Source: Nannochloropsis salina CCMP1776
Taxonomy: Eukaryota; Sar; Eustigmatophyceae; Eustigmatales; Monodopsidaceae
Assembly (NCBI GenBank): GCA_004565275.1
Contig: SDOX01000007.1
Span: 508,115-572,114 of the forward strand
Direction: 5' to 3'
DNA length: 64,000 nt
The translations under genes were made by a program, and so were the position numbers. The notes under the pieces are model-generated. The model saw only the letters and a program-made list of their open reading frames with translations, was not told the origin of the DNA and did no database searches. Below are positions 1-64,000 of this stretch, one piece after another; position 1 is the first letter of the stretch; the number at the start of each line of letters is the position of its first letter.

Positions 1-35
1 CCTCAATAGACGAGGAGGATGAAGCCATCGTGTAG
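1..35 (+). CDS. possible C-terminal tail of a gene entering from the left
   Basis: A short open frame at 3-35 reads SIDEEDEAIV followed by TAG. An acidic tail next to a stop is typical of a protein C-terminus, and the DNA beyond it has no long frame. No homology can be judged from ten residues, so this may be chance. Confidence 0.2.
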   Translation, partial: SIDEEDEAIV

Positions 36-1287
36 ACGTAGAGCGCAAGAGCTGCCTTTGTGTCTTCACCTCGCAAATTGATACAAGAAAGGTCCTAGTA
101 TGATGTAAAATATAAAGGAAAGGGGAGGGTCGGTCGTAAGCAAATAATAGTCCAAGGTGTATTTTACGATATAGTGTGCTATCTCGACTGACAATGGATC
201 TGCAACTAAAAGCTGGCTGAGCAAATCATGTCATACACTGTCTAGCTGAGACTTAGAGTAATGCTTAACGTCGAATCGGAGCATTTTCGATGCAATGTTT
301 GACAAATTGAGTGTTTCCGGGGGGATAGAAACCAATCAATCGGATGACAATTGAAAGCCTGATGGGCCGAGGAGGCAAGCGTCTACTAGCCTCAAGTCAA
401 TAGCAGGCGAGCCTAGTTTATATTGAATGACATGAGGATAAGCTGGCGCTTGTTGCTTGAGATGAAGGAAATGAGAGTGGATCAAAATCTATACTCTAAC
501 GACATCAGAAAGTAAAATGTCGGCCTTTGCTCGAAATTTACATGGTACACTCTATCGTCAATCCAGTAAATGTCGCAAAACAACCAAATTGTTTCGCCTG
601 ACTACGTTGAACAGACCTAGACAGAGCCACAATCGTGCTCTTATGGGAAAATCAAAAAAGTTTTAGGGAACGACACTCTGCGAGAGAAAACATTCAGTGA
701 ATATTCATTCAAGTCGGGAGAACAAGATTCATGTTGTAATCAAGCGTTTTTTTAACGGTTATTGGGAACAAAAACAAGCCACTGAAGTCAGAAGAAGCTA
801 AATTTGGCTTGCGCGCTGATAATTATCGGTCAGTGTCGTAATGTATAAGTAAACCTCGCGAATCAGCCCCTTTTATAGATTTTTATTTTGCTCTGTTGCT
901 CTGTTGTCCAATGGCCCATGATTTCTTCGACCGGCCACAAACCGTATACAACTAGACTGGATAAGACGTCCAAATATGCTTTCTTCGGCCAATTGCATGG
1001 CGATTTTGAGATGCACACATAAAATGTGATTTAAGTCCTCCTTTTTAAAGGATCATGGCTGTCAAATACGATATAATTATCAATCGAGTCATCGAGTTGA
1101 TTTGACAGTAATCCCCCGTTGCCGGGTAGGAGCTTTATACGCAGTGACCACGACCGGTTGAATTGGCCCATCCGCGGAGACGTTCAGCTTTCTCAAGCGT
1201 TTTCACTCGTCTAACGCACCGTGCAATGAATCACTTCTAGTCTCCCGTACAAATTAGATAGCCTTGTAAGCTCTTGAACGACGCAAG
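36..1287. other. intergenic, no gene seen
   Basis: This stretch is richer in A and T than the flanking genes and has no frame longer than chance. It should hold the promoter of the secreted-protein gene that starts at 1288. No clear TATA box or repeat was recognised. Confidence 0.5.
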
Positions 1288-2672
1288 ATGTCCCTTCGGA
1301 TTCTCCTGAGCACGTCCATGCTCGTGCTCTGCACCCTGTTGCCCAACTTGGCTATGGGAAACAAAAAGACCGGCATCTTCAGCAAGATTGCCAGCACAAA
1401 GCGCGACATGCAAGGAGTCGTCTCCACTGGCATCGAGAAAGGTAGCTCCTGGGCTGCAGCGAGCGCCGCAGGAAGGCAAGGGGGAATGCTGGAAGGGTTT
1501 TTTGACATGTTCGAGACCATGCTGGACAAGCAGTGGGGAACCCCGAACTCCCTCCTCGACCAGGACCTGATGGGACTCATGCAAGACGTGTTCGTGAGGG
1601 ACCCTGAGCACACGCGGCTCTTGCAAGAGGCGTGGGCGGATCCTGAGATTTTCCGGTATTTGGTGGATGAGCTGCCTTTCTTCTCGGTGATCAAGCCTTT
1701 GCGAGCGCTGAGGGAGAAGAAGGTGCTGTCTCCGCAGGATGTGAGTAGAAAAAAGCGACAGTGCACCACGTCAGTGCCGTTACCTTTCGATGACAGGTGT
1801 TGCTCGTTTGCCTACCTCCATTGTCATCCCCTTGGTTTGATTCGTCGTACGCATGCCTGTCAGTTTGTCGCCTCGTTTAGGTGTGGACTCCTGGTGGTGT
1901 GAAATGCCCGTCCTGGTGTGCATGACGGCGATGCGGTCAGGGGTGGTCGACTGTTGTATTTTACGTCGAGAGAATACGTACATTCACACACAGGGTATTG
2001 AAGCTGTCGTGAAGCTGAAAGAGACGATGGGCAAGGTGATCTCTTCCCTGCAGAGCGTCCGCGATCCCGAGGCGTTTGCCGAGAAGATGTACAACTATGC
2101 GACAAGCACCGACTCCAAGTGGAGGTCTTTGCTGGAGCGTGTGGAGAAGGGCGACAAAATGGCGAGCTTGGACATGCAGCAATTTCTCTTGAATAAGGAG
2201 ATAGGAGACCGTAAGTCACGGAAGGGGTGAGCACCGGATGCATGTCGATGAGTAGTAGGAGATAAACGCGCGTTCATTGACGTATCTAGTGAGTCGTTGA
2301 GAGCTGTGGACCTGTGGCCCAGGAGAAGGGTGCTATAGGCGAACCCATATAGGGTGCCCGCATGATACCTGTTGATGTGTTGTGTACACTCTCTCGGACG
2401 CAAGAATCTCATCTCCTGAATCCATCACGATGTTGTGGTGTGCCCCATGTACCTGTACAGTAATCGATTTGGAGGCCTTCGGTTTCGGTGGTGTATTGCC
2501 TGACGTGCTTAGCAAGGCCATTTCCTCCGTGCGGGAACAAGAGCCTTTGATTTGGAACAGCGTGCTGAGCGACCCCGTCGCAAAGCGGTACCTGGAAGAT
2601 CCCATGTTGGCCGTGAAGGAAGCGCTGGATGTGGCGAAGGACTACGGAGAAGCGATGATGAAGTCGTCGTGA
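1288..2672 (+). CDS. secreted protein of unknown function with degenerate DP/RYL repeats, three exons
   Basis: Exons 1288-1740, 1994-2210 and 2461-2672 join in phase (donors GTGAGT and GTAAGT, acceptors CACAG and TACAG) to give 293 residues. Residues 1-23 form a signal peptide: a basic start, a leucine-rich core, then LAMG before NKK. There is no other membrane segment and no KDEL-type tail (the end is MMKSS), so secretion or a vacuolar/ER lumen location is inferred. The mature part is mostly helical and seems to repeat a loose motif: a tryptophan, then a DP pair, then RYL and acidic residues. Compare AWADPEIFRYLVDE in exon 1 with LSDPVAKRYLEDP in exon 3. I recognise no family. Exon structure is fairly secure because phases and protein character agree; the function is unknown. 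Confidence 0.65.
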
Positions 2673-3931
2673 TAAAATGTGATCTTTATGTGGTTGACCA
2701 TCTGGCTGATCTATATTATCCATGGGAAATTTTTGTTACGTGATGATCTTTCGCGTAGGCGTAGAATCAGTGAAGATAAAGACGTCCACTTGTCCGTCAC
2801 TGTGCGGTTTCTGTGACACGATGGCGATAGATAGTCACGATAGGACAGCAAAGGACAGCGGCAAAAGTACGCGAAGAAATTGAGAGCGATCCGCCACTGA
2901 TATTTCTTAAACTTCATTTCTGGTCTGTCGATAGAATCAAATGCTTCTTTAAATTTCTCTGAAGACCGAAAGTGTGACTCATTTCCAGGGCCCTTCCGTT
3001 TCTTATACCACAGTCATAGAATGGCTTTAAAGTACTCTCACGATTCACGGCAAGCTTTGAGTTTCTTAATCGCTCACATGCTCTCAGGCTGATCGCCTAT
3101 GTACAAAGGTAACATGTGAACGGTTGCTCGCTTTTCATGATTCGCGTTCCTAGATACTAGGAGTATTAAAGGACCGTATGAAACGTCTGGACACGCGAGA
3201 CTCATGTGAACAACATCTCTAAAGGCTGTGAAAGGGATCCGCAAAATTTTTCTGCGAGGACACGATTGACTTTATCCATGATATTCTTCCTTTCAGTGCA
3301 GTCGTTTTGATATCGAGAGTGACCACAATGCGGGCCTCTTAGTCTCTGACATGGCAGAAAAATCAATTTAAGTCTCGATATCACAACTAGCATAAGACAA
3401 GAATTGAGAATTTTGGAGGGCCCAAATGAGCACAGCTAATTCTAAATTCGTTCTGGGACTGCAAAATCATCCCTTGCCCTGTGGGTGGACTAGACATATT
3501 TGCAGCAGCCCGTGTAGTAAAAAAATGGCGTATTACAAATTACTTCCACCTAGTGTTGCATATTTGCCATCGTTGGTCGTTGTAGTGTATCCTTCCCAGG
3601 CCTGCTGCATTTTTTGAGTTTCTGGTTTTGCAGGATAGATAAATGCTTGTAAAATTCTTCTCCAAGCTGTGCCTCGCCAAAGCTGCGGCGATCTCTAACT
3701 TTCTTCCTATGTGCCTCCCAGCCCTACCATCGTCCATTGAAAAGGAAATGATGGCCCTCACTTGTCAGCTCGAAGCTCACAAAATTCAATGCAAACATTA
3801 CTAGACGCTTGGGTTTGTGCACGCCCCCAAAATAAAATCAATGCCCTTTTACCTTTTCAGACGCTTCGCAGAAGAAGAACACGACCTAACATCACCATCT
3901 CTGGCTACATCCGCGCCTTCCCACAGAACTT
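2673..3931. other. intergenic, no gene seen
   Basis: About 1.26 kb of relatively AT-rich sequence with only short frames on both strands. A 5' exon or leader of the coiled-coil gene could lie near 3760-3930, because TTCCCACAG just before 3926 resembles a splice acceptor. Confidence 0.45.
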
Positions 3932-6900
3932 ATGCATTGCTATGGCAATGACAAAGTATCGGTAAAATCGACAACACGTGAACTGGATGCACAGGAAAAT
4001 GTCGAACGGAAGGCGGAGCTTCATCATGCGCTTGAAAACGCGTCTTCAGGAAGCTCCACAGTCTCTTCCCGCCAGCCCGAGCAGGAGCAAAGACCACAAC
4101 AAAGAAAGCAAACAGAAGCTTGGGAATGCCAAGCAAGCTCACATTTTGATTTAAAAGGCGAAAATGTATCAACTCTACGCGATTGTGTAGTAAAACACCC
4201 AATAAATCGCTCATCACCCAAAGTCGGAGCCAAGGGGGGCGGAGAGAGCCAGGCTTTACTCACGAACCCCCCGGCGCCAGAAGCCATGGCGGACGAATGT
4301 CGTGATGAAGAGGTGGAAATTGATTTTATGATCAGCAGCAGCAGCAGCAGCGGTGATGGCGATTACAGTGAGCGTGATGACGAATTCGACTGTCGTGAAG
4401 AACGTTTGTCTGAGGGACACGAAGAGGATGAGAGAGCATTTTATACGCCCTTTACGTCCATAAAAGGGCCTTACGGCAGGGATACAAGCCGATTTTCGCA
4501 ACGGAACCAATCTATAATTTTCCAAGCTTCCAGGAAACTACTTTTTGAGCAGGCTTCTTCGACCATGAAGGTAGGAGACGACCATTCGGAGGAAGACAAT
4601 GGCGACTGGACCGGTCTTCACGCCCCGCCTTGCCGGCCTTTCCCGTCGCCGACATCTCCATCCGCTCCCTTTGCGCCCGAGTGCCTTATCCCCGACCACC
4701 TTCCCGCGGATCCTACCGAGCTGCATCTGACGGTTTCGGAGTTAGCTGTGGTCCTGCGGGCCTCAGAGGCCGAGAGGAAGCATTTGGGTCTCACAGTACA
4801 AGCCCTCCGTGCTCAGGAAAGCCAACTCTTGACGCAGATACAAGGCATGGCGAAGAAGCAACACGAATTGGAGGAACATTTACTGTTGCACGCACAAACA
4901 GAGCACGGCAGTGACGGTGGAGAGGCGGAGGAGCGGAAGTCGGTAACGCTGGAGTTGTTGCGCGGGCAGATGCTGGAGACGGCGCGTCTGGAAGTAGATG
5001 GGCTGAAAGCAGCGTTAGAAGAGTCTCAACGATCCAATATCCGCGTGGTGGAGGAGCAGAATGCGGGAAGAAATGAGGTGGGTGCTCTAACGGAGGCCTT
5101 GAAAGCAGAAATCAAGCGGCTGGCCTCACAGCTGGCAAGCAAGGCTGCACTGGAGTGTGCCGCTAAGAGAGAGGCGAAAGAGTGGGAGTCTCGGGCCCAG
5201 ATGGAAGCAGAACGAGCGGATGAGTTGGAGCGACGCATTGAAGAGGTTCAATGTGAAATCCAGCGGGCAGAGAGGCAGCAGAGGGAGGAAGAAAGACGAC
5301 GCCTGGCGGTGGAAGCTACTCAGGAACAAGCCAAGGCCATGGCGCGGAACTTGGAAGACCGCTTGCAGCAGGCGCACGGAGACCTGTTGGAGGCGCAGAC
5401 ACAACTTCGAAATTTAGAGGGAGAGTTGGAGGCAGAGCGCCGAGCAGGAGGAGGCGCGGATGCGGGGCAGGCCCTAGCTTTGCAGATGGACGCGCTGGCT
5501 AATCAGCATCGTAGGGAGATCGCGGCCCTTGAAGAAGAAGTCGATCGTTTGCGAGCAGAAATGGCTCATGCAGAGATATCTGGAATGTCTGATGCCATGA
5601 AAACGCCCCTCCGCCCGCCGGCCCGTGAAAGTGGAGACTCAGGGCGGTCGGCTCTATGTCGTGGCGCGGCGCAATATCTGATTAGTTGCTCGCCCTCTCC
5701 CCACGGCGCTCAGTTGTCATACCTAGGCCTCCAAGATGTAGGGGGGACTCGGATAGCAGAGAAAAGGAGCCCTGCGACCGTGGAAGGAAGAGAAATGCCC
5801 TCCGACTGTGCGATGCTCTTGAGGGAAGGGGAAAGGGAAGAAGGCGAAGAGAGGACTTGTGCAGGGGTTGACACGACGCGATCACAGTCCGACTTGGACG
5901 ACCGGTCGCTACTAGCCCAACAGATTGTACGCGAACAAGCATTGCTCGCGCAGCAGGAGAAGGAGCGTCAGACTTGGAGGCGGGAAATGGAGGCGTTGAA
6001 GGAGGAGCGCGACCAGCTTCAACAAGTGGCCCCCACATTATCGTCTTTCCCCCCCTCAAGTAGCGCCTTGGAGGAGTTGAAGAGTTTGCGACGGAAGGCG
6101 CAGGAAGATAGAGAACGTTTGGGATCAAATGCAAGGCTGTTGCGTTTCCTGACAGAAGAGATTGGGCGGGGCGATGTGGATCTAGGGGGCGACGACAGAC
6201 CTTGGGAGGTTCGGTGGCAGGAGAAGGAGGACGAGGAAGGGGACGAGGGGGAAGAGATTTTGCCACCGGAAGTACGCGATCTTTTGGAGGCGGTGTCACG
6301 CTGGGCAGCGCTGTGGAAGGCTCGGGCGTGGGAAGAGGTCAAGGGTGAAGTCATGGATTTGGAGGAGACGCGATGGCGTGAGAAGCGAATCGAGAAGGGT
6401 AACGCAGACGAGAGGGATGAAAGAAATGACTGCGATGGCGCAAGCAAATTACACGAATGGAGGCAGACTAGCAGTGTCACGGAAGAGGAGACCACAGTTG
6501 TCTTGACACATGCTGCACGGCGTCGCCACGAGCAACAGGCAACCCCAGAGCACGAACTGATGATTGCGGTCTGGCGAGCCCGCGTGACGAGCTTAGAAGT
6601 AGCCGTCGAAGAAAAAGATCGCATGTTGCAACAGGCATTGGAAGAGGCGAACAGGGTCAAGCTAGTGCAAGAAACTGCACTAAAGGAGGCGGAATCGGCC
6701 TACGAGAAAGATTTAAACGCTCACGTCTGCCGTATCAGAGTGCTAGAGAAGGAGGTCAGCCGCTTGGAGAGGGAGGCGCAGTTGGAAACGATTAAGAAGG
6801 GCCAATTTGAAATTAATGCGGACGAAGTTACTGCTGTGGTTACTGATGCAGTCAACCAAGCGAAAGAGTCCTGGTATGAAGATGAACGACGACGACTTGA

Positions 6901-7510
6901 TCGGATTTACCTCCAATTCGACCAGGAGAAGGCTGCAAAGGACCGGCGGTGGCGCGAAAAATTTCAAGAGGTGGGTTCCAAGGTCCAGTCCTTGCAATAT
7001 GCTTTTACCGAGCTCACGAAGAAGACAAAAGAAAAGGAGAGAGAGGCGGTACAGGCAGCCCAAATCTTAGCGGATCGGGAAGAAAGAGAGGAAGAAATGC
7101 GTGCACGCCTTGAGCAATTGGACCGCGAGGTACTTCTAAAAGACGTGACAGTGCGTGAACTGAAAGAAACCTTGCGTCGAGAACACAAACAAATACTTGC
7201 GAACGCAGCTGCCGCAAAAGAAGCCGCTGAAGCCGAAGTTTTGGCACTGAAAAAGCGTATGGGAACGGAGCATGAGAAAGAAATGAATGTTGTTATTCTC
7301 AGTGTCCGCAAGCACATGCGCGAAAAGTACAAAATGAAAGTACTCGGCATCCGGCAGGCCTGGGAAGAGGAGCGGCGGGATCTGCTCCTTCAAATTGAGA
7401 CGGTGTGTAGGGGACGCAAGCATGGACATAAGCCATCTTCTTCAGGTGATCCTCTCACGATCTCCGACGCGAAGAGAACGAGTACTAGAGCCATACGTCT
7501 CAATAAGTAG
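3932..7510 (+). CDS. large coiled-coil protein, 1192 residues, unknown function
   Basis: One uninterrupted frame. The first 250 residues are polar, acidic and low in complexity (a serine run near residue 130). From about residue 270 to 540, and again from about 640 to 1160, the protein is rich in E, K, R, Q and L with heptad spacing, typical of long coiled coils in scaffold, Golgi-tether or cytoskeletal proteins. No catalytic domain, GRIP motif or membrane segment was seen. The start is uncertain: the ATG at 3932 gives the longest product, but the ATG at 4286 (gccATGG context, MADECRDEE) is a better initiator, and an acceptor-like CCACAG sits just upstream of 3932. It converges with GYRB, with 286 bp between the stops. 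Coding is well supported by length and composition; the role is not. Confidence 0.8.
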   Translation: MHCYGNDKVSVKSTTRELDAQENVERKAELHHALENASSGSSTVSSRQPEQEQRPQQRKQTEAWECQASSHFDLKGENVSTLRDCVVKHPINRSSPKVGAKGGGESQALLTNPPAPEAMADECRDEEVEIDFMISSSSSSGDGDYSERDDEFDCREERLSEGHEEDERAFYTPFTSIKGPYGRDTSRFSQRNQSIIFQASRKLLFEQASSTMKVGDDHSEEDNGDWTGLHAPPCRPFPSPTSPSAPFAPECLIPDHLPADPTELHLTVSELAVVLRASEAERKHLGLTVQALRAQESQLLTQIQGMAKKQHELEEHLLLHAQTEHGSDGGEAEERKSVTLELLRGQMLETARLEVDGLKAALEESQRSNIRVVEEQNAGRNEVGALTEALKAEIKRLASQLASKAALECAAKREAKEWESRAQMEAERADELERRIEEVQCEIQRAERQQREEERRRLAVEATQEQAKAMARNLEDRLQQAHGDLLEAQTQLRNLEGELEAERRAGGGADAGQALALQMDALANQHRREIAALEEEVDRLRAEMAHAEISGMSDAMKTPLRPPARESGDSGRSALCRGAAQYLISCSPSPHGAQLSYLGLQDVGGTRIAEKRSPATVEGREMPSDCAMLLREGEREEGEERTCAGVDTTRSQSDLDDRSLLAQQIVREQALLAQQEKERQTWRREMEALKEERDQLQQVAPTLSSFPPSSSALEELKSLRRKAQEDRERLGSNARLLRFLTEEIGRGDVDLGGDDRPWEVRWQEKEDEEGDEGEEILPPEVRDLLEAVSRWAALWKARAWEEVKGEVMDLEETRWREKRIEKGNADERDERNDCDGASKLHEWRQTSSVTEEETTVVLTHAARRRHEQQATPEHELMIAVWRARVTSLEVAVEEKDRMLQQALEEANRVKLVQETALKEAESAYEKDLNAHVCRIRVLEKEVSRLEREAQLETIKKGQFEINADEVTAVVTDAVNQAKESWYEDERRRLDRIYLQFDQEKAAKDRRWREKFQEVGSKVQSLQYAFTELTKKTKEKEREAVQAAQILADREEREEEMRARLEQLDREVLLKDVTVRELKETLRREHKQILANAAAAKEAAEAEVLALKKRMGTEHEKEMNVVILSVRKHMREKYKMKVLGIRQAWEEERRDLLLQIETVCRGRKHGHKPSSSGDPLTISDAKRTSTRAIRLNK

Positions 7511-7796
7511 CCGCTGATCATTGTCAGTTTGAAAATCACTTTTGTAAGTCACGTCGACGGCTGTAGTATATTGGTGTTCCAAGAAGTACAGAAAATCATG
7601 GAAATCCTCGAGGATTGGACAAAGCAGAAAACAACTGAATGGCGGGTCACTTGAAACGTTATAGTCAGGGCGTGTATTTTCTTCCATTTAAGGAATCTTC
7701 TTCAATTCTGTAGCTTACAGTTTCTGCGATGTCACATAGAAGTTTGTCAAGTTTACTTTGTGATTTTTTCCAAACAGAAAAACGCTTGACAGGTTT

Positions 7797-10079
7797 TTAA
7801 AAATCTAAGTCGTCCAGGCGCAAGGCATCGGCATTGCGGTTAATGAAATCCTTTCGTGGGCCCACAGCGTCGCCCATCAATAGCATGAACATCTTGTCTG
7901 CCTCCGCCGCGTCCTCAATCGTTACCTGTTTCAGTATCCTTGTCGCTGGATTCATGGTCGTCTCCCACAGTTGCACGGGCATCATCTCACCGAGGCCCTT
8001 GAAACGCTGCAATGACAAAGCCGTTTTGCCCTTAAAAGAGCTTTGTACCTCTGCTAATTCCTCTTGTGTATACGCGTACTTGACAGTCTTCCCTTGCGTC
8101 ACCTTATAAAGCGGCGGACAGGCGATGTAGACATAGCCGCGTTCAACCAAAGCTCGCTGATATCGGAAGAGGAACGTGAGAAGAAGGATGCGAATGTGGG
8201 CACCATCCACATCCGCGTCGGTCATGATCATAATCCGGTGATATCGGAGCGTTGCGGGATCAAACTCATTGCCCTTGATCCCGAGTCCCAACGCCGAGAT
8301 TAGCGCTTGTAGCTCTGTGTTTTGGTAAATTTTCTCCGTGGCTGCTTTTTCAATGTTCAGTATTTTCCCACGCAGAGGAAGAATGGCTTGAGTGCGCCGA
8401 TCCCGTCCCTGCTTGGCGCTACCAGCCGCTGAGTCGCCCTCGACGATGTAAATTTCGCTCTCGACCGGGTCACGCGAGGAACAGTCGGCCAGTTTCCCGG
8501 GCAAGACCGTGGTCTGTAGCAAGGACTTGCGCCGCACCATGTCTCTGGCAGCTTTGGCAGCCTGGGCTGCTTGTTGAGCGGACATGGCTTTGTCGACGAT
8601 GGCACCCAAGACCCTCGGGTTCCACTCAAACGTGTTCACAAGACTTTCGCCGACGATCGTGTCGACTATCCCACGCACCTCCGGATTACCCAGGCGGTTC
8701 TTCGTCTGTCCTTCAAACTCTGGATCTGGAACTTTGACGCTCACTATTGCTGTCAGTCCCTCCCGAACGAAGTCCCCGGTCAAATTGTCCTTTCCGTCCT
8801 TGAGCTTTCCCGCCTTCCGCGCCATGCTGTTGATGGTGCGCGTCAAGACGCTCTTCAAACCGTCCAAGTGCGTGCCCCCGTCTCCGGTCCGAATGCCGTT
8901 CGCAAAGCCGATCAAGAGATCGTCATACTGGTCCTTGCTCCACCGGAGGGCGGCCTCGACGGCGACCCCGTTCTTCTCACCGGCCGCGTGGATGACTGCG
9001 ACGTCAGGATGCAGCTCCTCTTTGCTGCTGCACATCAATTGCACGTATTCCCGGATTCCTCCCTCATGAAAGAATTCCTGTCTCCGGCCTTCTCCGCGCT
9101 CATCTGTCATGACGATTCTGATCCCCGCATTCAAGTAGGCGAGTTCGTCCAACCTGCCCGACACACGATCAAATTCAAACGTCGTGCTGGTCTTAAAGAT
9201 CTCCGCGTCTGGCTTGAATCGCACGCTCGTTCCGCTGGTGGAGGAACCTATCACCGCGTCTGGGTCCGGAATGATCTCCATTTCCCCCAGCGGCTTCCCC
9301 CTGGCGAAGCGCATGATATGCAGCTTCCCGTCGCGCCGCACCGTGGCCGTCAAAGACTCACTGAGGGCGTTCACCACGGAGACCCCCACTCCGTGCAGGC
9401 CACCTGAGACCTTGTACCCTGAGGCGTCGCCACCAAACTTCCCGCCCGCATGCAGAACTGTCAGTACCGTCTCCAGGGCGGAACGGCCCGTCTTGGAGTG
9501 TACCTCGCAGGGTATGCCGCGTCCGTCGTCCGAGACAGTGACGCTGCCATCCGCGCCGATGGTCACCTCCACGGCCGTGCAATGCCCAGCCAGCGCCTCG
9601 TCGATGGAGTTGTCGACAACCTCAAAGATTAGGTGGTGGAGACCCTTGACTCCTGTGGATCCGATATACATGCCTGGCCGCTTCCGCACCGGTTCCAGGC
9701 CCTCAAGCACCGTGATCTTATCGGCCCCGTAAGACCCGCCCACAGGAGTCGACGGTGGGGAACTCATGCTTGGTAGGGGCGGTGGAGCGATGCTTGTGGC
9801 TTCCATGCCCACGGTGCGACGTCGTCGGGTCGCCGTTGGCTTGACGCTGAAAGCACGTCGCTGGCTGGTACTGCTCACGCGGGTACTGGCCAAGGCGGAG
9901 AGTCCTGAAAGCCTCGGAGAGGAAGACGTTGGAAAACCAAAGACTCTCATTCCGGACCAGCCTCCGATTAGACGCAGCATGACGAGGGCCATACCTCCCA
10001 AGGGCCGACTGAGCATGTCTGTGGTGAAGTAGATAGAAGCGGCGGCGACTGAAAGTCTTGAGGGCAGCCGACTAACCAT
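7797..10079 (-). CDS. GYRB: DNA gyrase subunit B, organelle-targeted
   Basis: Type IIA topoisomerase ATPase subunit, which with GyrA introduces negative supercoils into plastid and/or mitochondrial DNA. The frame is intronless and gives 760 residues from the first ATG at 10079 (ccATGG context); the frame runs further upstream but without an ATG. About 115 extra N-terminal residues, rich in S, R and A and including QRRAFSVKP, look like an organelle presequence. They precede the GHKL ATPase domain (VRKRPGMYIGST, VVDNSIDEALAG, DDGRGIP, GGLHGVGVSVVNA). The transducer follows, then TOPRIM (YIVEGDSAAGSAKQGRD and TDADVDGAHIR), and the protein ends NADALRLDDLDF as bacterial GyrB does. Bacterial ancestry, by organelle gene transfer, is established for this family in plants and algae. 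Whether it goes to plastid, mitochondrion or both is open: I see no clear signal peptide with an ASAFAP-type site. Confidence 0.93.
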   Translation of the reverse strand: MVSRLPSRLSVAAASIYFTTDMLSRPLGGMALVMLRLIGGWSGMRVFGFPTSSSPRLSGLSALASTRVSSTSQRRAFSVKPTATRRRRTVGMEATSIAPPPLPSMSSPPSTPVGGSYGADKITVLEGLEPVRKRPGMYIGSTGVKGLHHLIFEVVDNSIDEALAGHCTAVEVTIGADGSVTVSDDGRGIPCEVHSKTGRSALETVLTVLHAGGKFGGDASGYKVSGGLHGVGVSVVNALSESLTATVRRDGKLHIMRFARGKPLGEMEIIPDPDAVIGSSTSGTSVRFKPDAEIFKTSTTFEFDRVSGRLDELAYLNAGIRIVMTDERGEGRRQEFFHEGGIREYVQLMCSSKEELHPDVAVIHAAGEKNGVAVEAALRWSKDQYDDLLIGFANGIRTGDGGTHLDGLKSVLTRTINSMARKAGKLKDGKDNLTGDFVREGLTAIVSVKVPDPEFEGQTKNRLGNPEVRGIVDTIVGESLVNTFEWNPRVLGAIVDKAMSAQQAAQAAKAARDMVRRKSLLQTTVLPGKLADCSSRDPVESEIYIVEGDSAAGSAKQGRDRRTQAILPLRGKILNIEKAATEKIYQNTELQALISALGLGIKGNEFDPATLRYHRIMIMTDADVDGAHIRILLLTFLFRYQRALVERGYVYIACPPLYKVTQGKTVKYAYTQEELAEVQSSFKGKTALSLQRFKGLGEMMPVQLWETTMNPATRILKQVTIEDAAEADKMFMLLMGDAVGPRKDFINRNADALRLDDLDF

Positions 10080-10894
10080 CCATGGAGAACTCAGTCCAAT
10101 ATCCTGCCCTCGCACCCTGTGCCTTACGTCCAAGAAGTTTGTGTCGCAAGAATTAAAGGTGAAAAACAAGCTTGACCATTCATTCGAAGCACGGTCAACT
10201 ACGGCTACAAACCCCGTCTAAGTTACCCCTCGTTTGTGTCTCAATATCTCGCCTTCCCCTTTCGCGCCGTCATGGTTTAGACGGGGAGCGCTTAGTGCAG
10301 GCCTGGAGCCACCACTCGAACGCGGTCGTGTCCCACGTGTTGGGACTGACATCCGTGCTACATGTGAAAAGAGCATGGATAAAGGGCATTCCTGTCGTCG
10401 GGACGACCCGACCATGTTTTTCCTGCGCGCACAGGCCTGAACCTAGTAACTTTCTGACTGCTTGTCTTGAGGCTTCGAAGAAGCAGCAACTAGGAGCAAC
10501 CAGTGAATCAATCACCGGCACAGTTTGTAGGTGAACCCGGCACTGGTGATCAGTAGAGGCAAACCATACATTCACGCGTATTGAATGCAACTGTATGGAA
10601 ATGCCTGCACTCTGTTTCGTTGTCTCTGCTTTTCTTGGCCGGGCTGGACCACGCCGCTCGCCTAATTTCAAAATTATGATGTGTGGCTGGCACCCCTACA
10701 CCATGACAAGGTACCTCAACTCGAGGAACGCCGCCCACGCTCATCCAGTCGACATCTTTCTCACACAGGTAGTACACATTTGTGCGTGACCTGTTCAGAG
10801 GAGGCGGTGGGAAGTGAGATCTTCACGACCAAACCATTATTTGCGGAAAGAAGCGGCAGCAGCAGTCCCCTGAAAACAGTCTCCTCGTCTTGTC
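10080..10894. promoter_or_regulatory. divergent intergenic region between GYRB and SEC61 alpha
   Basis: About 815 bp separate two start codons that point away from each other, so both promoters must lie here. Frames within it are short and lack recognisable protein character. No named motif was identified. Confidence 0.4.
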
Positions 10895-12486
10895 ATGGTC
10901 CGTTTTCTGCACCTGATCCGCCCCGTGCTCTGCATTGTACCGGAAGTAGCAGCACCTGTCGACCGGAAGATTCCTTTCCGTGAGAAGGTGCTATGGACGG
11001 TAGTGACACTTTTCATCTTCTTGGTCTGTTGTCAAATTCCTATCTACGGGGTGCAGTCAGCGAAGTCGTCTGATCCCTTCTATTGGATGCGGGTCATTCT
11101 GGCTTCCAACAGGTAAGACAAAGGGATAAGACCCTTTCTCTGGTCTTAATTGTGGGCTCGTGCTTCATTTGATCCGAGGGTGTCCCTGTCTGCCTCGAGT
11201 TCCCGGGAGAAAACTCGTGAGACCGAGTCGCTTGCTTTCCTGACCTCTTTCCCTTCGCCCTCGCAAATTTGCCGGATCCCCGCAGAGGAACTCTTATGGA
11301 GTTGGGCATTTCGCCCATTGTCACGTCGGGGCTAGTCATGCAGCTCCTGGCAGGCTCCAGGATCATCGAGGTGAACCAGTCGCTCAAAGAAGACCGGGCT
11401 CTCTTCTCGGGGGCGCAGAAGCTCTTCGGCATCCTGATCACCATCGGCGAGGCCGTCGCCTACGTCTTTTCGGGCATGTACGGGGACCTGAATAGCTTGG
11501 GGTGGGGCAATGCCATTCTCATCATCGCGCAGCTTTTCATTGCCGGTATGATCGTCATCACGCTGGATGAACTCCTTCAGAAGGGCTACGGGTTGGGCTC
11601 CGGCATCTCCCTCTTCATCGCCACCAACATCTGCGAGAACATCATTTGGAAGGCTTTCTCGCCCACCACCATCAACACGGGCCGCGGCACGGAGTTCGAA
11701 GGCGCGATCATCGCCCTCTTCCACCTGCTCATCACCCGCAGCGACAAGATGCGGGCCCTGAAGGAGGCTTTTTACCGGCAGAACTTACCCAACGTCACGA
11801 ACCTCCTCGCGACGGTCCTAGTCTTCATCATTGTCATCTACTTCCAGGGTTGGCGCGTGGACCTCCCGGTCAAGAGCCAGCGCTACCGAGGCCAGCAAGG
11901 GACGTACCCGATCAAGCTCTTCTACACATCAAACATGCCCATCATCCTCCAGACAGCGCTTGTCTCCAATCTCTACTTCCTTTCTCAGCTCTTGCACAAG
12001 CGCTTCTCGGGCAACATCCTCGTCCGCCTCCTGGGCCGCTGGCAAGAGGTGGAAGGCCAACAAGGACAGTCTGTGCCCGTGGGCGGCATCGCTTACTACA
12101 TCTCCCCGCCGCACTCCATGACCGAGATCCTCAGCGACCCCTTCCACGCCGTCTTCTACCTAGCATTCATCCTCTCGTCCTGCGCGCTCTTCTCGAAGAC
12201 CTGGATTGAGGTCTCAGGCTCCTCGGCCAAGGACGTGGCCAAGCAGCTCCGGGACTCCAAGATGGTCATGAAGGGCCACCGAGACTCCGCGCTTGTCCAC
12301 GAGCTCAACCGTTACATCCCCGTGGCTGCCGCCTTCGGAGGCATGTGCATCGGGGCGCTGACGGTTGTGGCGGACTTTCTGGGGGCCATCGGGTCAGGCA
12401 CAGGCATCCTCCTCGCGGTCACGATCATCTACCAGTACTACGAGATGTTCGTCTCTCAAACGGCGAACCCGGACGCAGGCTTTTAA
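10895..12486 (+). CDS. SEC61A: protein translocation channel Sec61 alpha subunit
   Basis: Pore-forming subunit of the ER translocon, which moves nascent secretory proteins across or into the ER membrane. Exon 1 is 10895-11112 and exon 2 is 11286-12486, joined at an AG|A arginine codon (donor GTAAGA, acceptor CCGCAG), giving 472 residues, the normal family length. The start [18 protein letters not shown] is followed by the plug-region signature [27 protein letters not shown], then [18 protein letters not shown]. Ten hydrophobic segments are expected and visible. The C-terminal half keeps the loop [20 protein letters not shown], which in this family binds ribosomes, and ends [14 protein letters not shown]. 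The family match is unambiguous along the whole length. Confidence 0.97.
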
Positions 12487-13627
12487 GGGATCAATTGGAA
12501 TGAAAGGAAAAGTGCTTTGCGACCGTAAGTCTCGGCGACATTTTTAGGAGGTTGCCGGGAAAGCGGACGGGGGAGGGACGGTGGAATAGGAAGGAAAGTA
12601 AAAGGAAAGGGGCGCGGGAGTTGGAGAGTCCCACGCTCATAACAGCGTGTGGGAGATGAAGATATCGCCACTAGAGAAGGAGATGAGAAGTAGATGGTTG
12701 AATATATCAGAGGGAAGCATAGGAATGGCGGATCGGAGAATAAAAAAGGTTTGAACAGCTCTAACTGCCATGCAGAGAAGAAAACAGAAACATCTTGGAA
12801 GGTCATATTGCCTTGGCCCGCAACGTCTACCAACTTGTTTTTATTCCTCCCTTTTTTCTCGCGCTTGTACGGCCAAAGTACATTCAAAAGACTGAAGACT
12901 TGCATGGGTCATCGGTCTCCAAGCCAGCCTTTCTGGTATCTTGAATGCGGCATCGGGGGCGCCTCGCTTCCTCTCAAATCGTCCATACGAACTAAACCTA
13001 GATGCGTATACTTCCTTCGCACGGCCTGTCCCGACGTACATGTGACATACATTTACCTGTTTCTCAAAAGGCATTCCATGGGTCACTCGTTCCCAGGCCC
13101 AAACAAACTTTCCCCCATGGCGGCTTTCTGCGTGCATCCCATCTCCAGATTTGAGAAGACGCAAGACCTGATCGTCTTCGCTTGCGTTAAGACAACCTCG
13201 CCACTTTCTCTTCTTTTCTCTGTCCTGCACAGTCGCAGTCGCCCCAGCGCCCCTGAGGCCCCGTATCGCGCATTTGTAAGATTTCACAAAGTCGCCAGTT
13301 TTCTGTGTGGTTGAGCGCCTTCTTATTGTTGCCCCCGTGTTGGATGGCATCATACCCACAGTACGCTCACACACACAAAAGCAGCGACGACACATGCCGT
13401 CAAACAATATTTCCGGAGATCAAACGTACTTTCAGCAACATTAAGTCGCAACCTGACGTTCCTACCGATCACCATTCCGGTGATAATTTCCAAAGAGATC
13501 CTGCGCCAAAACCTGTCTGATTTACATTCATGCAAGGCTTCGTCGTACTTTTTCGGCTTCGACTCTCCCAAACCACCACCCATTTCCTTTCCTGCTCCAT
13601 AGTGCACACTAGCCAAGGCGTGCCTCA
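12487..13627. other. convergent intergenic region, no confident gene
   Basis: About 1.14 kb between the SEC61A stop and the ABCG stop. It contains a 206-codon frame on + (12694-13314) and a 188-codon frame on - (12841-13407) that overlap each other. Neither has a recognisable domain. Likely 3' UTRs. Confidence 0.4.
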
Positions 13628-15863
13628 TCACTGAACTTTGCTGAAAAATTTCACCCGAACCCATAAGACGCCCATGGCAGCCACTCGATACAATATCGAC
13701 AGCGAGACCAGGGCGATCAGGAACCCTGGGAAATCGGAGTGCTTTATCTGTAAAAAATCAATGAGGAAAGAGCGTGCGGGCCCGTCTATGTGCCCCACTT
13801 GATTGAGTACCATGAGGGCAAAGCTGTAATTCATGACCGAGATGTCCTGTATCCATCTTAGGCTTGGAGGTACCGAATTCCTTTCGTAGAGCATCCCAGA
13901 GAAAAGGATCATGGGCGTAATGAAGAGGGGCAAGATTGATAGACCCACGACAGGGTTGGCCGAAAAAGATGACGCCAGGTAGCCAATCGATTGTGCCGCG
14001 AAATTGACGATGAAAAACAAGAGGCAATACCATCCAAAAGCCACGGCGCTCGGCGCGAGACCGACCATAAAGTAGGGCAGAATACCCATGATCATAAATG
14101 CCAAGGACGGGGGCTCACTGGCCAGCGTGCGACCGAGAAAGTATCCCAGGGGAGAGTTGACGCCCGCGTAGTACTCGCGCATGAGAATGGCGAAGTCGAA
14201 GGGGAAGTTCATGCACACGGCGATGGAGGAAGCGATCAGGAGGGTGACAAGGAGGGAGAAGAGGTAGCCGGCAGGTGTTACGGCCGTTGTCGTGGGGAAT
14301 TTGTTGAAAGTAGAGGACGCCGAAGACGAGGCCGAGGGCCGTATTCATGAGCACCGCCACCGCCAGCCCCACGTACTCCCTCCGCTGAGAGAGCCACGAC
14401 CGCCACAGATTCGTCCTAAAGGAGACGGCCCAGTCGGAGGCGCCCGGCCCCTGCACCCCCACCACCTCCTTGTGCCTGTTGTCCACCCCTAGGGGCGCCA
14501 CGTCGCGCGCGAACGTCGATTTACATGCAGCCACCAATTTCCCGCTGGAGGTGGACTCCACCAGCAGAGAGCCACTTACGTTGCCTGGTGAGGCCAGTTC
14601 CTGCCCGCCCACCCCACCGGGTGCCCCCGCCTGCCCTGCGATCACTTTCGCCGATGCCAGCTCCAGAATAAAGTCTGCTGGGTTGAAATATGAAGGACAC
14701 CTATAACCTAGACCTTCCAGGAAAAGAAGCAGCTTGTCGCGCGGGCCCCAGTAGGCGAGCTCGCCGTGGCTGGTCAGGAGGGTCACATGGGAGACAAGCG
14801 TGAAGACGCGGGAAGAGGGAGTGTGGATGGCTGCGATAACTAGGCGCCGGGGGGCCTGGACCGCGATGTTTTTAAGCAGGAGGCAGACGAGTTCTCCCAT
14901 GACCGAGTCCAGCCCCGACGTGGGCTCGTCCAACAACAAAATCCGCGGATTTCCCAAGAGCTCCGAGGCGATGTTCAGGCGCTTCCGCTCCCCCCCCGAT
15001 ATACCGGCGACTAGGTACAAATCTCCGCCCCCAATCTTCTGATCACCCACTTTCGTCAGATCCACCTCCTCCATCACGGCCTCGACGCGGGCGACGCATT
15101 CCTCCAGGGATTTGTGCCGGCTCAGATGGTTCAGCGCGTGGAAGACCAGGTGCTCCCGCACGGTCAGGTGCGGAAAGAAGAGTTCCTTCTGGTGCACGTA
15201 GCCTGTGTGGGCGAAATAGGCCCCTGTCAATGCTTTACCGTTCAGGGTAAGACTGCCCTCGAAGTCTCGCGTCCGCAAGGCCAGACACTGTAGGAGGCTG
15301 GTCTTGCCGCACCCCGATGGTCCCATGACGGCGTTGAACGACCCGTTTTCCGCCCGGCCCGCGATGCTGCGGAGAACTGTGAGACTTTTTCGCTTCTTGA
15401 GCTTGATCTCATACTTTGAAATGTTCCACTCAAGCACCACTCGGGCGCATGTGCCAACGCTTTCTCTGTCGTCCACACTCAGCCTCCCGTTCTCGGTCTT
15501 AACGTCCTTCGGCTGGATAGGTAGAGGGAAGGCGATGTCCACAGTCAAAAGAAGGAAAAGGATACCGGCAAGATTAGGCATCAAGCAGACCATAAAGCAG
15601 CAAGGCACGTGCAAAGGGTGCAATCCACGGGTTGTTCAGAATTTTCCTACCGGCTGGAAATACTACCTTCCCTCCTATCATTACCCTTCACTTCTCTCCT
15701 TCCCGTCTTGAATCCTCACCTTGACAGAAGCCGAGGAAGCCAGATTTTGAGACAGTCCTGCGCTATGCAAGGTGGACGTGGTTGTTTCCTCGTCACCAGT
15801 CTCCAGGTCTGTGTCTGTGACAATATTGGCCTCCAGCTTTCCGAGATCGATGGAATCGACCAT
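13628..15863 (-). CDS. ABC transporter G family half-transporter, with an apparent one-base frame break
   Basis: ABCG/White-type exporter: one nucleotide-binding domain followed by six membrane helices, working as a dimer; substrates are usually lipids, sterols or pigments. Exon 1 is 15863-15720 (ATG in ccATGG) and exon 2 runs from 15512 (donor AAG|GTGAGG, acceptor TATCCAG). The ATPase part shows Walker A GPSGCGKTS, signature ISGGERKR and Walker B ILLLDEPTSGLD. A glycine- and serine-rich linker follows, then the transmembrane part starting near AVLMNTALGLVFGVLYF. After QQIP the frame shifts: the remaining helices (PAGYLFSLLVTLLIASS onward to FFSKVQ and stop) are in another frame, exactly one base off, at a run of four Gs on + at 14294-14297. 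There is no room or signal for an intron. With one base fewer the product would be about 675 residues, the normal length. A sequence error, a recent pseudogene or recoding could each explain it. Confidence 0.85.
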
Positions 15864-16776
15864 GGAGACGAAAGTCTCAAGCGAAAAGGGCACTCACAAA
15901 TCACGAAAGGCCAGCCAAGCGTAGAATGATTCCCTTTGTTACTCTGGCCCTGCTTTGTACAAGATGAAGGTCAATTCAATCCAGAAATATGCTCAACGAG
16001 TCGTCAAGGCACAAGGATGTGCGGACACCGTCATCACAACCTGTCTCCTGAACGACTCTAGCCAGCAGAGACCTCCACCAGTGTTTGGTGTGCACTTTAC
16101 CACGCACACCAAACGAAAGAGCTGAGACAACAATGCACACCATCTCTGTACTGTCAACACATGCTTGTCTTGTAGGCAGAGCTCCTCGACCATGTTCATG
16201 TGAAACTTTCGCCGGCCATCGCGTTTGGTCTGCGGAGACCGACGTGTGAGACGTGACTGAAAAATTGAGTTCCTCTCGTCGTGTGCGGCTCATCTTGTTT
16301 TAAAAAAAACAAATGTAATACCGCCTCTTGCGCCCTACATACACGACGGTGGGCTGGCAAGATTTGCCTTAAACAAAGCAATTTGTTCGATCACAGAAGC
16401 CGTGGAGAAAGCATTAATTTTCTCGATCTTATTTCGGTTTCTTTTCGTGTTATCCTTGCCTCTGCCTTCCATGACGGGCGCTACGAAGGCTTAATTAAGC
16501 GTAGCCGCTTGACAGGACACAGGTGCGGGGAATTATCGATTGTAGATATTGAATCTTTGATCGGCTCCTTTCATCCCGGCTTTCAGAAACAAGGAATAGG
16601 TCGCAGAATTTCAATAATGATAATGACACATACGTCTTTTGGTGCGGACGATTTCTGAAAACCTGTCTCTATCTTGGGAGCGGTCACGTGCCTGTTTTTC
16701 TCACATTGGACGGCAGTTGGACTTGCCATCGTTTCCACCCAGTTTAAAAGCGGTGCTTTGGTTCAATGTCAACCGT
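15864..16776. other. intergenic region upstream of ABCG and downstream of UGDH
   Basis: About 910 bp with no convincing gene on either strand. It should hold the ABCG promoter and the UGDH 3' UTR. It contains one perfect inverted repeat, listed separately. Confidence 0.4.
16083..16114. repeat. perfect 11-bp inverted repeat with 10-nt spacer
   Basis: The arms GTTTGGTGTGC (16083-16093) and GCACACCAAAC (16104-16114) are exact reverse complements around a 10-base spacer. It lies between genes, about 220 bp upstream of the ABCG start. It could bind a dimeric regulator or form a hairpin; nothing in the sequence decides between these. Confidence 0.55.
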
Positions 16777-18571
16777 CTACCACTCCTTGCGCCGGGGCTT
16801 CCCGATGGCGTAATGCTCGAAGCCAATCTGGCCTAGCTTGGCCTGATCCAAGATGTTACGTCCATCAAAGATGAAAGCCGGCTTCGCCATTGAGTCGTAG
16901 ATGCGCTGATAATCATAATTCTTGAACTCGTCCCACTCGGTTAGGATGGCTATGGCATGGGCCCCCTTCGCCGCCTCGTACGGGCATTCGGCGGTGATCA
17001 CGAGCTCGTTCAGACCTGGCACGGTCTTCTCCGTCGTCCCCGTGCTGTACTCAAATTCCAGCATCATCTGCTCCCGCGTCACCTTAGGATCGAAGACGTG
17101 GAGCCGTGCGCGCTCCTCCAGGAGATTCCTGCAAACAAAGACTGAAGCCGTCTCCCGAGTGTCCCCTGTGTCCTTCTTGAAGGCGAATCCAAAAATGGCG
17201 ATCCTCTTGCCCGTCACGGTGTTGAACATGCGACTTACGATCAAAGACGAGAAGCGGGACTTCTGGTAGTCGTTCATCTTGATGACCTGGAAGGACGGGC
17301 GCGGTCAGGAATGAGCGGGCTGTGAGCATAAGCACACCCCACCCCCACACCCCAAATTGTGCGCTTCCGCTGCTCCGTTTAGCCTACCTGATTCCAATAC
17401 TCTGCCACCTCCTCCAGCCCGAAACTCTCACACAAGTAGACCAGATTCAAGATGTCTTTCTGGAAGCAGGAGCCCCCAAAGCCGACTGAGGCCTGGAGAA
17501 ACTTGGACCCAATCCGGTGGTCGGAGCCGATGGCCCGCGCCACCTCCGAGACATCCGCGTCCGTGGCCTCGCACAAGGCGGAGATGGAGTTGATGGAGGA
17601 GACGCGCTGGGCCAAGAAGGCGTTGGCCACTAGCTTGGAAAGCTCCGAGGACCAGAGGTTCGTGGTCAGGATCCGCTCCCGGGGCACCCAGTGAGCGTAC
17701 ACCTTCACCAGCTTCTCGATGGCGGCCAGCCCGTCCGGTGTCTGCTCCCCCCCGATCAAGACCCGCCCGGGGTCCATCAAGTCATCGATGGCGGTTCCCT
17801 CCGCCAGGAACTCCGGGTTGGAGAGTACCTGGAACTTGATGCCCTTGTCGTTGGTGGCCAGGACGCGGCGGACGGCGTCCGCGGTCCGGACGGGCACTGT
17901 CGATTTCTCCACCACAATCTTGGAAGAGGTCGAGACCTCGGCGATCTTCCGGGCGCATAGCTCGCAGTTTTTTACGTTTGCGGCGCGTCCGGCTCCGATA
18001 CCCTAGGGTTGGATGTAAGCCACGGGAATGAAATCAATTGGAGCACGTGGTATACAACACGTTGTCGCCGTCACAGGTGGACATTGAGTTCAGTGTTTGT
18101 CCCAAGACGTTTGGCAGGAAATCCTCACGACCATGTCGTCCCAGGGCTTTCTCGAAGATGGCACGTACCGTGAGTTTAGTTGGAGTGTTGACCGAGACAA
18201 AAATCAAGTCCGCGGCAGCAACCTCTGCGTCGATGTCGACGGAGAAGAAGAGGTTCTTGCCCCTCGTCTCCTCGACCACCTCCTGCAGGCCCGGCTCGTA
18301 GATGGGGAGGTCCTTCGAATTCCACGCGTCAATTTGGGAAGTGGAAATGTCCACCACAGCCACGCGGATACGCGGACATTTTTTAGCGATGACGGCCATC
18401 GTTGGTCCACCCACATAGCCTACCATTCGATGTCAATCAAAACGTAAGGAGATGGATTGTATTTTGAAAAGAATACGGTGGTAGCAAAGCCCATGTAAGC
18501 ATGCATTTACGACAGGAACCTCCGCACTTACCGGCTCCCATACAAACAACACGAAGTTCCCAATCTCCCAT
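16777..18571 (-). CDS. UGDH: UDP-glucose 6-dehydrogenase
   Basis: Cytosolic enzyme that oxidises UDP-glucose to UDP-glucuronate with two NAD+, supplying precursors for uronic-acid wall and mucilage polysaccharides. Four exons: 18571-18532, 18419-18169, 18002-17388 and 17286-16777; all junctions are GT-AG and in phase, giving 458 residues. The Rossmann motif [14 protein letters not shown] is split by intron 1. Others seen are [35 protein letters not shown], the catalytic-cysteine motif [14 protein letters not shown], and [14 protein letters not shown] of the C-terminal domain. The end IGKPRRKEW is close to the usual terminus, slightly shorter than animal forms. It shares its strand with ABCG but there is no sign of co-transcription. 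Confidence 0.96.
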
Positions 18572-19303
18572 GCTATCTGAATCCAAAATCTACCCGCTTG
18601 TCTGTCCATTTTTTGTGTGAAGGCGTGGATGAGTTTGTTGAATCGTGTTGTTGCGTTTGTGAGTTCAAAGACAGAGTGTGCAGCGACAAATGGACAGATG
18701 ATTCATACAACATCAGGGCCATGAACGAAGGATCATCATGAAACATTTAAATTACAGGAGAAATGATGTAAAGCCGTTTGTTTTAGTGTCGGAAACGTGT
18801 TAATGCATTTCGCGTCAACACGCCATGGGCGGGGTCAGAAGGAAGACCAGAAGTATGGATCTCTCTCCATCCAGGCTAGTGCTTGGGGCTTGCCGTCGAG
18901 AGCGGGACGGTACGTTTCTCAGGGATGCGCTCAATTTACCACTACACACGTCACGCCTCCCGCGCTAAAATGCACGTCGCGTACGAGGCAAGAGAGGCCC
19001 GAGAGCCCTCCACGTTTCGGAAGACGTACGCTGTTGAGGTGGTGGGCGACTGCCAGCCTCCGGTCCGGGCGTTTCGAGCCGTTTCGTTCCCTGCCTTTCG
19101 AGCCGCCCGTCCGCAGTCTGAGCGCGGCCTGCGAGCTACCAGGGGCCAATTATGTCCCCCGTGGGCTACAAGGTTGTGAGCTGTTGACTCTTATGTATAT
19201 CTTAGGATGAGTTGGTAAGTGGATGCTCATGCCGTTACCTGTCCTTCGCTTCGATCTGAACAGGCTTTCTGAAGGGGGAAACGTGTCTTGATCGCGTTCT
19301 TCG
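18572..19303. promoter_or_regulatory. divergent intergenic region between UGDH and the sulfotransferase-fucosyltransferase gene
   Basis: About 730 bp separate the two outward-facing starts. It contains a short frame on + (18797-19210) without protein character. Both promoters are expected here. Shared control would be of interest because UGDH feeds glycan synthesis and the neighbour looks like a glycan-modifying enzyme. Confidence 0.35.
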
Positions 19304-21718
19304 ATGGAGAGAGCAAGGAGGGGTGGCGGCCAAGGGGGCTTTGGCGTTGCTAGCATGCGCATGACCACAGTGTCACGTATGACCATATTCTTCGGTGTAG
19401 TGTTGTTGGTGGAACTGGTTACGCTGGTTTGTATCAAACACTCGACACTCCCCCGGGATCCTGCGCCGGATACAGGGCACATGTTCGCACACGCGCCTGT
19501 ATCACAGAAAGAAGGTCTTCCACGCTCACAGGAAGAGAGACGTGAGACCATGGCGATAAACGAAACACTCCCCTACGAACCTCCACGGTTACCGAGTCCC
19601 TTGACCGTTGCATGTCTTTCCTCCCAGCGCACGGTGTCCACCACGGCCTTCAATCTGGTTCGTATCCTCATGGAACGTGTGGATGCAAATTCTATAAGCG
19701 GTTGGGAACACGACGTAGTCGGCTCTCGGCCTAACGAACGCCTGGAAGATATCCTTCCGAAGGTGCATGGAAAAGTAAGCACGGTCTACAAGTCCCACGC
19801 GGGCGAAGCCGAGCATCACCAGCACGCCGACTTCGTAGTGGTCACCTACCGAGACCCGTACGAGATAATGTGCAGCATGGGGCGCATGTTCCAGCCCAAA
19901 ATTTTCAGGAGCGAACACAAAGCCGTGGGGAAATGTCGTAAGATGGCAAGAAACGAGGCCGGGATCAAGGACTGGGCGGGCAGGGAGGGAACACGGTCCC
20001 TGCACATCAACTCCGACGTCTTGAAAAGCGCGGAAGGGATGACGGAGGTAGTGAGGCTGCTAATGGAAAAGTGGGGTGTACAAGGAGGCAGCCTGGACCC
20101 CCGAAGCATCACCAGGGAGGTGATGGACCTAGAGTCTCCGCCCGAAGGCGTCTTTTCGGTTGCCAATCCCCGGAGTGAGCTGCACCCCCACCACATCACA
20201 GGGTCGGGGGACACGGAGGGCGACTGCGACGTCTTGAAAGAGGTGCTCGCGCAAGACCAAGTTTGCCGTGCCTGGCACGACACCTATGCGGCCATGTTCC
20301 CGGAGGGCAGCCCCTCCATATTGGATGAAAGGTCGGCTCAAGCCGCCGTGGAGGAAGCGAGGCGCACTCTGGAGAGCGGCGGCTTACAGATCCATAATGG
20401 GGATACAGGGAACGCACGGCCGAGCCACAACGCCAAAAGAGAGCACCTGGCTTCAAGAGAAGCTAGAAGCCACATAAGAAGGCACCAACATGGTCGCGGG
20501 GCGTGGGAGGCGGAGGACAGGAGCGGGACTGGCGGGCCAGACAAGGAGAGCCACAGCCAAATGTCTGCTGGCGAGGACGCTTACATGGACGTTCATGCCT
20601 CCTCTGAGACGGCCTTTCCCTCCGACAAGTACTTCTTCTGCCTTCTCAACGGCGGACTGAATGATATCACCGTCGAGATGTGGAAGTGCATCGAGTTCGC
20701 CCGGACGACCCAGAGAGTTCTTGTTCTCGCGCACGAGAACTACAACCCAGTGGCCGCCCCGTGGACGCCCTACTTCACTCTGGAGGCCATCCCTGGCCTG
20801 AGGACCATGACTCCTTACCAGGCGGCCACCGCCATCAACCACCGGGGGAGGGCCGTCAGCGTCTTCCCCTCGCGCCTCCAGCACCACCTCGACCCCTTGC
20901 TTGGCCCCAAGCCCGCACAGGGGGACTCCCCCGAAGGTCTGGATCCCCGACAGCCCTTTCCTTTCAAATTCGAGAAGCTCAAGCACCTCAAGTTCCGCTT
21001 CGAGAACACCTACCACCAGGACGTGGTCGTTTTTCACCGGCAGGGCAACGTGGGCTCCGGCGTAGTCGCGCTACGACACATAAAATTTGCCGAGAGTATT
21101 CGAAGCACGTTTCTTAAACGTTGGTCGAAGCTGGAGAAGCCCTACGTGGCCCTGCACCTGCGGCGGACTGACAAAAGCTGCAGCGACGAGAAAATGGAAC
21201 GATTGCTTCAGGTCCTACACCGGATGGGAACTTCAGACTTTTGGCCAGAGGGACCCATATACGTGGCCAGTGACCATCCAGAATTGCCCGAGGACTTTCG
21301 AGAAGAGCTGGAGGAGAGGCAAAAGCGGCAGGTGGTATCTTTTACATATCATCCGCCGGTGCACGAGCAACGAAATGCCTTGCATGAGGATCCTGATGAG
21401 CAAAAGATGAAGGAGACGCGTCGCCATAGTTTGGGTATAGAAGGCCTTCACTTACATGATGACTTGAGCCCCAAGGAGAAGCATCAGACGAACATAGATG
21501 CTTTTGTAGATTTGTTGTTACTCGCCATGTCTGAAGAGCTCCTTACCTCGTGCGGAGGCTACAGCCATTTGGCAAGGGAGCTGCATCAAAATCAAGACGT
21601 TGTCTTTTCAGTCCTTGGTTTGCCAGCACCAGGACCAAACGATGACCTAGATATGCTTTTGGAAGCCGCTGCAGCTGCGAGAGTTGAACCAATAAAAGGA
21701 AAGCTAGCGGCGGAGTAA
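19304..21718 (+). CDS. type II membrane protein: sulfotransferase-like domain fused to a fucosyltransferase-like domain
   Basis: A single intronless frame of 804 residues. Residues 1-25 are basic and 26-45 form one hydrophobic anchor, the layout of Golgi type II glycan enzymes. Domain 1 (about 100-335) opens with SSQRTVSTTAF, like the 5'-PAPS loop of sulfotransferases, and VVTYRDPYEIMCSMGR resembles their 3'-phosphate-binding strand and helix. A polar linker rich in R, H and G (about 340-435) follows. Domain 2 (about 440-800) has VALHLRRTDKSCSDE, matching the HxRRxDK donor-binding motif of NodZ/FUT8-type (GT23) and related fucosyltransferases. A late segment, DAFVDLLLLAMSEELLTSCG, corresponds to their conserved C-terminal nucleotide-binding region. 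The inferred job is sulfation plus fucosylation of a Golgi glycan. Domain 1 is less certain than domain 2, and either could be inactive or have another acceptor or donor. Confidence 0.75.
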   Translation: MERARRGGGQGGFGVASMRMTTVSRMTIFFGVVLLVELVTLVCIKHSTLPRDPAPDTGHMFAHAPVSQKEGLPRSQEERRETMAINETLPYEPPRLPSPLTVACLSSQRTVSTTAFNLVRILMERVDANSISGWEHDVVGSRPNERLEDILPKVHGKVSTVYKSHAGEAEHHQHADFVVVTYRDPYEIMCSMGRMFQPKIFRSEHKAVGKCRKMARNEAGIKDWAGREGTRSLHINSDVLKSAEGMTEVVRLLMEKWGVQGGSLDPRSITREVMDLESPPEGVFSVANPRSELHPHHITGSGDTEGDCDVLKEVLAQDQVCRAWHDTYAAMFPEGSPSILDERSAQAAVEEARRTLESGGLQIHNGDTGNARPSHNAKREHLASREARSHIRRHQHGRGAWEAEDRSGTGGPDKESHSQMSAGEDAYMDVHASSETAFPSDKYFFCLLNGGLNDITVEMWKCIEFARTTQRVLVLAHENYNPVAAPWTPYFTLEAIPGLRTMTPYQAATAINHRGRAVSVFPSRLQHHLDPLLGPKPAQGDSPEGLDPRQPFPFKFEKLKHLKFRFENTYHQDVVVFHRQGNVGSGVVALRHIKFAESIRSTFLKRWSKLEKPYVALHLRRTDKSCSDEKMERLLQVLHRMGTSDFWPEGPIYVASDHPELPEDFREELEERQKRQVVSFTYHPPVHEQRNALHEDPDEQKMKETRRHSLGIEGLHLHDDLSPKEKHQTNIDAFVDLLLLAMSEELLTSCGGYSHLARELHQNQDVVFSVLGLPAPGPNDDLDMLLEAAAAARVEPIKGKLAAE

Positions 21719-22020
21719 ATAGTTAGGGAAATTCATGCGATGGCCAGGTTTGATAGAACTCAAATAAAAAAATAAGTACAAGAATGGATAAACTTTCTTC
21801 ATGCCGGCAGAGATGTCTTCTTCCGCGAACAAGAAGAGCGCTGACAACGTGCTGATACTCAGTTTCACAGCTTTCTTCGTGATGCAGGGCAACCACCACT
21901 CTATGCCTGGTGCTGTCCCTCGCCCTGGAGGATGGAGGGTCCAGCGAGGCTTCTGGAAAGCCGTGGGGTCTCCGAGTCACTCTTCCGTTCACTTGCGAGT
22001 GCGCCATGCCCCCTGAACAA

Positions 22021-22028
22021 TGACGTCA
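22021..22028. promoter_or_regulatory. TGACGTCA palindrome, possible bZIP/CRE site
   Basis: An exact 8-bp cAMP-response-element-type palindrome about 250 bp upstream of the HSP60 start. bZIP factors are known to bind this core in many eukaryotes. An 8-mer can occur by chance, so function is only suggested by its position. Confidence 0.3.
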
Positions 22029-22132
22029 ATACTGAATTCTTGGGCAGTTTGCAATGAGCACGACTCCTGAAGTATGTAGGGTTGCGAAGGCTCTTGTTGT
22101 CATCTTAGACTAGAAGATACTCCCGGTCCCAG

Positions 22133-22140
22133 GAAGCTTC
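22133..22140. promoter_or_regulatory. possible minimal heat-shock element GAAGCTTC
   Basis: This fits GAAnnTTC, two inverted units of the HSF consensus, about 140 bp upstream of the mitochondrial chaperonin start. A third unit is not present in register on either side, so it would be a weak site. Confidence 0.3.
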
Positions 22141-22280
22141 CAAACCTGCCCCCCATCACTCCTTTGTTCTTTCTCAAATCTCACGCCTTTGCATCCTGTA
22201 TCACCTTTGTACAATCCGCATGCTCATCACGAAGACCGAAATGCTTCTTTCAAATCCTTTTGCAGTGAACACAGATCATC

Positions 22281-24335
22281 ATGCTTCGACAAGTCTTGCG
22301 TCGTGCTCCCAGCCGGGCACTTGCGATGCAGATGCGTGGCATGGCAGGTAAGCACTACAGATTCTCAGTGGAACATTTATAAGGATAAGGAAGGCAATAT
22401 GACTATTGTGAGGGTGATATTAGCTGCATCGTGGATTGAAACGCTGCCGGCAGACGACTTTGGGGATGAGAGTGAAGTGAACTGCTCGTACGCCTCCTGG
22501 GAGAATGTTCGTGGCCCGGGAATCAGTCAGGTCACCACCTTAAATTTAAAACTTGTGTCGTTTTTATGAGCCATGGAATCTTTGGCACGCCACTTTATTG
22601 ACAAACTTCTTTGATCACGTCCCTTGTCTCCTCACCTCTTCTGTGCCACGGTTTCTTGCCCCTAACCTCCCCAGGCGGGAAGGACGTTCGGTTTGGCGTG
22701 GACGGCCGCGCGCAGATGCTCATGGGCGTTGACAAGCTGGCGGACGCCGTACAAGTGACGTTGGGACCAAAAGGCCGGAACGCCATCATCGACCAGCCGT
22801 TTGGAGCCCCCAAGATCACCAAGGACGGCGTGACGGTGGCGAAGAGTATCGAATTCAAGGAGCGTTTTGTCAACATGGGCGCTGCGCTCGTGCGGCAGGT
22901 TGCGAGCAAGACCAACGATGTGGCCGGGGACGGGACCACCACCGCCACGGTGTTGACGCGGGCCATCTTCTCGGAGGGTTGCAAGGCGGTGGCGGCCGGG
23001 CTGAACCCGATGGACCTGAGGAGAGGCACGCAGCTCGCCGTCGACCACGTGGTTGGCGTCTTGAACCAAATCTCCCGCGCCGTCACCTCCAAGGCGGAGG
23101 TGTCACAGGTGGGAACGATCTCGGCGAACGGGGAGAAAGTAATTGGAGACCTGCTGGCGGACGCGATGGAGCGGGTGGGAAAGGAGGGCGTGATCACCGT
23201 CCAGGACGGAAAGACGCTTCACAACGAGCTGGAGGTGGTGGAGGGGATGAAGTTCGACCGGGGCTACATCTCCCCCTACTTCATCACCGACAACAAGACC
23301 CAGACGGCGGAGCTTGAGAACCCCTACATCCTGCTAGTCGAGAAGAAGATCACCTCCATTCAGTCCCTCATCCCGCTCCTGGAGATGGTGGTGAAGACCC
23401 AGCGGCCCCTGCTCATCATCGCCGAAGACGTGGAGTCCGAGGCTCTGGCTACACTGGTGGTCAACAAACTGCGGGCGGGGATCAAGGTGGCGGCCGTGAA
23501 GGCGCCAGGCTTTGGAGACAACAGGAAGGCGACGCTCCAGGACATCGCGGTGCTGACTGGGGGGCAGGTGATCAGTGAGGACCTGGGCCTGAAGGTGGAG
23601 AATACCACGGAGGACATGCTGGGCACTTCCAAGAAGGTGACAGTCTCTAAGGATGACACCCTCATTTTGCACGGAAACGGGGCCCGGGACGCCATCGACG
23701 AGCGCTGCTTGCTGTTGAAGGACTCCATCGCCGCCACTGCCTCGGACTACGAGAAGGAGAAGCTACAGGAGCGCTTGGCGAAGCTGTCGGGGGGCGTGGC
23801 GGTGATTAAGGTGGGCGGGGCCTCAGAGGTGGAGGTGAATGAGAAGAAGGACCGCGTGGTGGACGCTTTGAATGCGACGCGGGCGGCGGTGGAGCAGGGC
23901 ATCGTCCCCGGGGGGGGCTTGGCCCTGTTGTGGGCTTCCAAGCAGCTGGAGGACGTCAAGGCGAAGGTCTCGAACATGGACCAGCGCATCGGCGTCGAGA
24001 TTATTGAGAAGGCGCTGATCGCACCCGTCAAATCCATCGCCAACAACGCCGGTGTGGAAGGGGCGGTGGTAGTGGGGGAACTCATGAAGAAGGACAAACC
24101 AGAGCTGGGGTACAACGCGCAGACAGGCGAGTACGTTGACATGTTCGAGGCAGGGATTATCGACCCGACGAAGGTGGTGCGAACGGCGCTGGTAGACGCC
24201 CAGTCGGTGGCGGCGTTGATGATTACGACGGAGGCCATGGTGGCGGACCTTCCCAAAGACGAGGGGGACACACCGGCGATGCCGGGGATGGGAGGGATGG
24301 GAGGCATGGGAGGCATGGGTGGCATGGGATTCTAG
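22281..24335 (+). CDS. HSP60: mitochondrial chaperonin HSP60 (Cpn60, group I)
   Basis: Folds imported proteins in the mitochondrial matrix as an ATP-driven double ring with Cpn10. Exon 1 (22281-22347) encodes an arginine-rich presequence, [18 protein letters not shown], and joins exon 2 (22675-24335) at a G|GC glycine codon (donor GTAAGC, acceptor CCCCAG), giving 575 residues. Group I features include [27 protein letters not shown], the ATP-site motif [22 protein letters not shown] in the apical domain, [10 protein letters not shown], and the C-terminal GGM tail with five GGM/GMG units ending MGF. The presequence and the GGM tail favour the mitochondrial over the plastid paralogue. Confidence 0.96.
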
Positions 24336-25475
24336 ACGTCGGTGTGCACGGAGGTTGCCTGGTGGAGAAGGAGGGGGAGAAAGGGAGACGCGAAGAGCGG
24401 CAGTTGGGGGGACTGGTCTAGGGTACAGGTGTTGGAGTGGAGAAGTGATGGAAGAGCAAGTGCGGAAAGGGCCGAGCATTGACCAATATAGAGAAGCGAA
24501 AGAAGGTGGGTGATAGCGAGATAGACATGTGGATGGGGAATGCAGCGATCTTGCTGAGGATGAAAAGGAGTGGTTGATAAACCAGGCTTGATTTTGGTAA
24601 ATTACCAGGGCTGTCCATTTTCGCCCGTCCTTTAGCTTCTGGCAATGTTTGAGAAGGATAGCGTTTTCAAAACTTATAAACAAGTATATCCGGAAGTGCA
24701 CCCAGTAATGTGGTAGCGTACGTCCAGAAATTGCAAGTTAGTAATATCCATGCCGATTGATTAACCATTGGACATTCTCCTTCTCTCAAACATGACAAAA
24801 GGTCCCCTCCTAGAATTCTTTTTTGCTATTTACATTTCGCACATCCTATCTATGTAAGCCTTAATAGCAATCCTATCAATCATGATGTATCCATAAGCGC
24901 CACCTTTCCGTAGTGTTTGCGTGAGGGGGTGAACGCCTGCGACCAAGGACAAAAAGACTTAGAAAAACGCACCCGTGAGCGTCCTAATCTGACTAACAGT
25001 AAAATTGTAGGTATCTTGCGTGATGTGCTCGGAAATGATCATTCCAACTACAAAAGGCGGACGCGCGGGCGAGGAACACCGAACAATGGGTCATGCTGAC
25101 CAAAACTCATGACACGCCTCGAGTTGCAGGTGCTTCCTTCAAGAGGAGAAGGCTTCGCGTAAACCAGTCTTCTCTATGATTTAGGAGAGTGCGTAAGTGC
25201 AGAATATACTTTTAGGGTAAAAAAGCATGGGTCAAGACAATCCGCCCTTCGAGGGTACCTGTCTGCGTCACGTCAGCCTACCCGGAGGAAGACCCCAAAA
25301 GGCGACTCCAGCTTGCTCCGACTTGTAAACATCCTGTCAGGACACTTCTCACAAGGCACCAATGTTTCAGTGACTATCCATTCTGCTACTATTTTCCAAT
25401 CGCATCATGTTAGATCAGGACAGGACTTGCGACAGGCTGGCGTTCCTCATCTGAAGTGGAGCGTGTCTTGCAGCG
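24336..25475. other. intergenic, no gene seen
   Basis: About 1.14 kb holding the HSP60 3' UTR and the promoter of the next gene. Only short, unconvincing frames on either strand. Confidence 0.45.
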
Positions 25476-27021
25476 ATGACTCGAGTGTTCTTCCTACTAC
25501 TGCTTTGCTTATGCCTCATGACACTTTTCTTCGCCAATGCAAGCGGCGTGGAGAACGGTGATACTTGGGTTGTACTGGTACGTCATGTTGTCCTCGATCA
25601 TTCTCCGGGTGTCCTCCAGTTCTCATTGTTTTCCTTCGTCCTCGTAAGGCATGCACATCCCGTTTTTGGTTCAACTATCGCCACGTCGCCAATGCCCTGT
25701 CCTTTTACCAAGTGGTCAGGCGTCTCGGCGTCCCGGACAGTCAGATCGTGCTGATGCTTGCGGATGACATACCATGTAACGCGCGAAACGCTCGACCAGG
25801 TCTGTGAAGATCCGTTTTGGTCCCTTCCTCGACATTGCCTCACAGCCCTCTCTTGATTCCACACCTCATGCCTAGGCGGGGTATACCATTCGACCACCCA
25901 CACGATAGACCTCTGTGCAAACGGCTTGGAAGTGGACTACAAAAACGAGGAAGTGACAGTTGGAAACTTTGTGCGCGTCTTGACCGGGCGGCATCCGCCT
26001 GGGTGGCCCATTTCCAAACGCCTGGGAAGCAGCAACACAAGCCGCGTGCTCATTTACATGACGGGTCACGGCGGCGACGAATTTCTGAAATTTCACAACC
26101 ACGAGGAAATCAGCAGCGAGGATCTGGTAAGCCGAAACTAGAACTGGATGATGATCGCTATGCGATACTGGAGAAGACCCGGAAGCCCGAAGTGCTCCTC
26201 CGACCTGATTAAACCGTGTGCGTTGCACTCATAGTCCTCCCTTTGCCATACCAATCGCTTCCTCGTACGTGACGCCGGCCCCCTATCAGGCGCACACGCT
26301 CCAGGACATGAAGACCGCGGGCCGTTACCAAGACTTGTTCTTCGTTGTCGATACCTGTCAGGGGGGAACGCTCTTCCGGCGCTTCCGGACCCCTGGCGTG
26401 CTGGCAGTGGGCAGCAGTGGTCAAGGCGAGAACTCGTTCGCGCATCAGAATGACATGGTCCTCGGGGTGGCCCTTGTGGACCGATTTACAGACGCTTCGT
26501 GTCAGTACCTGCATAAGCTGGCCGACAGAGCGACGGCCCCTCAGCTGAGCTCGCCTTTGGGTCTCTTATCTCAGGTACCTTTGTCAATGCTGCTCGGATC
26601 TTACAACCCAGTTCAATTAAAGTCAACGCCTGTGCTTCGTTCGGACCTGTTCGAAGCCTCTAGAGAGGACGAGGCAGAGGAGGTCGGCGGTCTTGGTAAG
26701 CACAGAGGCGCCGCCACGGGAACCGACCATCGACTGGCTCAGACGCCAGTGACGCATTTTTTTGGGCAAGAGGAGCGTCTACGAGTAGTTTCGATACTGG
26801 AAACTGCAAACGATGAGAAAATTGAGAGCGTTGGAAGCAGAAACACGTGTAGCAGCACTGTCGAGGCTATCCCAGTCCGCCTTTCGCAAGCGCACATTGA
26901 TACTTCAAGCACATTACCTGCAAATCATTTTGAAGCATCGTATGACAGAAACAGTATCATGCTCTCACTGTTGACCCTAGCGATGTGCGCCATGAATTTG
27001 AGGATGTGTAGAATAGAATGA
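25476..27021 (+). CDS. GPI8: GPI-anchor transamidase catalytic subunit (GPI8/PIG-K)
   Basis: Cysteine protease of the ER GPI transamidase complex, which cleaves the GPI signal of precursor proteins and attaches the preformed anchor. Exons 25476-25577, 25649-25799, 25876-26126 and 26290-27021 join in phase to 411 residues. It has a hydrophobic signal peptide ([15 protein letters not shown]), then the family core [19 protein letters not shown] and [13 protein letters not shown]. The catalytic histidine is in [13 protein letters not shown] and the catalytic cysteine in [11 protein letters not shown], followed by [14 protein letters not shown] and LVDRFT. Unlike animal PIG-K, the C-terminus is not obviously a strong membrane anchor: only [14 protein letters not shown] near the end is moderately hydrophobic. 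The region after about residue 310 is more variable, so a missed small intron there is possible. Confidence 0.93.
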
Positions 27022-27855
27022 CTAATGGAGTGTACTTTTGTTGGGAACCTGGATGAATGTATCAACGTCGGCAACCGCTTTATGGTAAGCTGTGGCTTTT
27101 CCCTGCGACCAGTCTTCCCTCTCTTAGTAACTGTGAGTATGTTATATGTAGAATATAAAGAAATTTGCACAACGTAAATGGTTTTCATTGCCGTGCCACC
27201 CACCCAAGCCTCATCCGGGCGGCGAGCGGATCGGATCGGTTGGGAGGCCGACATGGGCCACGCATCTCGTGGTCTCGCCGAACAAATGCAAGTTGACGTC
27301 CCTCCCCGCCGTGCCAGCGCCGGCTCCACAGATACATGTCCTGTCCACCATCTGTGGTGCGCGTGATATTTGGTGTGCACAGAGATTTGGCAAAAGTGTA
27401 GGCGTGGACTCCCGCACCTCGCCATATTTGTACCCGACGTGCCCCCCTTTTGGCCTCTGAAAAGAACGGACCCGAGAGAGCCAAAGGAATGATCTGTACG
27501 TCGTGCAGGGCCTGCTTGCCGCTTCAGGTGCACGCCACCAGAAGCACCAGGAAGCTGTACACGAGGATAAAGCATGTTGCATAAATTTACATATGAACTC
27601 AGGCGACAGAAATGTTGCTTATCTTTCCAAGGGGTCCTACATTACGCATGCAAATACTCAAGCAGCAGCGCCCCCTTGCAGGGGGACGGGATCGGACCTA
27701 GGCCCGCAAAAAACACTTCTCAACAAGACGGCGATATATTAACACTCACAAACCATACACGGGTCATACAGGGGGCTTGTAAGGGCTGTGGTAGCCTGTT
27801 ACTTCGTGCCTCGCTGTGAGGGGCCTGGGATCGAGAGCACAATCACGTCGTAGCG
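27022..27855. other. intergenic, no confident gene
   Basis: About 830 bp. Overlapping frames on - (27185-27484 and 27211-27582) have no recognisable domain. A small GC hairpin (CCCCC TTGCA GGGGG) lies near 27670. Nothing else stands out. Confidence 0.4.
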
Positions 27856-29094
27856 ATGGCGCCGTTTTTGGGTAGCCCGCCGCCCACTTTGGTTAGGGCC
27901 GAGGAGGCAGCCGTGGAGGCCGGGGTGCGGCGAAGTAGACGCTTTAACTTTCTTCAAATCGCGTCTGGGAGGATAAGAAACAGGGGAACGCCCCGACATT
28001 TGATCCGTACAGGGGCTTTGGACGATGGAGGGGGGGCGCCCCGCGTGGGGGGTGCGCGGGGGAAGGGAGTCTGCGGGCCTTTGGGACGACAGAGTCCGGA
28101 GATAGATGCAAGAGACCTTACACCTGTGACTCTTAACATCGGAATGCGACAACGATGGCGGGAACGGATGTTCCTGGCCTCCTACATAGCGGACGCCCTG
28201 GTCTGCGCGGCGCACGACCTCGTCCTTCCCCCCCACAAGGAAGGCTCCAAACGGCCCGTGCTGCTGGTCCCTGGATGGTGCGGGCGCACGCGAAGCTTCC
28301 GCAAAATGGCTGAGCGCTTGGTTCGCGAGGGTTACCCCGTGTACCCGGTCCCCTTAGGCTCGCAGTTGGGATGCATCGATCGGAAGGCGCGGGTTCTGAG
28401 CAAATTTCTGGACCTTCATGGCCTCGAGGACGTGTACGTGGTGGCGCACTCCATGGGCGGGCTCATCAGCGTCCGAAGCATGATGAAAGGGGAGACACGC
28501 ATCCGGAAGCTGGTGACCATGGGCACGCCCTACCGCGGCACACATGTCATCTACCTGGGGTACGCGGTCACTCTGGCCCTGGTTCTTGCCCTCTCCTTCT
28601 GGCTGAGCCCCCTGGCAGGCACCATCTACTTGGCGCTCTTCCTACAGATCCCTTCCCTATATCAGATGCAACCGAGCTCGGACTTTCTGGAGGAAACGCT
28701 CGAGTACTTGAACCGCGTGGCCACTCCTGTTCAATGCATCTATGCAGTGCGCGACCAGATCGTGATCCACGACTGGCGCCAGGCCTGGAGCCCGACGCGT
28801 CTGGGCCGTCCAGATGATCTATGTCTCCCGGAGTACGGACATATGAACCTCTTCATGGGCGAGTCGGGCATCGAATTCGTGGCCCGCCTTTTGGAGCGGT
28901 ATGACGCTGCCGACGCCTCGCTCCCTTCCTCTCGCTGCGTGGAGGGAACTACGGCGAGCGTGGAAAAGGGAGCGGAGGAGCGAGAAGGCGAGTACGTGCC
29001 TCCTGCCAAATGTTCGCGAAAGGGACCAACGGGAGCCGGAGGGTCGCCGCCGCCGGGGAGGATGAAGGAAATGGGGCGGGAGGAGGAGGAATAG
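27856..29094 (+). CDS. alpha/beta hydrolase, lipase-like, with a hydrophobic insert
   Basis: Probable lipid ester hydrolase of 412 residues in one frame. After a basic, glycine-rich N-terminus of about 110 residues comes the fold: strand and oxyanion region PVLLVPGWCGRTRSF, the nucleophile elbow VVAHSMGGLISV (Ser), VTMGTPYRGTH, then the acid in VQCIYAVRDQIV (Asp) and the histidine in YGHMNLFMGESG, in the normal order. Between elbow and acid, at the lid position, about 35 residues are strongly hydrophobic (YAVTLALVLALSFWLSPLAG and onward), suggesting membrane association. The C-terminal 60 residues are low complexity. It resembles class 2 triacylglycerol lipase/EstA-like proteins more than PGAP1, though its neighbour makes GPI anchors. 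Start: ATG at 27856; a later ATG near 28144 (MRQRWRERMF) is possible. Confidence 0.8.
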   Translation: MAPFLGSPPPTLVRAEEAAVEAGVRRSRRFNFLQIASGRIRNRGTPRHLIRTGALDDGGGAPRVGGARGKGVCGPLGRQSPEIDARDLTPVTLNIGMRQRWRERMFLASYIADALVCAAHDLVLPPHKEGSKRPVLLVPGWCGRTRSFRKMAERLVREGYPVYPVPLGSQLGCIDRKARVLSKFLDLHGLEDVYVVAHSMGGLISVRSMMKGETRIRKLVTMGTPYRGTHVIYLGYAVTLALVLALSFWLSPLAGTIYLALFLQIPSLYQMQPSSDFLEETLEYLNRVATPVQCIYAVRDQIVIHDWRQAWSPTRLGRPDDLCLPEYGHMNLFMGESGIEFVARLLERYDAADASLPSSRCVEGTTASVEKGAEEREGEYVPPAKCSRKGPTGAGGSPPPGRMKEMGREEEE

Positions 29095-29723
29095 CGCGGA
29101 CATAAAGAAGAGGCTTGGGAGGCATGGGCCGTGATGACATTCGGACAAGAATAAGCGCTCAAACAAATTTGCTAGGCATCTATCTCGGGGTGTGCTTCTG
29201 ACAGGAGGGCAGAGATCGGAGGGCGTGCTGGGGTGTGCGGAGTAGGGAGCCTGGGGCCCTGGGAATTTCGTGATTTTTGTGTGCGAGTCTAATCCAGAGA
29301 CGAGCCCCGAATTTCGGCGTGTAGGGGGCAGCGAATCAGCCGTTTTCTTGTAAGAAAGCTGCATGCATATATTTGTATCATCGCATGTACGTATTAGATA
29401 TGTAAACGTTGAGTCTGTAGGTGATAAGCACTTTGAGCGCGAGGCTGTATAAGTGCTCTCGGATGGGGCGAGGTCCCAGTGGTGCAGTCTCGAACTCTTG
29501 AGCAGCAACTAGGAATAAGAGTACCAAAGATAGGCGATTGCATTTCATTTTGGCAAATTCATGTCCGCATTGGATTCGGCACATGTGAAACGGCACCGAA
29601 GGAATTAAAATAAACGCATGACGTTGGCACTTGCTTCGTCGGTGACGGTGCGGGGGAATTCTTGCTCTTGCTCTGCATCGTCTCGCTCATTATGACATAT
29701 GGGGAGCTAGGTACATAAAACTG
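29095..29723. other. convergent intergenic region, no gene seen
   Basis: About 630 bp between the hydrolase stop and the BOLA1 stop; probably two 3' UTRs. Confidence 0.45.
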
Positions 29724-30197
29724 TCATTTCTGGCTCCCTCCCCTGCAAGCTGGCGATGGAGGCACTACGCCCTCTGCTTTCTCCCATTCACTCGCCGTCT
29801 TGGCCACGATGGAAAGGGCGTGAACACCCGCCTCTAATTCTTCACTCAACAGTCCGTTGACCAATCGATGCCGGGCCAATAAGGCTTTCCCCTCGAACAT
29901 GGACGAAACCGCCACGACTTTGAAATGCGTTTCCGAGCCCTTCGGCACGTTGTGGCTATGGCTTTCATTTATGACTTGCAGATGGGCGGGGACGAGCGCC
30001 GCCTGAAGTTTTCTTTCGATACAGCTTTGTATTGGGCCGCCTAGCTGAGCAGAATGGTCGCGTTTGGCACTGGTGGCTGAGTTTGACATGGTCCTGCTAC
30101 TGGGGCTGTGGAGGCGGACTGGAAGGGCAGAGGAGGTAATAGGGGCTTCCGCTCTTGCACAGGATCTCGCAAGAAACGATGGGACGCGCCCAAACAT
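29724..30197 (-). CDS. BOLA1: BolA-like protein 1, probably mitochondrial
   Basis: BolA proteins pair with monothiol glutaredoxins and help iron-sulfur cluster handling. The 157-residue frame starts with an S/R/A-rich leader (MFGRVPSFLARSCARAEA) suited to organelle import. The BolA domain follows: IQSCIERKLQAALVPAHLQV, NESHSHNVP, the signature GSETHFKVVAVSSMFEGK, RHRLVNGLLSEEL, then GVHALSIVAKTASEW. The HxxP histidine of the nucleic-acid/cluster face is present. The tail PPSPACRGGSQK resembles the tail of animal BOLA1, favouring BOLA1 over BOLA3. No intron. Head to head with AMSH. Confidence 0.93.
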   Translation of the reverse strand: MFGRVPSFLARSCARAEAPITSSALPVRLHSPSSRTMSNSATSAKRDHSAQLGGPIQSCIERKLQAALVPAHLQVINESHSHNVPKGSETHFKVVAVSSMFEGKALLARHRLVNGLLSEELEAGVHALSIVAKTASEWEKAEGVVPPSPACRGGSQK

Positions 30198-30631
30198 GAA
30201 GCAGGCAATACTTCAGGGTGTGGGAAAGCGTGGACACTTGGGGGCGGTCGTTGACTGAACCTGCGAAGCGGGAAAATTGCGGGGAGGAGGTACATCGTGA
30301 GCTCTCCTCTACTGCTAGTAGCCAGACGGGTTGACATGGGGCATGCCTCGTACATGCTTGGTAGTAATTGTTTGCTTGAGGCCATGAGTCGGGCGTGTCG
30401 TAGCCCTCCACGTGTTAATTAAGAGAGTAGCAAGTGTTAAGACTTTTGTCAATCCTTTCCATCGTTGCGCATGGGAGAAAGCAGTGCTCATATCATAAAT
30501 ATCACCGGATGCGAAGGAGCGAGTCGCTAGTGTTCATTGTTCCTTCAGCAAGAAGCAACAGGCGTGGGTGGCCTACTGAGGTTTTTATAAGGCAACAGCA
30601 TGTATGATATCACTTGACGTTACCGACTAAC
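30198..30631. promoter_or_regulatory. divergent promoter region between BOLA1 and AMSH
   Basis: 435 bp between two outward-facing starts; both promoters must be here. No named motif was recognised. Confidence 0.4.
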
Positions 30632-32528
30632 ATGCACGTGTACTCCGCTCCCAATCGCAGCAGCATGCCGTCGACTTCGTCCGGGGGTGCAAGCGCGGAG
30701 GAGCTTACCAGGCGGCATCTCAAGGAGCTGGACAGGCGCGTCTGAACCTAAATTATGCCCCAGACCCCTCTCTCTCTTCTCCGCTCATCTGTTATCCCAT
30801 GTTTTCTGCAGGTATGTTGACGTGCCTAGACTCAACGACAGCACCCGCTTGAGTGTGTACTACGGGATGAGCAAACAAGTGCTGGCCCAGGCACAGGAAT
30901 TTCGGAGGTCTCACGACCTCGAGCGGGTACGTGGTCCCAATGGCTCGGAGAATGGTGTGCAAAACATGCCAAATGAGATGAAGAACCACAACAACCATCC
31001 GAGAGATTGAAAGGCTTAAAATATCAGTGGTCTTTCTTGAAATGGGGCGCCTTTTACTGCCTCTTCGCTTATCGTCGTTATCGCCTGTGACGGCTGAACT
31101 TCTCCCTTGCTGATCCTCACAGGCTTACATTTTCTACAAGCGCTTTCTGCGCTTGGCCTTGGATTGCATCCCAGAGCATGTCGCATACAAAGACGGCACC
31201 TTCAGTCGCGACAAAAATTGGCTGGTCCGTGAGCGGCGCCAGGCTCTGAAAGCGTTGGAGGAGGTTAATGCTAATATCACCGCAGAGACAGCCGCCTACC
31301 ATCGCCGCGTCCCACCTGCCCTCGGCGTGCCTCCTGCTCCTTCGATACCGTCGCGAGGAGCGTCGCTGTCTGCTGCCTCGGACTGTAGCGCTGAGGACGA
31401 GGGCCTGACGCGTCGGTTTCAGAGACTGCGGGGAGGAGGTGCACCCTCGTACCCGGGGCTTGACAGTTCTTTTGGCCAAGGAGACACCGCATTAGAAGAA
31501 AACGAGGCTTCTTTGTGCCCCGTATTGACGATGCCGGAGCCGTCGGCGCCGCCCCTCTTCCTTGACGACGGACCAGCATCCCAGGACGCAGCGGAAAACG
31601 AGGGCTTGAGCGCCCGCGAGCTCGACGCCGCCTTCCAGTCCCTTCGGATGGCGGACGATGAACCGTCTCAAGTGCGGCGCTTCTACCCCTCCCTTCCCTC
31701 GAGCAGGGCTTCCCAGCTCAAGGGAGAGGAGAGGATAGGCTCTCCCCTGATCCCGGGCCAGGCCAACTGGTTCAGCAAACGAGGCAAGCTTAGACCACTG
31801 ATGCTTCCGGCTGGCTTGGTAGGAAAGTTCTTGGAAATCGCCGACAAGAACAGTAGGAAGGTAGGCCGGGCGGGAGCAGGACGGGGGGCGCGTGGCTTTG
31901 CCGTGGAGCTCTCGTAGACCCGAGCTTTCAGCCTAGGGTCCGGGCATCAGAGAGCGCGGATCGACTCCTTTCTAGACGACCCCCCACTTCAATAATCTCA
32001 GAGACCCTCTCTTCTTCAATAACTGTCCAGCCTCCAGATGGGATCGAGACCTGTGGCGTGCTGGCCGGAGTACGCGACGGCCAAGGTCTCATGCGTTGCA
32101 CTACCCTGATAATCCCCAAGCAAGAAGGCACATCAGACACAGTAAGTATGACACACGAAGAGGAACTGATCAGCTTCTGCTGCTCTGGGAAGCACCCGAT
32201 GGGAGAGGAAGGAAACCTCCTGCAACTTGGCTGGATTCACACCCACCCCAGTCAGAGCTGCTTCATGTCCTCAGTAGACATCCACACGCATTGCGGCTAT
32301 CAAACCATGCTTCCCGAGGCCGTAGCCGTGGTGGTAGCCCTAGTAAACTCGCGGAGGCCGCAAGTGGGAGTCTTCCGTCTCACTGAACCCGAAGGGCTTC
32401 AACTTATCCAACGTTGTGAGCTCCGAGGTTTCCATCCCCATCCCATACCCGATCCTCAAATTTACAAAAGTCATCACACTGTCGTTTGGGAGGAATCAGG
32501 ATTTTCTGTTGTGGATCTTAGATCGTAA
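30632..32528 (+). CDS. AMSH: AMSH/STAMBP-like JAMM deubiquitinase
   Basis: Zinc metalloprotease that cleaves K63-linked ubiquitin chains from cargo at ESCRT endosomes. Exons 30632-30735, 30812-30926, 31123-31860 and 32031-32528 give 484 residues. The N-terminal USP8-type dimerisation domain (about 20-130) includes VPRLNDSTRLSVYYGMSKQV and ERAYIFYKRFLRLALDCIP. A long disordered acidic linker follows. The C-terminal JAMM domain has the catalytic glutamate in GIETCGVLAG, the zinc motif HTHPSQSCFMSSVD (HxH...D), and MLPEAVAVVVALVN, ending with GFHPH and VVDLRS as in the AMSH family. The first intron only joins in phase with a GC donor (CAG|GCGCGT) and a CTGCAG acceptor. Start at 30632 or the in-frame ATG at 30665. 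Confidence 0.9.
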
Positions 32529-32709
32529 ACGAATCACAACCAGACAGAAGGAAGCAATGAATAGAACTGATTCTGAAAAGGGGGCCACGGTCGCCCCCAA
32601 GCATTTCCTTTACCCGCTGCGGATCGGAACGGGCAGCGCTGTCGGTTTGTTTCATTCAGAAAATACCCTGGGAGGGCAAGGCGGGAGGATGAATCGTCCT
32701 ATGACCCTC

Positions 32710-33204
32710 TCAAGCCTTTGTGAAGCTTGGTAGCACAGCTGTAAGGTTGCCTGACCACGAATTTGTAGCTTGTGCGCAGGCCCCGCCTTCGTAGACGTTG
32801 ATTTTGAGGGGGATGATCTTCTGTCCGGGGGGGTCATCGGAAGGCATCTCGGAAAGGAGAGCCTGGCGCGCATCGCATTACGGGCTCGTTGACTGTGCAT
32901 GGATGGCTTGGTCTCGTTGGACTTCCAACTAGACAGGATGTACGGGCAAGATTGTCCAGCACACCTTGCTCGCAAGCCTGGACGTCAACTCGAGGAGCTG
33001 GCGCAACTTCACATTGATTTCCCCGCCCGCGCGTCGGCACTCATCCTCTTTGTTCAATGCAATACATTTTCCATGACATTTGACGCACAGAGAGCTGAAG
33101 AGCACGTAAGAACATGCACACCGACTGATTAAAGGACCCTCCCAAGATTGGGCCCGGTGATTGCTGGCACCCCGCCATCGGGAACCTGCCGACTCGTTTT
33201 TCAT
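32710..33204 (-). CDS. possible small two-exon gene of unknown function
   Basis: On -, a frame from the ATG at 33204 to 32965 ends at AAG|GTGTGC. A frame at 32862-32710 starts after GCGCCAG and ends TGA; they join in phase to 130 residues. The second exon (ALLSEMPSDDPPGQK, IIPLKINVYEGGACA) has GC-rich third positions like neighbouring genes. The first has a cysteine cluster, CVKCHGKC, and could be shorter if CTCTTCAG near 33090 is an acceptor. The start would lie only about 30 bp from the FYVE-lipase start, which argues against it, and a + strand frame (32899-33132) overlaps. I recognise no family. Confidence 0.3.
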
Positions 33205-33235
33205 TCCCGGAAGGTTAGGCAAGTAATTGAGGTGA

Positions 33236-36200
33236 ATGATGCCAAAAGACGGAACCCTGGCCAACAAGAAGGGGCAGGACGGAGAAGCGGCTAAGTCTGC
33301 GCTTGTTGCAGTCCCAAGCAGAGATCATGGGAGAAGCGCCAGCATCACCAGCACCAGCAGCGTCAGCAGCACCAGCAGCAGTGGCAGTGGGGGGACCGCG
33401 GCCGTCGCTATGGTCACAACAGCCCTGACGCGGTAAGTCAGGAGGGATGAGATATGTGCATGACCGGGATATCAAGTCGGACTGGCGTAGAGTGAAAGGC
33501 TTTCAGACCGGAAAGACCGGCCAGAGGGCCGACCACCCGACGTCGTGAGTGATAGCGGTTGGAGACACGCTGTTGACCGCCTCCGCGGCCAGCCATTCAC
33601 GACTTCCAGCATTTTGATCCTCTCTCTTTCCCCTTTTCCCCCTTACCTTTCAGCGGTACCGCCCTGCACGCCGCCCGCTGGGGTCATACCGCCAACCGGG
33701 GCGTGGCCTCGGTGTCCCGCTACTTGAGCAGGACCCTGATCGCCCGAGCTGCCGCCGCCACCGTCACAGAAATGAGCCGGTTCACGGCAGACCGGACCCG
33801 AGAGGTGCTTGACTATGCCACTCTACAGCTTGTCCAGAGCGGGCACAAGCCTCTGCCTCCTGAGAACGGTTGGGGGGACGTGGGCAGGCGGCTGGGCTCG
33901 ATCTCCGCCTACGATCTGCAGCTGATCGACGAAAAAGTCCGGGACGTGGGACTGTCGGACTTTGCAGACATGCTGGGGGTTGCAGACCCTGGAGAGCTGC
34001 TGCGGGTGGCGGAGCTGCGGCTACAGGCGGCCCAAGGTGACGAGGACGCTCAGTACGCCCTTGCGGCGCGCTTTTGTCCTCCTCCTTTCCGCAAACGGGA
34101 CCGTTGCAAGAAATGCCACAAGGCCTTCGGGGTGACCCGCTACCGGCACCATTGCCGGCATTGCGGGGAGAGCTTCTGCCAGGAGCACAGCGCTTTCAGG
34201 CACGCCATTCCCAAGGTCGGATACATGGTCCCGGCCCGGGTATGCGGCGCCTGCAAGGGCCAGCTGGAGGACGAGGACCTTAAAGACCGAATCGTCTGGC
34301 GGATGGTGCGGGTCGAGGCCTTTTTGAAGGACCGTTTGATACCTTACTTTGCCCCGGGGGACCATACGCAGCTGGACAGGGCCTTGCGGACGGTGGGCGG
34401 GTGGGTAAGCCGCGCGGCGCGCCGGGCCCCGCCCCTGCGCAGCACGACGGCCTTGGCTGGCGAAGCCTTGGAGCTCTTCAGCCGGTACGGGTACGCTGGC
34501 GTAGCGGGGGTCTTGCTCCGGCACGAGCACGTGGAGGCGGTGGAGCTGCTGAAGGAGGTGTCGGGGGTGGACGCCGCCTGGCCCGTGACGGGAAGCCAGC
34601 TGAGCGCGGCGATGTACTACCTGCTGGCACGGGGAAGGGGGGAGCGAGGAGCGGCTCCCGATGCCGAGCAGGAGGCGCACCGAGGATGCCCACCTGCCTC
34701 GGACAGCTTGATGCAGGACCTGTTGGACGTGGCGCCCTTGGCCTTGCATTTCGCCTACTGCGACAACCTGGTGGAGATGCAACTCAAGGCACAGCAGCAA
34801 GGGTGGCGGTTGGTGTTCGCCTACGCGCCCCCCGCCGTCCAGGCTGGGCAGCCGGCCTTCGTCTTGCTCTGCCACTTGACCGAAAAGGAGGCTTGCCTGG
34901 TGGTGCGTGGTCCCGACCGGGCGCAGGATGTTCTCGTCGACATCCGGGGCTTGCCCATGCCCTTTCCCCTCGCGGGGGAGGGGGCCGGGAGCGGGGAGAA
35001 GGGCAGCCAGGACAAGGAGAGCGGGTGGGCGAACGTCTCGACGGAGTGGATGGCTTCCTGTGGGGCGGCTGAGGCGGGCCATTGGCTCTTCAGCGAGGTC
35101 TACCCCCATCTCCATCGGCTGGCCAAGGAGGGCTACTCCTTGACGCTGGCGGGGCACTCGGTGGGCGGGGCGGTGGCGGCCTTGCTGGGGGTGCTGATGC
35201 GAGAGGAAGGGATGACGGAGGGGTTGCGGTGCTACACATTTGGTAGCCCTGCCTGCGTGAACCAGAAGCTGGCTCAAGTGTGCGAGGCCTTCGTGACCAC
35301 TGTGGTGCTGCACGACGACGTCATCCCGCGGGTGACACCCACGGGCGTGCGGGGCCTCTTGAAAGACCTGCTCTCGGAGCGGGAGAGGGCAGAGCAGCAT
35401 TGGCAGGACGACGTGGAGGCGATCATCGTCAGGAGCAAAGGCCATTGGGCGCCACGGTGGAGGCGGGTCTTGTCGCGGGGGGGGCGGGAGAAGGGGGTGG
35501 CCCCCGGGAGCCGGTCACTGTCCTTCATTCGGAGCGAGGACCAGGGGGAGAGGGGAGAAGGAGAGGGGGAAGGGTTGACTGGCAGGACGAGGGAAGGCGA
35601 GGGGAAAGAGGGAGGGGATGGGGAGGGCGCGGGGGAGGGGTGGGACAGCTGCGACGACGACCTCGGGAACTACTGGGGCGTGGGCTGCACGCGTGACGTG
35701 GGGTCTGAGGGCTCCGGCGCCGCCTCGAACCGTTACTCGATCCGGCACGAGGACGGCACCACCACCACAGTGAACCTGGCCCTCGCCCGGCGCCGGCTCT
35801 TGGATTCGGGCGGGGACGCGGCGGCTGACCGAGGGAGCTCGGTCTCGAAAAATGTCACGGGCGCCTGCCCCGCGCCTTGCGGGCTTGGCGAGGCGGGCGT
35901 CAACTCCGCGCTCACGTCATTGGAGACTTCTATTCCTCCCGGCCTGGGAGCTGCCTCGTCTCCCGGGGCTGAGAGTGGGGAGGCTGGACGGAGGGAAGGG
36001 GGGGAAGAATTAGGGGGGGGAGGGGCGGGGGAAGGCCGGCTGGAAGGATTCTCGTCGACTCTCGCGCCCCTAGGCTTGGGAGGCGGAGACGACGCGGACG
36101 ATTGGGGGGAGGGTGGGGATGAGAGGGCAGAGAGGGCGGGGGAGGAAGCGCAGGCGTGGATGGGGGACCGGACGGGGTCGCTGCAGGAGGGGGAGAGCGA

Positions 36201-37215
36201 GGGAGAGGAAGAGGAGGAACGGCAGGGCAGGTGGCTCGGATCGGGGGATGCTCCCCCAGCATCTTCGGACGGCATGGGCGCCGAGGAAGAAGGAGGCGCG
36301 GGCCTGGAGCAAAGCTTGGCGCTCTGGAATTTGTCTGGGAGTGAGGGGTCGGAGGCGGCGGCGGCGGCGCCTGGGAGAGAGCCGGACTCCCGCGCAGTGC
36401 TCGAGGTAGAGGGCGTGCCCGTGGACACGAAGCAAGTCTCCGTCAGCACCACTGCGCCCACCGCAGCTGCCGACTCCACCTGCTCCTTCTCCTCCTCCTC
36501 CTCCTCCTTGTCCTCGTCGAGTCCATCGGCGCCGGCCCCTGTGACCGCCAGCACGGGCCAGCTGTCCCGGCAATCTTTAGCTTCAAGTTGGCGGGGCGCC
36601 TTGACCATCCCCGCTGGGAAGGAGGGAGGAAGGGAGGGAGGAAGCAAAAGAGAGGAACACGAGGAAGGAGACGAAGAAGAAGAAGAAGAAGAGGAGGAGG
36701 AGGAGGAGGAAGAAGAGGAAGAGGACTGCGGGATACTGGTGGAGGACGTGAGCCTCCCAGAGCTATACCCGCCGGGTCGTCTGGTTCATATCTACAGCTA
36801 CCGCGGCGTCTATAAGGCCTGCATGCCCCCCCGAAGCTTCCCGGGCCTGCGCCGCATCCCCCTGCAGGGGAATTTGCTGAAGGACCACGCCCCAACGGCC
36901 TACTTCTCCGCTCTCTGCGAAGTGATCGACGTCCGCCGAGCCCCGCAGCCGCCGCCCGCGTGGGAGGGGTTCAAGGAGAAGGAGGCCTGCGCCTGCTGTG
37001 CGGTGGATTTGACCTGGCAGCGGGCCACGGCCAGCGAGGCGCATCGGGACCGGGAGAAGCACAATTGTCGCTGCTGCGGTGGACTGGTTTGTCAGGATTG
37101 CTCCCGGCATCGTCGGGCCTTGCCCTCCATCGGGCTCTCTGCGCCTGCTCGGGTCTGCGACCGGTGTTTTTTCGGAGGAAAGCAGTCGGCAGTGGAGGCG
37201 ACGGAGCGTGGATGA
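33236..37215 (+). CDS. class 3 lipase with two FYVE-type zinc fingers
   Basis: Exon 1 (33236-33432) and exon 2 (33654-37215) join at a CG|C arginine codon (donor GTAAGT, acceptor TTTCAG), giving 1252 residues. Domain order: a serine/threonine-rich start; FYVE finger 1 at about 210-268 (RCKKCHKAF, RYRHHCRHCGESFC, ARVCGACK), with the basic RHHCR patch that binds PI3P; a lipase_3 domain at about 430-650 with nucleophile elbow LAGHSVGGAVAALLG and FGSPACVN; some 450 disordered residues rich in G, E and S, including a poly-glutamate run coded at about 36670-36725; and FYVE-like finger 2 at about 1165-1235 (CACCAVDLTW, KHNCRCCGGLVC, ARVCDRC), which lacks the RHHCR patch. Inference: a diacylglycerol or phospholipid hydrolase recruited to endosomes by PI3P. 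ATGs at 33236 and 33239 are adjacent, so the start is unclear by one residue. Confidence 0.85.
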
Positions 37216-37965
37216 GGCTTTGGGGGGGAAGGAGGAGGAAAAGGGGAAGGAAGGGGGCGTGGCCGAGGGAGAGGATGCGCTCAGTCAAGGGGTTGCATAG
37301 CCGACATAGGGCGCATAAGTGCCCTGCACAGGAATATTATTACATAGTGACGAAGGCGAAAGATGCTGGATACAAGAAATGAAAAATGGAAGCGCAGTGT
37401 AATGTATAAAGTAATGATGGGAAGGCTGAACATAGGAAAGGGTGCCAGGGAAAAAGTGAACACGAAGTGCGCAGAAGAACGTAGGTACAGAAACGCGAGG
37501 CGCGGGATCATACATAATCAGAGAAGGAATGGTAGGCTTGTGCCAGCGAGGTGCGGGGCGTGCATGATACGAGCGTCAAAGGACAAGGGCCGACCGGGCC
37601 GGTAAGCCGCTGGTCACGTTCGTTATTGACAGAGCCAAACATTCACATTATCCGGGCAAATGCTGTCGAAAATGCTTTTGTCTCATGAGAATCAGTCACA
37701 CATTCAATTGTGCCTCGGTATACGATTGTAAAGAATTGAGGAGACAGCTTCACGAAATGCGAGGGACCACAGAAAAGCAATAAATCGTGTGTGAAAAAGA
37801 TCTCGTTATTCCTTCGGGTCGAATTTCTTTAAAAATATATACTGTATACGTCAAGGCTACAAACATTTTCATGCTGTATCATGCATTACAATACTTTAAA
37901 ATGACTCTACTGCGATCTGAAACCCGCAGTCGCTTTACAAACACATGATTTACAGGGACCGAATC
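37216..37965. other. convergent intergenic region, no gene seen
   Basis: 750 bp between the lipase stop and the TRAPPC4 stop. The right half is AT-rich. Probably 3' UTRs. Confidence 0.45.
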
Positions 37966-38397
37966 TCATGCATCGCTCCGTGCTTTCTTTAGCTCTCTAG
38001 AGTTTCTTTCAATCAAACGCTCAACACCTTGCTGAAAAAGATCACAACGAATGGGCATATCCATTTCGTAAAAGGGATTCTTGAGCACATAGTCTGCGTA
38101 CAGTTCGTAAATTCCGTGAAGCACATTATCCAAGTCCGGCGTGCCCGGCTCGGCTGTCAAAACGAATTTTACCCCCGTCCGGCTCTGGAAACACTGGAGC
38201 TTCAAATTGTCGCATTCGAGCTTTTCGATGCCTGATGATGCCAATGGTGCTACCTGCGCAGCGATGGAATGCAAGCCATGAAATGTAGATCCCAAGACAA
38301 GCCACTCGTTCACCGTAAGCCGAGGTGCGCTAGAACTTAAATCTTTGTTGTAGATGAGGCCTCCTGACCTTGAAATGACAAAAAGATGAAGAAACAT
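37966..38397 (-). CDS. TRAPPC4: TRAPP complex subunit 4 (synbindin/Trs23), short form
   Basis: Core subunit of the TRAPP tethering/GEF complexes acting on Rab1 at ER-Golgi and Golgi membranes. The 143-residue intronless frame starts MFLHLFVISRSGGLIYNKD. After APRLTVNEWLVLGSTFHGLH it runs through SGIEKLECDNLKLQCFQS, TGVKFVLTAEPGTPDLD, IYELYADYVLKNPFYEMD and MPIRCDLF, all diagnostic of the longin-fold family. It lacks the roughly 80-residue PDZ-like insert of animal forms and so matches the short plant type. Opposite strand to transketolase. Confidence 0.95.
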   Translation of the reverse strand: MFLHLFVISRSGGLIYNKDLSSSAPRLTVNEWLVLGSTFHGLHSIAAQVAPLASSGIEKLECDNLKLQCFQSRTGVKFVLTAEPGTPDLDNVLHGIYELYADYVLKNPFYEMDMPIRCDLFQQGVERLIERNSRELKKARSDA

Positions 38398-39091
38398 GAC
38401 TCCTGTTTGTGCGCGATAACTATTTAATTCGGCTGCAATGTATTATTTTGCCCGGCGCAAGACGCCAATACCCGGGGGGGGAAGACGGCAAGGTGTGATG
38501 ATGTGATCGAAAAGCTACCCGAAGGCTATGGATGACGATGGTGGACGCCGAATGATGTGATGGAAAAGGTGCCCGAGGATCCTCGATGACGACATGATGA
38601 CGGACAGGAAGCCCGATATGCGACACTCAGGACTCGAGGCGCTGTATGTTCATTGCTAGATCAAGCCATGAGGTGATACTTTTCGCCACCGACCGCCCAG
38701 CGCTTATGCGCACGTGCCAAATACTTTCCGTCTTTCGTCGCTTTATTCCATGTTCTTGGCGAATCAGACGAAGGTCAAGGAGCACCACACGACGTCTTCG
38801 TCTCCCCGTTCTGACGCTTGACCCCCAGCGGGCCACATTTGCTTGCATCACTACGCTCTCAAAGCCAATTCTCAAAAGTAATGCCATTTTCCACCTTTGT
38901 TGGAGTTACTGCTGCTTTGATCACACCCTCTCTGCATGTTCAACCCGACGAATATGCTAGATGCCGGCTCTTCAAGTCCATCCTCATATTCAGATGTTTG
39001 TTCTTCCTCACTTTTCACATGAACAGTTGCACAGGACGACTCTATCAAGTTTTGCGAAGTCTTCGGATACGTTCTTTTATTGTAAGAAAGA
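38398..39091. promoter_or_regulatory. divergent region between TRAPPC4 and transketolase
   Basis: About 690 bp holding both promoters. It contains a degenerate direct repeat, listed separately. No gene was seen. Confidence 0.4.
38497..38600 (+). repeat. degenerate two-copy tandem repeat, period 54 bp
   Basis: A block starting GATGATGTGATCGAAAAG at 38497 recurs at 38551 as AATGATGTGATGGAAAAG. The copies agree at roughly three quarters of positions over about 50 bp, both ending in a GATGACGA stretch. It is probably an old local duplication in the promoter region. Confidence 0.5.
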
Positions 39092-39790
39092 ATGTCATCC
39101 GGCACCGGCAAACGCAACGTGAGCCCCTCGAAAGATGCAAATGGTTCTGCGGCCAAGAAGGGGAAGCAGTCCCTCGTAACCCCCTTGTCGACCAAAGCAG
39201 TGAACACGGTCCGTGTGCTCTGCGCTGATATGGTTCAGAAAGCAAACAGTGGACATCCTGGCGCGCCGATGAGTCTGGCGCCGCTTGCTTATCTCCTCTG
39301 GACCCAAGTGATGAAATACAATCCTAAAGATCCGCAATGGCTAGCCCGAGATCGTTTCGTCCTCTCAAACGGCCATGCCTGCGCGCTACTCTATGCGATG
39401 CTTCACCTCACTGGATACGCGCAGGTCACGATGGACGCATTGAAGGCGTTTCGGCAGGTGGACTCCATTACGGCCGGCCACCCCGAGAACACCCTGATCA
39501 AGGGGGTGGAGGTGTCCACGGGCCCCCTGGGGCAGGGGATCTCGAACGCGGTGGGCTTGGCCATGGCCGAAATGCACCTGGGGGCTGTCTTCAACAAGTC
39601 AGGACACGCGAAGGTCGTAGACAACTACACGTATGTGATCTGTGGAGATGGGTGCCTGCAGGAGGGGGTGTCTTCCGAGGCCTCTTCGCTCGCCGGGCAT
39701 TTGGGTTTAGGGAGGTTGATCGTCTTCTACGACGACAACCAGATCACCATAGACGGGGACACGGCGCTGTCTTTCACGGAGGATGTGGCG

Positions 39791-39823
<33 letters not shown>

Positions 39824-41263
39824 ACGCTGGAGGACGTGCAGGACCTGGATGCTCTCTTGGCAGCGACCGAGGCTGCCAAGGCCGAGACCGATAGACCGAG
39901 CATGATCAAGATCCGAACCCGGATCGGTTTCGGGAGCAAAAAGGAGGGTTCCCATTCCGTGCATGGGTCGCCTCTGGGGGCGGAGGACCTGAAGCAGCTC
40001 AAGAGCCGCTTCGGCTTCGACCCTGAGCAGGCCTTTGTGGTGCCCACCGAGGTCGCCGAGCTCTTCCAGGCCGCGGGCGCAAAAGGAGCGGCGGCCCAGG
40101 CGGCCTGGAACACGGCAATGGAGGCATACAAGGGCGCTTTCCCCGCGGAGGCATCGGAGCTGGTGCGTTGCACCGAGCATCGCTTGCCAGACGGTTGGAG
40201 AGAGAAGCTCCCCCGGTACACGCCGGAGGACAAGGCAATGGCCACGCGGAAGTTCTCGGAGATCGCCTTAAATGTCTTGGCGCCTATGCTGCCGGAGCTG
40301 GTGGGCGGGGCTGCAGATCTGACCCCGTCGACCCTGACGGCCCTGGCGTGCTCCGGGGATTTCCAGAAGAAGACGCCCGACGGCCGCTATGTGCGCTTTG
40401 GGGTCCGCGAGCACGGGATGACCGCCTTGGCCAACGGGATGTTTGCTTACGGCGCTTTGCGGCCTTTTGTCGCCACGTTTTTGAACTTCATCGGCTACGC
40501 CTGGGGCGCGGTCCGCCTCTCTTGCCTCTCGCACTTCGGCATCATCTTCGTCATGACCCACGACTCGATCGGGCTGGGCGAGGACGGGCCCACCCACCAG
40601 CCGGTGGAGACCTTGGAGCAGATCCGCGCCGTGCCCAACCTGCACTTGCTGCGCCCTGCCGACGGTAACGAGGTTTCAGGGGCCTACATCTCTGCGCTGG
40701 AGCACTCATACACGCCCTCGGTCCTGGCCTTGAGCCGACAAAACCTCCCCAACCTGGAAGGGACCTCGGCGGAAAAAACCTTGCTGGGGGCCTATGTCCT
40801 CGCCGAGATGGGCGGGAGCAACGGTGGAGGGGGAGCACCGGAGCTAATTTTGACGGGCTCAGGCTCAGAAGTGGCGATAGCGGTAGAAGCTGCGAAGACC
40901 CTGGCCGAGACTGTGCGTGTCCGGGTCGTATCCTTTCCTTCATGGGAGCTCTTCGACCAACAGAACAAGGAATACCGGCTCTCCGTCTTCCCCGGCGGCG
41001 TACCTGTAGTGAGCATTGAGGCGTCTGCCACGCACGGATGGGCCAAGTACTCCCACGCCGCCCTCGGCCTGACCTGGTTCGGTGCCTCCGGTCCCTACGC
41101 CAAGGTGTACGCCAAGTACGGATTGACGGCTGATAACCTCGTCAGCAAGGCGAAGGAGGTGCTAGCTTTCTATGCGGGGGATAGACAAGTGCCAAGTCTC
41201 ATTGACGTGCCCTTTATTTCGAACCAGCTCGATCACAAGCCTGTGGCCACATCCCACGCTTAG
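39092..41263 (+). CDS. TKT: transketolase
   Basis: Thiamine-diphosphate enzyme that moves two-carbon ketol units in the pentose phosphate and Calvin cycles. 723 residues, one frame. N-terminal TPP domain: NSGHPGAPMSLAPLAYLLW, LSNGHACALLYAML, STGPLGQGISNAVGLAMAE, the TPP/Mg motif GDGCLQEG followed by DDNQITIDG. Pyrimidine domain: FGVREHGMTALANG and HDSIGLGEDGPTHQPVE. C-terminal domain: IEASATHGWAKYSHA and GASGPYAKVYAKYGL. The 35-residue N-terminal extension is K/S/G-rich and hydrophilic, unlike a stramenopile plastid leader, so a cytosolic form is inferred unless an unseen 5' exon exists. Confidence 0.96.
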
Positions 41264-41697
41264 ATCATGCAATGTTTCTAACGGACGCGGGAACGACGAA
41301 TGATTGACTCCTTTGTACCCATGTCGTAGCAGATCAGAGAGAGGTTTCAGCATAAAAAAAGGCGGGAAGGGGAGAGCAAGAAGAGGAAGTAATATCATCC
41401 TGACCGGGCAAGATTCAAGAGCTCACTACTTAGGAGAGTTGTCAGCAAAGAGGAAAGAATGAAGGTCGTTTTGGTACTTCGTGCATGTGAAGATGTTTCG
41501 CCCGCAAACGTTAAGAATTGCGCTGGTCTCACTCTAGTGCTTGCATTTTTTTTAAATTTAAATTCTTGTCAAGGCACAACATGTCTTGGAGGGGAGGTTA
41601 CGAAGAACGATGATGGCGACATCACGTTGTACGCCAAAAACGTATTAGCATTCCCGCCTCCTTGTTCAACACGTAATGCATACCCCATATTCTGACG
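41264..41697. other. intergenic, no gene seen
   Basis: About 430 bp between transketolase and RPAIN on the same strand. A short frame at 41459-41695 has no domain; TTTCCCACAG near 41716 could mark a 5' intron of RPAIN. Confidence 0.35.
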
Positions 41698-42840
41698 ATG
41701 TATGCTTTCCCACAGATACATCCGGACAGAGTGGCTTCTCGGGGTTCGCGGATGGATCAGTCGACAAGAAGAAAACCAAGGCCAGGCCTGAAGACAAGTG
41801 CTGAGGCTTTCTTCACGACAACCGCTTCAACCGCCACGCAGAGGGAGAATCCTGCCGCCTCCTCCAGCACCACCAAATCGTCAGGATGGAAAGACAGGCT
41901 CAAAGAGCGATGTTTAAACCACGTGCATCGGGAGCGGGGCCGGTTGATTCAAGAGCTTCGAGGCCTGACATCCCCACCTCCTCGTTCCCTGTCCTCGCAC
42001 GTTCCGTCAGAACCCTCTCCGTCCTCAACACTTTCTCCATCGCTTGCACTGTTGCGGCCCTCAGAGAGCTCCAGTCCATCGCTATGTCTTAATCCATCGT
42101 TAATGGGAAGCACGGTCATGTCTATATTACAGAGTGAAATGAGGGTTGTCCGTATGTCCTGCGAGGAAAGGCAGGCCCACGGCGCCGATGGAAAGCTAAA
42201 TGATGATGGCATCAATGGTTTCAGGCATGGAGAGAATGAGGATCAATCATTCGAGCCACGTAATCCACCACGTCCCATTTTCGCATCGAGCCAAGGCCAT
42301 GCGACCCCGCCATCGGGATCTTGGTTGAAGGAAGGCGGTGCTCCGATATCACGGTCGGTGGCAATAGAAGAAGACCGTGCGACCACTGAATACGAAGCGG
42401 GGGGATTGGAAGATCTCTCAGAGAAGGAGCAACTCGAGCTTATGCGCTGCATCGAAGAAGCGCTGGAGGCGGAAGTCATGGCGGCAGATGCGGAGGCGTT
42501 GGAAGAGTACTCGCAATTAGAAAGCTCCGATATCGAGGCCTCAGTGCAGGCGCTATACGATTGCCACACCCTCTCACACGACGATATCGCCGTCCTCTGC
42601 CCTTGTTGCAAGTCTAATTTCCTGCTCAATCACAACGAGGACATAGCTTGTGCTTGCGGCTTAAGGTTGGACGTCGGGGGAAAGGCAGGGAAGATGACAT
42701 GGCTGCAGGCGCGACTCGCGGACGTGTACGCGCAGCACAGGGCGATATGCGTGCTGCAAGAGCCGGTCTTTATACAGCGAGAGCCGCCGGGCTTGTGGGT
42801 GGAGTGCGGGTCCTGCGGCCTGCGGGATCACATCCTGTAA
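41698..42840 (+). CDS. RPAIN: RPA-interacting protein (RPAIN family)
   Basis: RPAIN carries replication protein A into the nucleus. This 380-residue frame has the family layout. The N-terminal box SGWKDRLKERCLNHVHRERG is comparable to the WKEAFRQRC box of animals. A disordered S/P-rich stretch follows, then an acidic helix (EKEQLELMRCIEEALEAEV, LEEYSQLE). The C-terminal zinc domain has CPCCKSNFLL, IACACGLRLD, a histidine in YAQHRAIC, and a terminal CGSCGLRDHIL. It is longer than the animal protein because of the middle. The start could be 41698, the in-frame ATG at 41752, or an upstream exon, since TTTCCCACAG follows the first ATG. It converges with the next gene (280 bp apart). Confidence 0.85.
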   Translation: MYAFPQIHPDRVASRGSRMDQSTRRKPRPGLKTSAEAFFTTTASTATQRENPAASSSTTKSSGWKDRLKERCLNHVHRERGRLIQELRGLTSPPPRSLSSHVPSEPSPSSTLSPSLALLRPSESSSPSLCLNPSLMGSTVMSILQSEMRVVRMSCEERQAHGADGKLNDDGINGFRHGENEDQSFEPRNPPRPIFASSQGHATPPSGSWLKEGGAPISRSVAIEEDRATTEYEAGGLEDLSEKEQLELMRCIEEALEAEVMAADAEALEEYSQLESSDIEASVQALYDCHTLSHDDIAVLCPCCKSNFLLNHNEDIACACGLRLDVGGKAGKMTWLQARLADVYAQHRAICVLQEPVFIQREPPGLWVECGSCGLRDHIL

Positions 42841-43120
42841 GGGCTCGGGAACAGTGGCCGGTAGCTTGGGCTCATGAGGTCCGCGTCGCTTTCATTGTCA
42901 AGAGCTTTGCCTCGGACGAGGTTGTGTAAAAAAGTAAAAAAACGCCCTTTTTCACGAAGCAAAAGAAGTACCGCCGAACGTCGAACGAAGGACTTTCTTT
43001 CGCTCGTACGGAAATGCGGTGTCTTGGCACGTGATTCCCCCTCCCTGTTCCCATTTTTTTACATTACGGCTCTGCAAAAGTGATGAGTGAAGAAAAGAAT
43101 CCTTCCCAATCTTCCTCACT

Positions 43121-43936
43121 CTACACGAGGCTCCCTCTCGTGCTGCGGCGAGCAGAGCCCCGCAAGGAGCGGCGGGCACGTTTGTGAGGGTCTGGCGAGG
43201 TGACACTTGGAACTGAATGAGTGGCAGAGGGCTCAACATTGACATCCTTCATCTCGCTTTGGGCCGCATTTCTCTGCAATCTCAAGCCCGCAGGGTAATG
43301 CGCGGGACTGTCTGTTTTCCCTTCGTCCTGGATGGACTGCGGCCCCTTGGACTGAAGTAGAGCCGCACCGGCTTCCGGCGCTCGCAAGCATTCATCTTGA
43401 CGCTGCTGATCGCGAGTGCGACGTCGAGTTTTGCGCAGCCTCACTGCTTTGAGCTCAGGAGAAGTAATCCCTAGCGAGGCCGCAGACCGAGGACGGAATG
43501 TATCGTGCCTGAGAAGTCTAAGGGGGGAATTTTCACTTACCGAAGGACCACAAGGAGAATCAACACCAGGAGCCATACTAGTTTGGAGCTGATCGAACGT
43601 CTCACGCCGACTTTCGCCGCGCTCTGGACCGGACATGGGCCGTGCCTGGGCCTTGTCAAAGGGTGCTTTTGTCACTGCCTCCTCGTCAACATGGTCTTGC
43701 CTGTCACTCTCCTCCTCGTCCACACGAAGTACTCCTCGTAGTTTTGCAAGCAGGCTCATTCCCTCCTGAAAGAGCGGCAGGTCAGTCACGTCTTCTTTTT
43801 CCATTCCTTCGTCCTTGGGGGCGGGAGCGTCCAGTGGGCAGGTACTTGGGAATGAGGACAACAACGATGATTTAGGGTGACTCCCTACAGCGGCGCCACC
43901 ATGGAAGAGGTTCAATTTGTCAAAGATGCCAAACAT
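43121..43936 (-). CDS. hypothetical protein with basic C-terminus
   Basis: A 271-residue intronless frame beginning MFGIFDKLNLFHGGAAVG. Acidic near residues 40-95 (EEESDRQDHVDEEAV), then R/K-rich (LRKTRRRTRDQQRQ), ending in RARRSLRGSARRSTRGSLV. The whole is probably disordered. The basic runs look like nuclear-localisation or nucleic-acid-contact segments, but I recognise no family. Coding is supported by length and an ATG start rather than by homology. Confidence 0.5.
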   Translation of the reverse strand: MFGIFDKLNLFHGGAAVGSHPKSSLLSSFPSTCPLDAPAPKDEGMEKEDVTDLPLFQEGMSLLAKLRGVLRVDEEESDRQDHVDEEAVTKAPFDKAQARPMSGPERGESRRETFDQLQTSMAPGVDSPCGPSVSENSPLRLLRHDTFRPRSAASLGITSPELKAVRLRKTRRRTRDQQRQDECLRAPEAGAALLQSKGPQSIQDEGKTDSPAHYPAGLRLQRNAAQSEMKDVNVEPSATHSVPSVTSPDPHKRARRSLRGSARRSTRGSLV

Positions 43937-44697
43937 AGTGGTATTGCTTTACAACTGTATCCGTGTGAGAAAATGTTACGTTAGCTCCCATCATGTAGTG
44001 TGCTCATTGAAATTTCCGGTTTGAAGATCCGTTAAACGTTAATAAAATTGTAGTGACCTCAACTCGAAGGGCTTCTCACCGAAGCCCTCTGCCTTGATCA
44101 CTGCTTTCCAAAGTAGCATTTTTACCACAATGAATAAAAACATGAGTGGAAAGACTTTGCGTATTGCCACGACTCATGCGTCGGTACCACATTACGCAAT
44201 AGCCTGATTGTCCTCGTTTCAAAAAATCTCCTCTTGGAGTCCCCTGATAGGCTTCCAGGGCGGACGGATCGATCTTCTTTGAAATCTGCAAGAGCATGTG
44301 CTAGCGACAAAGAAATGGTACCATCAATTTATGAGGACGTTATTTGCTAATTCTTTTTTAACGTCTCCCGCTGTATCTCCTTTATCTTGGCACTGGGAAC
44401 TTGCCGTTAGTATGTCTTTCTTGGTTCTATTTCTCCCGACACTCTTTTAAAATTGCAAAACCTGTTTCTTTCCTGGATCACTGATGGGCCACCACAAGCG
44501 ACTCTTAAGAAAAAAGACAATGGGAAAATTACTATGCCGTCTAGTACTCAGCCGCGCATGTATACTTTCGTCGACCCTTTCTTTCTTGCGTCCTCTTCTC
44601 GCACTTGCTTTTCCTCAGCAACTTCCCATCTTGGCATGGAGCCACGTTGCCCTCTGTCCACAAGCAATTCCATGCAGTTGCCTTAATGCAAGCACCT
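43937..44697. other. intergenic, no gene seen
   Basis: About 760 bp, AT-rich, between the hypothetical gene's start and the inferred MED6 stop, both on -. Only short frames. Confidence 0.4.
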
Positions 44698-46700
44698 TCA
44701 ATCCTCCTTATGGCCGCGCGGTCCCCCAGCGACCTCCTCCATCCTCTGTCAAAAGGTAAAGACACGAAGAAGAACAAGTCGCATATATCGTGAGCAACGG
44801 CATATTACCCAGGTATAAAATGTTATTCGACTTAAATTCGATCGCGTGCCGACGCAGACAAATTGCTCGGCCTCCTATTTTGTCCCCTCCACATTCATGC
44901 ATGCAAAATCCCGCCCATCATCATCATCAAAACCCCACCGCCCGGATGTCATACTCCCAACGGCACCACACATTTCCATCACTCACCAAAATGCCCATGG
45001 CGCGGTCCACAGCCACCGAGTTCTCAGGATGCGGATGCGTCATGGCTGCCGCCAGAGGACTTGGGCCCGGGTACCGCGAGGCAAATCGAGGCCTTTCCTC
45101 CGACTGCGGCTGTGGCTGCGGAGTTTTTGAGGGAGGAGAAGAGGCGGTGGGAGAGGATGGCTCGATCAGGAGGTGAGGCAACGGGGGCGGGGGCATCATG
45201 GGCGGCAAGGCATAGCTAGGGTCCAGCCCGTCGACCAAAACCAGGGCCTCCCCTTCGGAATACTGCGGCTGCTGCCAAGCGTAAGGCGGGAAGCCATATT
45301 GCGGGGAGGAGGGTGGGTACATCTCCGCACTGGCTGCCACAGCCGCCGCTCGAGCCCGCTTGTTGGCTTTCCCCTCCTTACTCGCTCGTCGCGCCACTCG
45401 ATACATATCGCTGCCCCCCTTGCCCCCGCCTCCCGAACCCGCGGTCCCAGCTCCCTCCCCCTCCATCCCCCCCCCCGTGCAATCGTAAGAGACCGCCCGA
45501 TTCAGCGTTTTCTGTGCTTTGTTGAGCATGTGGGCACAACGCCGCAGCCGGGCGTTCAAGACGGAGAAAATGGTGGGAGCCTGATAGACCATGTTCTGTA
45601 GCACGTAGTACACGTCCATGACTTGCGGCTGTCCCGAATCGGTCCGGAGGACCTTGCGGATGACGAAGATCGGGTCCTCTGGCACGGGCCCTGGGACCTC
45701 CTCGGCCAAATACTGCACTCCCCGCATGCCCGCCAAGTGCTCCTGTCGCACATCTAGAGCCCCCTGCATTCGAAGCTCTTCGTTGCAGGAGCGCCGGTCA
45801 TAGAATTTGCTGTGAGCGAAGTACTCCAGAACGTTGTCACGCCGGAGGGGCCCATGGTAGTAGAGCCAGTGCGGGTCGGTGAAGGGCTGCTGTTCCGCGG
45901 CCTGGGGAAGACAGTCAGAGAGAGGAAGGGATCCAGTTTCAGACGTGTTGCCGAGCAAAATGCAAGTCGACAGATTTTTAAGCGAGAGAGAACGTGAATA
46001 AAGAGAGAAACATATTGTAGTGAATTAATCCTCCTCGAAACGCACTGCCAAAAAGAGCGTAACAGGAGAAAAGAAGGAAAGTGTGAGTGGGATTGCGAGC
46101 TCCGCGTAGGGACGGGATTTAATACGTAAAGCAGCATAATAAAGTCTCCCAAAGATTTCTTCCCACTCATTCTGTACATTAACATGGTTGCATGGAAGAA
46201 AAACTGGTGTAAAACAGAGAATCGGCGCCTGCTGGTTTATGAGCCGCAGAACACATGGTCGAACGAGCGGGAGGTGCGCACAAACTCTCTTTTCACAGCA
46301 CAACGAAAGGAATGTTTCTAATCAGACTAGAAACGGTGTTATTACAAGTAAGGTCATACCCTGCACACAATTTGGTAATAAAAAAATCAACCACGTTGTG
46401 AGAAAAGGAACCCTTGACCGAACCTCCACTTCCTGGGCTGAGGTCTGCATCGGAGGTAAAAGCCACACAGTAAACAGTAATTGAGACATGTTGCGCAAGC
46501 TCCCCAATCAAAAATGAATAAGATTTATTAGACTGTTTTATGCAGTCAAGTCTAAGAGGAGAGGGACAAAATTCAGGGATGTTGTTTTGCATCATGGAGT
46601 GGGGAAATTCCCTTCGTCGGCACGAGGAGCAAGCAACCTTGTCACAAAGCAGCGCACGTACCTCTCGTGTGGCGACCTCAGTCGTACTTTCAGACGCCAT
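44698..46700 (-). CDS. MED6: Mediator complex subunit 6
   Basis: Head-module subunit of Mediator, linking activators to RNA polymerase II. The central exon 45901-44987 carries the family domain: FTDPHWLYYHGPL, VLEYFAHSKFYDRRSCNEEL, MRGVQYL, PIFVIRKVLR, DVYYVLQNMVYQAPTIFSVL, ending near LNRAVSY. Exon 1 (46700-46662, MASESTTEVATRE, donor GAG|GTACGT) and a last exon (44745-44698, acceptor TTTGACAG, RMEEVAGGPRGHKED) join in phase 0, giving 333 residues. The conserved domain sits at the N-terminus as expected; the C-terminal half is G/P/Q-rich. Intron 1 would be about 760 nt, long for this window, so exon 1 is less sure than the core. Confidence 0.85.
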
Positions 46701-47267
46701 TTTATGACTGAATATCTTGATCCTGTGTTTATACGCATTGTACGGTTGGCGAAAGGGCACAAAATATATGGATGAGATCATTTTCTTCCCAGCTCGTATC
46801 TTGCCCCCGTCTTCGAATCGAGGGTAGACGCGGACAGAAGAAGTTGCGATGGAGCTCTTTTTAATCGCCTCAAAGGCCGCGCTGCCAGGGTACCAAGCCC
46901 TACACATGCGTCACAATGCGCACACTTGAGTTTCCACCCGGATGTCCCCCGACTCCCCAGGCCTTGAGACCTGGAATGCTCCCCTTTGATCAGGCGCAGT
47001 ATCTGCAGAGGCGGCTTCCCTCGACCTCGACCACGGCTTGAAGCCCCCAACGGCTACCCCCCGCACCCAGCCTGGCCCTCCCGTCTTCTCACCGCTTTCA
47101 GCTCACACAACAGCGACCTTGCCATGCGAATCGACATCCTGCTCGTGGTTTAACTTTTTGTGCGTCGTGGTTGGTCGTTGGCATCCCCTGTGCTGGCCTC
47201 CCGTTACGCCCATTGACTTAAACGTGGTCCTTTTCACGCGTTGTCCGCTGGCGGGGTACCTCGGAAA
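46701..47267. promoter_or_regulatory. divergent region between MED6 and the DysF-SNARE gene
   Basis: About 570 bp between inferred outward-facing starts. An open frame on + from 47038 lacks protein character. Both promoters are expected here. Confidence 0.35.
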
Positions 47268-48770
47268 ATGGAGCATCAACAAGAGCCATCACCATTCAGG
47301 CAAAGTAGTAGCTCCAGCAAAAGCAACCGCTTGAAGAACATTGGAAGGAGTGGGGGCTGGGGCAAAAATTATGCGGCCGAGGCTTCCACGGTTCCTGCTT
47401 CCCATACAAATAAAGTGCCCGCCTCCACCTCTCTGCCCCCCGCCCCCCGATCAAATCGGCAAGAAATCTTAGTCGAGGTCTACGAGCATGAACGTTGGTC
47501 TCGTAAGGCAGACAGCTGGATTCCTTCGGACGCTCCCTCTCGCGCACACTGGTGCTCCGCACTGGGCGAGCCCTCCCAGGCCCCCGGAGAAATGACCCCG
47601 CCTGCCGACTTCGGATGGGTAAGCAACTGGCGCGTGGCCATCTCAGCCAGCATATCCCCCTCCCCAAATCCCACTCCTGAGAAGCCGTGCTCCTCGAGCA
47701 CCAGCGCCGCGCCCACCACCGCCTCCTTTTCTGGGCCGCCGGGTCCCGTGCTCCAGGACCGTGGGGGCTGGGAGTACGCCACCCATCCGGACAAATTCAA
47801 CCGTCCCGAGCGCGCCCCACGCGGGGAAGAGAAATGGAGCGACCGTGCCCGACGACGGCGTTGGATTCGGCTGGCGCGGCACAAATCATGGCTGCCGGCT
47901 GTGACGGCGCCGGAGGAGCTGGGCCAGCAAGCGAGGGACGGCCTGAAGGGGCTCGTGCGAGGCCGGCGGACTGTCCAGGAGCTCTGTGGCCTCTTGGGCA
48001 CCCGCAGAGACTCCTCGGACCTACGGTCGAAGCTTTTCAGCCTGGTGGACATGGTGCGGCAGCATGGGCGGGAGATCGAACACGTGTTGCGAAGTTTGCG
48101 CGGGAAGGGAGGGGAAGGCGGGGGGGAGGGCGGGAGGGCGATGGGAGAGGTCAAGAAATGGAAGAACGATCTCGGGCGGGAGCAAAGGCTCTTCGATGAC
48201 GTGGTCCGTAACGTGGAGCGCCGGTGTCGCAGCGTGCCGCTGGCCAGCCTCCCGGGGGGGGGGCTGACATCCTCCGAGGCCTGCACGGGCCCGGCGGGGG
48301 CAGGCGCAGCGGCCGACACGGGGGGAGGCTCCGGTGCCAGAGGCGAGGCCCTGATCACGGCCGGTGGTCCAGGCGGTGGCGGGGCGGCGGCTGCTTCGCT
48401 CTCGGCGTTCTCCTCCGCGCCGGCGACCCTGCCAGGACCCTACGCGGGCTGGGCCGGCCACGGGAGGGGCGAGCGCTCGGCTCAGGAGGAGGCTCTGCTC
48501 AAACAGCTTCAGTTCCAAGACGAGGAGGAGGTGATGCTGGCGCTGGCGCAGGAGCGGGAGCTGGCGATCCGGGAGGTGACCTCGCATTTGGTGGAGTTGA
48601 AGGACGTGTTCTCGGATTTCGCCGAGCTGGTGCAAGGGCAGCAAGAGGGAGTGGACGCGGTCTGCCGGAACGTGGAGGTGGCCCACGCCAAGACCGAACA
48701 GGGCTACGAGGCGATCTTGAAGGCGAACGAAGGGCAGAGGGCGGAGACGGGGGGTTGTGTGCTGTCGTGA
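47268..48770 (+). CDS. DysF-domain syntaxin (Qa-SNARE) ending in a CaaX box
   Basis: 500 residues from the ATG at 47268, the first ATG in the frame; no intron. A dysferlin/peroxin (DysF) domain lies at about 67-208. Its N-part is VEVYEHERWSRKADSWIPSD with FGWVSNWRVAI; its C-part is RGGWEYATHPDKFN with RARRRRWIRL, the diagnostic W/R blocks. A syntaxin N-terminal helix region follows (VQELCGLLGTRRDSSDLRSK, like syntaxin 7/Pep12), then a G/A-rich linker. The SNARE motif (about 425-485) reads LVELKDVFSDFAELVQGQQ then EGVDAVCRNVEVAHAKTEQG, with glutamine at the zero layer. Instead of the usual membrane anchor the protein ends ETGGCVLS: CVLS is a classic farnesylation CaaX sequence. Inference: a prenyl-anchored endosomal/vacuolar Qa-SNARE whose DysF part contacts membrane. 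Confidence 0.82.
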   Translation: MEHQQEPSPFRQSSSSSKSNRLKNIGRSGGWGKNYAAEASTVPASHTNKVPASTSLPPAPRSNRQEILVEVYEHERWSRKADSWIPSDAPSRAHWCSALGEPSQAPGEMTPPADFGWVSNWRVAISASISPSPNPTPEKPCSSSTSAAPTTASFSGPPGPVLQDRGGWEYATHPDKFNRPERAPRGEEKWSDRARRRRWIRLARHKSWLPAVTAPEELGQQARDGLKGLVRGRRTVQELCGLLGTRRDSSDLRSKLFSLVDMVRQHGREIEHVLRSLRGKGGEGGGEGGRAMGEVKKWKNDLGREQRLFDDVVRNVERRCRSVPLASLPGGGLTSSEACTGPAGAGAAADTGGGSGARGEALITAGGPGGGGAAAASLSAFSSAPATLPGPYAGWAGHGRGERSAQEEALLKQLQFQDEEEVMLALAQERELAIREVTSHLVELKDVFSDFAELVQGQQEGVDAVCRNVEVAHAKTEQGYEAILKANEGQRAETGGCVLS

Positions 48771-49815
48771 TGGGAGTGGGGGGAGGGCGGGCCATGCGGG
48801 AGAAGGCGCCAGGATGCACGTGGCGGGCTTGGGGGTGGGAGGAAAAGAGGGCCTAGGAGGGCGGGGCGGAGGGAGGGGCTGAGGGCGGGGTGGAGGGAGG
48901 GGCTGAGGGTGGGGTAGGAGGGGGGGTTGAGGGCGGGGTGGAGGGTGGGCCTGAGGGCAGGGTGCAGGGAGGGGCTGAGGGCAGGGTGCAGGGAGGGGCT
49001 GAGAGCAAGACTACGGGGGAGGCTTTGCGGCGGAGGCATGCGTGATTTTAGAAAAAAACAGAGATAGGAGCGAGACGGGTCAGGGTATCGCGGGATAGGC
49101 AGGGGACTGCGTAGCGGCGCACTTTGGAAGGAATCCGATGGAGGCTGTAGAGTCACAAATGTACAGGGAAGGATCAAAGAGGGATCATGTTGATGACATG
49201 TCGATAAAGCAGTAAAGTCGATTGATGTAGCACGTGTGATTTCTTTTGCCGTGTTGTCTGAATGTGCTACTAATTACAGGGCACACATGAAGGAGTATAA
49301 CCCTCATCAAGCGAGGCGGGTTTTTTAAACCATCCTTTTTCCCATCCCTCCTCAGCCATGCATAGCGTGAGACTCAGATGAGCTCGCGGACACGCCCAGT
49401 GCACGCTCAGACATCTTTATGGGGTCCTGCAACATCCCCAGGCGCCACGCACTATCCTTGCCGCTTCTTTCTCTAGAAGGGGACCCTCGGGGACAACAAT
49501 CCACGTTCTTGCTCTCCAACACATAACCGCTTCATTTGACGCGAATAATAATGGAGGCAAGCGCCTGTGAACAAAGCATTCTCATTCCACCTATGTAACT
49601 GCCGAGAGTCCTTTCTTACGCCGTTTTGTGTCGGGCGCTGTGTGCGTCCGCGTGTGAGTATCGAGATTAATGATTTTAGCGAGTCTGTGTACAGCCGTCG
49701 GCAGCACGGGACCATTCAATCGCTTCGCTCTCAGCCAATAACTAATGATCTCACCAGAGTATGGCCAGAATACAAATTAGCCTTCCCCCCCACCCCTTTT
49801 TTGAGTCTGGCCGTT
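48771..49815. other. convergent intergenic region with a G-rich minisatellite
   Basis: About 1 kb between the SNARE stop and the deaminase stop. The left part is a G-rich tandem repeat, listed separately. The rest shows no gene. Confidence 0.45.
48858..49010 (+). repeat. G-rich minisatellite, unit about 24 bp
   Basis: Six or so imperfect copies of a unit like GGGAGGGGCTGAGGGCGGGG, about 24 bp long and partly shortened, just after the SNARE stop codon. The + strand has many runs of three or more Gs, so it could form G-quadruplexes in DNA or in the 3' UTR. Confidence 0.7.
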
Positions 49816-50752
<937 letters not shown>

Positions 50753-52915
50753 ATGAAAATTCTTGTGGCAGGCGAGGTCCGAGGTCGTCTGGACCTGCTT
50801 TTTACGCGCGTAGCAACGCTCAATGCTTCAAAGGCGGGCCCCTTTGACACGTTGTTCGTTACGGGAGAGTTTTTCCCACCCGCCGACGAACCTGAGGGCG
50901 GGATGGCAACGACGGCCTTTGAAGACTATGTCATGGGCGTCAAGGAAGTACCTTTGTCAACCTACTTTATCGAAGGGCCATCTGCGAGTGCCGAGGCCAA
51001 GTATGGCAGCGTGGCACCGGGGAGCGACGTCTTCCCCAAGTGCACGTATCTGGGGCCCGGGGGGCTGGAGTTGGTAGGGAAGCTGACCGTAGGCTTCCTC
51101 AGCCAACGGCACACAGACAAGGACATCGAGAAAATCGTCGAGCCTGCCAGCAGCTCGACATTCTTAGGGGCAGACATTTTCCTGAGCACGGACTGGGGCC
51201 AAGGTGTCGCTGCTGGATATGACTTGAGCGCAATGGGAGTGCGAGATGCGGCCGGGACGGGCTCCTCCACCGTCGCTGACCTCGCGGTCGTCCTGCGTCC
51301 TCGGTATCATTTTGCCGCCCGCCCAGGAATCTATTTTCAACGCCCTCCGTACAAGAACCACGCAAGCAAGCCCAAGAGCAAGCTGAGCCACGTCACCCGT
51401 TTCCTCAGCCTGGCGCCGGCCGCCGAGGCCAAGGACAAGGCCCGGAAGTGGCTGCATGCCATCAGCATCGAGCCCATCCCGTACATGACCTTGGCGGCCT
51501 TGGTGGACGAGCCTGCGGACGTGACAGAGTCGCCGTACTCGGTCTTCAGGACGGCGGGAACGGCGTCTCACAAGCGGGAGGGCAGTGGAGGACAGGGGGA
51601 GGCAGGGAGGGTGGGGAGCCTCAAGAGGGTCCGGGCGGAGGGACGGGAAGGGCTGTCTCACCAGGCCGTGCAGCAGATTCAGGAGGAAGAGGAGGCGAAG
51701 CGAGCCGATTCTGGCATGTTCTTCTGGGGTGGAGGTAACAGAGGCCGGGGAGGAGGGGGAGGAGGGGGGGGGGGGGCGGTGGACCCGTCCAATACCACTT
51801 TGCACGTAGCGAACCTGCCCCCCGGCTTCTCCGCCGACGACCTGCAACGTGGTTTCTCGCACTATGGAGTGGTGGCTCGAATTCGGATCCCGGAGGGAAA
51901 GGATTTCGCCTTCGTCTCCTTTACGCGGCACGAGGAGGCGCGCCAGGCCCTGGATGCCCGGGGCATCACCCTTGGCTGTGCTGGCGTGCGGGTGAGCTGG
52001 TCCAAAAGCATGCCTCGACAGACGGGAATGCCCCCCGCCCCGCCGCTACCCATGCCTCCCCCCCCGGGGGCGATGGTCATGCCGCCCCCGGTGCCCTCCG
52101 TGGGGGGGGGAGGGGGGCATTACGGCCCTGCGAGCCTCGCCGGGCCTCCCACGGCGAGGCTGCCCCCGGGGCCAGGGCCGGGGCCGGGGCGGGCGGCGGA
52201 GGCGTCTGGGGAGGAGTGCTGGTTCTGCCTGGGCTCGGAGAAGGCGGCCGTGGATCTCTTGGTGACGGTGGGGGAGAGTCTGTACATGGCCGTGCCCAAG
52301 GGCCCTCTGAGTCCGGAACACCTCCTGCTCATTCCCATCAGCCACGTGGCGGGCTTGGCGCAGCTGTCGGAGGGGGAATGGGCCGAGTTCGAGAGGTATA
52401 AGGCAGCCTTGCGGGGCATGTATGCGGAGGGGAAGACAGGGGAGGGAGAGGGGCAGGGGCAGAGGGAGGGGCAGAGCATGGTCCTGTTTGAGCGCCGACT
52501 CCAAACGCGCGGGGCCCGACATACGCACGTGCAGGTGATCCCGGTACCCAACGACAAGGCGGCAGGGGTCAGGGAGGCCTTCGAAGAGAAAGGGGCGGCC
52601 TTGGGAGTGTTTTTCGAGAGCCTGACGGCGGGGACGACCCTGAGGGAGATGGGCCTCCGGGAGGAGGAGCAGTACATGTACGTGGAGGTCCCGGGACTGG
52701 GGGGCAAGGGGGTGGCCAGGCTCTTGTATCGCTTGCCTCCCGGAGGAAAATTGCCGCTCACATTCGGACGGGACGTGATGGCGGACCTGCTGGGCGCGCC
52801 GGGGAAGGTCAATTGGAAAAATTGCCAGTTGGGGCGGGAGGAGGAGGCAGCGATGGTGGAGGGACTCAAGGCGCGGTGGGAGAAGTGGGATTTCAACGAG
52901 GGGGAGGACACGTAG
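50753..52915 (+). CDS. CWF19L1: CWF19-like protein 1 (Drn1 family) with an inserted RRM
   Basis: Relative of yeast Drn1, which assists lariat debranching after splicing. 720 residues, no intron. Residues 1-255 form the metallophosphoesterase-like N-domain (MKILVAGEVRGRLDLLF, LFVTGEFF, GADIFLSTDWGQGV, RYHFAARPGIYFQR). After a charged linker and a poly-glycine run comes a complete RRM at about 346-420: TTLHVANLPPGFSADDLQ (RNP2) and KDFAFVSFTRHEEAR (RNP1). A P/G-rich linker leads to CwfJ_C_1 (about 485-605), with ECWFCLGSEKA, LSPEHLLLIPISHV and the HIT-like THVQVIPVP, then CwfJ_C_2 (EQYMYVEVPG to KNCQLGREEE). The RRM is not part of the animal or yeast layout that I know. A run of 13 Gs at 51764-51776 codes the glycines. 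Confidence 0.93.
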   Translation: MKILVAGEVRGRLDLLFTRVATLNASKAGPFDTLFVTGEFFPPADEPEGGMATTAFEDYVMGVKEVPLSTYFIEGPSASAEAKYGSVAPGSDVFPKCTYLGPGGLELVGKLTVGFLSQRHTDKDIEKIVEPASSSTFLGADIFLSTDWGQGVAAGYDLSAMGVRDAAGTGSSTVADLAVVLRPRYHFAARPGIYFQRPPYKNHASKPKSKLSHVTRFLSLAPAAEAKDKARKWLHAISIEPIPYMTLAALVDEPADVTESPYSVFRTAGTASHKREGSGGQGEAGRVGSLKRVRAEGREGLSHQAVQQIQEEEEAKRADSGMFFWGGGNRGRGGGGGGGGGAVDPSNTTLHVANLPPGFSADDLQRGFSHYGVVARIRIPEGKDFAFVSFTRHEEARQALDARGITLGCAGVRVSWSKSMPRQTGMPPAPPLPMPPPPGAMVMPPPVPSVGGGGGHYGPASLAGPPTARLPPGPGPGPGRAAEASGEECWFCLGSEKAAVDLLVTVGESLYMAVPKGPLSPEHLLLIPISHVAGLAQLSEGEWAEFERYKAALRGMYAEGKTGEGEGQGQREGQSMVLFERRLQTRGARHTHVQVIPVPNDKAAGVREAFEEKGAALGVFFESLTAGTTLREMGLREEEQYMYVEVPGLGGKGVARLLYRLPPGGKLPLTFGRDVMADLLGAPGKVNWKNCQLGREEEAAMVEGLKARWEKWDFNEGEDT

Positions 52916-53305
52916 GGAGGCCACGGGGGAGGGGCCGGGGGTGCCAGGCTGGCTTATGTACATACCCACATGTCTCGATCAAGCGGGATTGACAGCAGGC
53001 GCTGTCGGTGAGCGAGGGGGGGGCACAGCCACCAGTCACGTCAGTTTTCAAATAATATTGACAAGGTGACACATCAAATGGTCTTATTGTGATATAATTT
53101 ATGGTGAATGCTGGTCTCTCGCCTCACACGCCGCGTCTTTGTCTTTCCTCCCGGCCCACGCCCTTAAAACTCACTCTATGCCCAACGTCCAGGTCCAGCA
53201 CACTGTCCGAGTCCGTCCATGCCCTTTCTCCTCTCCCATCTCCGTCCATTTCCCTTCCCGTTCGCTATCTACCCCTCCACCCTCGACCCGCACGGTAGCT
53301 CGACT
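52916..53305. other. convergent intergenic region, no gene seen
   Basis: 390 bp between the CWF19L1 stop and the metallo-beta-lactamase stop. Nothing recognised beyond probable 3' UTRs. Confidence 0.45.
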
Positions 53306-54825
53306 TCACCTCCTCTTCTCCGCCTCCAGCCACGGGTGTCCCCAGGGTAGCCTGACCAAAGCCGCTGCCCGTGCTTGAATCCGACGTCGTTCCTCCACAC
53401 GCGACAAGAAGGCCAAAACCTTTGGAAGCACCTTGAGCAGGATCAACATCATCACCGCGAATCGGGCCCATTTCAACGCTCTTGCCCTTTCCCTCGCCCC
53501 GGGAGCCCCGGCCGGTGCCACCAGGCGCTCGATCCCTTTCCGCGCCCACCGTGGGATGGCACGCATAAACCGGGACTGCCCACTGTGCGTCCTCAGCTGC
53601 AGCCAGCACACAAAGGATGCCATGCTGGTCGAGCCGCCGGGCTGCTCCCCCATCCACTCGATGGCCCGAGCAAGGGAGGCCTGCGCGTCTTCTTTCCCAG
53701 AAAACCTTTTCGGCTCCCCATGCCCGGGCAAAACGTGGGCCCATTGATAGGAATCAAGGGCTTGTAAGCTGGCTCGTTGCTCCTCCCAGCTTGACCAGCA
53801 GTGCAAACGCGAAGACACCAGGTGCCCGCGGGGGCGAGAATAGAAGAGGGAGTCCCCCGTGAAGAGGTAGTGCTCTTGGAAGAGGATCGCCAGGCTTCCG
53901 GGAGAATGTCCTGGAATGGGAATGAGGACAATGTCTCCTTCCTTGTCCAAGGGCTGGGCTTTGCCACCCGCTGCGAATGACATGTTGGTACGCGTGGAAA
54001 TACATTGAGGAAAGTCTGCTTCGGCAGCTGATATACTTAGACTCGAAACATGCCATGAGAAATACTGTGGCTGGCAAACTGCCAGATATACTGACATACT
54101 TCCCCAAGACTTCATTTCACCTGCTCTTCCCTCTCCTATGCCTTACCCAGCTTGATCTCGACGTCGCCGGTGTAGGGGAAGAAGAAATGTTTTCGGTTCT
54201 CTACCACGTCCCCCGCATGCAAGACCCGCTGGATGGCTGGGAAGGCCATTTTCCATTCTTTCGTGAACGCCGTATGATCTATATGAGTAAATACCAGATA
54301 TTTTGCCCCCCCCAGTTCCTTGATACGCTCTATGAGGCTGGCATTGGGCAAGGGACAATCGACCAGAACATTCCCGCCGTTTGGTCGTACGATCAAGTAG
54401 CAAGTCGCCCCGGCATTTTTCGGGGAGTAGTGCCCCAACAAATACACGGCCCCGCTCTGATCTACTTGAATAGGGTAGGCAGCATTGAAGTCCTCATCCA
54501 TGACTGTCGCCCCTTTTTTCCCGCGCCGTAACTTCAGAGCGTGAAAGGGGCACGCTTTAACTGCTCTTCGCACCTGCCGGAGCTCCGTTTCGTCCCTGAT
54601 CTTTCGACCTACGTATGTGAAATTGTCGGGAGTCGAACTCCCATGTGTGTCTGAAAAGCTGCTTCCCAACTTGGCTTCATGAAATATCTCAGGAGCCAAG
54701 ACGCGACAGGTCATGGCACCACAGCATTTGTCAGTCACTTCAACAGACCCAAAATCCTCCAAATCCGCAATGTCTGTGGCTGGCCCCACCAAGGGCTGCT
54801 CCTGATCTTTATCGTCCATGTGCAT
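53306..54825 (-). CDS. ferredoxin-like plus metallo-beta-lactamase-fold protein
   Basis: Exon 1 (54825-54147) and exon 2 (53970-53306) join at a G|CG alanine codon (donor GTAAGG, acceptor TTCGCAG), giving 447 residues. Residues about 25-95 look like a single-cluster ferredoxin (VTDKCCGAMTCRVLAPEIF, then AVKACPFHAL). A metallo-beta-lactamase fold follows at about 110-370: FTHIDHTAFTKEW in place of HxHxDH, VLHAGD, IPIPGHSPGSLAILF, LFTGDSLFY and LPGHGE. The same order occurs in plant and algal proteins of unknown function. The incomplete first metal motif suggests altered metal binding. The C-terminus has one hydrophobic helix (FAVMMLILLKVLPKVLAF) that may anchor it. Substrate unknown; a redox-linked hydrolase is inference. 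Confidence 0.85.
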
Positions 54826-56291
54826 AACACGTCGAGAGGAGCTGTGGGTCTATGGTCGTGTGTGTGCGTGGTGGGGTCGAGGCATTAAGGGGCTTGCCTG
54901 GATGTGTTCCTTGGTCACATTCGAATATCCGTTACGCCAAGGCACTGAGTGCCTCTAGCCACAGTAGCAGGTGCCGCAAGCCTGCCTGGGTCACAAGTTC
55001 ACATGGCATCTATGTACCGATACTGGCTTTCTAAAGCACTCAGTATGTGCTCTCAAATATTGATGCATTTGAGCGCGCATGGGCGGATGCGCATCATCCT
55101 TCAATTTGGCGGCAAACGACGCTCATGTACCTCTCGTCACATTTTCTCAAGAACTCTCTATTGTTATTCCTGTCAAAGTGCTGGCCACCCTGTTTCTTTA
55201 GTGAAGAGCCCTCGATTTTCATTTCAAAGTTTTAGAAATCCAAAATGTCCTGGGAAAAAGATTGATTATACAAGTGGATCCAAATATAGCCAGGAAAAAG
55301 AATCTGGTTCACCGATATATACCTGCCTCTGTAGAGGGGATATGAGAAGCCGATTTTGTTCAGTTTTTTCTTCTTTTTTTACTTTTTAAAAGTTTTTATC
55401 CATTTTTTAAACGCTGGCCATGTTGGCCTTGCATGCCACGGGTGTGGACGTGGGTATATGCCCAAGTTTTTTTTGAGGGGATCAAGGTTTCGTTTCCCTT
55501 TCCCCGTTGTTTTCTCATGAGCGCACAGGTCTGCGATTGTAAATGTGTTGCTGCCGTGTGCTTCAAATTAGTCTGCTTGTAATGTTGCGCCCATCCTTTC
55601 GTCGCCACTCCACGCTCCGGGCTTCAGGTGTCACATGCGTGTTGTTCCATTGCTTGCGGTCGCCCTGTCCTTGTCCCTCCGCAACACTCTCTGCCCTCAC
55701 CGTACAAAGTTTCTATCCGGGCTATGACGGTGGTGCTCCCCTGCGCACCAGGACATGGCATCGAAATTGACATTCATGCGTAGTAAAAGATGCTCGTATT
55801 ATAGCGCGCTCTCTACTGGCCCGCTGACCTTCTTTCTCTAAGTCGACTCTTCCACCTCCTTCAAGCTATTAACTGTATGCCAGAAAAGCGGCTTGCGAAA
55901 TTGATACCATCGTACCTACCTCGTAACCTCCGTACACAAAATCAAAAGAATTTTTTTGGTGCCTTCAGCTCCCTCGTAGTCTCCTCGATTAAGTCCGTAA
56001 TATCCCTTCCAGATTCTTCCTCAGCGAAAGTCACCTCCCTCCGCACGGCCTCATTTCCCAATTACACCAAACTGAACTTCTAAGTGTGCTTGCCGTCACA
56101 AAAGTTTCGCAGAGCAAATACAAAATTCAGATTCGCTCGCTGTCCATCATGACTGAAAAAATTTCATCCGTGATGGCAGCGTTTAGCTCCTCCATATCCA
56201 AACCGGCCTTCTCTATGGTTCAGTAGCCCCTTGCCAACCAAAACGCACGATTTCTCCGGAAGAAATACCAGCCACTATCTCTCTCTCTCTC
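54826..56291. other. intergenic, no gene seen
   Basis: About 1.47 kb between two - strand genes, partly AT-rich with T runs near 55365-55410. A 146-codon frame on + (54949-55389) has no domain. It should hold the MBL-gene promoter and the cyclin 3' UTR. Confidence 0.4.
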
Positions 56292-56294
56292 TCA
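56278..56294 (+). repeat. short CT microsatellite
   Basis: About eight CT units directly abutting the cyclin stop codon on the opposite strand (GA repeat in the transcript). Confidence 0.6.
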
Positions 56295-57998
56295 AGAATT
56301 CATGAGAACTTGGACTCCTTGAAAGTAAGTGTGAGCGCACATACTCGCCCGGCTCCCCAAGCCGACCCCTGCCCCCATCCCAGCCGCGCTGTTGTAATGA
56401 TGCTGGAGACGCTGCTGTTGCTGTTGCTGCTGCTGAACTGGAGCGTAGTGAGTTGGGTAAAATGGCGGCTGCAGCTGCTGCTGCTGGTGCTGGTGCTGCT
56501 GCGGTCGGTAGTGATGCAAGCGGTTCTGTGTCCCCAAGCATTTGCCTGCAACGCCTGCTCCCGATCCCCCTCTACCCGCCATACGCTGGTGGTGCTCTTG
56601 TCGTGCAACGGCAGCCGCAGCGGCTGTGCCGTTTCCCGCAGACTCGAGGCTGACTGAGCGCTCGAAACCGCTGCCCACTCCTTGTAGGCTACTTCCGACG
56701 CCCACGCCGCGGCTGTTGCACGTCCCCGACGCAACCTCCGACGCCAGGGAGGCATTGCATGGCGCATGCTGGCGCTCTTGGCCGTAATACGCCGGCCTGC
56801 TCACTCCCTCGCCCCAACACAGCACATCTCCTGCGTCTCCACAGGCCTCCGCGGGCGACACAGCGGACGACGAGGAGTTCGAGGAATGGCTCGAGTAGAA
56901 GGTCGGTGCGTGCGAGGCCAACAGTCGGGGCGGTGGCTTGCAGCTTAGCGGTACGGGGGCGTACAGCACGTGAGGATACTGGAAGTGTGGTGCTTGCTCG
57001 TGCGGCTGCAGCACAGGGCGATGGCAGGAGGGGCTAGTCTGGAAGCCATCCGATACCCTGTGTCCGGCCAGGGAGGCTGCGGAGCCCGGATACGCCCCAG
57101 GCACGGGACCCTTCTCGCACGAAAAGTAGGACGTAAAATGTCGCTGTCGCTGGTCTACCGACACCAGCTGCTGAGCCTCTCCTCCCATGCCCGCCTTTCC
57201 CCCCGACAAAACCAGACGCCGTTGTTCCTGTTGCTGCTCGTGCACAAGCTGCTGTTGCTGCAGGTGCTGCCGATGGGAAAGCGGTGGGGTCACCACCATG
57301 CCAGGCGACACAGAGCGCCCGCCCCCAATACCGCGATTGACCAGCCAACCCCCATCCACAAAGACCGGACTCGGGACCCGCCCGACTCCTCCTACCCCAC
57401 CGCCTGTCGTCCCCGTCACACCGGCCATGCTCCCGCTGCCCAGATTCGTTTTGCTCCCGCTGCTGGCGAAGCGGGGGCAACAAGACGGGCAGGCGGCGTG
57501 TGCGGCATGGTTCATAAGCTCGTGGAAGTACCGGAAGAAGACGTCTTCGGTGACGTGGAGGGAGAAGTTCGTCAAAAACAAAAACTCGACCTCCAGCGCG
57601 TTGATCTCCTTGCAGGGCACGCCCCCGACCTTGGCGTAGTACAGGTTGTTGAAGTACTGGTCGTCGAAAAACTTGGCCGCGAGCATGACCGCGGTGATCA
57701 AGACCCGGTGCACGTTCAACGCGGTCAAGGCAAAGTTGCTCTGCTGGATCAACCGGTCGATGTAAATGAGCGCCAGCACCAGACACTCAGAGGAGCACGA
57801 TGCGTACTTGTTGATCCGTTCCAAGTACTCAGCGACACTAATACTCGGGGGGCGCGACGCGTGGAATTTGGTGATAGTGGGCGAGTTCCCGTCACCCTCA
57901 GCAGACTCTCCCCTCTTGTTCACATCCAACAGCTTTTGAAGCACGCATCCCAAGGTGCGGACCAACAGCCTGCTCCGTTCTTCCGGACCTTTGTCCAT
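56292..57998 (-). CDS. PHO80-like (P/U-type) cyclin with long glutamine-rich tail
   Basis: Cyclin of the Pho80/CYCU class, which partners Pho85-type kinases in nutrient and growth control. The frame's first ATG at 57998 gives 568 residues. The cyclin box (about 15-175) starts [18 protein letters not shown] and continues [63 protein letters not shown] and [15 protein letters not shown], closely following the family signature. The remaining 390 residues are low complexity: glycine/serine tracts, histidine- and glutamine-rich runs (QQQQQQQQR) near the end. That is far longer than yeast or plant members, which are about 200-300 residues. An in-frame but ATG-less extension runs upstream to 58490, so a 5' exon is possible. 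Confidence 0.88.
56394..56520 (-). repeat. CAG-rich coding repeat (poly-Gln/His)
   Basis: On the coding strand of the cyclin gene, CAG, CAA and CAC codons alternate in two blocks, encoding HQHQQQQLQ and [11 protein letters not shown]. Both runs are short and interrupted. Confidence 0.7.
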
Positions 57999-59332
57999 GA
58001 CAGACTTCCGCCCCCTGCAAGACCACGCGACCGATGCGGAGGACGGCAAGCTTGAGGGGTCCAAGGAGTAGGTGGCAGAGGAGTGGAGCGTGGACGAGGA
58101 GTAAGAGGGGCCCAACGTGCAGAGGGAAGGAAGGGACGAGAGGGATGGAGCGTCTCCAAGGGAAGGACTGATGGTGCGAAGCCTGTCGAGCCTCACCTCA
58201 GAATACAGATCCTCGGCCTCCTGACCCGTCTGTCCTGAGCCTGCTCTTTCGTTCTCTACTAAGTACGCACAACCGTGACGGGAAACAGCAGCCGCAAGAC
58301 CCTTCGTCCCATCCCCCCCTGGAAGGGCGGGGTTTTCACGCAATGAGATTCCGCCTAGAGCTGCGACGCCATCAGCGCAGATGGAAAAGACGACAGGCAG
58401 CAGACTCGGCCTCGGAAGGAGAGGGAGGTGAGGACGCTCGGGATATAGCACGGCCGCGTCGAAGACACTGGCACCGAGAACGATCCACAAAGCGTTTGCG
58501 AACCCTGCAGATGAGGGCGCAGCGAAAAGGTAAAGCTCCTGGGATTGAGATCGAAGAAAAGATAGGGCTCAGCGCTCTAATCCTTCCTTCTCGCTTCTAT
58601 CCGCCGAGGCTTCCCTCTTCTTTTCAACCCGAAAGGACAACAAGCGGGCTCCTCCTCCTGAGCCACCTGTGAGACGTAGGATGTGGTCCGATGTGTAAGA
58701 AAATGCTGTAGCTAATACAACCAATCCTCCACATCGGGAAGGAGGAAGGGGGGCTCTCATCCCTTCTCCAGAGAGCAATTCCTCTCCCTGTCACGAGCGC
58801 ATGTCACCAACGTGGCCACCGTAAGTCCCATACTCCGCCACTAATTCATACATCGGAGCGCAATTATATGTACGCGACGCCAGGGTGTGGAGCCATGGTC
58901 ACAAAAGCTGGCTAGGAGACCGGCAGTGCCAAGAGAAAAATGGGTTGGTGTACGTATGGGTCTGCCTCGCGCCCGCCACCCAAAACAGGCAACGGGCATG
59001 AGCGCTGAGATAAATCCACAGCCCCGCCCGCTCCGCCGGCCGACGCCCGAGACGCGTGCCACACCCTTCGTAATCCACACCCACCACATGCGTACCGGCC
59101 ACAAACGTCTGAAAAATGACCGGGCGTGGTGGCCTGAGCAGCCGACAGGGTAGTGCGTGGTGGGTGGGTATGAGACATCGAGCCACCAGTATCTTTCTCA
59201 ACTTTTTAGCGGGCTCGAGCCGCTAAAATATTCAAAAGGGGGGACATATAGTCTGAGAAAGCAAAAAGTTAACAGCTCTTGGCCGCGATGGCATTGCTTA
59301 CACAAGCTCTTCAACTTTCGTCGATCTTTTAT
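57999..59332. other. intergenic, no confident gene
   Basis: About 1.33 kb between the cyclin start and the SPF27 stop, both on -. 57999-58490 is an ATG-less open extension of the cyclin frame that may be leader or part of an unrecognised exon (a GAG|GTGAGG donor-like site is near 58193). The remainder shows no gene. Confidence 0.35.
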
Positions 59333-60510
59333 CTACAAGGCATCTTTCTTTACTTCGTTTCCGTTTTTCTCGTGCCCCTCTAAAGCAGCTTCTGATGCCA
59401 CGTCTGTTCTTAACCGCTTAATTTCCATCCGCAGCATGGCACAAGCTTTTTGAAGCTCCAAATTCGTGTAAAGAATTTCATCTCTTTTCCGGGTTAAGTT
59501 CGAAAGGCGAGGGGCCACCTCTTCTTGTTTCGTTTTCCTACTTAGATTAATCTGGTTGGAAAAGGACGCAGGGTAGGATATCATGAGAATAAGCTTCGGA
59601 GACCTCTTTTCTGCCCCCCCGAGTCCTCCCACACACACGTACACACTCTGCTTCTTTTCGAAGGCTCTCCAACTCTTTGTCCAGATTGCCCTTGAATGTC
59701 TCCAGCTCCCGGTTGTAGGCCAGCCAGACGTCTGGAGCGAAGTTCTGTAGCAGCTCCATGTTCACAATCCTGATGAGGGTTCCAACGCACGATTTGGAAG
59801 AAAAGTCATTTCACGCAGCTCTTGAAATACCATCCTGACTTTCTTCCCCAAGTGCAGAGCCAGTTGACACGAAACTCACCTGTTGCCCAGGTGCTCTTCT
59901 TGCGCCCGGAGATTGTTCAGAGCCGTACGCCAGGCCTGAAGGTCTCCCTGCAGCCCAGGATCTGGTTTCTTTCCAGCATATCTACATTTCATGATGTTAC
60001 GTAGATTGTTTCTTATCGTTGTGAGATTTTTTCGATGCATAAAACCGCAAGGTGAATGTTCTCTTACCTTGACTCATCCAGGGGCGCCATGGGTTTCCCG
60101 GCCGCCACTCTTTCTAGTTCGGTGGCGATAAAAAAACTCTTTTCAAAATTCAGCTCCGGCATCGGGCGGTCAGCCAAATAATCCCTGTGGAAATGTTGTC
60201 CAGTGGACGTGGGGTGAGAACCCGGCCAGCGAGTCGCTTACACGGGGTCCTCTCTTTCCAGACCGTCTCCTGACCTTTTGGAAAAGCGAGGATTCCGCAT
60301 TTCTTCCAAAATTAGTTGGTCGACGCGCACCCGTATGTCTGGGTCCATTTCCCCATCAATGTACGGCAATGCGTCCAAATTTAGCTGCCCCGTGAAGAGG
60401 ATGTGGCGAAAAGAAAATGTCAGGGGACTGATGCGATGGACACGAAGAGTTCAGCCCTTTCCATGCGTCAAGGTCAAATCTGCACTTACTTGTTCCAAAG
60501 ACGGGTGCAT
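59333..60510 (-). CDS. BCAS2: pre-mRNA-splicing factor SPF27 (BCAS2)
   Basis: Core coiled-coil subunit of the Prp19/NineTeen complex of the spliceosome. Six exons: 60510-60490, 60384-60275, 60184-60068, 59981-59880, 59769-59643 and 59551-59333. All introns are GT-AG and in phase, giving 231 residues (human 225). It opens MHPSLEQ, then LDALPYIDGEMDPDIR, QLILEEMRNPRF, ELNFEKSFFIATELERVAAG, LQAWRTALNNLRAQEEHL, LQNFAPDVWLAYNRELETF, LRKEAECINLSRKTKQEEV and a C-terminal coiled coil, each block matching the family in order. With six exons it is the most intron-rich gene in the window. Head to head with the next gene. Confidence 0.94.
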
Positions 60511-60983
60511 TGTGGGTTCAGAGCCCGAATCCTTGCCAATGGATGTTGGTAATAGCATGTTGTCGCACAGGATGGAGCACTAGCCGTGGTGGGACAAGAT
60601 TTCGTCTTCCTTTGTGGTCACAATTTCCACGGAACTTGCGCTATTCAGCCAGAGAAATGCCGTCTTGCCCCTGCGATGGATAATTGGATTCAATAAGTGT
60701 AGCACTTGTGTCCTTTTGTCTCAAACTGTGGCCTCGTGGTCTCGAATGAAGCCTCTGTCTCGCCGCCCTCCTGTCAGGCTTTCGCCAGAGAAGCCCCGCC
60801 ACTTTCAGGAACGTAACTCCATCTACAAAGCCTCTAAAGGGCAAGATAGAAAGCTCTCTGTGACAAATACACACCATAATTACTAACACAGAGCCCTCAA
60901 TCGTCTTCTGGGAGCTTCCTCTTTGTCGCAATTTACTGTTTTGTACGTGTGCTTTTAGCAGTGCAGTAAGGCGACATCAAGGG
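60511..60983. promoter_or_regulatory. divergent promoter region, BCAS2 / coiled-coil gene
   Basis: 473 bp between outward-facing starts. Short frames only; no named motif recognised. Confidence 0.4.
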
Positions 60984-63158
60984 ATGGCGGCTGATAGCAT
61001 TTCTTCTATCCGTGATATAAGCCTAGAGGATCTATTCATTGGAACAGGACCCTACGCAGGCTTGCAAAAAAGTGTGCGGTTAACATTTAGATGCTTGCTT
61101 CAAGCATTGCATCAGCAAGGGACTGAAATTACGAAACTCCAGGAGCAACTTGCTAGGGATGGCGCGCGCCGCGATGCCGAGTTAGGCACCCTTCACGAGC
61201 AGACACAGACAGGGGCAGTTTCCATGCGTACAATTCGTACGCTGCTTGAAGGACATATAGAGACACTGCGGGCCGAATTTGCACCCAAGCTTAGAGGTCT
61301 TGATTTTCGGGTGCAAGATGTGTTCTCCCGGCTCCACGGCGTCGAGGAAGATAGACAGCGGCACCACCGCCACCCCCGAGTACATTACAAACAAAGCGAC
61401 ACATTTCGGCTTGCAAAGCTGGAGGAAGAAATGTCAAGGGTATCTCTTGAGCTGGAAGGGAAAGCGGACAATTCAGAGGTGGAAGCGGCGCTTCGGGAGC
61501 GGGTGAGCAAAACCTCTTTGGCAAAACGGATCAAAACACTTTTAGACGACGACGCGGAGAGTGCTGTGAAGAAAGTCAGCACGTTGCCCACAAATACCTT
61601 GCAACGTCTGAAGGCTCGCATGGAAATATTGGAACGGCAGAACGCTGATCAGGATGAGATCATGTCGAGGGTCTTCGGGGAGGTGGAAGCCATCAAGGCT
61701 CACGTGCTGGGGAGTAAAGGGGCGGAGAACGGGCGCGACGAGGACTCGATTAGCGCCATTATGAAGAGCCTACAAGCGATGTTACAGCAGCAAAGTAGAC
61801 GTTTGAGTCGCGCTGAGAGGGAAATGGGCTCCCTGCGCGAGAGTGCAATGCAGGACATGGCGGCGTTGACAACCCAGCTGGAGGAGCGCGGGGACCCGGT
61901 GTTTCGAGAACAAGAGGAATTGCGGCAGAGGCAGGAGCAGACGGCCGCGGTTCTCAAGGCACTGGAGGAAAAGACGGAAGCGTCGATGTCGGCGGTGAGG
62001 GCCTTGCAAGCCCAGATGTTGGTTGTGGGGAGGGGGCTGGGGGGCGAAGGGAAGGGACGGGGAGACGACAGCCATACCGAGGAGACCGCCAGGGCCGTGG
62101 CTACATTGGAGGCGAAAATACACGCGCAGAGCCAGGAGACACAGGTGCGTTTGGACAAAGTAGAGAGTGCGGTGGCCTTCCAAGCCGGGCAGCGAGGGCA
62201 CATCCTGCATCGTCTCGACAGGCTGGACAGGTGCCAGTGGGGTCTGGCAGCAGGAGCGTTTCCCGCTCCGAATCCTCCATCCCTTTCTTCCTATGCGGCC
62301 TCGCTTGCTCTCTCCCCCCAGCCACGCGCATCTAATTTCCCGCAGGCAAGCCCCAAGCCGCCCCTCCCGCGGAGGGAGCAGGAGCCAGTCGGCCAGGAAG
62401 CACCGCCGCCACCCGCGTCGGCGCCCAGCCCCCCCCCCACTCAGGCAGGCCGAGAAGTCCATGACATGCTCACCGAGGCCCCTGTTCTTGCAGGAATGGG
62501 CGGGTCCGGCGGTGGGATGGGCGGAAGGGGGAGATGGGCGTCTGCGGGTTGGCAGAGGGCCCAGTCAGGTTATGGCGCGAAGGAGCCCTGCGCTGCGTCT
62601 TTGGCAGCACCATTCCCACGTCCCCACGTCAATGTTTCCGGCAGTCATGGCCCTCCACCACCCTTCTATGAAGCACCTCCACCTCCACTCTACTCCCCAT
62701 CCGCAGCCCCACTGCAGCCTTCGCGACAGCGAGTGTCGCACGTACCTGCACCGCACCCCCTCAGTCCAGACCAAGTCCGTTTCCGACCACATCCCCCGGT
62801 CCACCCCGCGTACGAACAGCCAGCGGACGCGCAGGAAATTTATGGGCCAGGCGGGCAGTCTCGTCGACAAGCAACTCCAAGAACGGAAGAGTGTCCGGGC
62901 ACCGGGGGCAGCCACGACCACGTCGAGGGATCCCGTCAGGCGGCTGGGATGCCTCCGCCCTCGGACAGAGCCTCCCATGACGGGATGGGAGGAGCAGAAA
63001 TTGTGGGAAGAACTGTAGCGACTGCGGGCGGGGAGGGGGGTCAAGGGGAGCTAGAGGCTTTGCGGCGCGAGAAGTTCTTGCTGCGGACCAGGATTACAGA
63101 GGGAATCATGAGTCAAAGCACATGTAGAGATGGCATTTTAAATGTTGAGCTAGCATGA
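60984..63158 (+). CDS. coiled-coil protein with proline-rich C-terminus, unknown function
   Basis: One frame of 724 residues from ATG at 60984 (ggATGGCGG context). A conserved-looking head (SISSIRDISLEDLFIGTG, YAGLQKSVRLTFRCLLQALH) precedes coiled-coil segments from about residue 35 to 420, rich in E, Q, R and L (KTSLAKRIKTLLDDDAESAV, LEILERQ-like heptads). From about 430 to 680 it is proline-, serine- and glycine-rich and probably disordered. A short helix, ELEALRREKFLLRTRI, closes it. The head plus coil resembles centrosome or basal-body scaffold proteins in general style, but I cannot name a family. Confidence 0.72.
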   Translation: MAADSISSIRDISLEDLFIGTGPYAGLQKSVRLTFRCLLQALHQQGTEITKLQEQLARDGARRDAELGTLHEQTQTGAVSMRTIRTLLEGHIETLRAEFAPKLRGLDFRVQDVFSRLHGVEEDRQRHHRHPRVHYKQSDTFRLAKLEEEMSRVSLELEGKADNSEVEAALRERVSKTSLAKRIKTLLDDDAESAVKKVSTLPTNTLQRLKARMEILERQNADQDEIMSRVFGEVEAIKAHVLGSKGAENGRDEDSISAIMKSLQAMLQQQSRRLSRAEREMGSLRESAMQDMAALTTQLEERGDPVFREQEELRQRQEQTAAVLKALEEKTEASMSAVRALQAQMLVVGRGLGGEGKGRGDDSHTEETARAVATLEAKIHAQSQETQVRLDKVESAVAFQAGQRGHILHRLDRLDRCQWGLAAGAFPAPNPPSLSSYAASLALSPQPRASNFPQASPKPPLPRREQEPVGQEAPPPPASAPSPPPTQAGREVHDMLTEAPVLAGMGGSGGGMGGRGRWASAGWQRAQSGYGAKEPCAASLAAPFPRPHVNVSGSHGPPPPFYEAPPPPLYSPSAAPLQPSRQRVSHVPAPHPLSPDQVRFRPHPPVHPAYEQPADAQEIYGPGGQSRRQATPRTEECPGTGGSHDHVEGSRQAAGMPPPSDRASHDGMGGAEIVGRTVATAGGEGGQGELEALRREKFLLRTRITEGIMSQSTCRDGILNVELA

Positions 63159-63307
63159 CAGCGCTGCGACTGGTTTTTATGATGCCGTGGGGGGGGGCGG
63201 AATCGAAGTACGGGCGTCCTCCTCTGTTACGTCAAATGAACGTTTCTGTCGGAAATGCCTCCCGCATCAACTGGGAATACTCAGACAACATTATTTCTTT
63301 GTAGCCG

Positions 63308-64000
63308 CTACTGCCTTGCTCCGCTGTCCATGGCTTTTACAGCCTTCACTATCAAACAAGCCACCCCCTCCCTCCTCACCTCAACCTCCCCAAATTCACT
63401 CGACACAAACAAGCGCCGCAACTCATCCAACTGGAAAAACCGAAACGTATTACTCTGAAGCCGTTCGTTCACTTCAAACGTTGACGCGTACATCCTCCCA
63501 CCTGGTTTGAGTACCCGGAGGCATTCCCGCAGGCTTTCTTCCAACCGAGGCCAGCAATGCAAGGCCGCCCCCGCGTGGATAGCATCAACACTCGACGTCT
63601 GAAACGGTTGTCGGGACGCGTCCGCTCGCACCAGCTCCGGCACCGGTAACTTCTCTTCCAGGAAACGCCGCCGAGTCTCTCGCAGCATGGACTCGCTGAA
63701 ATCGGCCGCGATGACCCGTTTCCATTTCCGAGACCGGCACAGGCGCCGGGCCATAAGGCCGCTCCCACAACTCAGATCGATCACAGTGCCCCGACCACTC
63801 CTTCGCTGCTGCTCACCTTGACGCTCGGATTCAGATCCCGCATCGAATAGCGGGGCGAAGAAAGCCTCCAGATCTCTGAATTCCTTGTCGATGCCAGGAA
63901 AGCCCGCGGTCTTGAAGTTGTCCCGCCATCCTCGCTCGTACAGGAAGGATGTGAGAGGGGAACGAAACAACTCTTGGGTGACAATGGCCGAGGGAGAAAA
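63308..64000 (-). CDS. SAM-dependent methyltransferase, plant plastid type, 5' end off the window
   Basis: Class I methyltransferase, at least 230 residues, continuing past the right edge. The lead LFRSPLTSFLYERGWRDNF is typical of a plant/algal plastid family of uncharacterised methyltransferases. Motif I is VIDLSCGSGLMARRL; further motifs are VIAADFSESMLRETRRR, LVRADASRQPFQTSSVDAIH, AGAALHCWPRLEESL and LRVLKPGGRMYASTF. The end VACLIVKAVKAMDSGARQ is a plausible terminus. The frame stays open to base 64000 without an ATG, so the transit peptide and start lie outside or beyond an intron. Substrate unknown. Confidence 0.88.
   Translation of the reverse strand, partial: FSPSAIVTQELFRSPLTSFLYERGWRDNFKTAGFPGIDKEFRDLEAFFAPLFDAGSESERQGEQQRRSGRGTVIDLSCGSGLMARRLCRSRKWKRVIAADFSESMLRETRRRFLEEKLPVPELVRADASRQPFQTSSVDAIHAGAALHCWPRLEESLRECLRVLKPGGRMYASTFEVNERLQSNTFRFFQLDELRRLFVSSEFGEVEVRREGVACLIVKAVKAMDSGARQ

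Follow-up and report, generated by a model that had tools for sequence, protein, structure and literature searches.

This locus raises the question of whether one gene joins a DysF domain to a Qa-SNARE that ends in a prenylation box, an order of parts that an initial annotation had read from the DNA. The window, meaning the whole stretch of 64,000 nucleotides that was analyzed, contains a forward frame that starts with ATG at 47268, ends with TGA at 48768–48770, and is free of stops upstream to 47217. Open forward frames of at least 500 codons occurred in 0 of 2,000 mononucleotide shuffles of 47217–48770. Sequence and structure prediction bear out the claimed order in a single frame: a DysF domain, an Habc bundle, a Qa-SNARE helix, and a CVLS end (Table 1). 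The blocks that had been named were all located, with WEYA in GGWEYA (aa 166–171), RRRRWIR at aa 195–201, and LGTRRDS at aa 243–249. From its sequence, the gene appears to encode a syntaxin-type SNARE with an N-terminal DysF domain and a prenylation-type tail instead of a transmembrane helix. A second copy was not found in the window among stop-to-stop peptides of at least 40 aa in six frames, a search that intron-split copies could escape and that used the protein itself and small SNARE and DysF profiles, which include it by construction.

Table 1. Positions of the observed and predicted features of the DysF-SNARE gene in the window
Feature	Positions	Strand	Basis
Whole coding frame	47268..48770	+	500 aa + TGA
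DysF N-terminal half, aa 68–124 (EVYEHERW ... FGWVSNWRV)	47469..47639	+	Pfam PF06398; TECPR1 alignment, 32% identity
Candidate in-frame GT-AG segment, 138 nt (GTAAGC...CTCCAG), possible exitron	47619..47756	+	Stop-free, a multiple of 3 nt long
Ser/Pro/Ala-rich insert inside DysF, aa 125–162	47640..47753	+	Unaligned vs TECPR1
DysF C-terminal half, aa 163–206 (GGWEYA ... EEKW ... RRRRWIR)	47754..47885	+	Pfam, phmmer, TECPR1 alignment
Predicted Habc three-helix bundle, aa 215–243, 249–280, 288–322, holds LGTRRDS	47910..48233	+	AlphaFold2 single sequence; Foldseek; Pfam Syntaxin_2 below cut-off
Gly/Ala-rich linker, aa 323–404, predicted disordered	48234..48479	+	pLDDT <50 for aa 325–401
Continuous predicted helix, aa 405–494, Qa-SNARE layers −7 (I434) to +8 (A486)	48480..48749	+	AlphaFold2; phmmer; layers
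Zero-layer glutamine Q458	48639..48641	+	Invariant in four aligned sequences
C-terminal CVLS, CaaX-type prenylation box, Cys497	48756..48767	+	Sequence; no transmembrane helix before

A profile search, the check that the initial annotation had named for the DysF side, found the domain. The single Pfam-A family above its cut-off was Pex24p (PF06398; E = 1.8e-7; 31 bits with a cut-off of 26.8), and the DysF fragment alone gave E = 2.7e-8. The match spans aa 54–201 of the protein and only positions 234–358 of the 358 in the profile, which we take to be the DysF part of Pex24-type proteins. A reading as a peroxin (Pex24/Pex30) was rejected, as only this last third of the profile matches. No membrane-shaping region, a Pex24/Pex30 feature, was found before the DysF domain, and the protein is without a hydrophobic segment. 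The DysF domain of TECPR1 was a weak match in a phmmer search of the PDB (E = 0.044). When aligned to the printed DysF pieces of TECPR1, an alignment from which seven TECPR1 residues at the insert site are absent, the two halves have 32% identity and score 15.8 bits, a value reached by 0 of 500 shuffles (maximum, 9.0). L3MBTL proteins also matched the DysFN region with phmmer (E = 0.095 to 2.3), some near the TECPR1 score. An MBT-repeat identity was rejected and these matches were attributed to chance, since a DysF-like Trp/Arg pattern spans both halves and Pfam gives Pex24p alone. TECPR1 numbering was set by an offset of 57, with which W77, W116, W118, W122, W138, and W154 land on Trp in the printed chain. 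The stacking residues described for TECPR1 are W116, W118, W122, W138, R159, R161, R165, and R167 (Boyle et al., PMC10476172); six of the eight are identical here, with Phe at W116 and Ala at R167. The protein has both a DysFN and a DysFC half with a Trp/Arg stacking core, the features that mark a DysF-domain protein. AlphaFold2 run on the single sequence misfolds this half, with pLDDT of 30–60 per block and short helices where strands are expected.

The candidate exitron in the DysF coding region has a pyrimidine content of 61%, compared with 43% in the remaining frame. Its removal would delete VSNWRV, with the conserved W-x-S-x-W-x-V pattern, and leave a SNARE with a broken DysF domain. VSNWRV aligns with the DysF core, so at least one form of the transcript probably retains the segment. 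Its reading as a constitutive intron was demoted to that of an optional isoform, as splicing would remove W-x-S-x-W-x-V. The frame has one other GTRAG donor, at 47503 (frame judged by eye).

The region after DysF is predicted to form an N-terminal Habc bundle of the syntaxin type. An AlphaFold2 model of the full protein built without an alignment has a pLDDT of 54.7 and a pTM of 0.31; within aa 211–320, 8 of the 11 ten-residue blocks have pLDDT of 84–93 (remainder, 64–69). A model of the isolated region (pLDDT 78.8, pTM 0.67) has three helices at approximately the same positions. Foldseek matches to the full model were led by two Sso1 chains (E = 3.1e-4 and 6.4e-4), with the N-terminal domain of syntaxin 12 third (E = 0.012). 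With the isolated region as query, syntaxin 12 ranked first (E = 0.028, TM-score 0.77), and syntaxin 1 and Sso1/Sso2 were also identified; no match reached E ≤ 0.001, and designed helical bundles were among the top matches. The Pfam model Syntaxin_2 matched the region at E = 0.0064 and 16.9 bits, below its cut-off of 26.5. The LGTxxDS block is, we assume, a syntaxin 7-type motif.

The SNARE segment was assigned to the Qa class in the initial annotation, and its matches in the PDB support this. A phmmer search with aa 407–500 yielded 31 matches at E ≤ 10, 29 of which are named Sso1, Sso2, or syntaxin; the remaining two are named "SNAP receptor-like protein" and are presumably Vam3-type. The best matches were yeast Sso1 (E = 6.4e-6) and syntaxin 7 (E = 2.1e-4), with syntaxin 13 also among the 31. 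The layers read IVLLFFV-Q-VVVATGIA in a register that we took from the spacing of syntaxin 1A, and the claimed zero-layer glutamine is confirmed as Q458. In this register, 13 of 16 layers are A, V, I, L, M, or F, compared with 3–9 in six shifted registers; T476 and G479 are the weaker layers and the others look intact. None of 500 shuffles reached the real score against three Qa fragments, which were picked from the segment's own top matches. In the profile check proposed for the SNARE side, Syntaxin_2 alone appears, below its cut-off, and the Pfam SNARE models are silent, with nothing for the SNARE segment at E ≤ 10. The sub-class is probably endosomal/vacuolar and syntaxin 7/12-Pep12-like, a type suggested by the Habc fold and the LGTxxDS block; it is ambiguous in that Habc points to syntaxin 12 and the SNARE motif scores best to Sso1, a plasma-membrane type.

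The protein does end in the four residues CVLS, as had been claimed. CVLS also ends H-Ras, a farnesylated protein. The preceding segment (NEGQRAETGG) has no second cysteine and no basic patch, and a lone prenyl group without neighboring cysteines or a basic patch gives a weak membrane hold. The CaaX box, as one motif in one protein, is the weakest part of the observation. The absence of a transmembrane helix from the frame was likewise upheld (the highest hydropathy over 19 residues, 0.87, falls in the Ala/Gly linker), and for the genomic sequence this lack is well supported. A G-rich tandem repeat (48856–49003, forward strand; 24-nt unit, 6.1 copies, 88% matches) begins approximately 85 bases past the stop, in the presumed 3′ UTR.

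Three alternatives concern the ends and the unity of this gene. The DysF-Qa-SNARE could be real and CVLS a chance ending, with the protein held through DysF alone, as Vam7, a Qc-SNARE without a transmembrane helix, is recruited by its own N-terminal PX domain. This is rather unlikely: Vam7 is a precedent for a lipid-binding domain that replaces the anchor in a Q-SNARE, the box is a single motif from one genome with the bare tail described above, and a cysteine at position −4 alone is expected in ~1.5% of proteins, but Cys497 lies 11 residues after the +8 layer, just where a transmembrane helix would begin, and a strict C-aliphatic-aliphatic-[SMQACT] end has a chance of ~4e-4 per protein, a value computed from the residue frequencies of seven window genes that have homology support. 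An artefact of the gene model or assembly at the 3′ end, either a missed transmembrane exon or a frameshift, is quite improbable. In its favor, the gene is read from genomic sequence, 48451–48775 contains 17 GT dinucleotides, a different frame reaches a codon bias of 0.43 over the G-rich repeat past the stop, and a stop-free forward stretch at ~49798–49866 has a hydropathy of 1.7 near a pyrimidine-rich tract. Segments of at least 1.6 are ordinary, however: shuffling that stretch 500 times produced one in 144 cases, and 61 of the 112 window stretches of equal length (both strands) have one. The 1.7 stretch, open for 76 codons, also overlaps the antisense of the end of a convergent deaminase-family gene (49816–50580, reverse strand; Pfam PF00383; presumably TadA-like), which bounds the possible position of a missed 3′ exon. 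No transmembrane segment was found in 48771–49600 (best stop-free hydropathy 1.18), no GTRAG donor was found in frame after 47619, and the codon bias of the frame is 0.55–0.72 across the SNARE part to the stop and −0.22 right behind it. A transmembrane exon after CVLS, which the initial annotation had named as refuting, thus has no convincing candidate in the genomic sequence, the 1.7 stretch being no better than chance. It is highly improbable that two genes or transcripts have been read as one and that DysF and SNARE are separate proteins. The halves do have unlike codon bias, which is ~0 across the DysF half, where an antisense frame scores higher at 47568–47807 (up to 0.46 at 47628–47747), and the candidate GT-AG segment lies in that half. 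The Pfam-backed gyrase B gene scores −0.14 on the same scale, and the overall pattern backs the 3′ end of the frame and carries little information on its first half. Against two genes, the methionines of the 500-aa protein are at positions 1, 109, 262, 292, and 423, the first after DysF (M262) is inside helix Hb, and no Met or stop separates DysF from Habc, which leaves the SNARE half without a separate start that would preserve Habc.

Other genes in the window include a DNA gyrase B gene (7797–10217, reverse strand) and a Cpn60 gene (22602–24335, forward strand), both with N-terminal extensions. In Cpn60, the extension has a hydrophobic stretch and then a Gly-Phe step (HGF) that, judged by eye, we take to resemble heterokont plastid targeting signals. 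The two extensions fit an alga with a secondary plastid. A long forward frame (33577–37215) contains a FYVE-like zinc-finger pattern, CKKCHKAFG...RHHCRHCGESFC.

DysF domains that bind lipids were used to consider what the domain here may contact. The TECPR1 domain binds sphingomyelin, its exposed W77 and W154 are proposed to enter the membrane, and changes at R76, W77, C84, L88, L89, S90, I142, D143, K152, K153, W154, and C157 abolish recruitment (PMC10476172); W154 was confirmed for damaged lysosomes (Corkery et al., PMC10481663). Four of these 12 recruitment residues are kept here (R76, W77, K153, and W154) and eight differ, which weakens a reading as a TECPR1-type sphingomyelin sensor. Together with six of eight stacking residues and both tip tryptophans, this suggests that the fold and the membrane-touching tip are retained and the sphingomyelin site is not. 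DysF domains of Pex30-family proteins bind phosphatidic acid, as described in 2025 (PMC12101077, PMC12101078). The second of these papers extends binding to Pex28, Pex29, Pex31, and the inner DysF of human dysferlin, and maps that of Pex30 to the end used by TECPR1 for sphingomyelin, with aromatic and basic residues as the contacts. By analogy with the Pex30-family and dysferlin domains, phosphatidic acid would be the most plausible ligand of the algal domain, which is basic (pI 9.5). DysF has been named in ferlins, Pex30–32, and a beta-propeller protein (PMC2923515). The role suggested initially, in membrane repair or peroxisome/ER contact, is one option of several, since the Pex30-family and dysferlin domains bind phosphatidic acid and that of TECPR1 binds sphingomyelin.

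The reading that we favor, tentatively and at close to even probability, is that of a Qa-SNARE without a transmembrane helix that is held by a prenylated Cys497 and a DysF-lipid contact and takes part in productive fusion. Cys497 would be prenylated via CVLS, most likely with farnesyl, and the N-terminal DysF domain would provide a second membrane contact, for which the expected weakness of the prenyl group alone, with no second cysteine or basic patch nearby, is an argument. With its tip tryptophans, the basic DysF domain may bind a membrane that is anionic or has packing defects; a high content of phosphatidic acid is the most plausible case. Prenyl group and DysF together would give longer dwell on, and selectivity for, such membranes, where Habc and the SNARE helix could join Qa-Qb-Qc-R complexes to stimulate or modulate fusion. 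After fusion, the protein could go back to the cytosol. We infer prenylation, the lipid bound, the compartment, reversibility, and productive fusion; lipid anchoring and its reversibility, both put forward initially, would follow from the motif. A more specific version is possible but somewhat doubtful. The protein would then be a farnesylated Qa-SNARE with its own membrane-state sensor, recruited from the cytosol only at phosphatidic-acid-rich or damaged membrane to give fusion competence on demand, and perhaps switched by splicing of the 138-nt segment, which would remove the DysF core.

The main rival to productive fusion keeps the architecture and the anchor and makes the protein inhibitory or tethering, forming complexes unable to open a pore and so blocking or holding fusion at DysF-marked membranes. 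We consider it unlikely. A lipid anchor spans one leaflet, and lipid-anchored SNAREs failed or inhibited fusion in several assays, among them geranylgeranylated SNAREs that inhibited yeast exocytosis and lipid-anchored ones that were weak in several reconstitutions (review, PMC5247469). Other work in the same review finds lipid-anchored syntaxin/synaptobrevin or vacuolar SNAREs active, supporting fusion in some assays, and the layers here look intact apart from the weaker T476 and G479. Given these mixed results with engineered proteins, productive fusion leads and an inhibitory or tethering role follows as its main rival.

We searched for relatives and precedents of this arrangement. Pattern scans of viral-contig and prokaryote collections, which are not expected to contain eukaryotes, gave 2, 19, 14, 30, and 5 matches, with no relative confirmed among them. 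Neither a DysF-SNARE fusion nor a CaaX-ending Qa-SNARE was found among the full-text literature matches listed, a scope outside which most subscription papers lie. The parts are all of known kinds, and the combination of DysF, Habc, Qa-SNARE, and CaaX box appears to be new; eukaryote relatives may well be annotated elsewhere.

Compared with known SNAREs, the protein resembles the syntaxin 7/12-Pep12/Vam3 Qa-SNAREs of the endosome and vacuole in its predicted Habc fold and Q zero layer, but it has DysF as an additional N-terminal domain, and CVLS takes the place of the transmembrane helix. Vam7 differs in being a Qc-SNARE with a PX domain instead of DysF, no Habc, and no CaaX box. Ykt6, an R-SNARE, is alike in passing from a SNARE helix to a CaaX box with no transmembrane helix and in having a potentially regulatory N-terminal domain. 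In place of the longin domain and R zero layer that characterize Ykt6, an Habc-like bundle and Q458 were found. Ykt6 combines its longin domain with a CC pair that also allows palmitoylation (PMC7696345), whereas the Qa-SNARE here combines Habc with DysF and has a lone cysteine. Ykt6 is a prenylated SNARE that cycles between cytosol and membrane (PMC7696345), and the SNARE recovered in a Toxoplasma screen was YKT6.1 (PMC10470541).

The C-terminal membrane helix that is usual in Qa-SNAREs is absent here. Syntaxin 11 is not known to have a DysF domain. It is likewise a syntaxin without a transmembrane helix and with lipid on C-terminal cysteine, but its tail is Cys-rich and S-acylated, and the terms "prenyl" and "caax" are absent from the main text of the paper that describes it (PMC4049605). 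This exception means that a missing transmembrane helix does not exclude membership in the Qa-SNARE family. The requirement for a transmembrane anchor in SNAREs has been argued largely from engineered lipid-anchored mutants (review, PMC5247469); a Qa-SNARE that naturally ends in a prenyl-type box, if true, would be a natural experiment on it. Both halves of the protein are addressable by single-residue changes, at Cys497 and at Trp77/Trp190. With TECPR1, the Pex30 family, and dysferlin, the protein has the DysF Trp/Arg stack in common, and with TECPR1 also the tip Arg-Trp and Lys-Trp. It differs from them in an insertion of ~38 residues that parts the two DysF halves and in being without the tectonin propeller, reticulon-like domain, and C2 domains found in these proteins. 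If the reading is true, a lipid-reading DysF domain, found in membrane shapers, ferlins, and TECPR1, would here be tied directly to the fusion machine.
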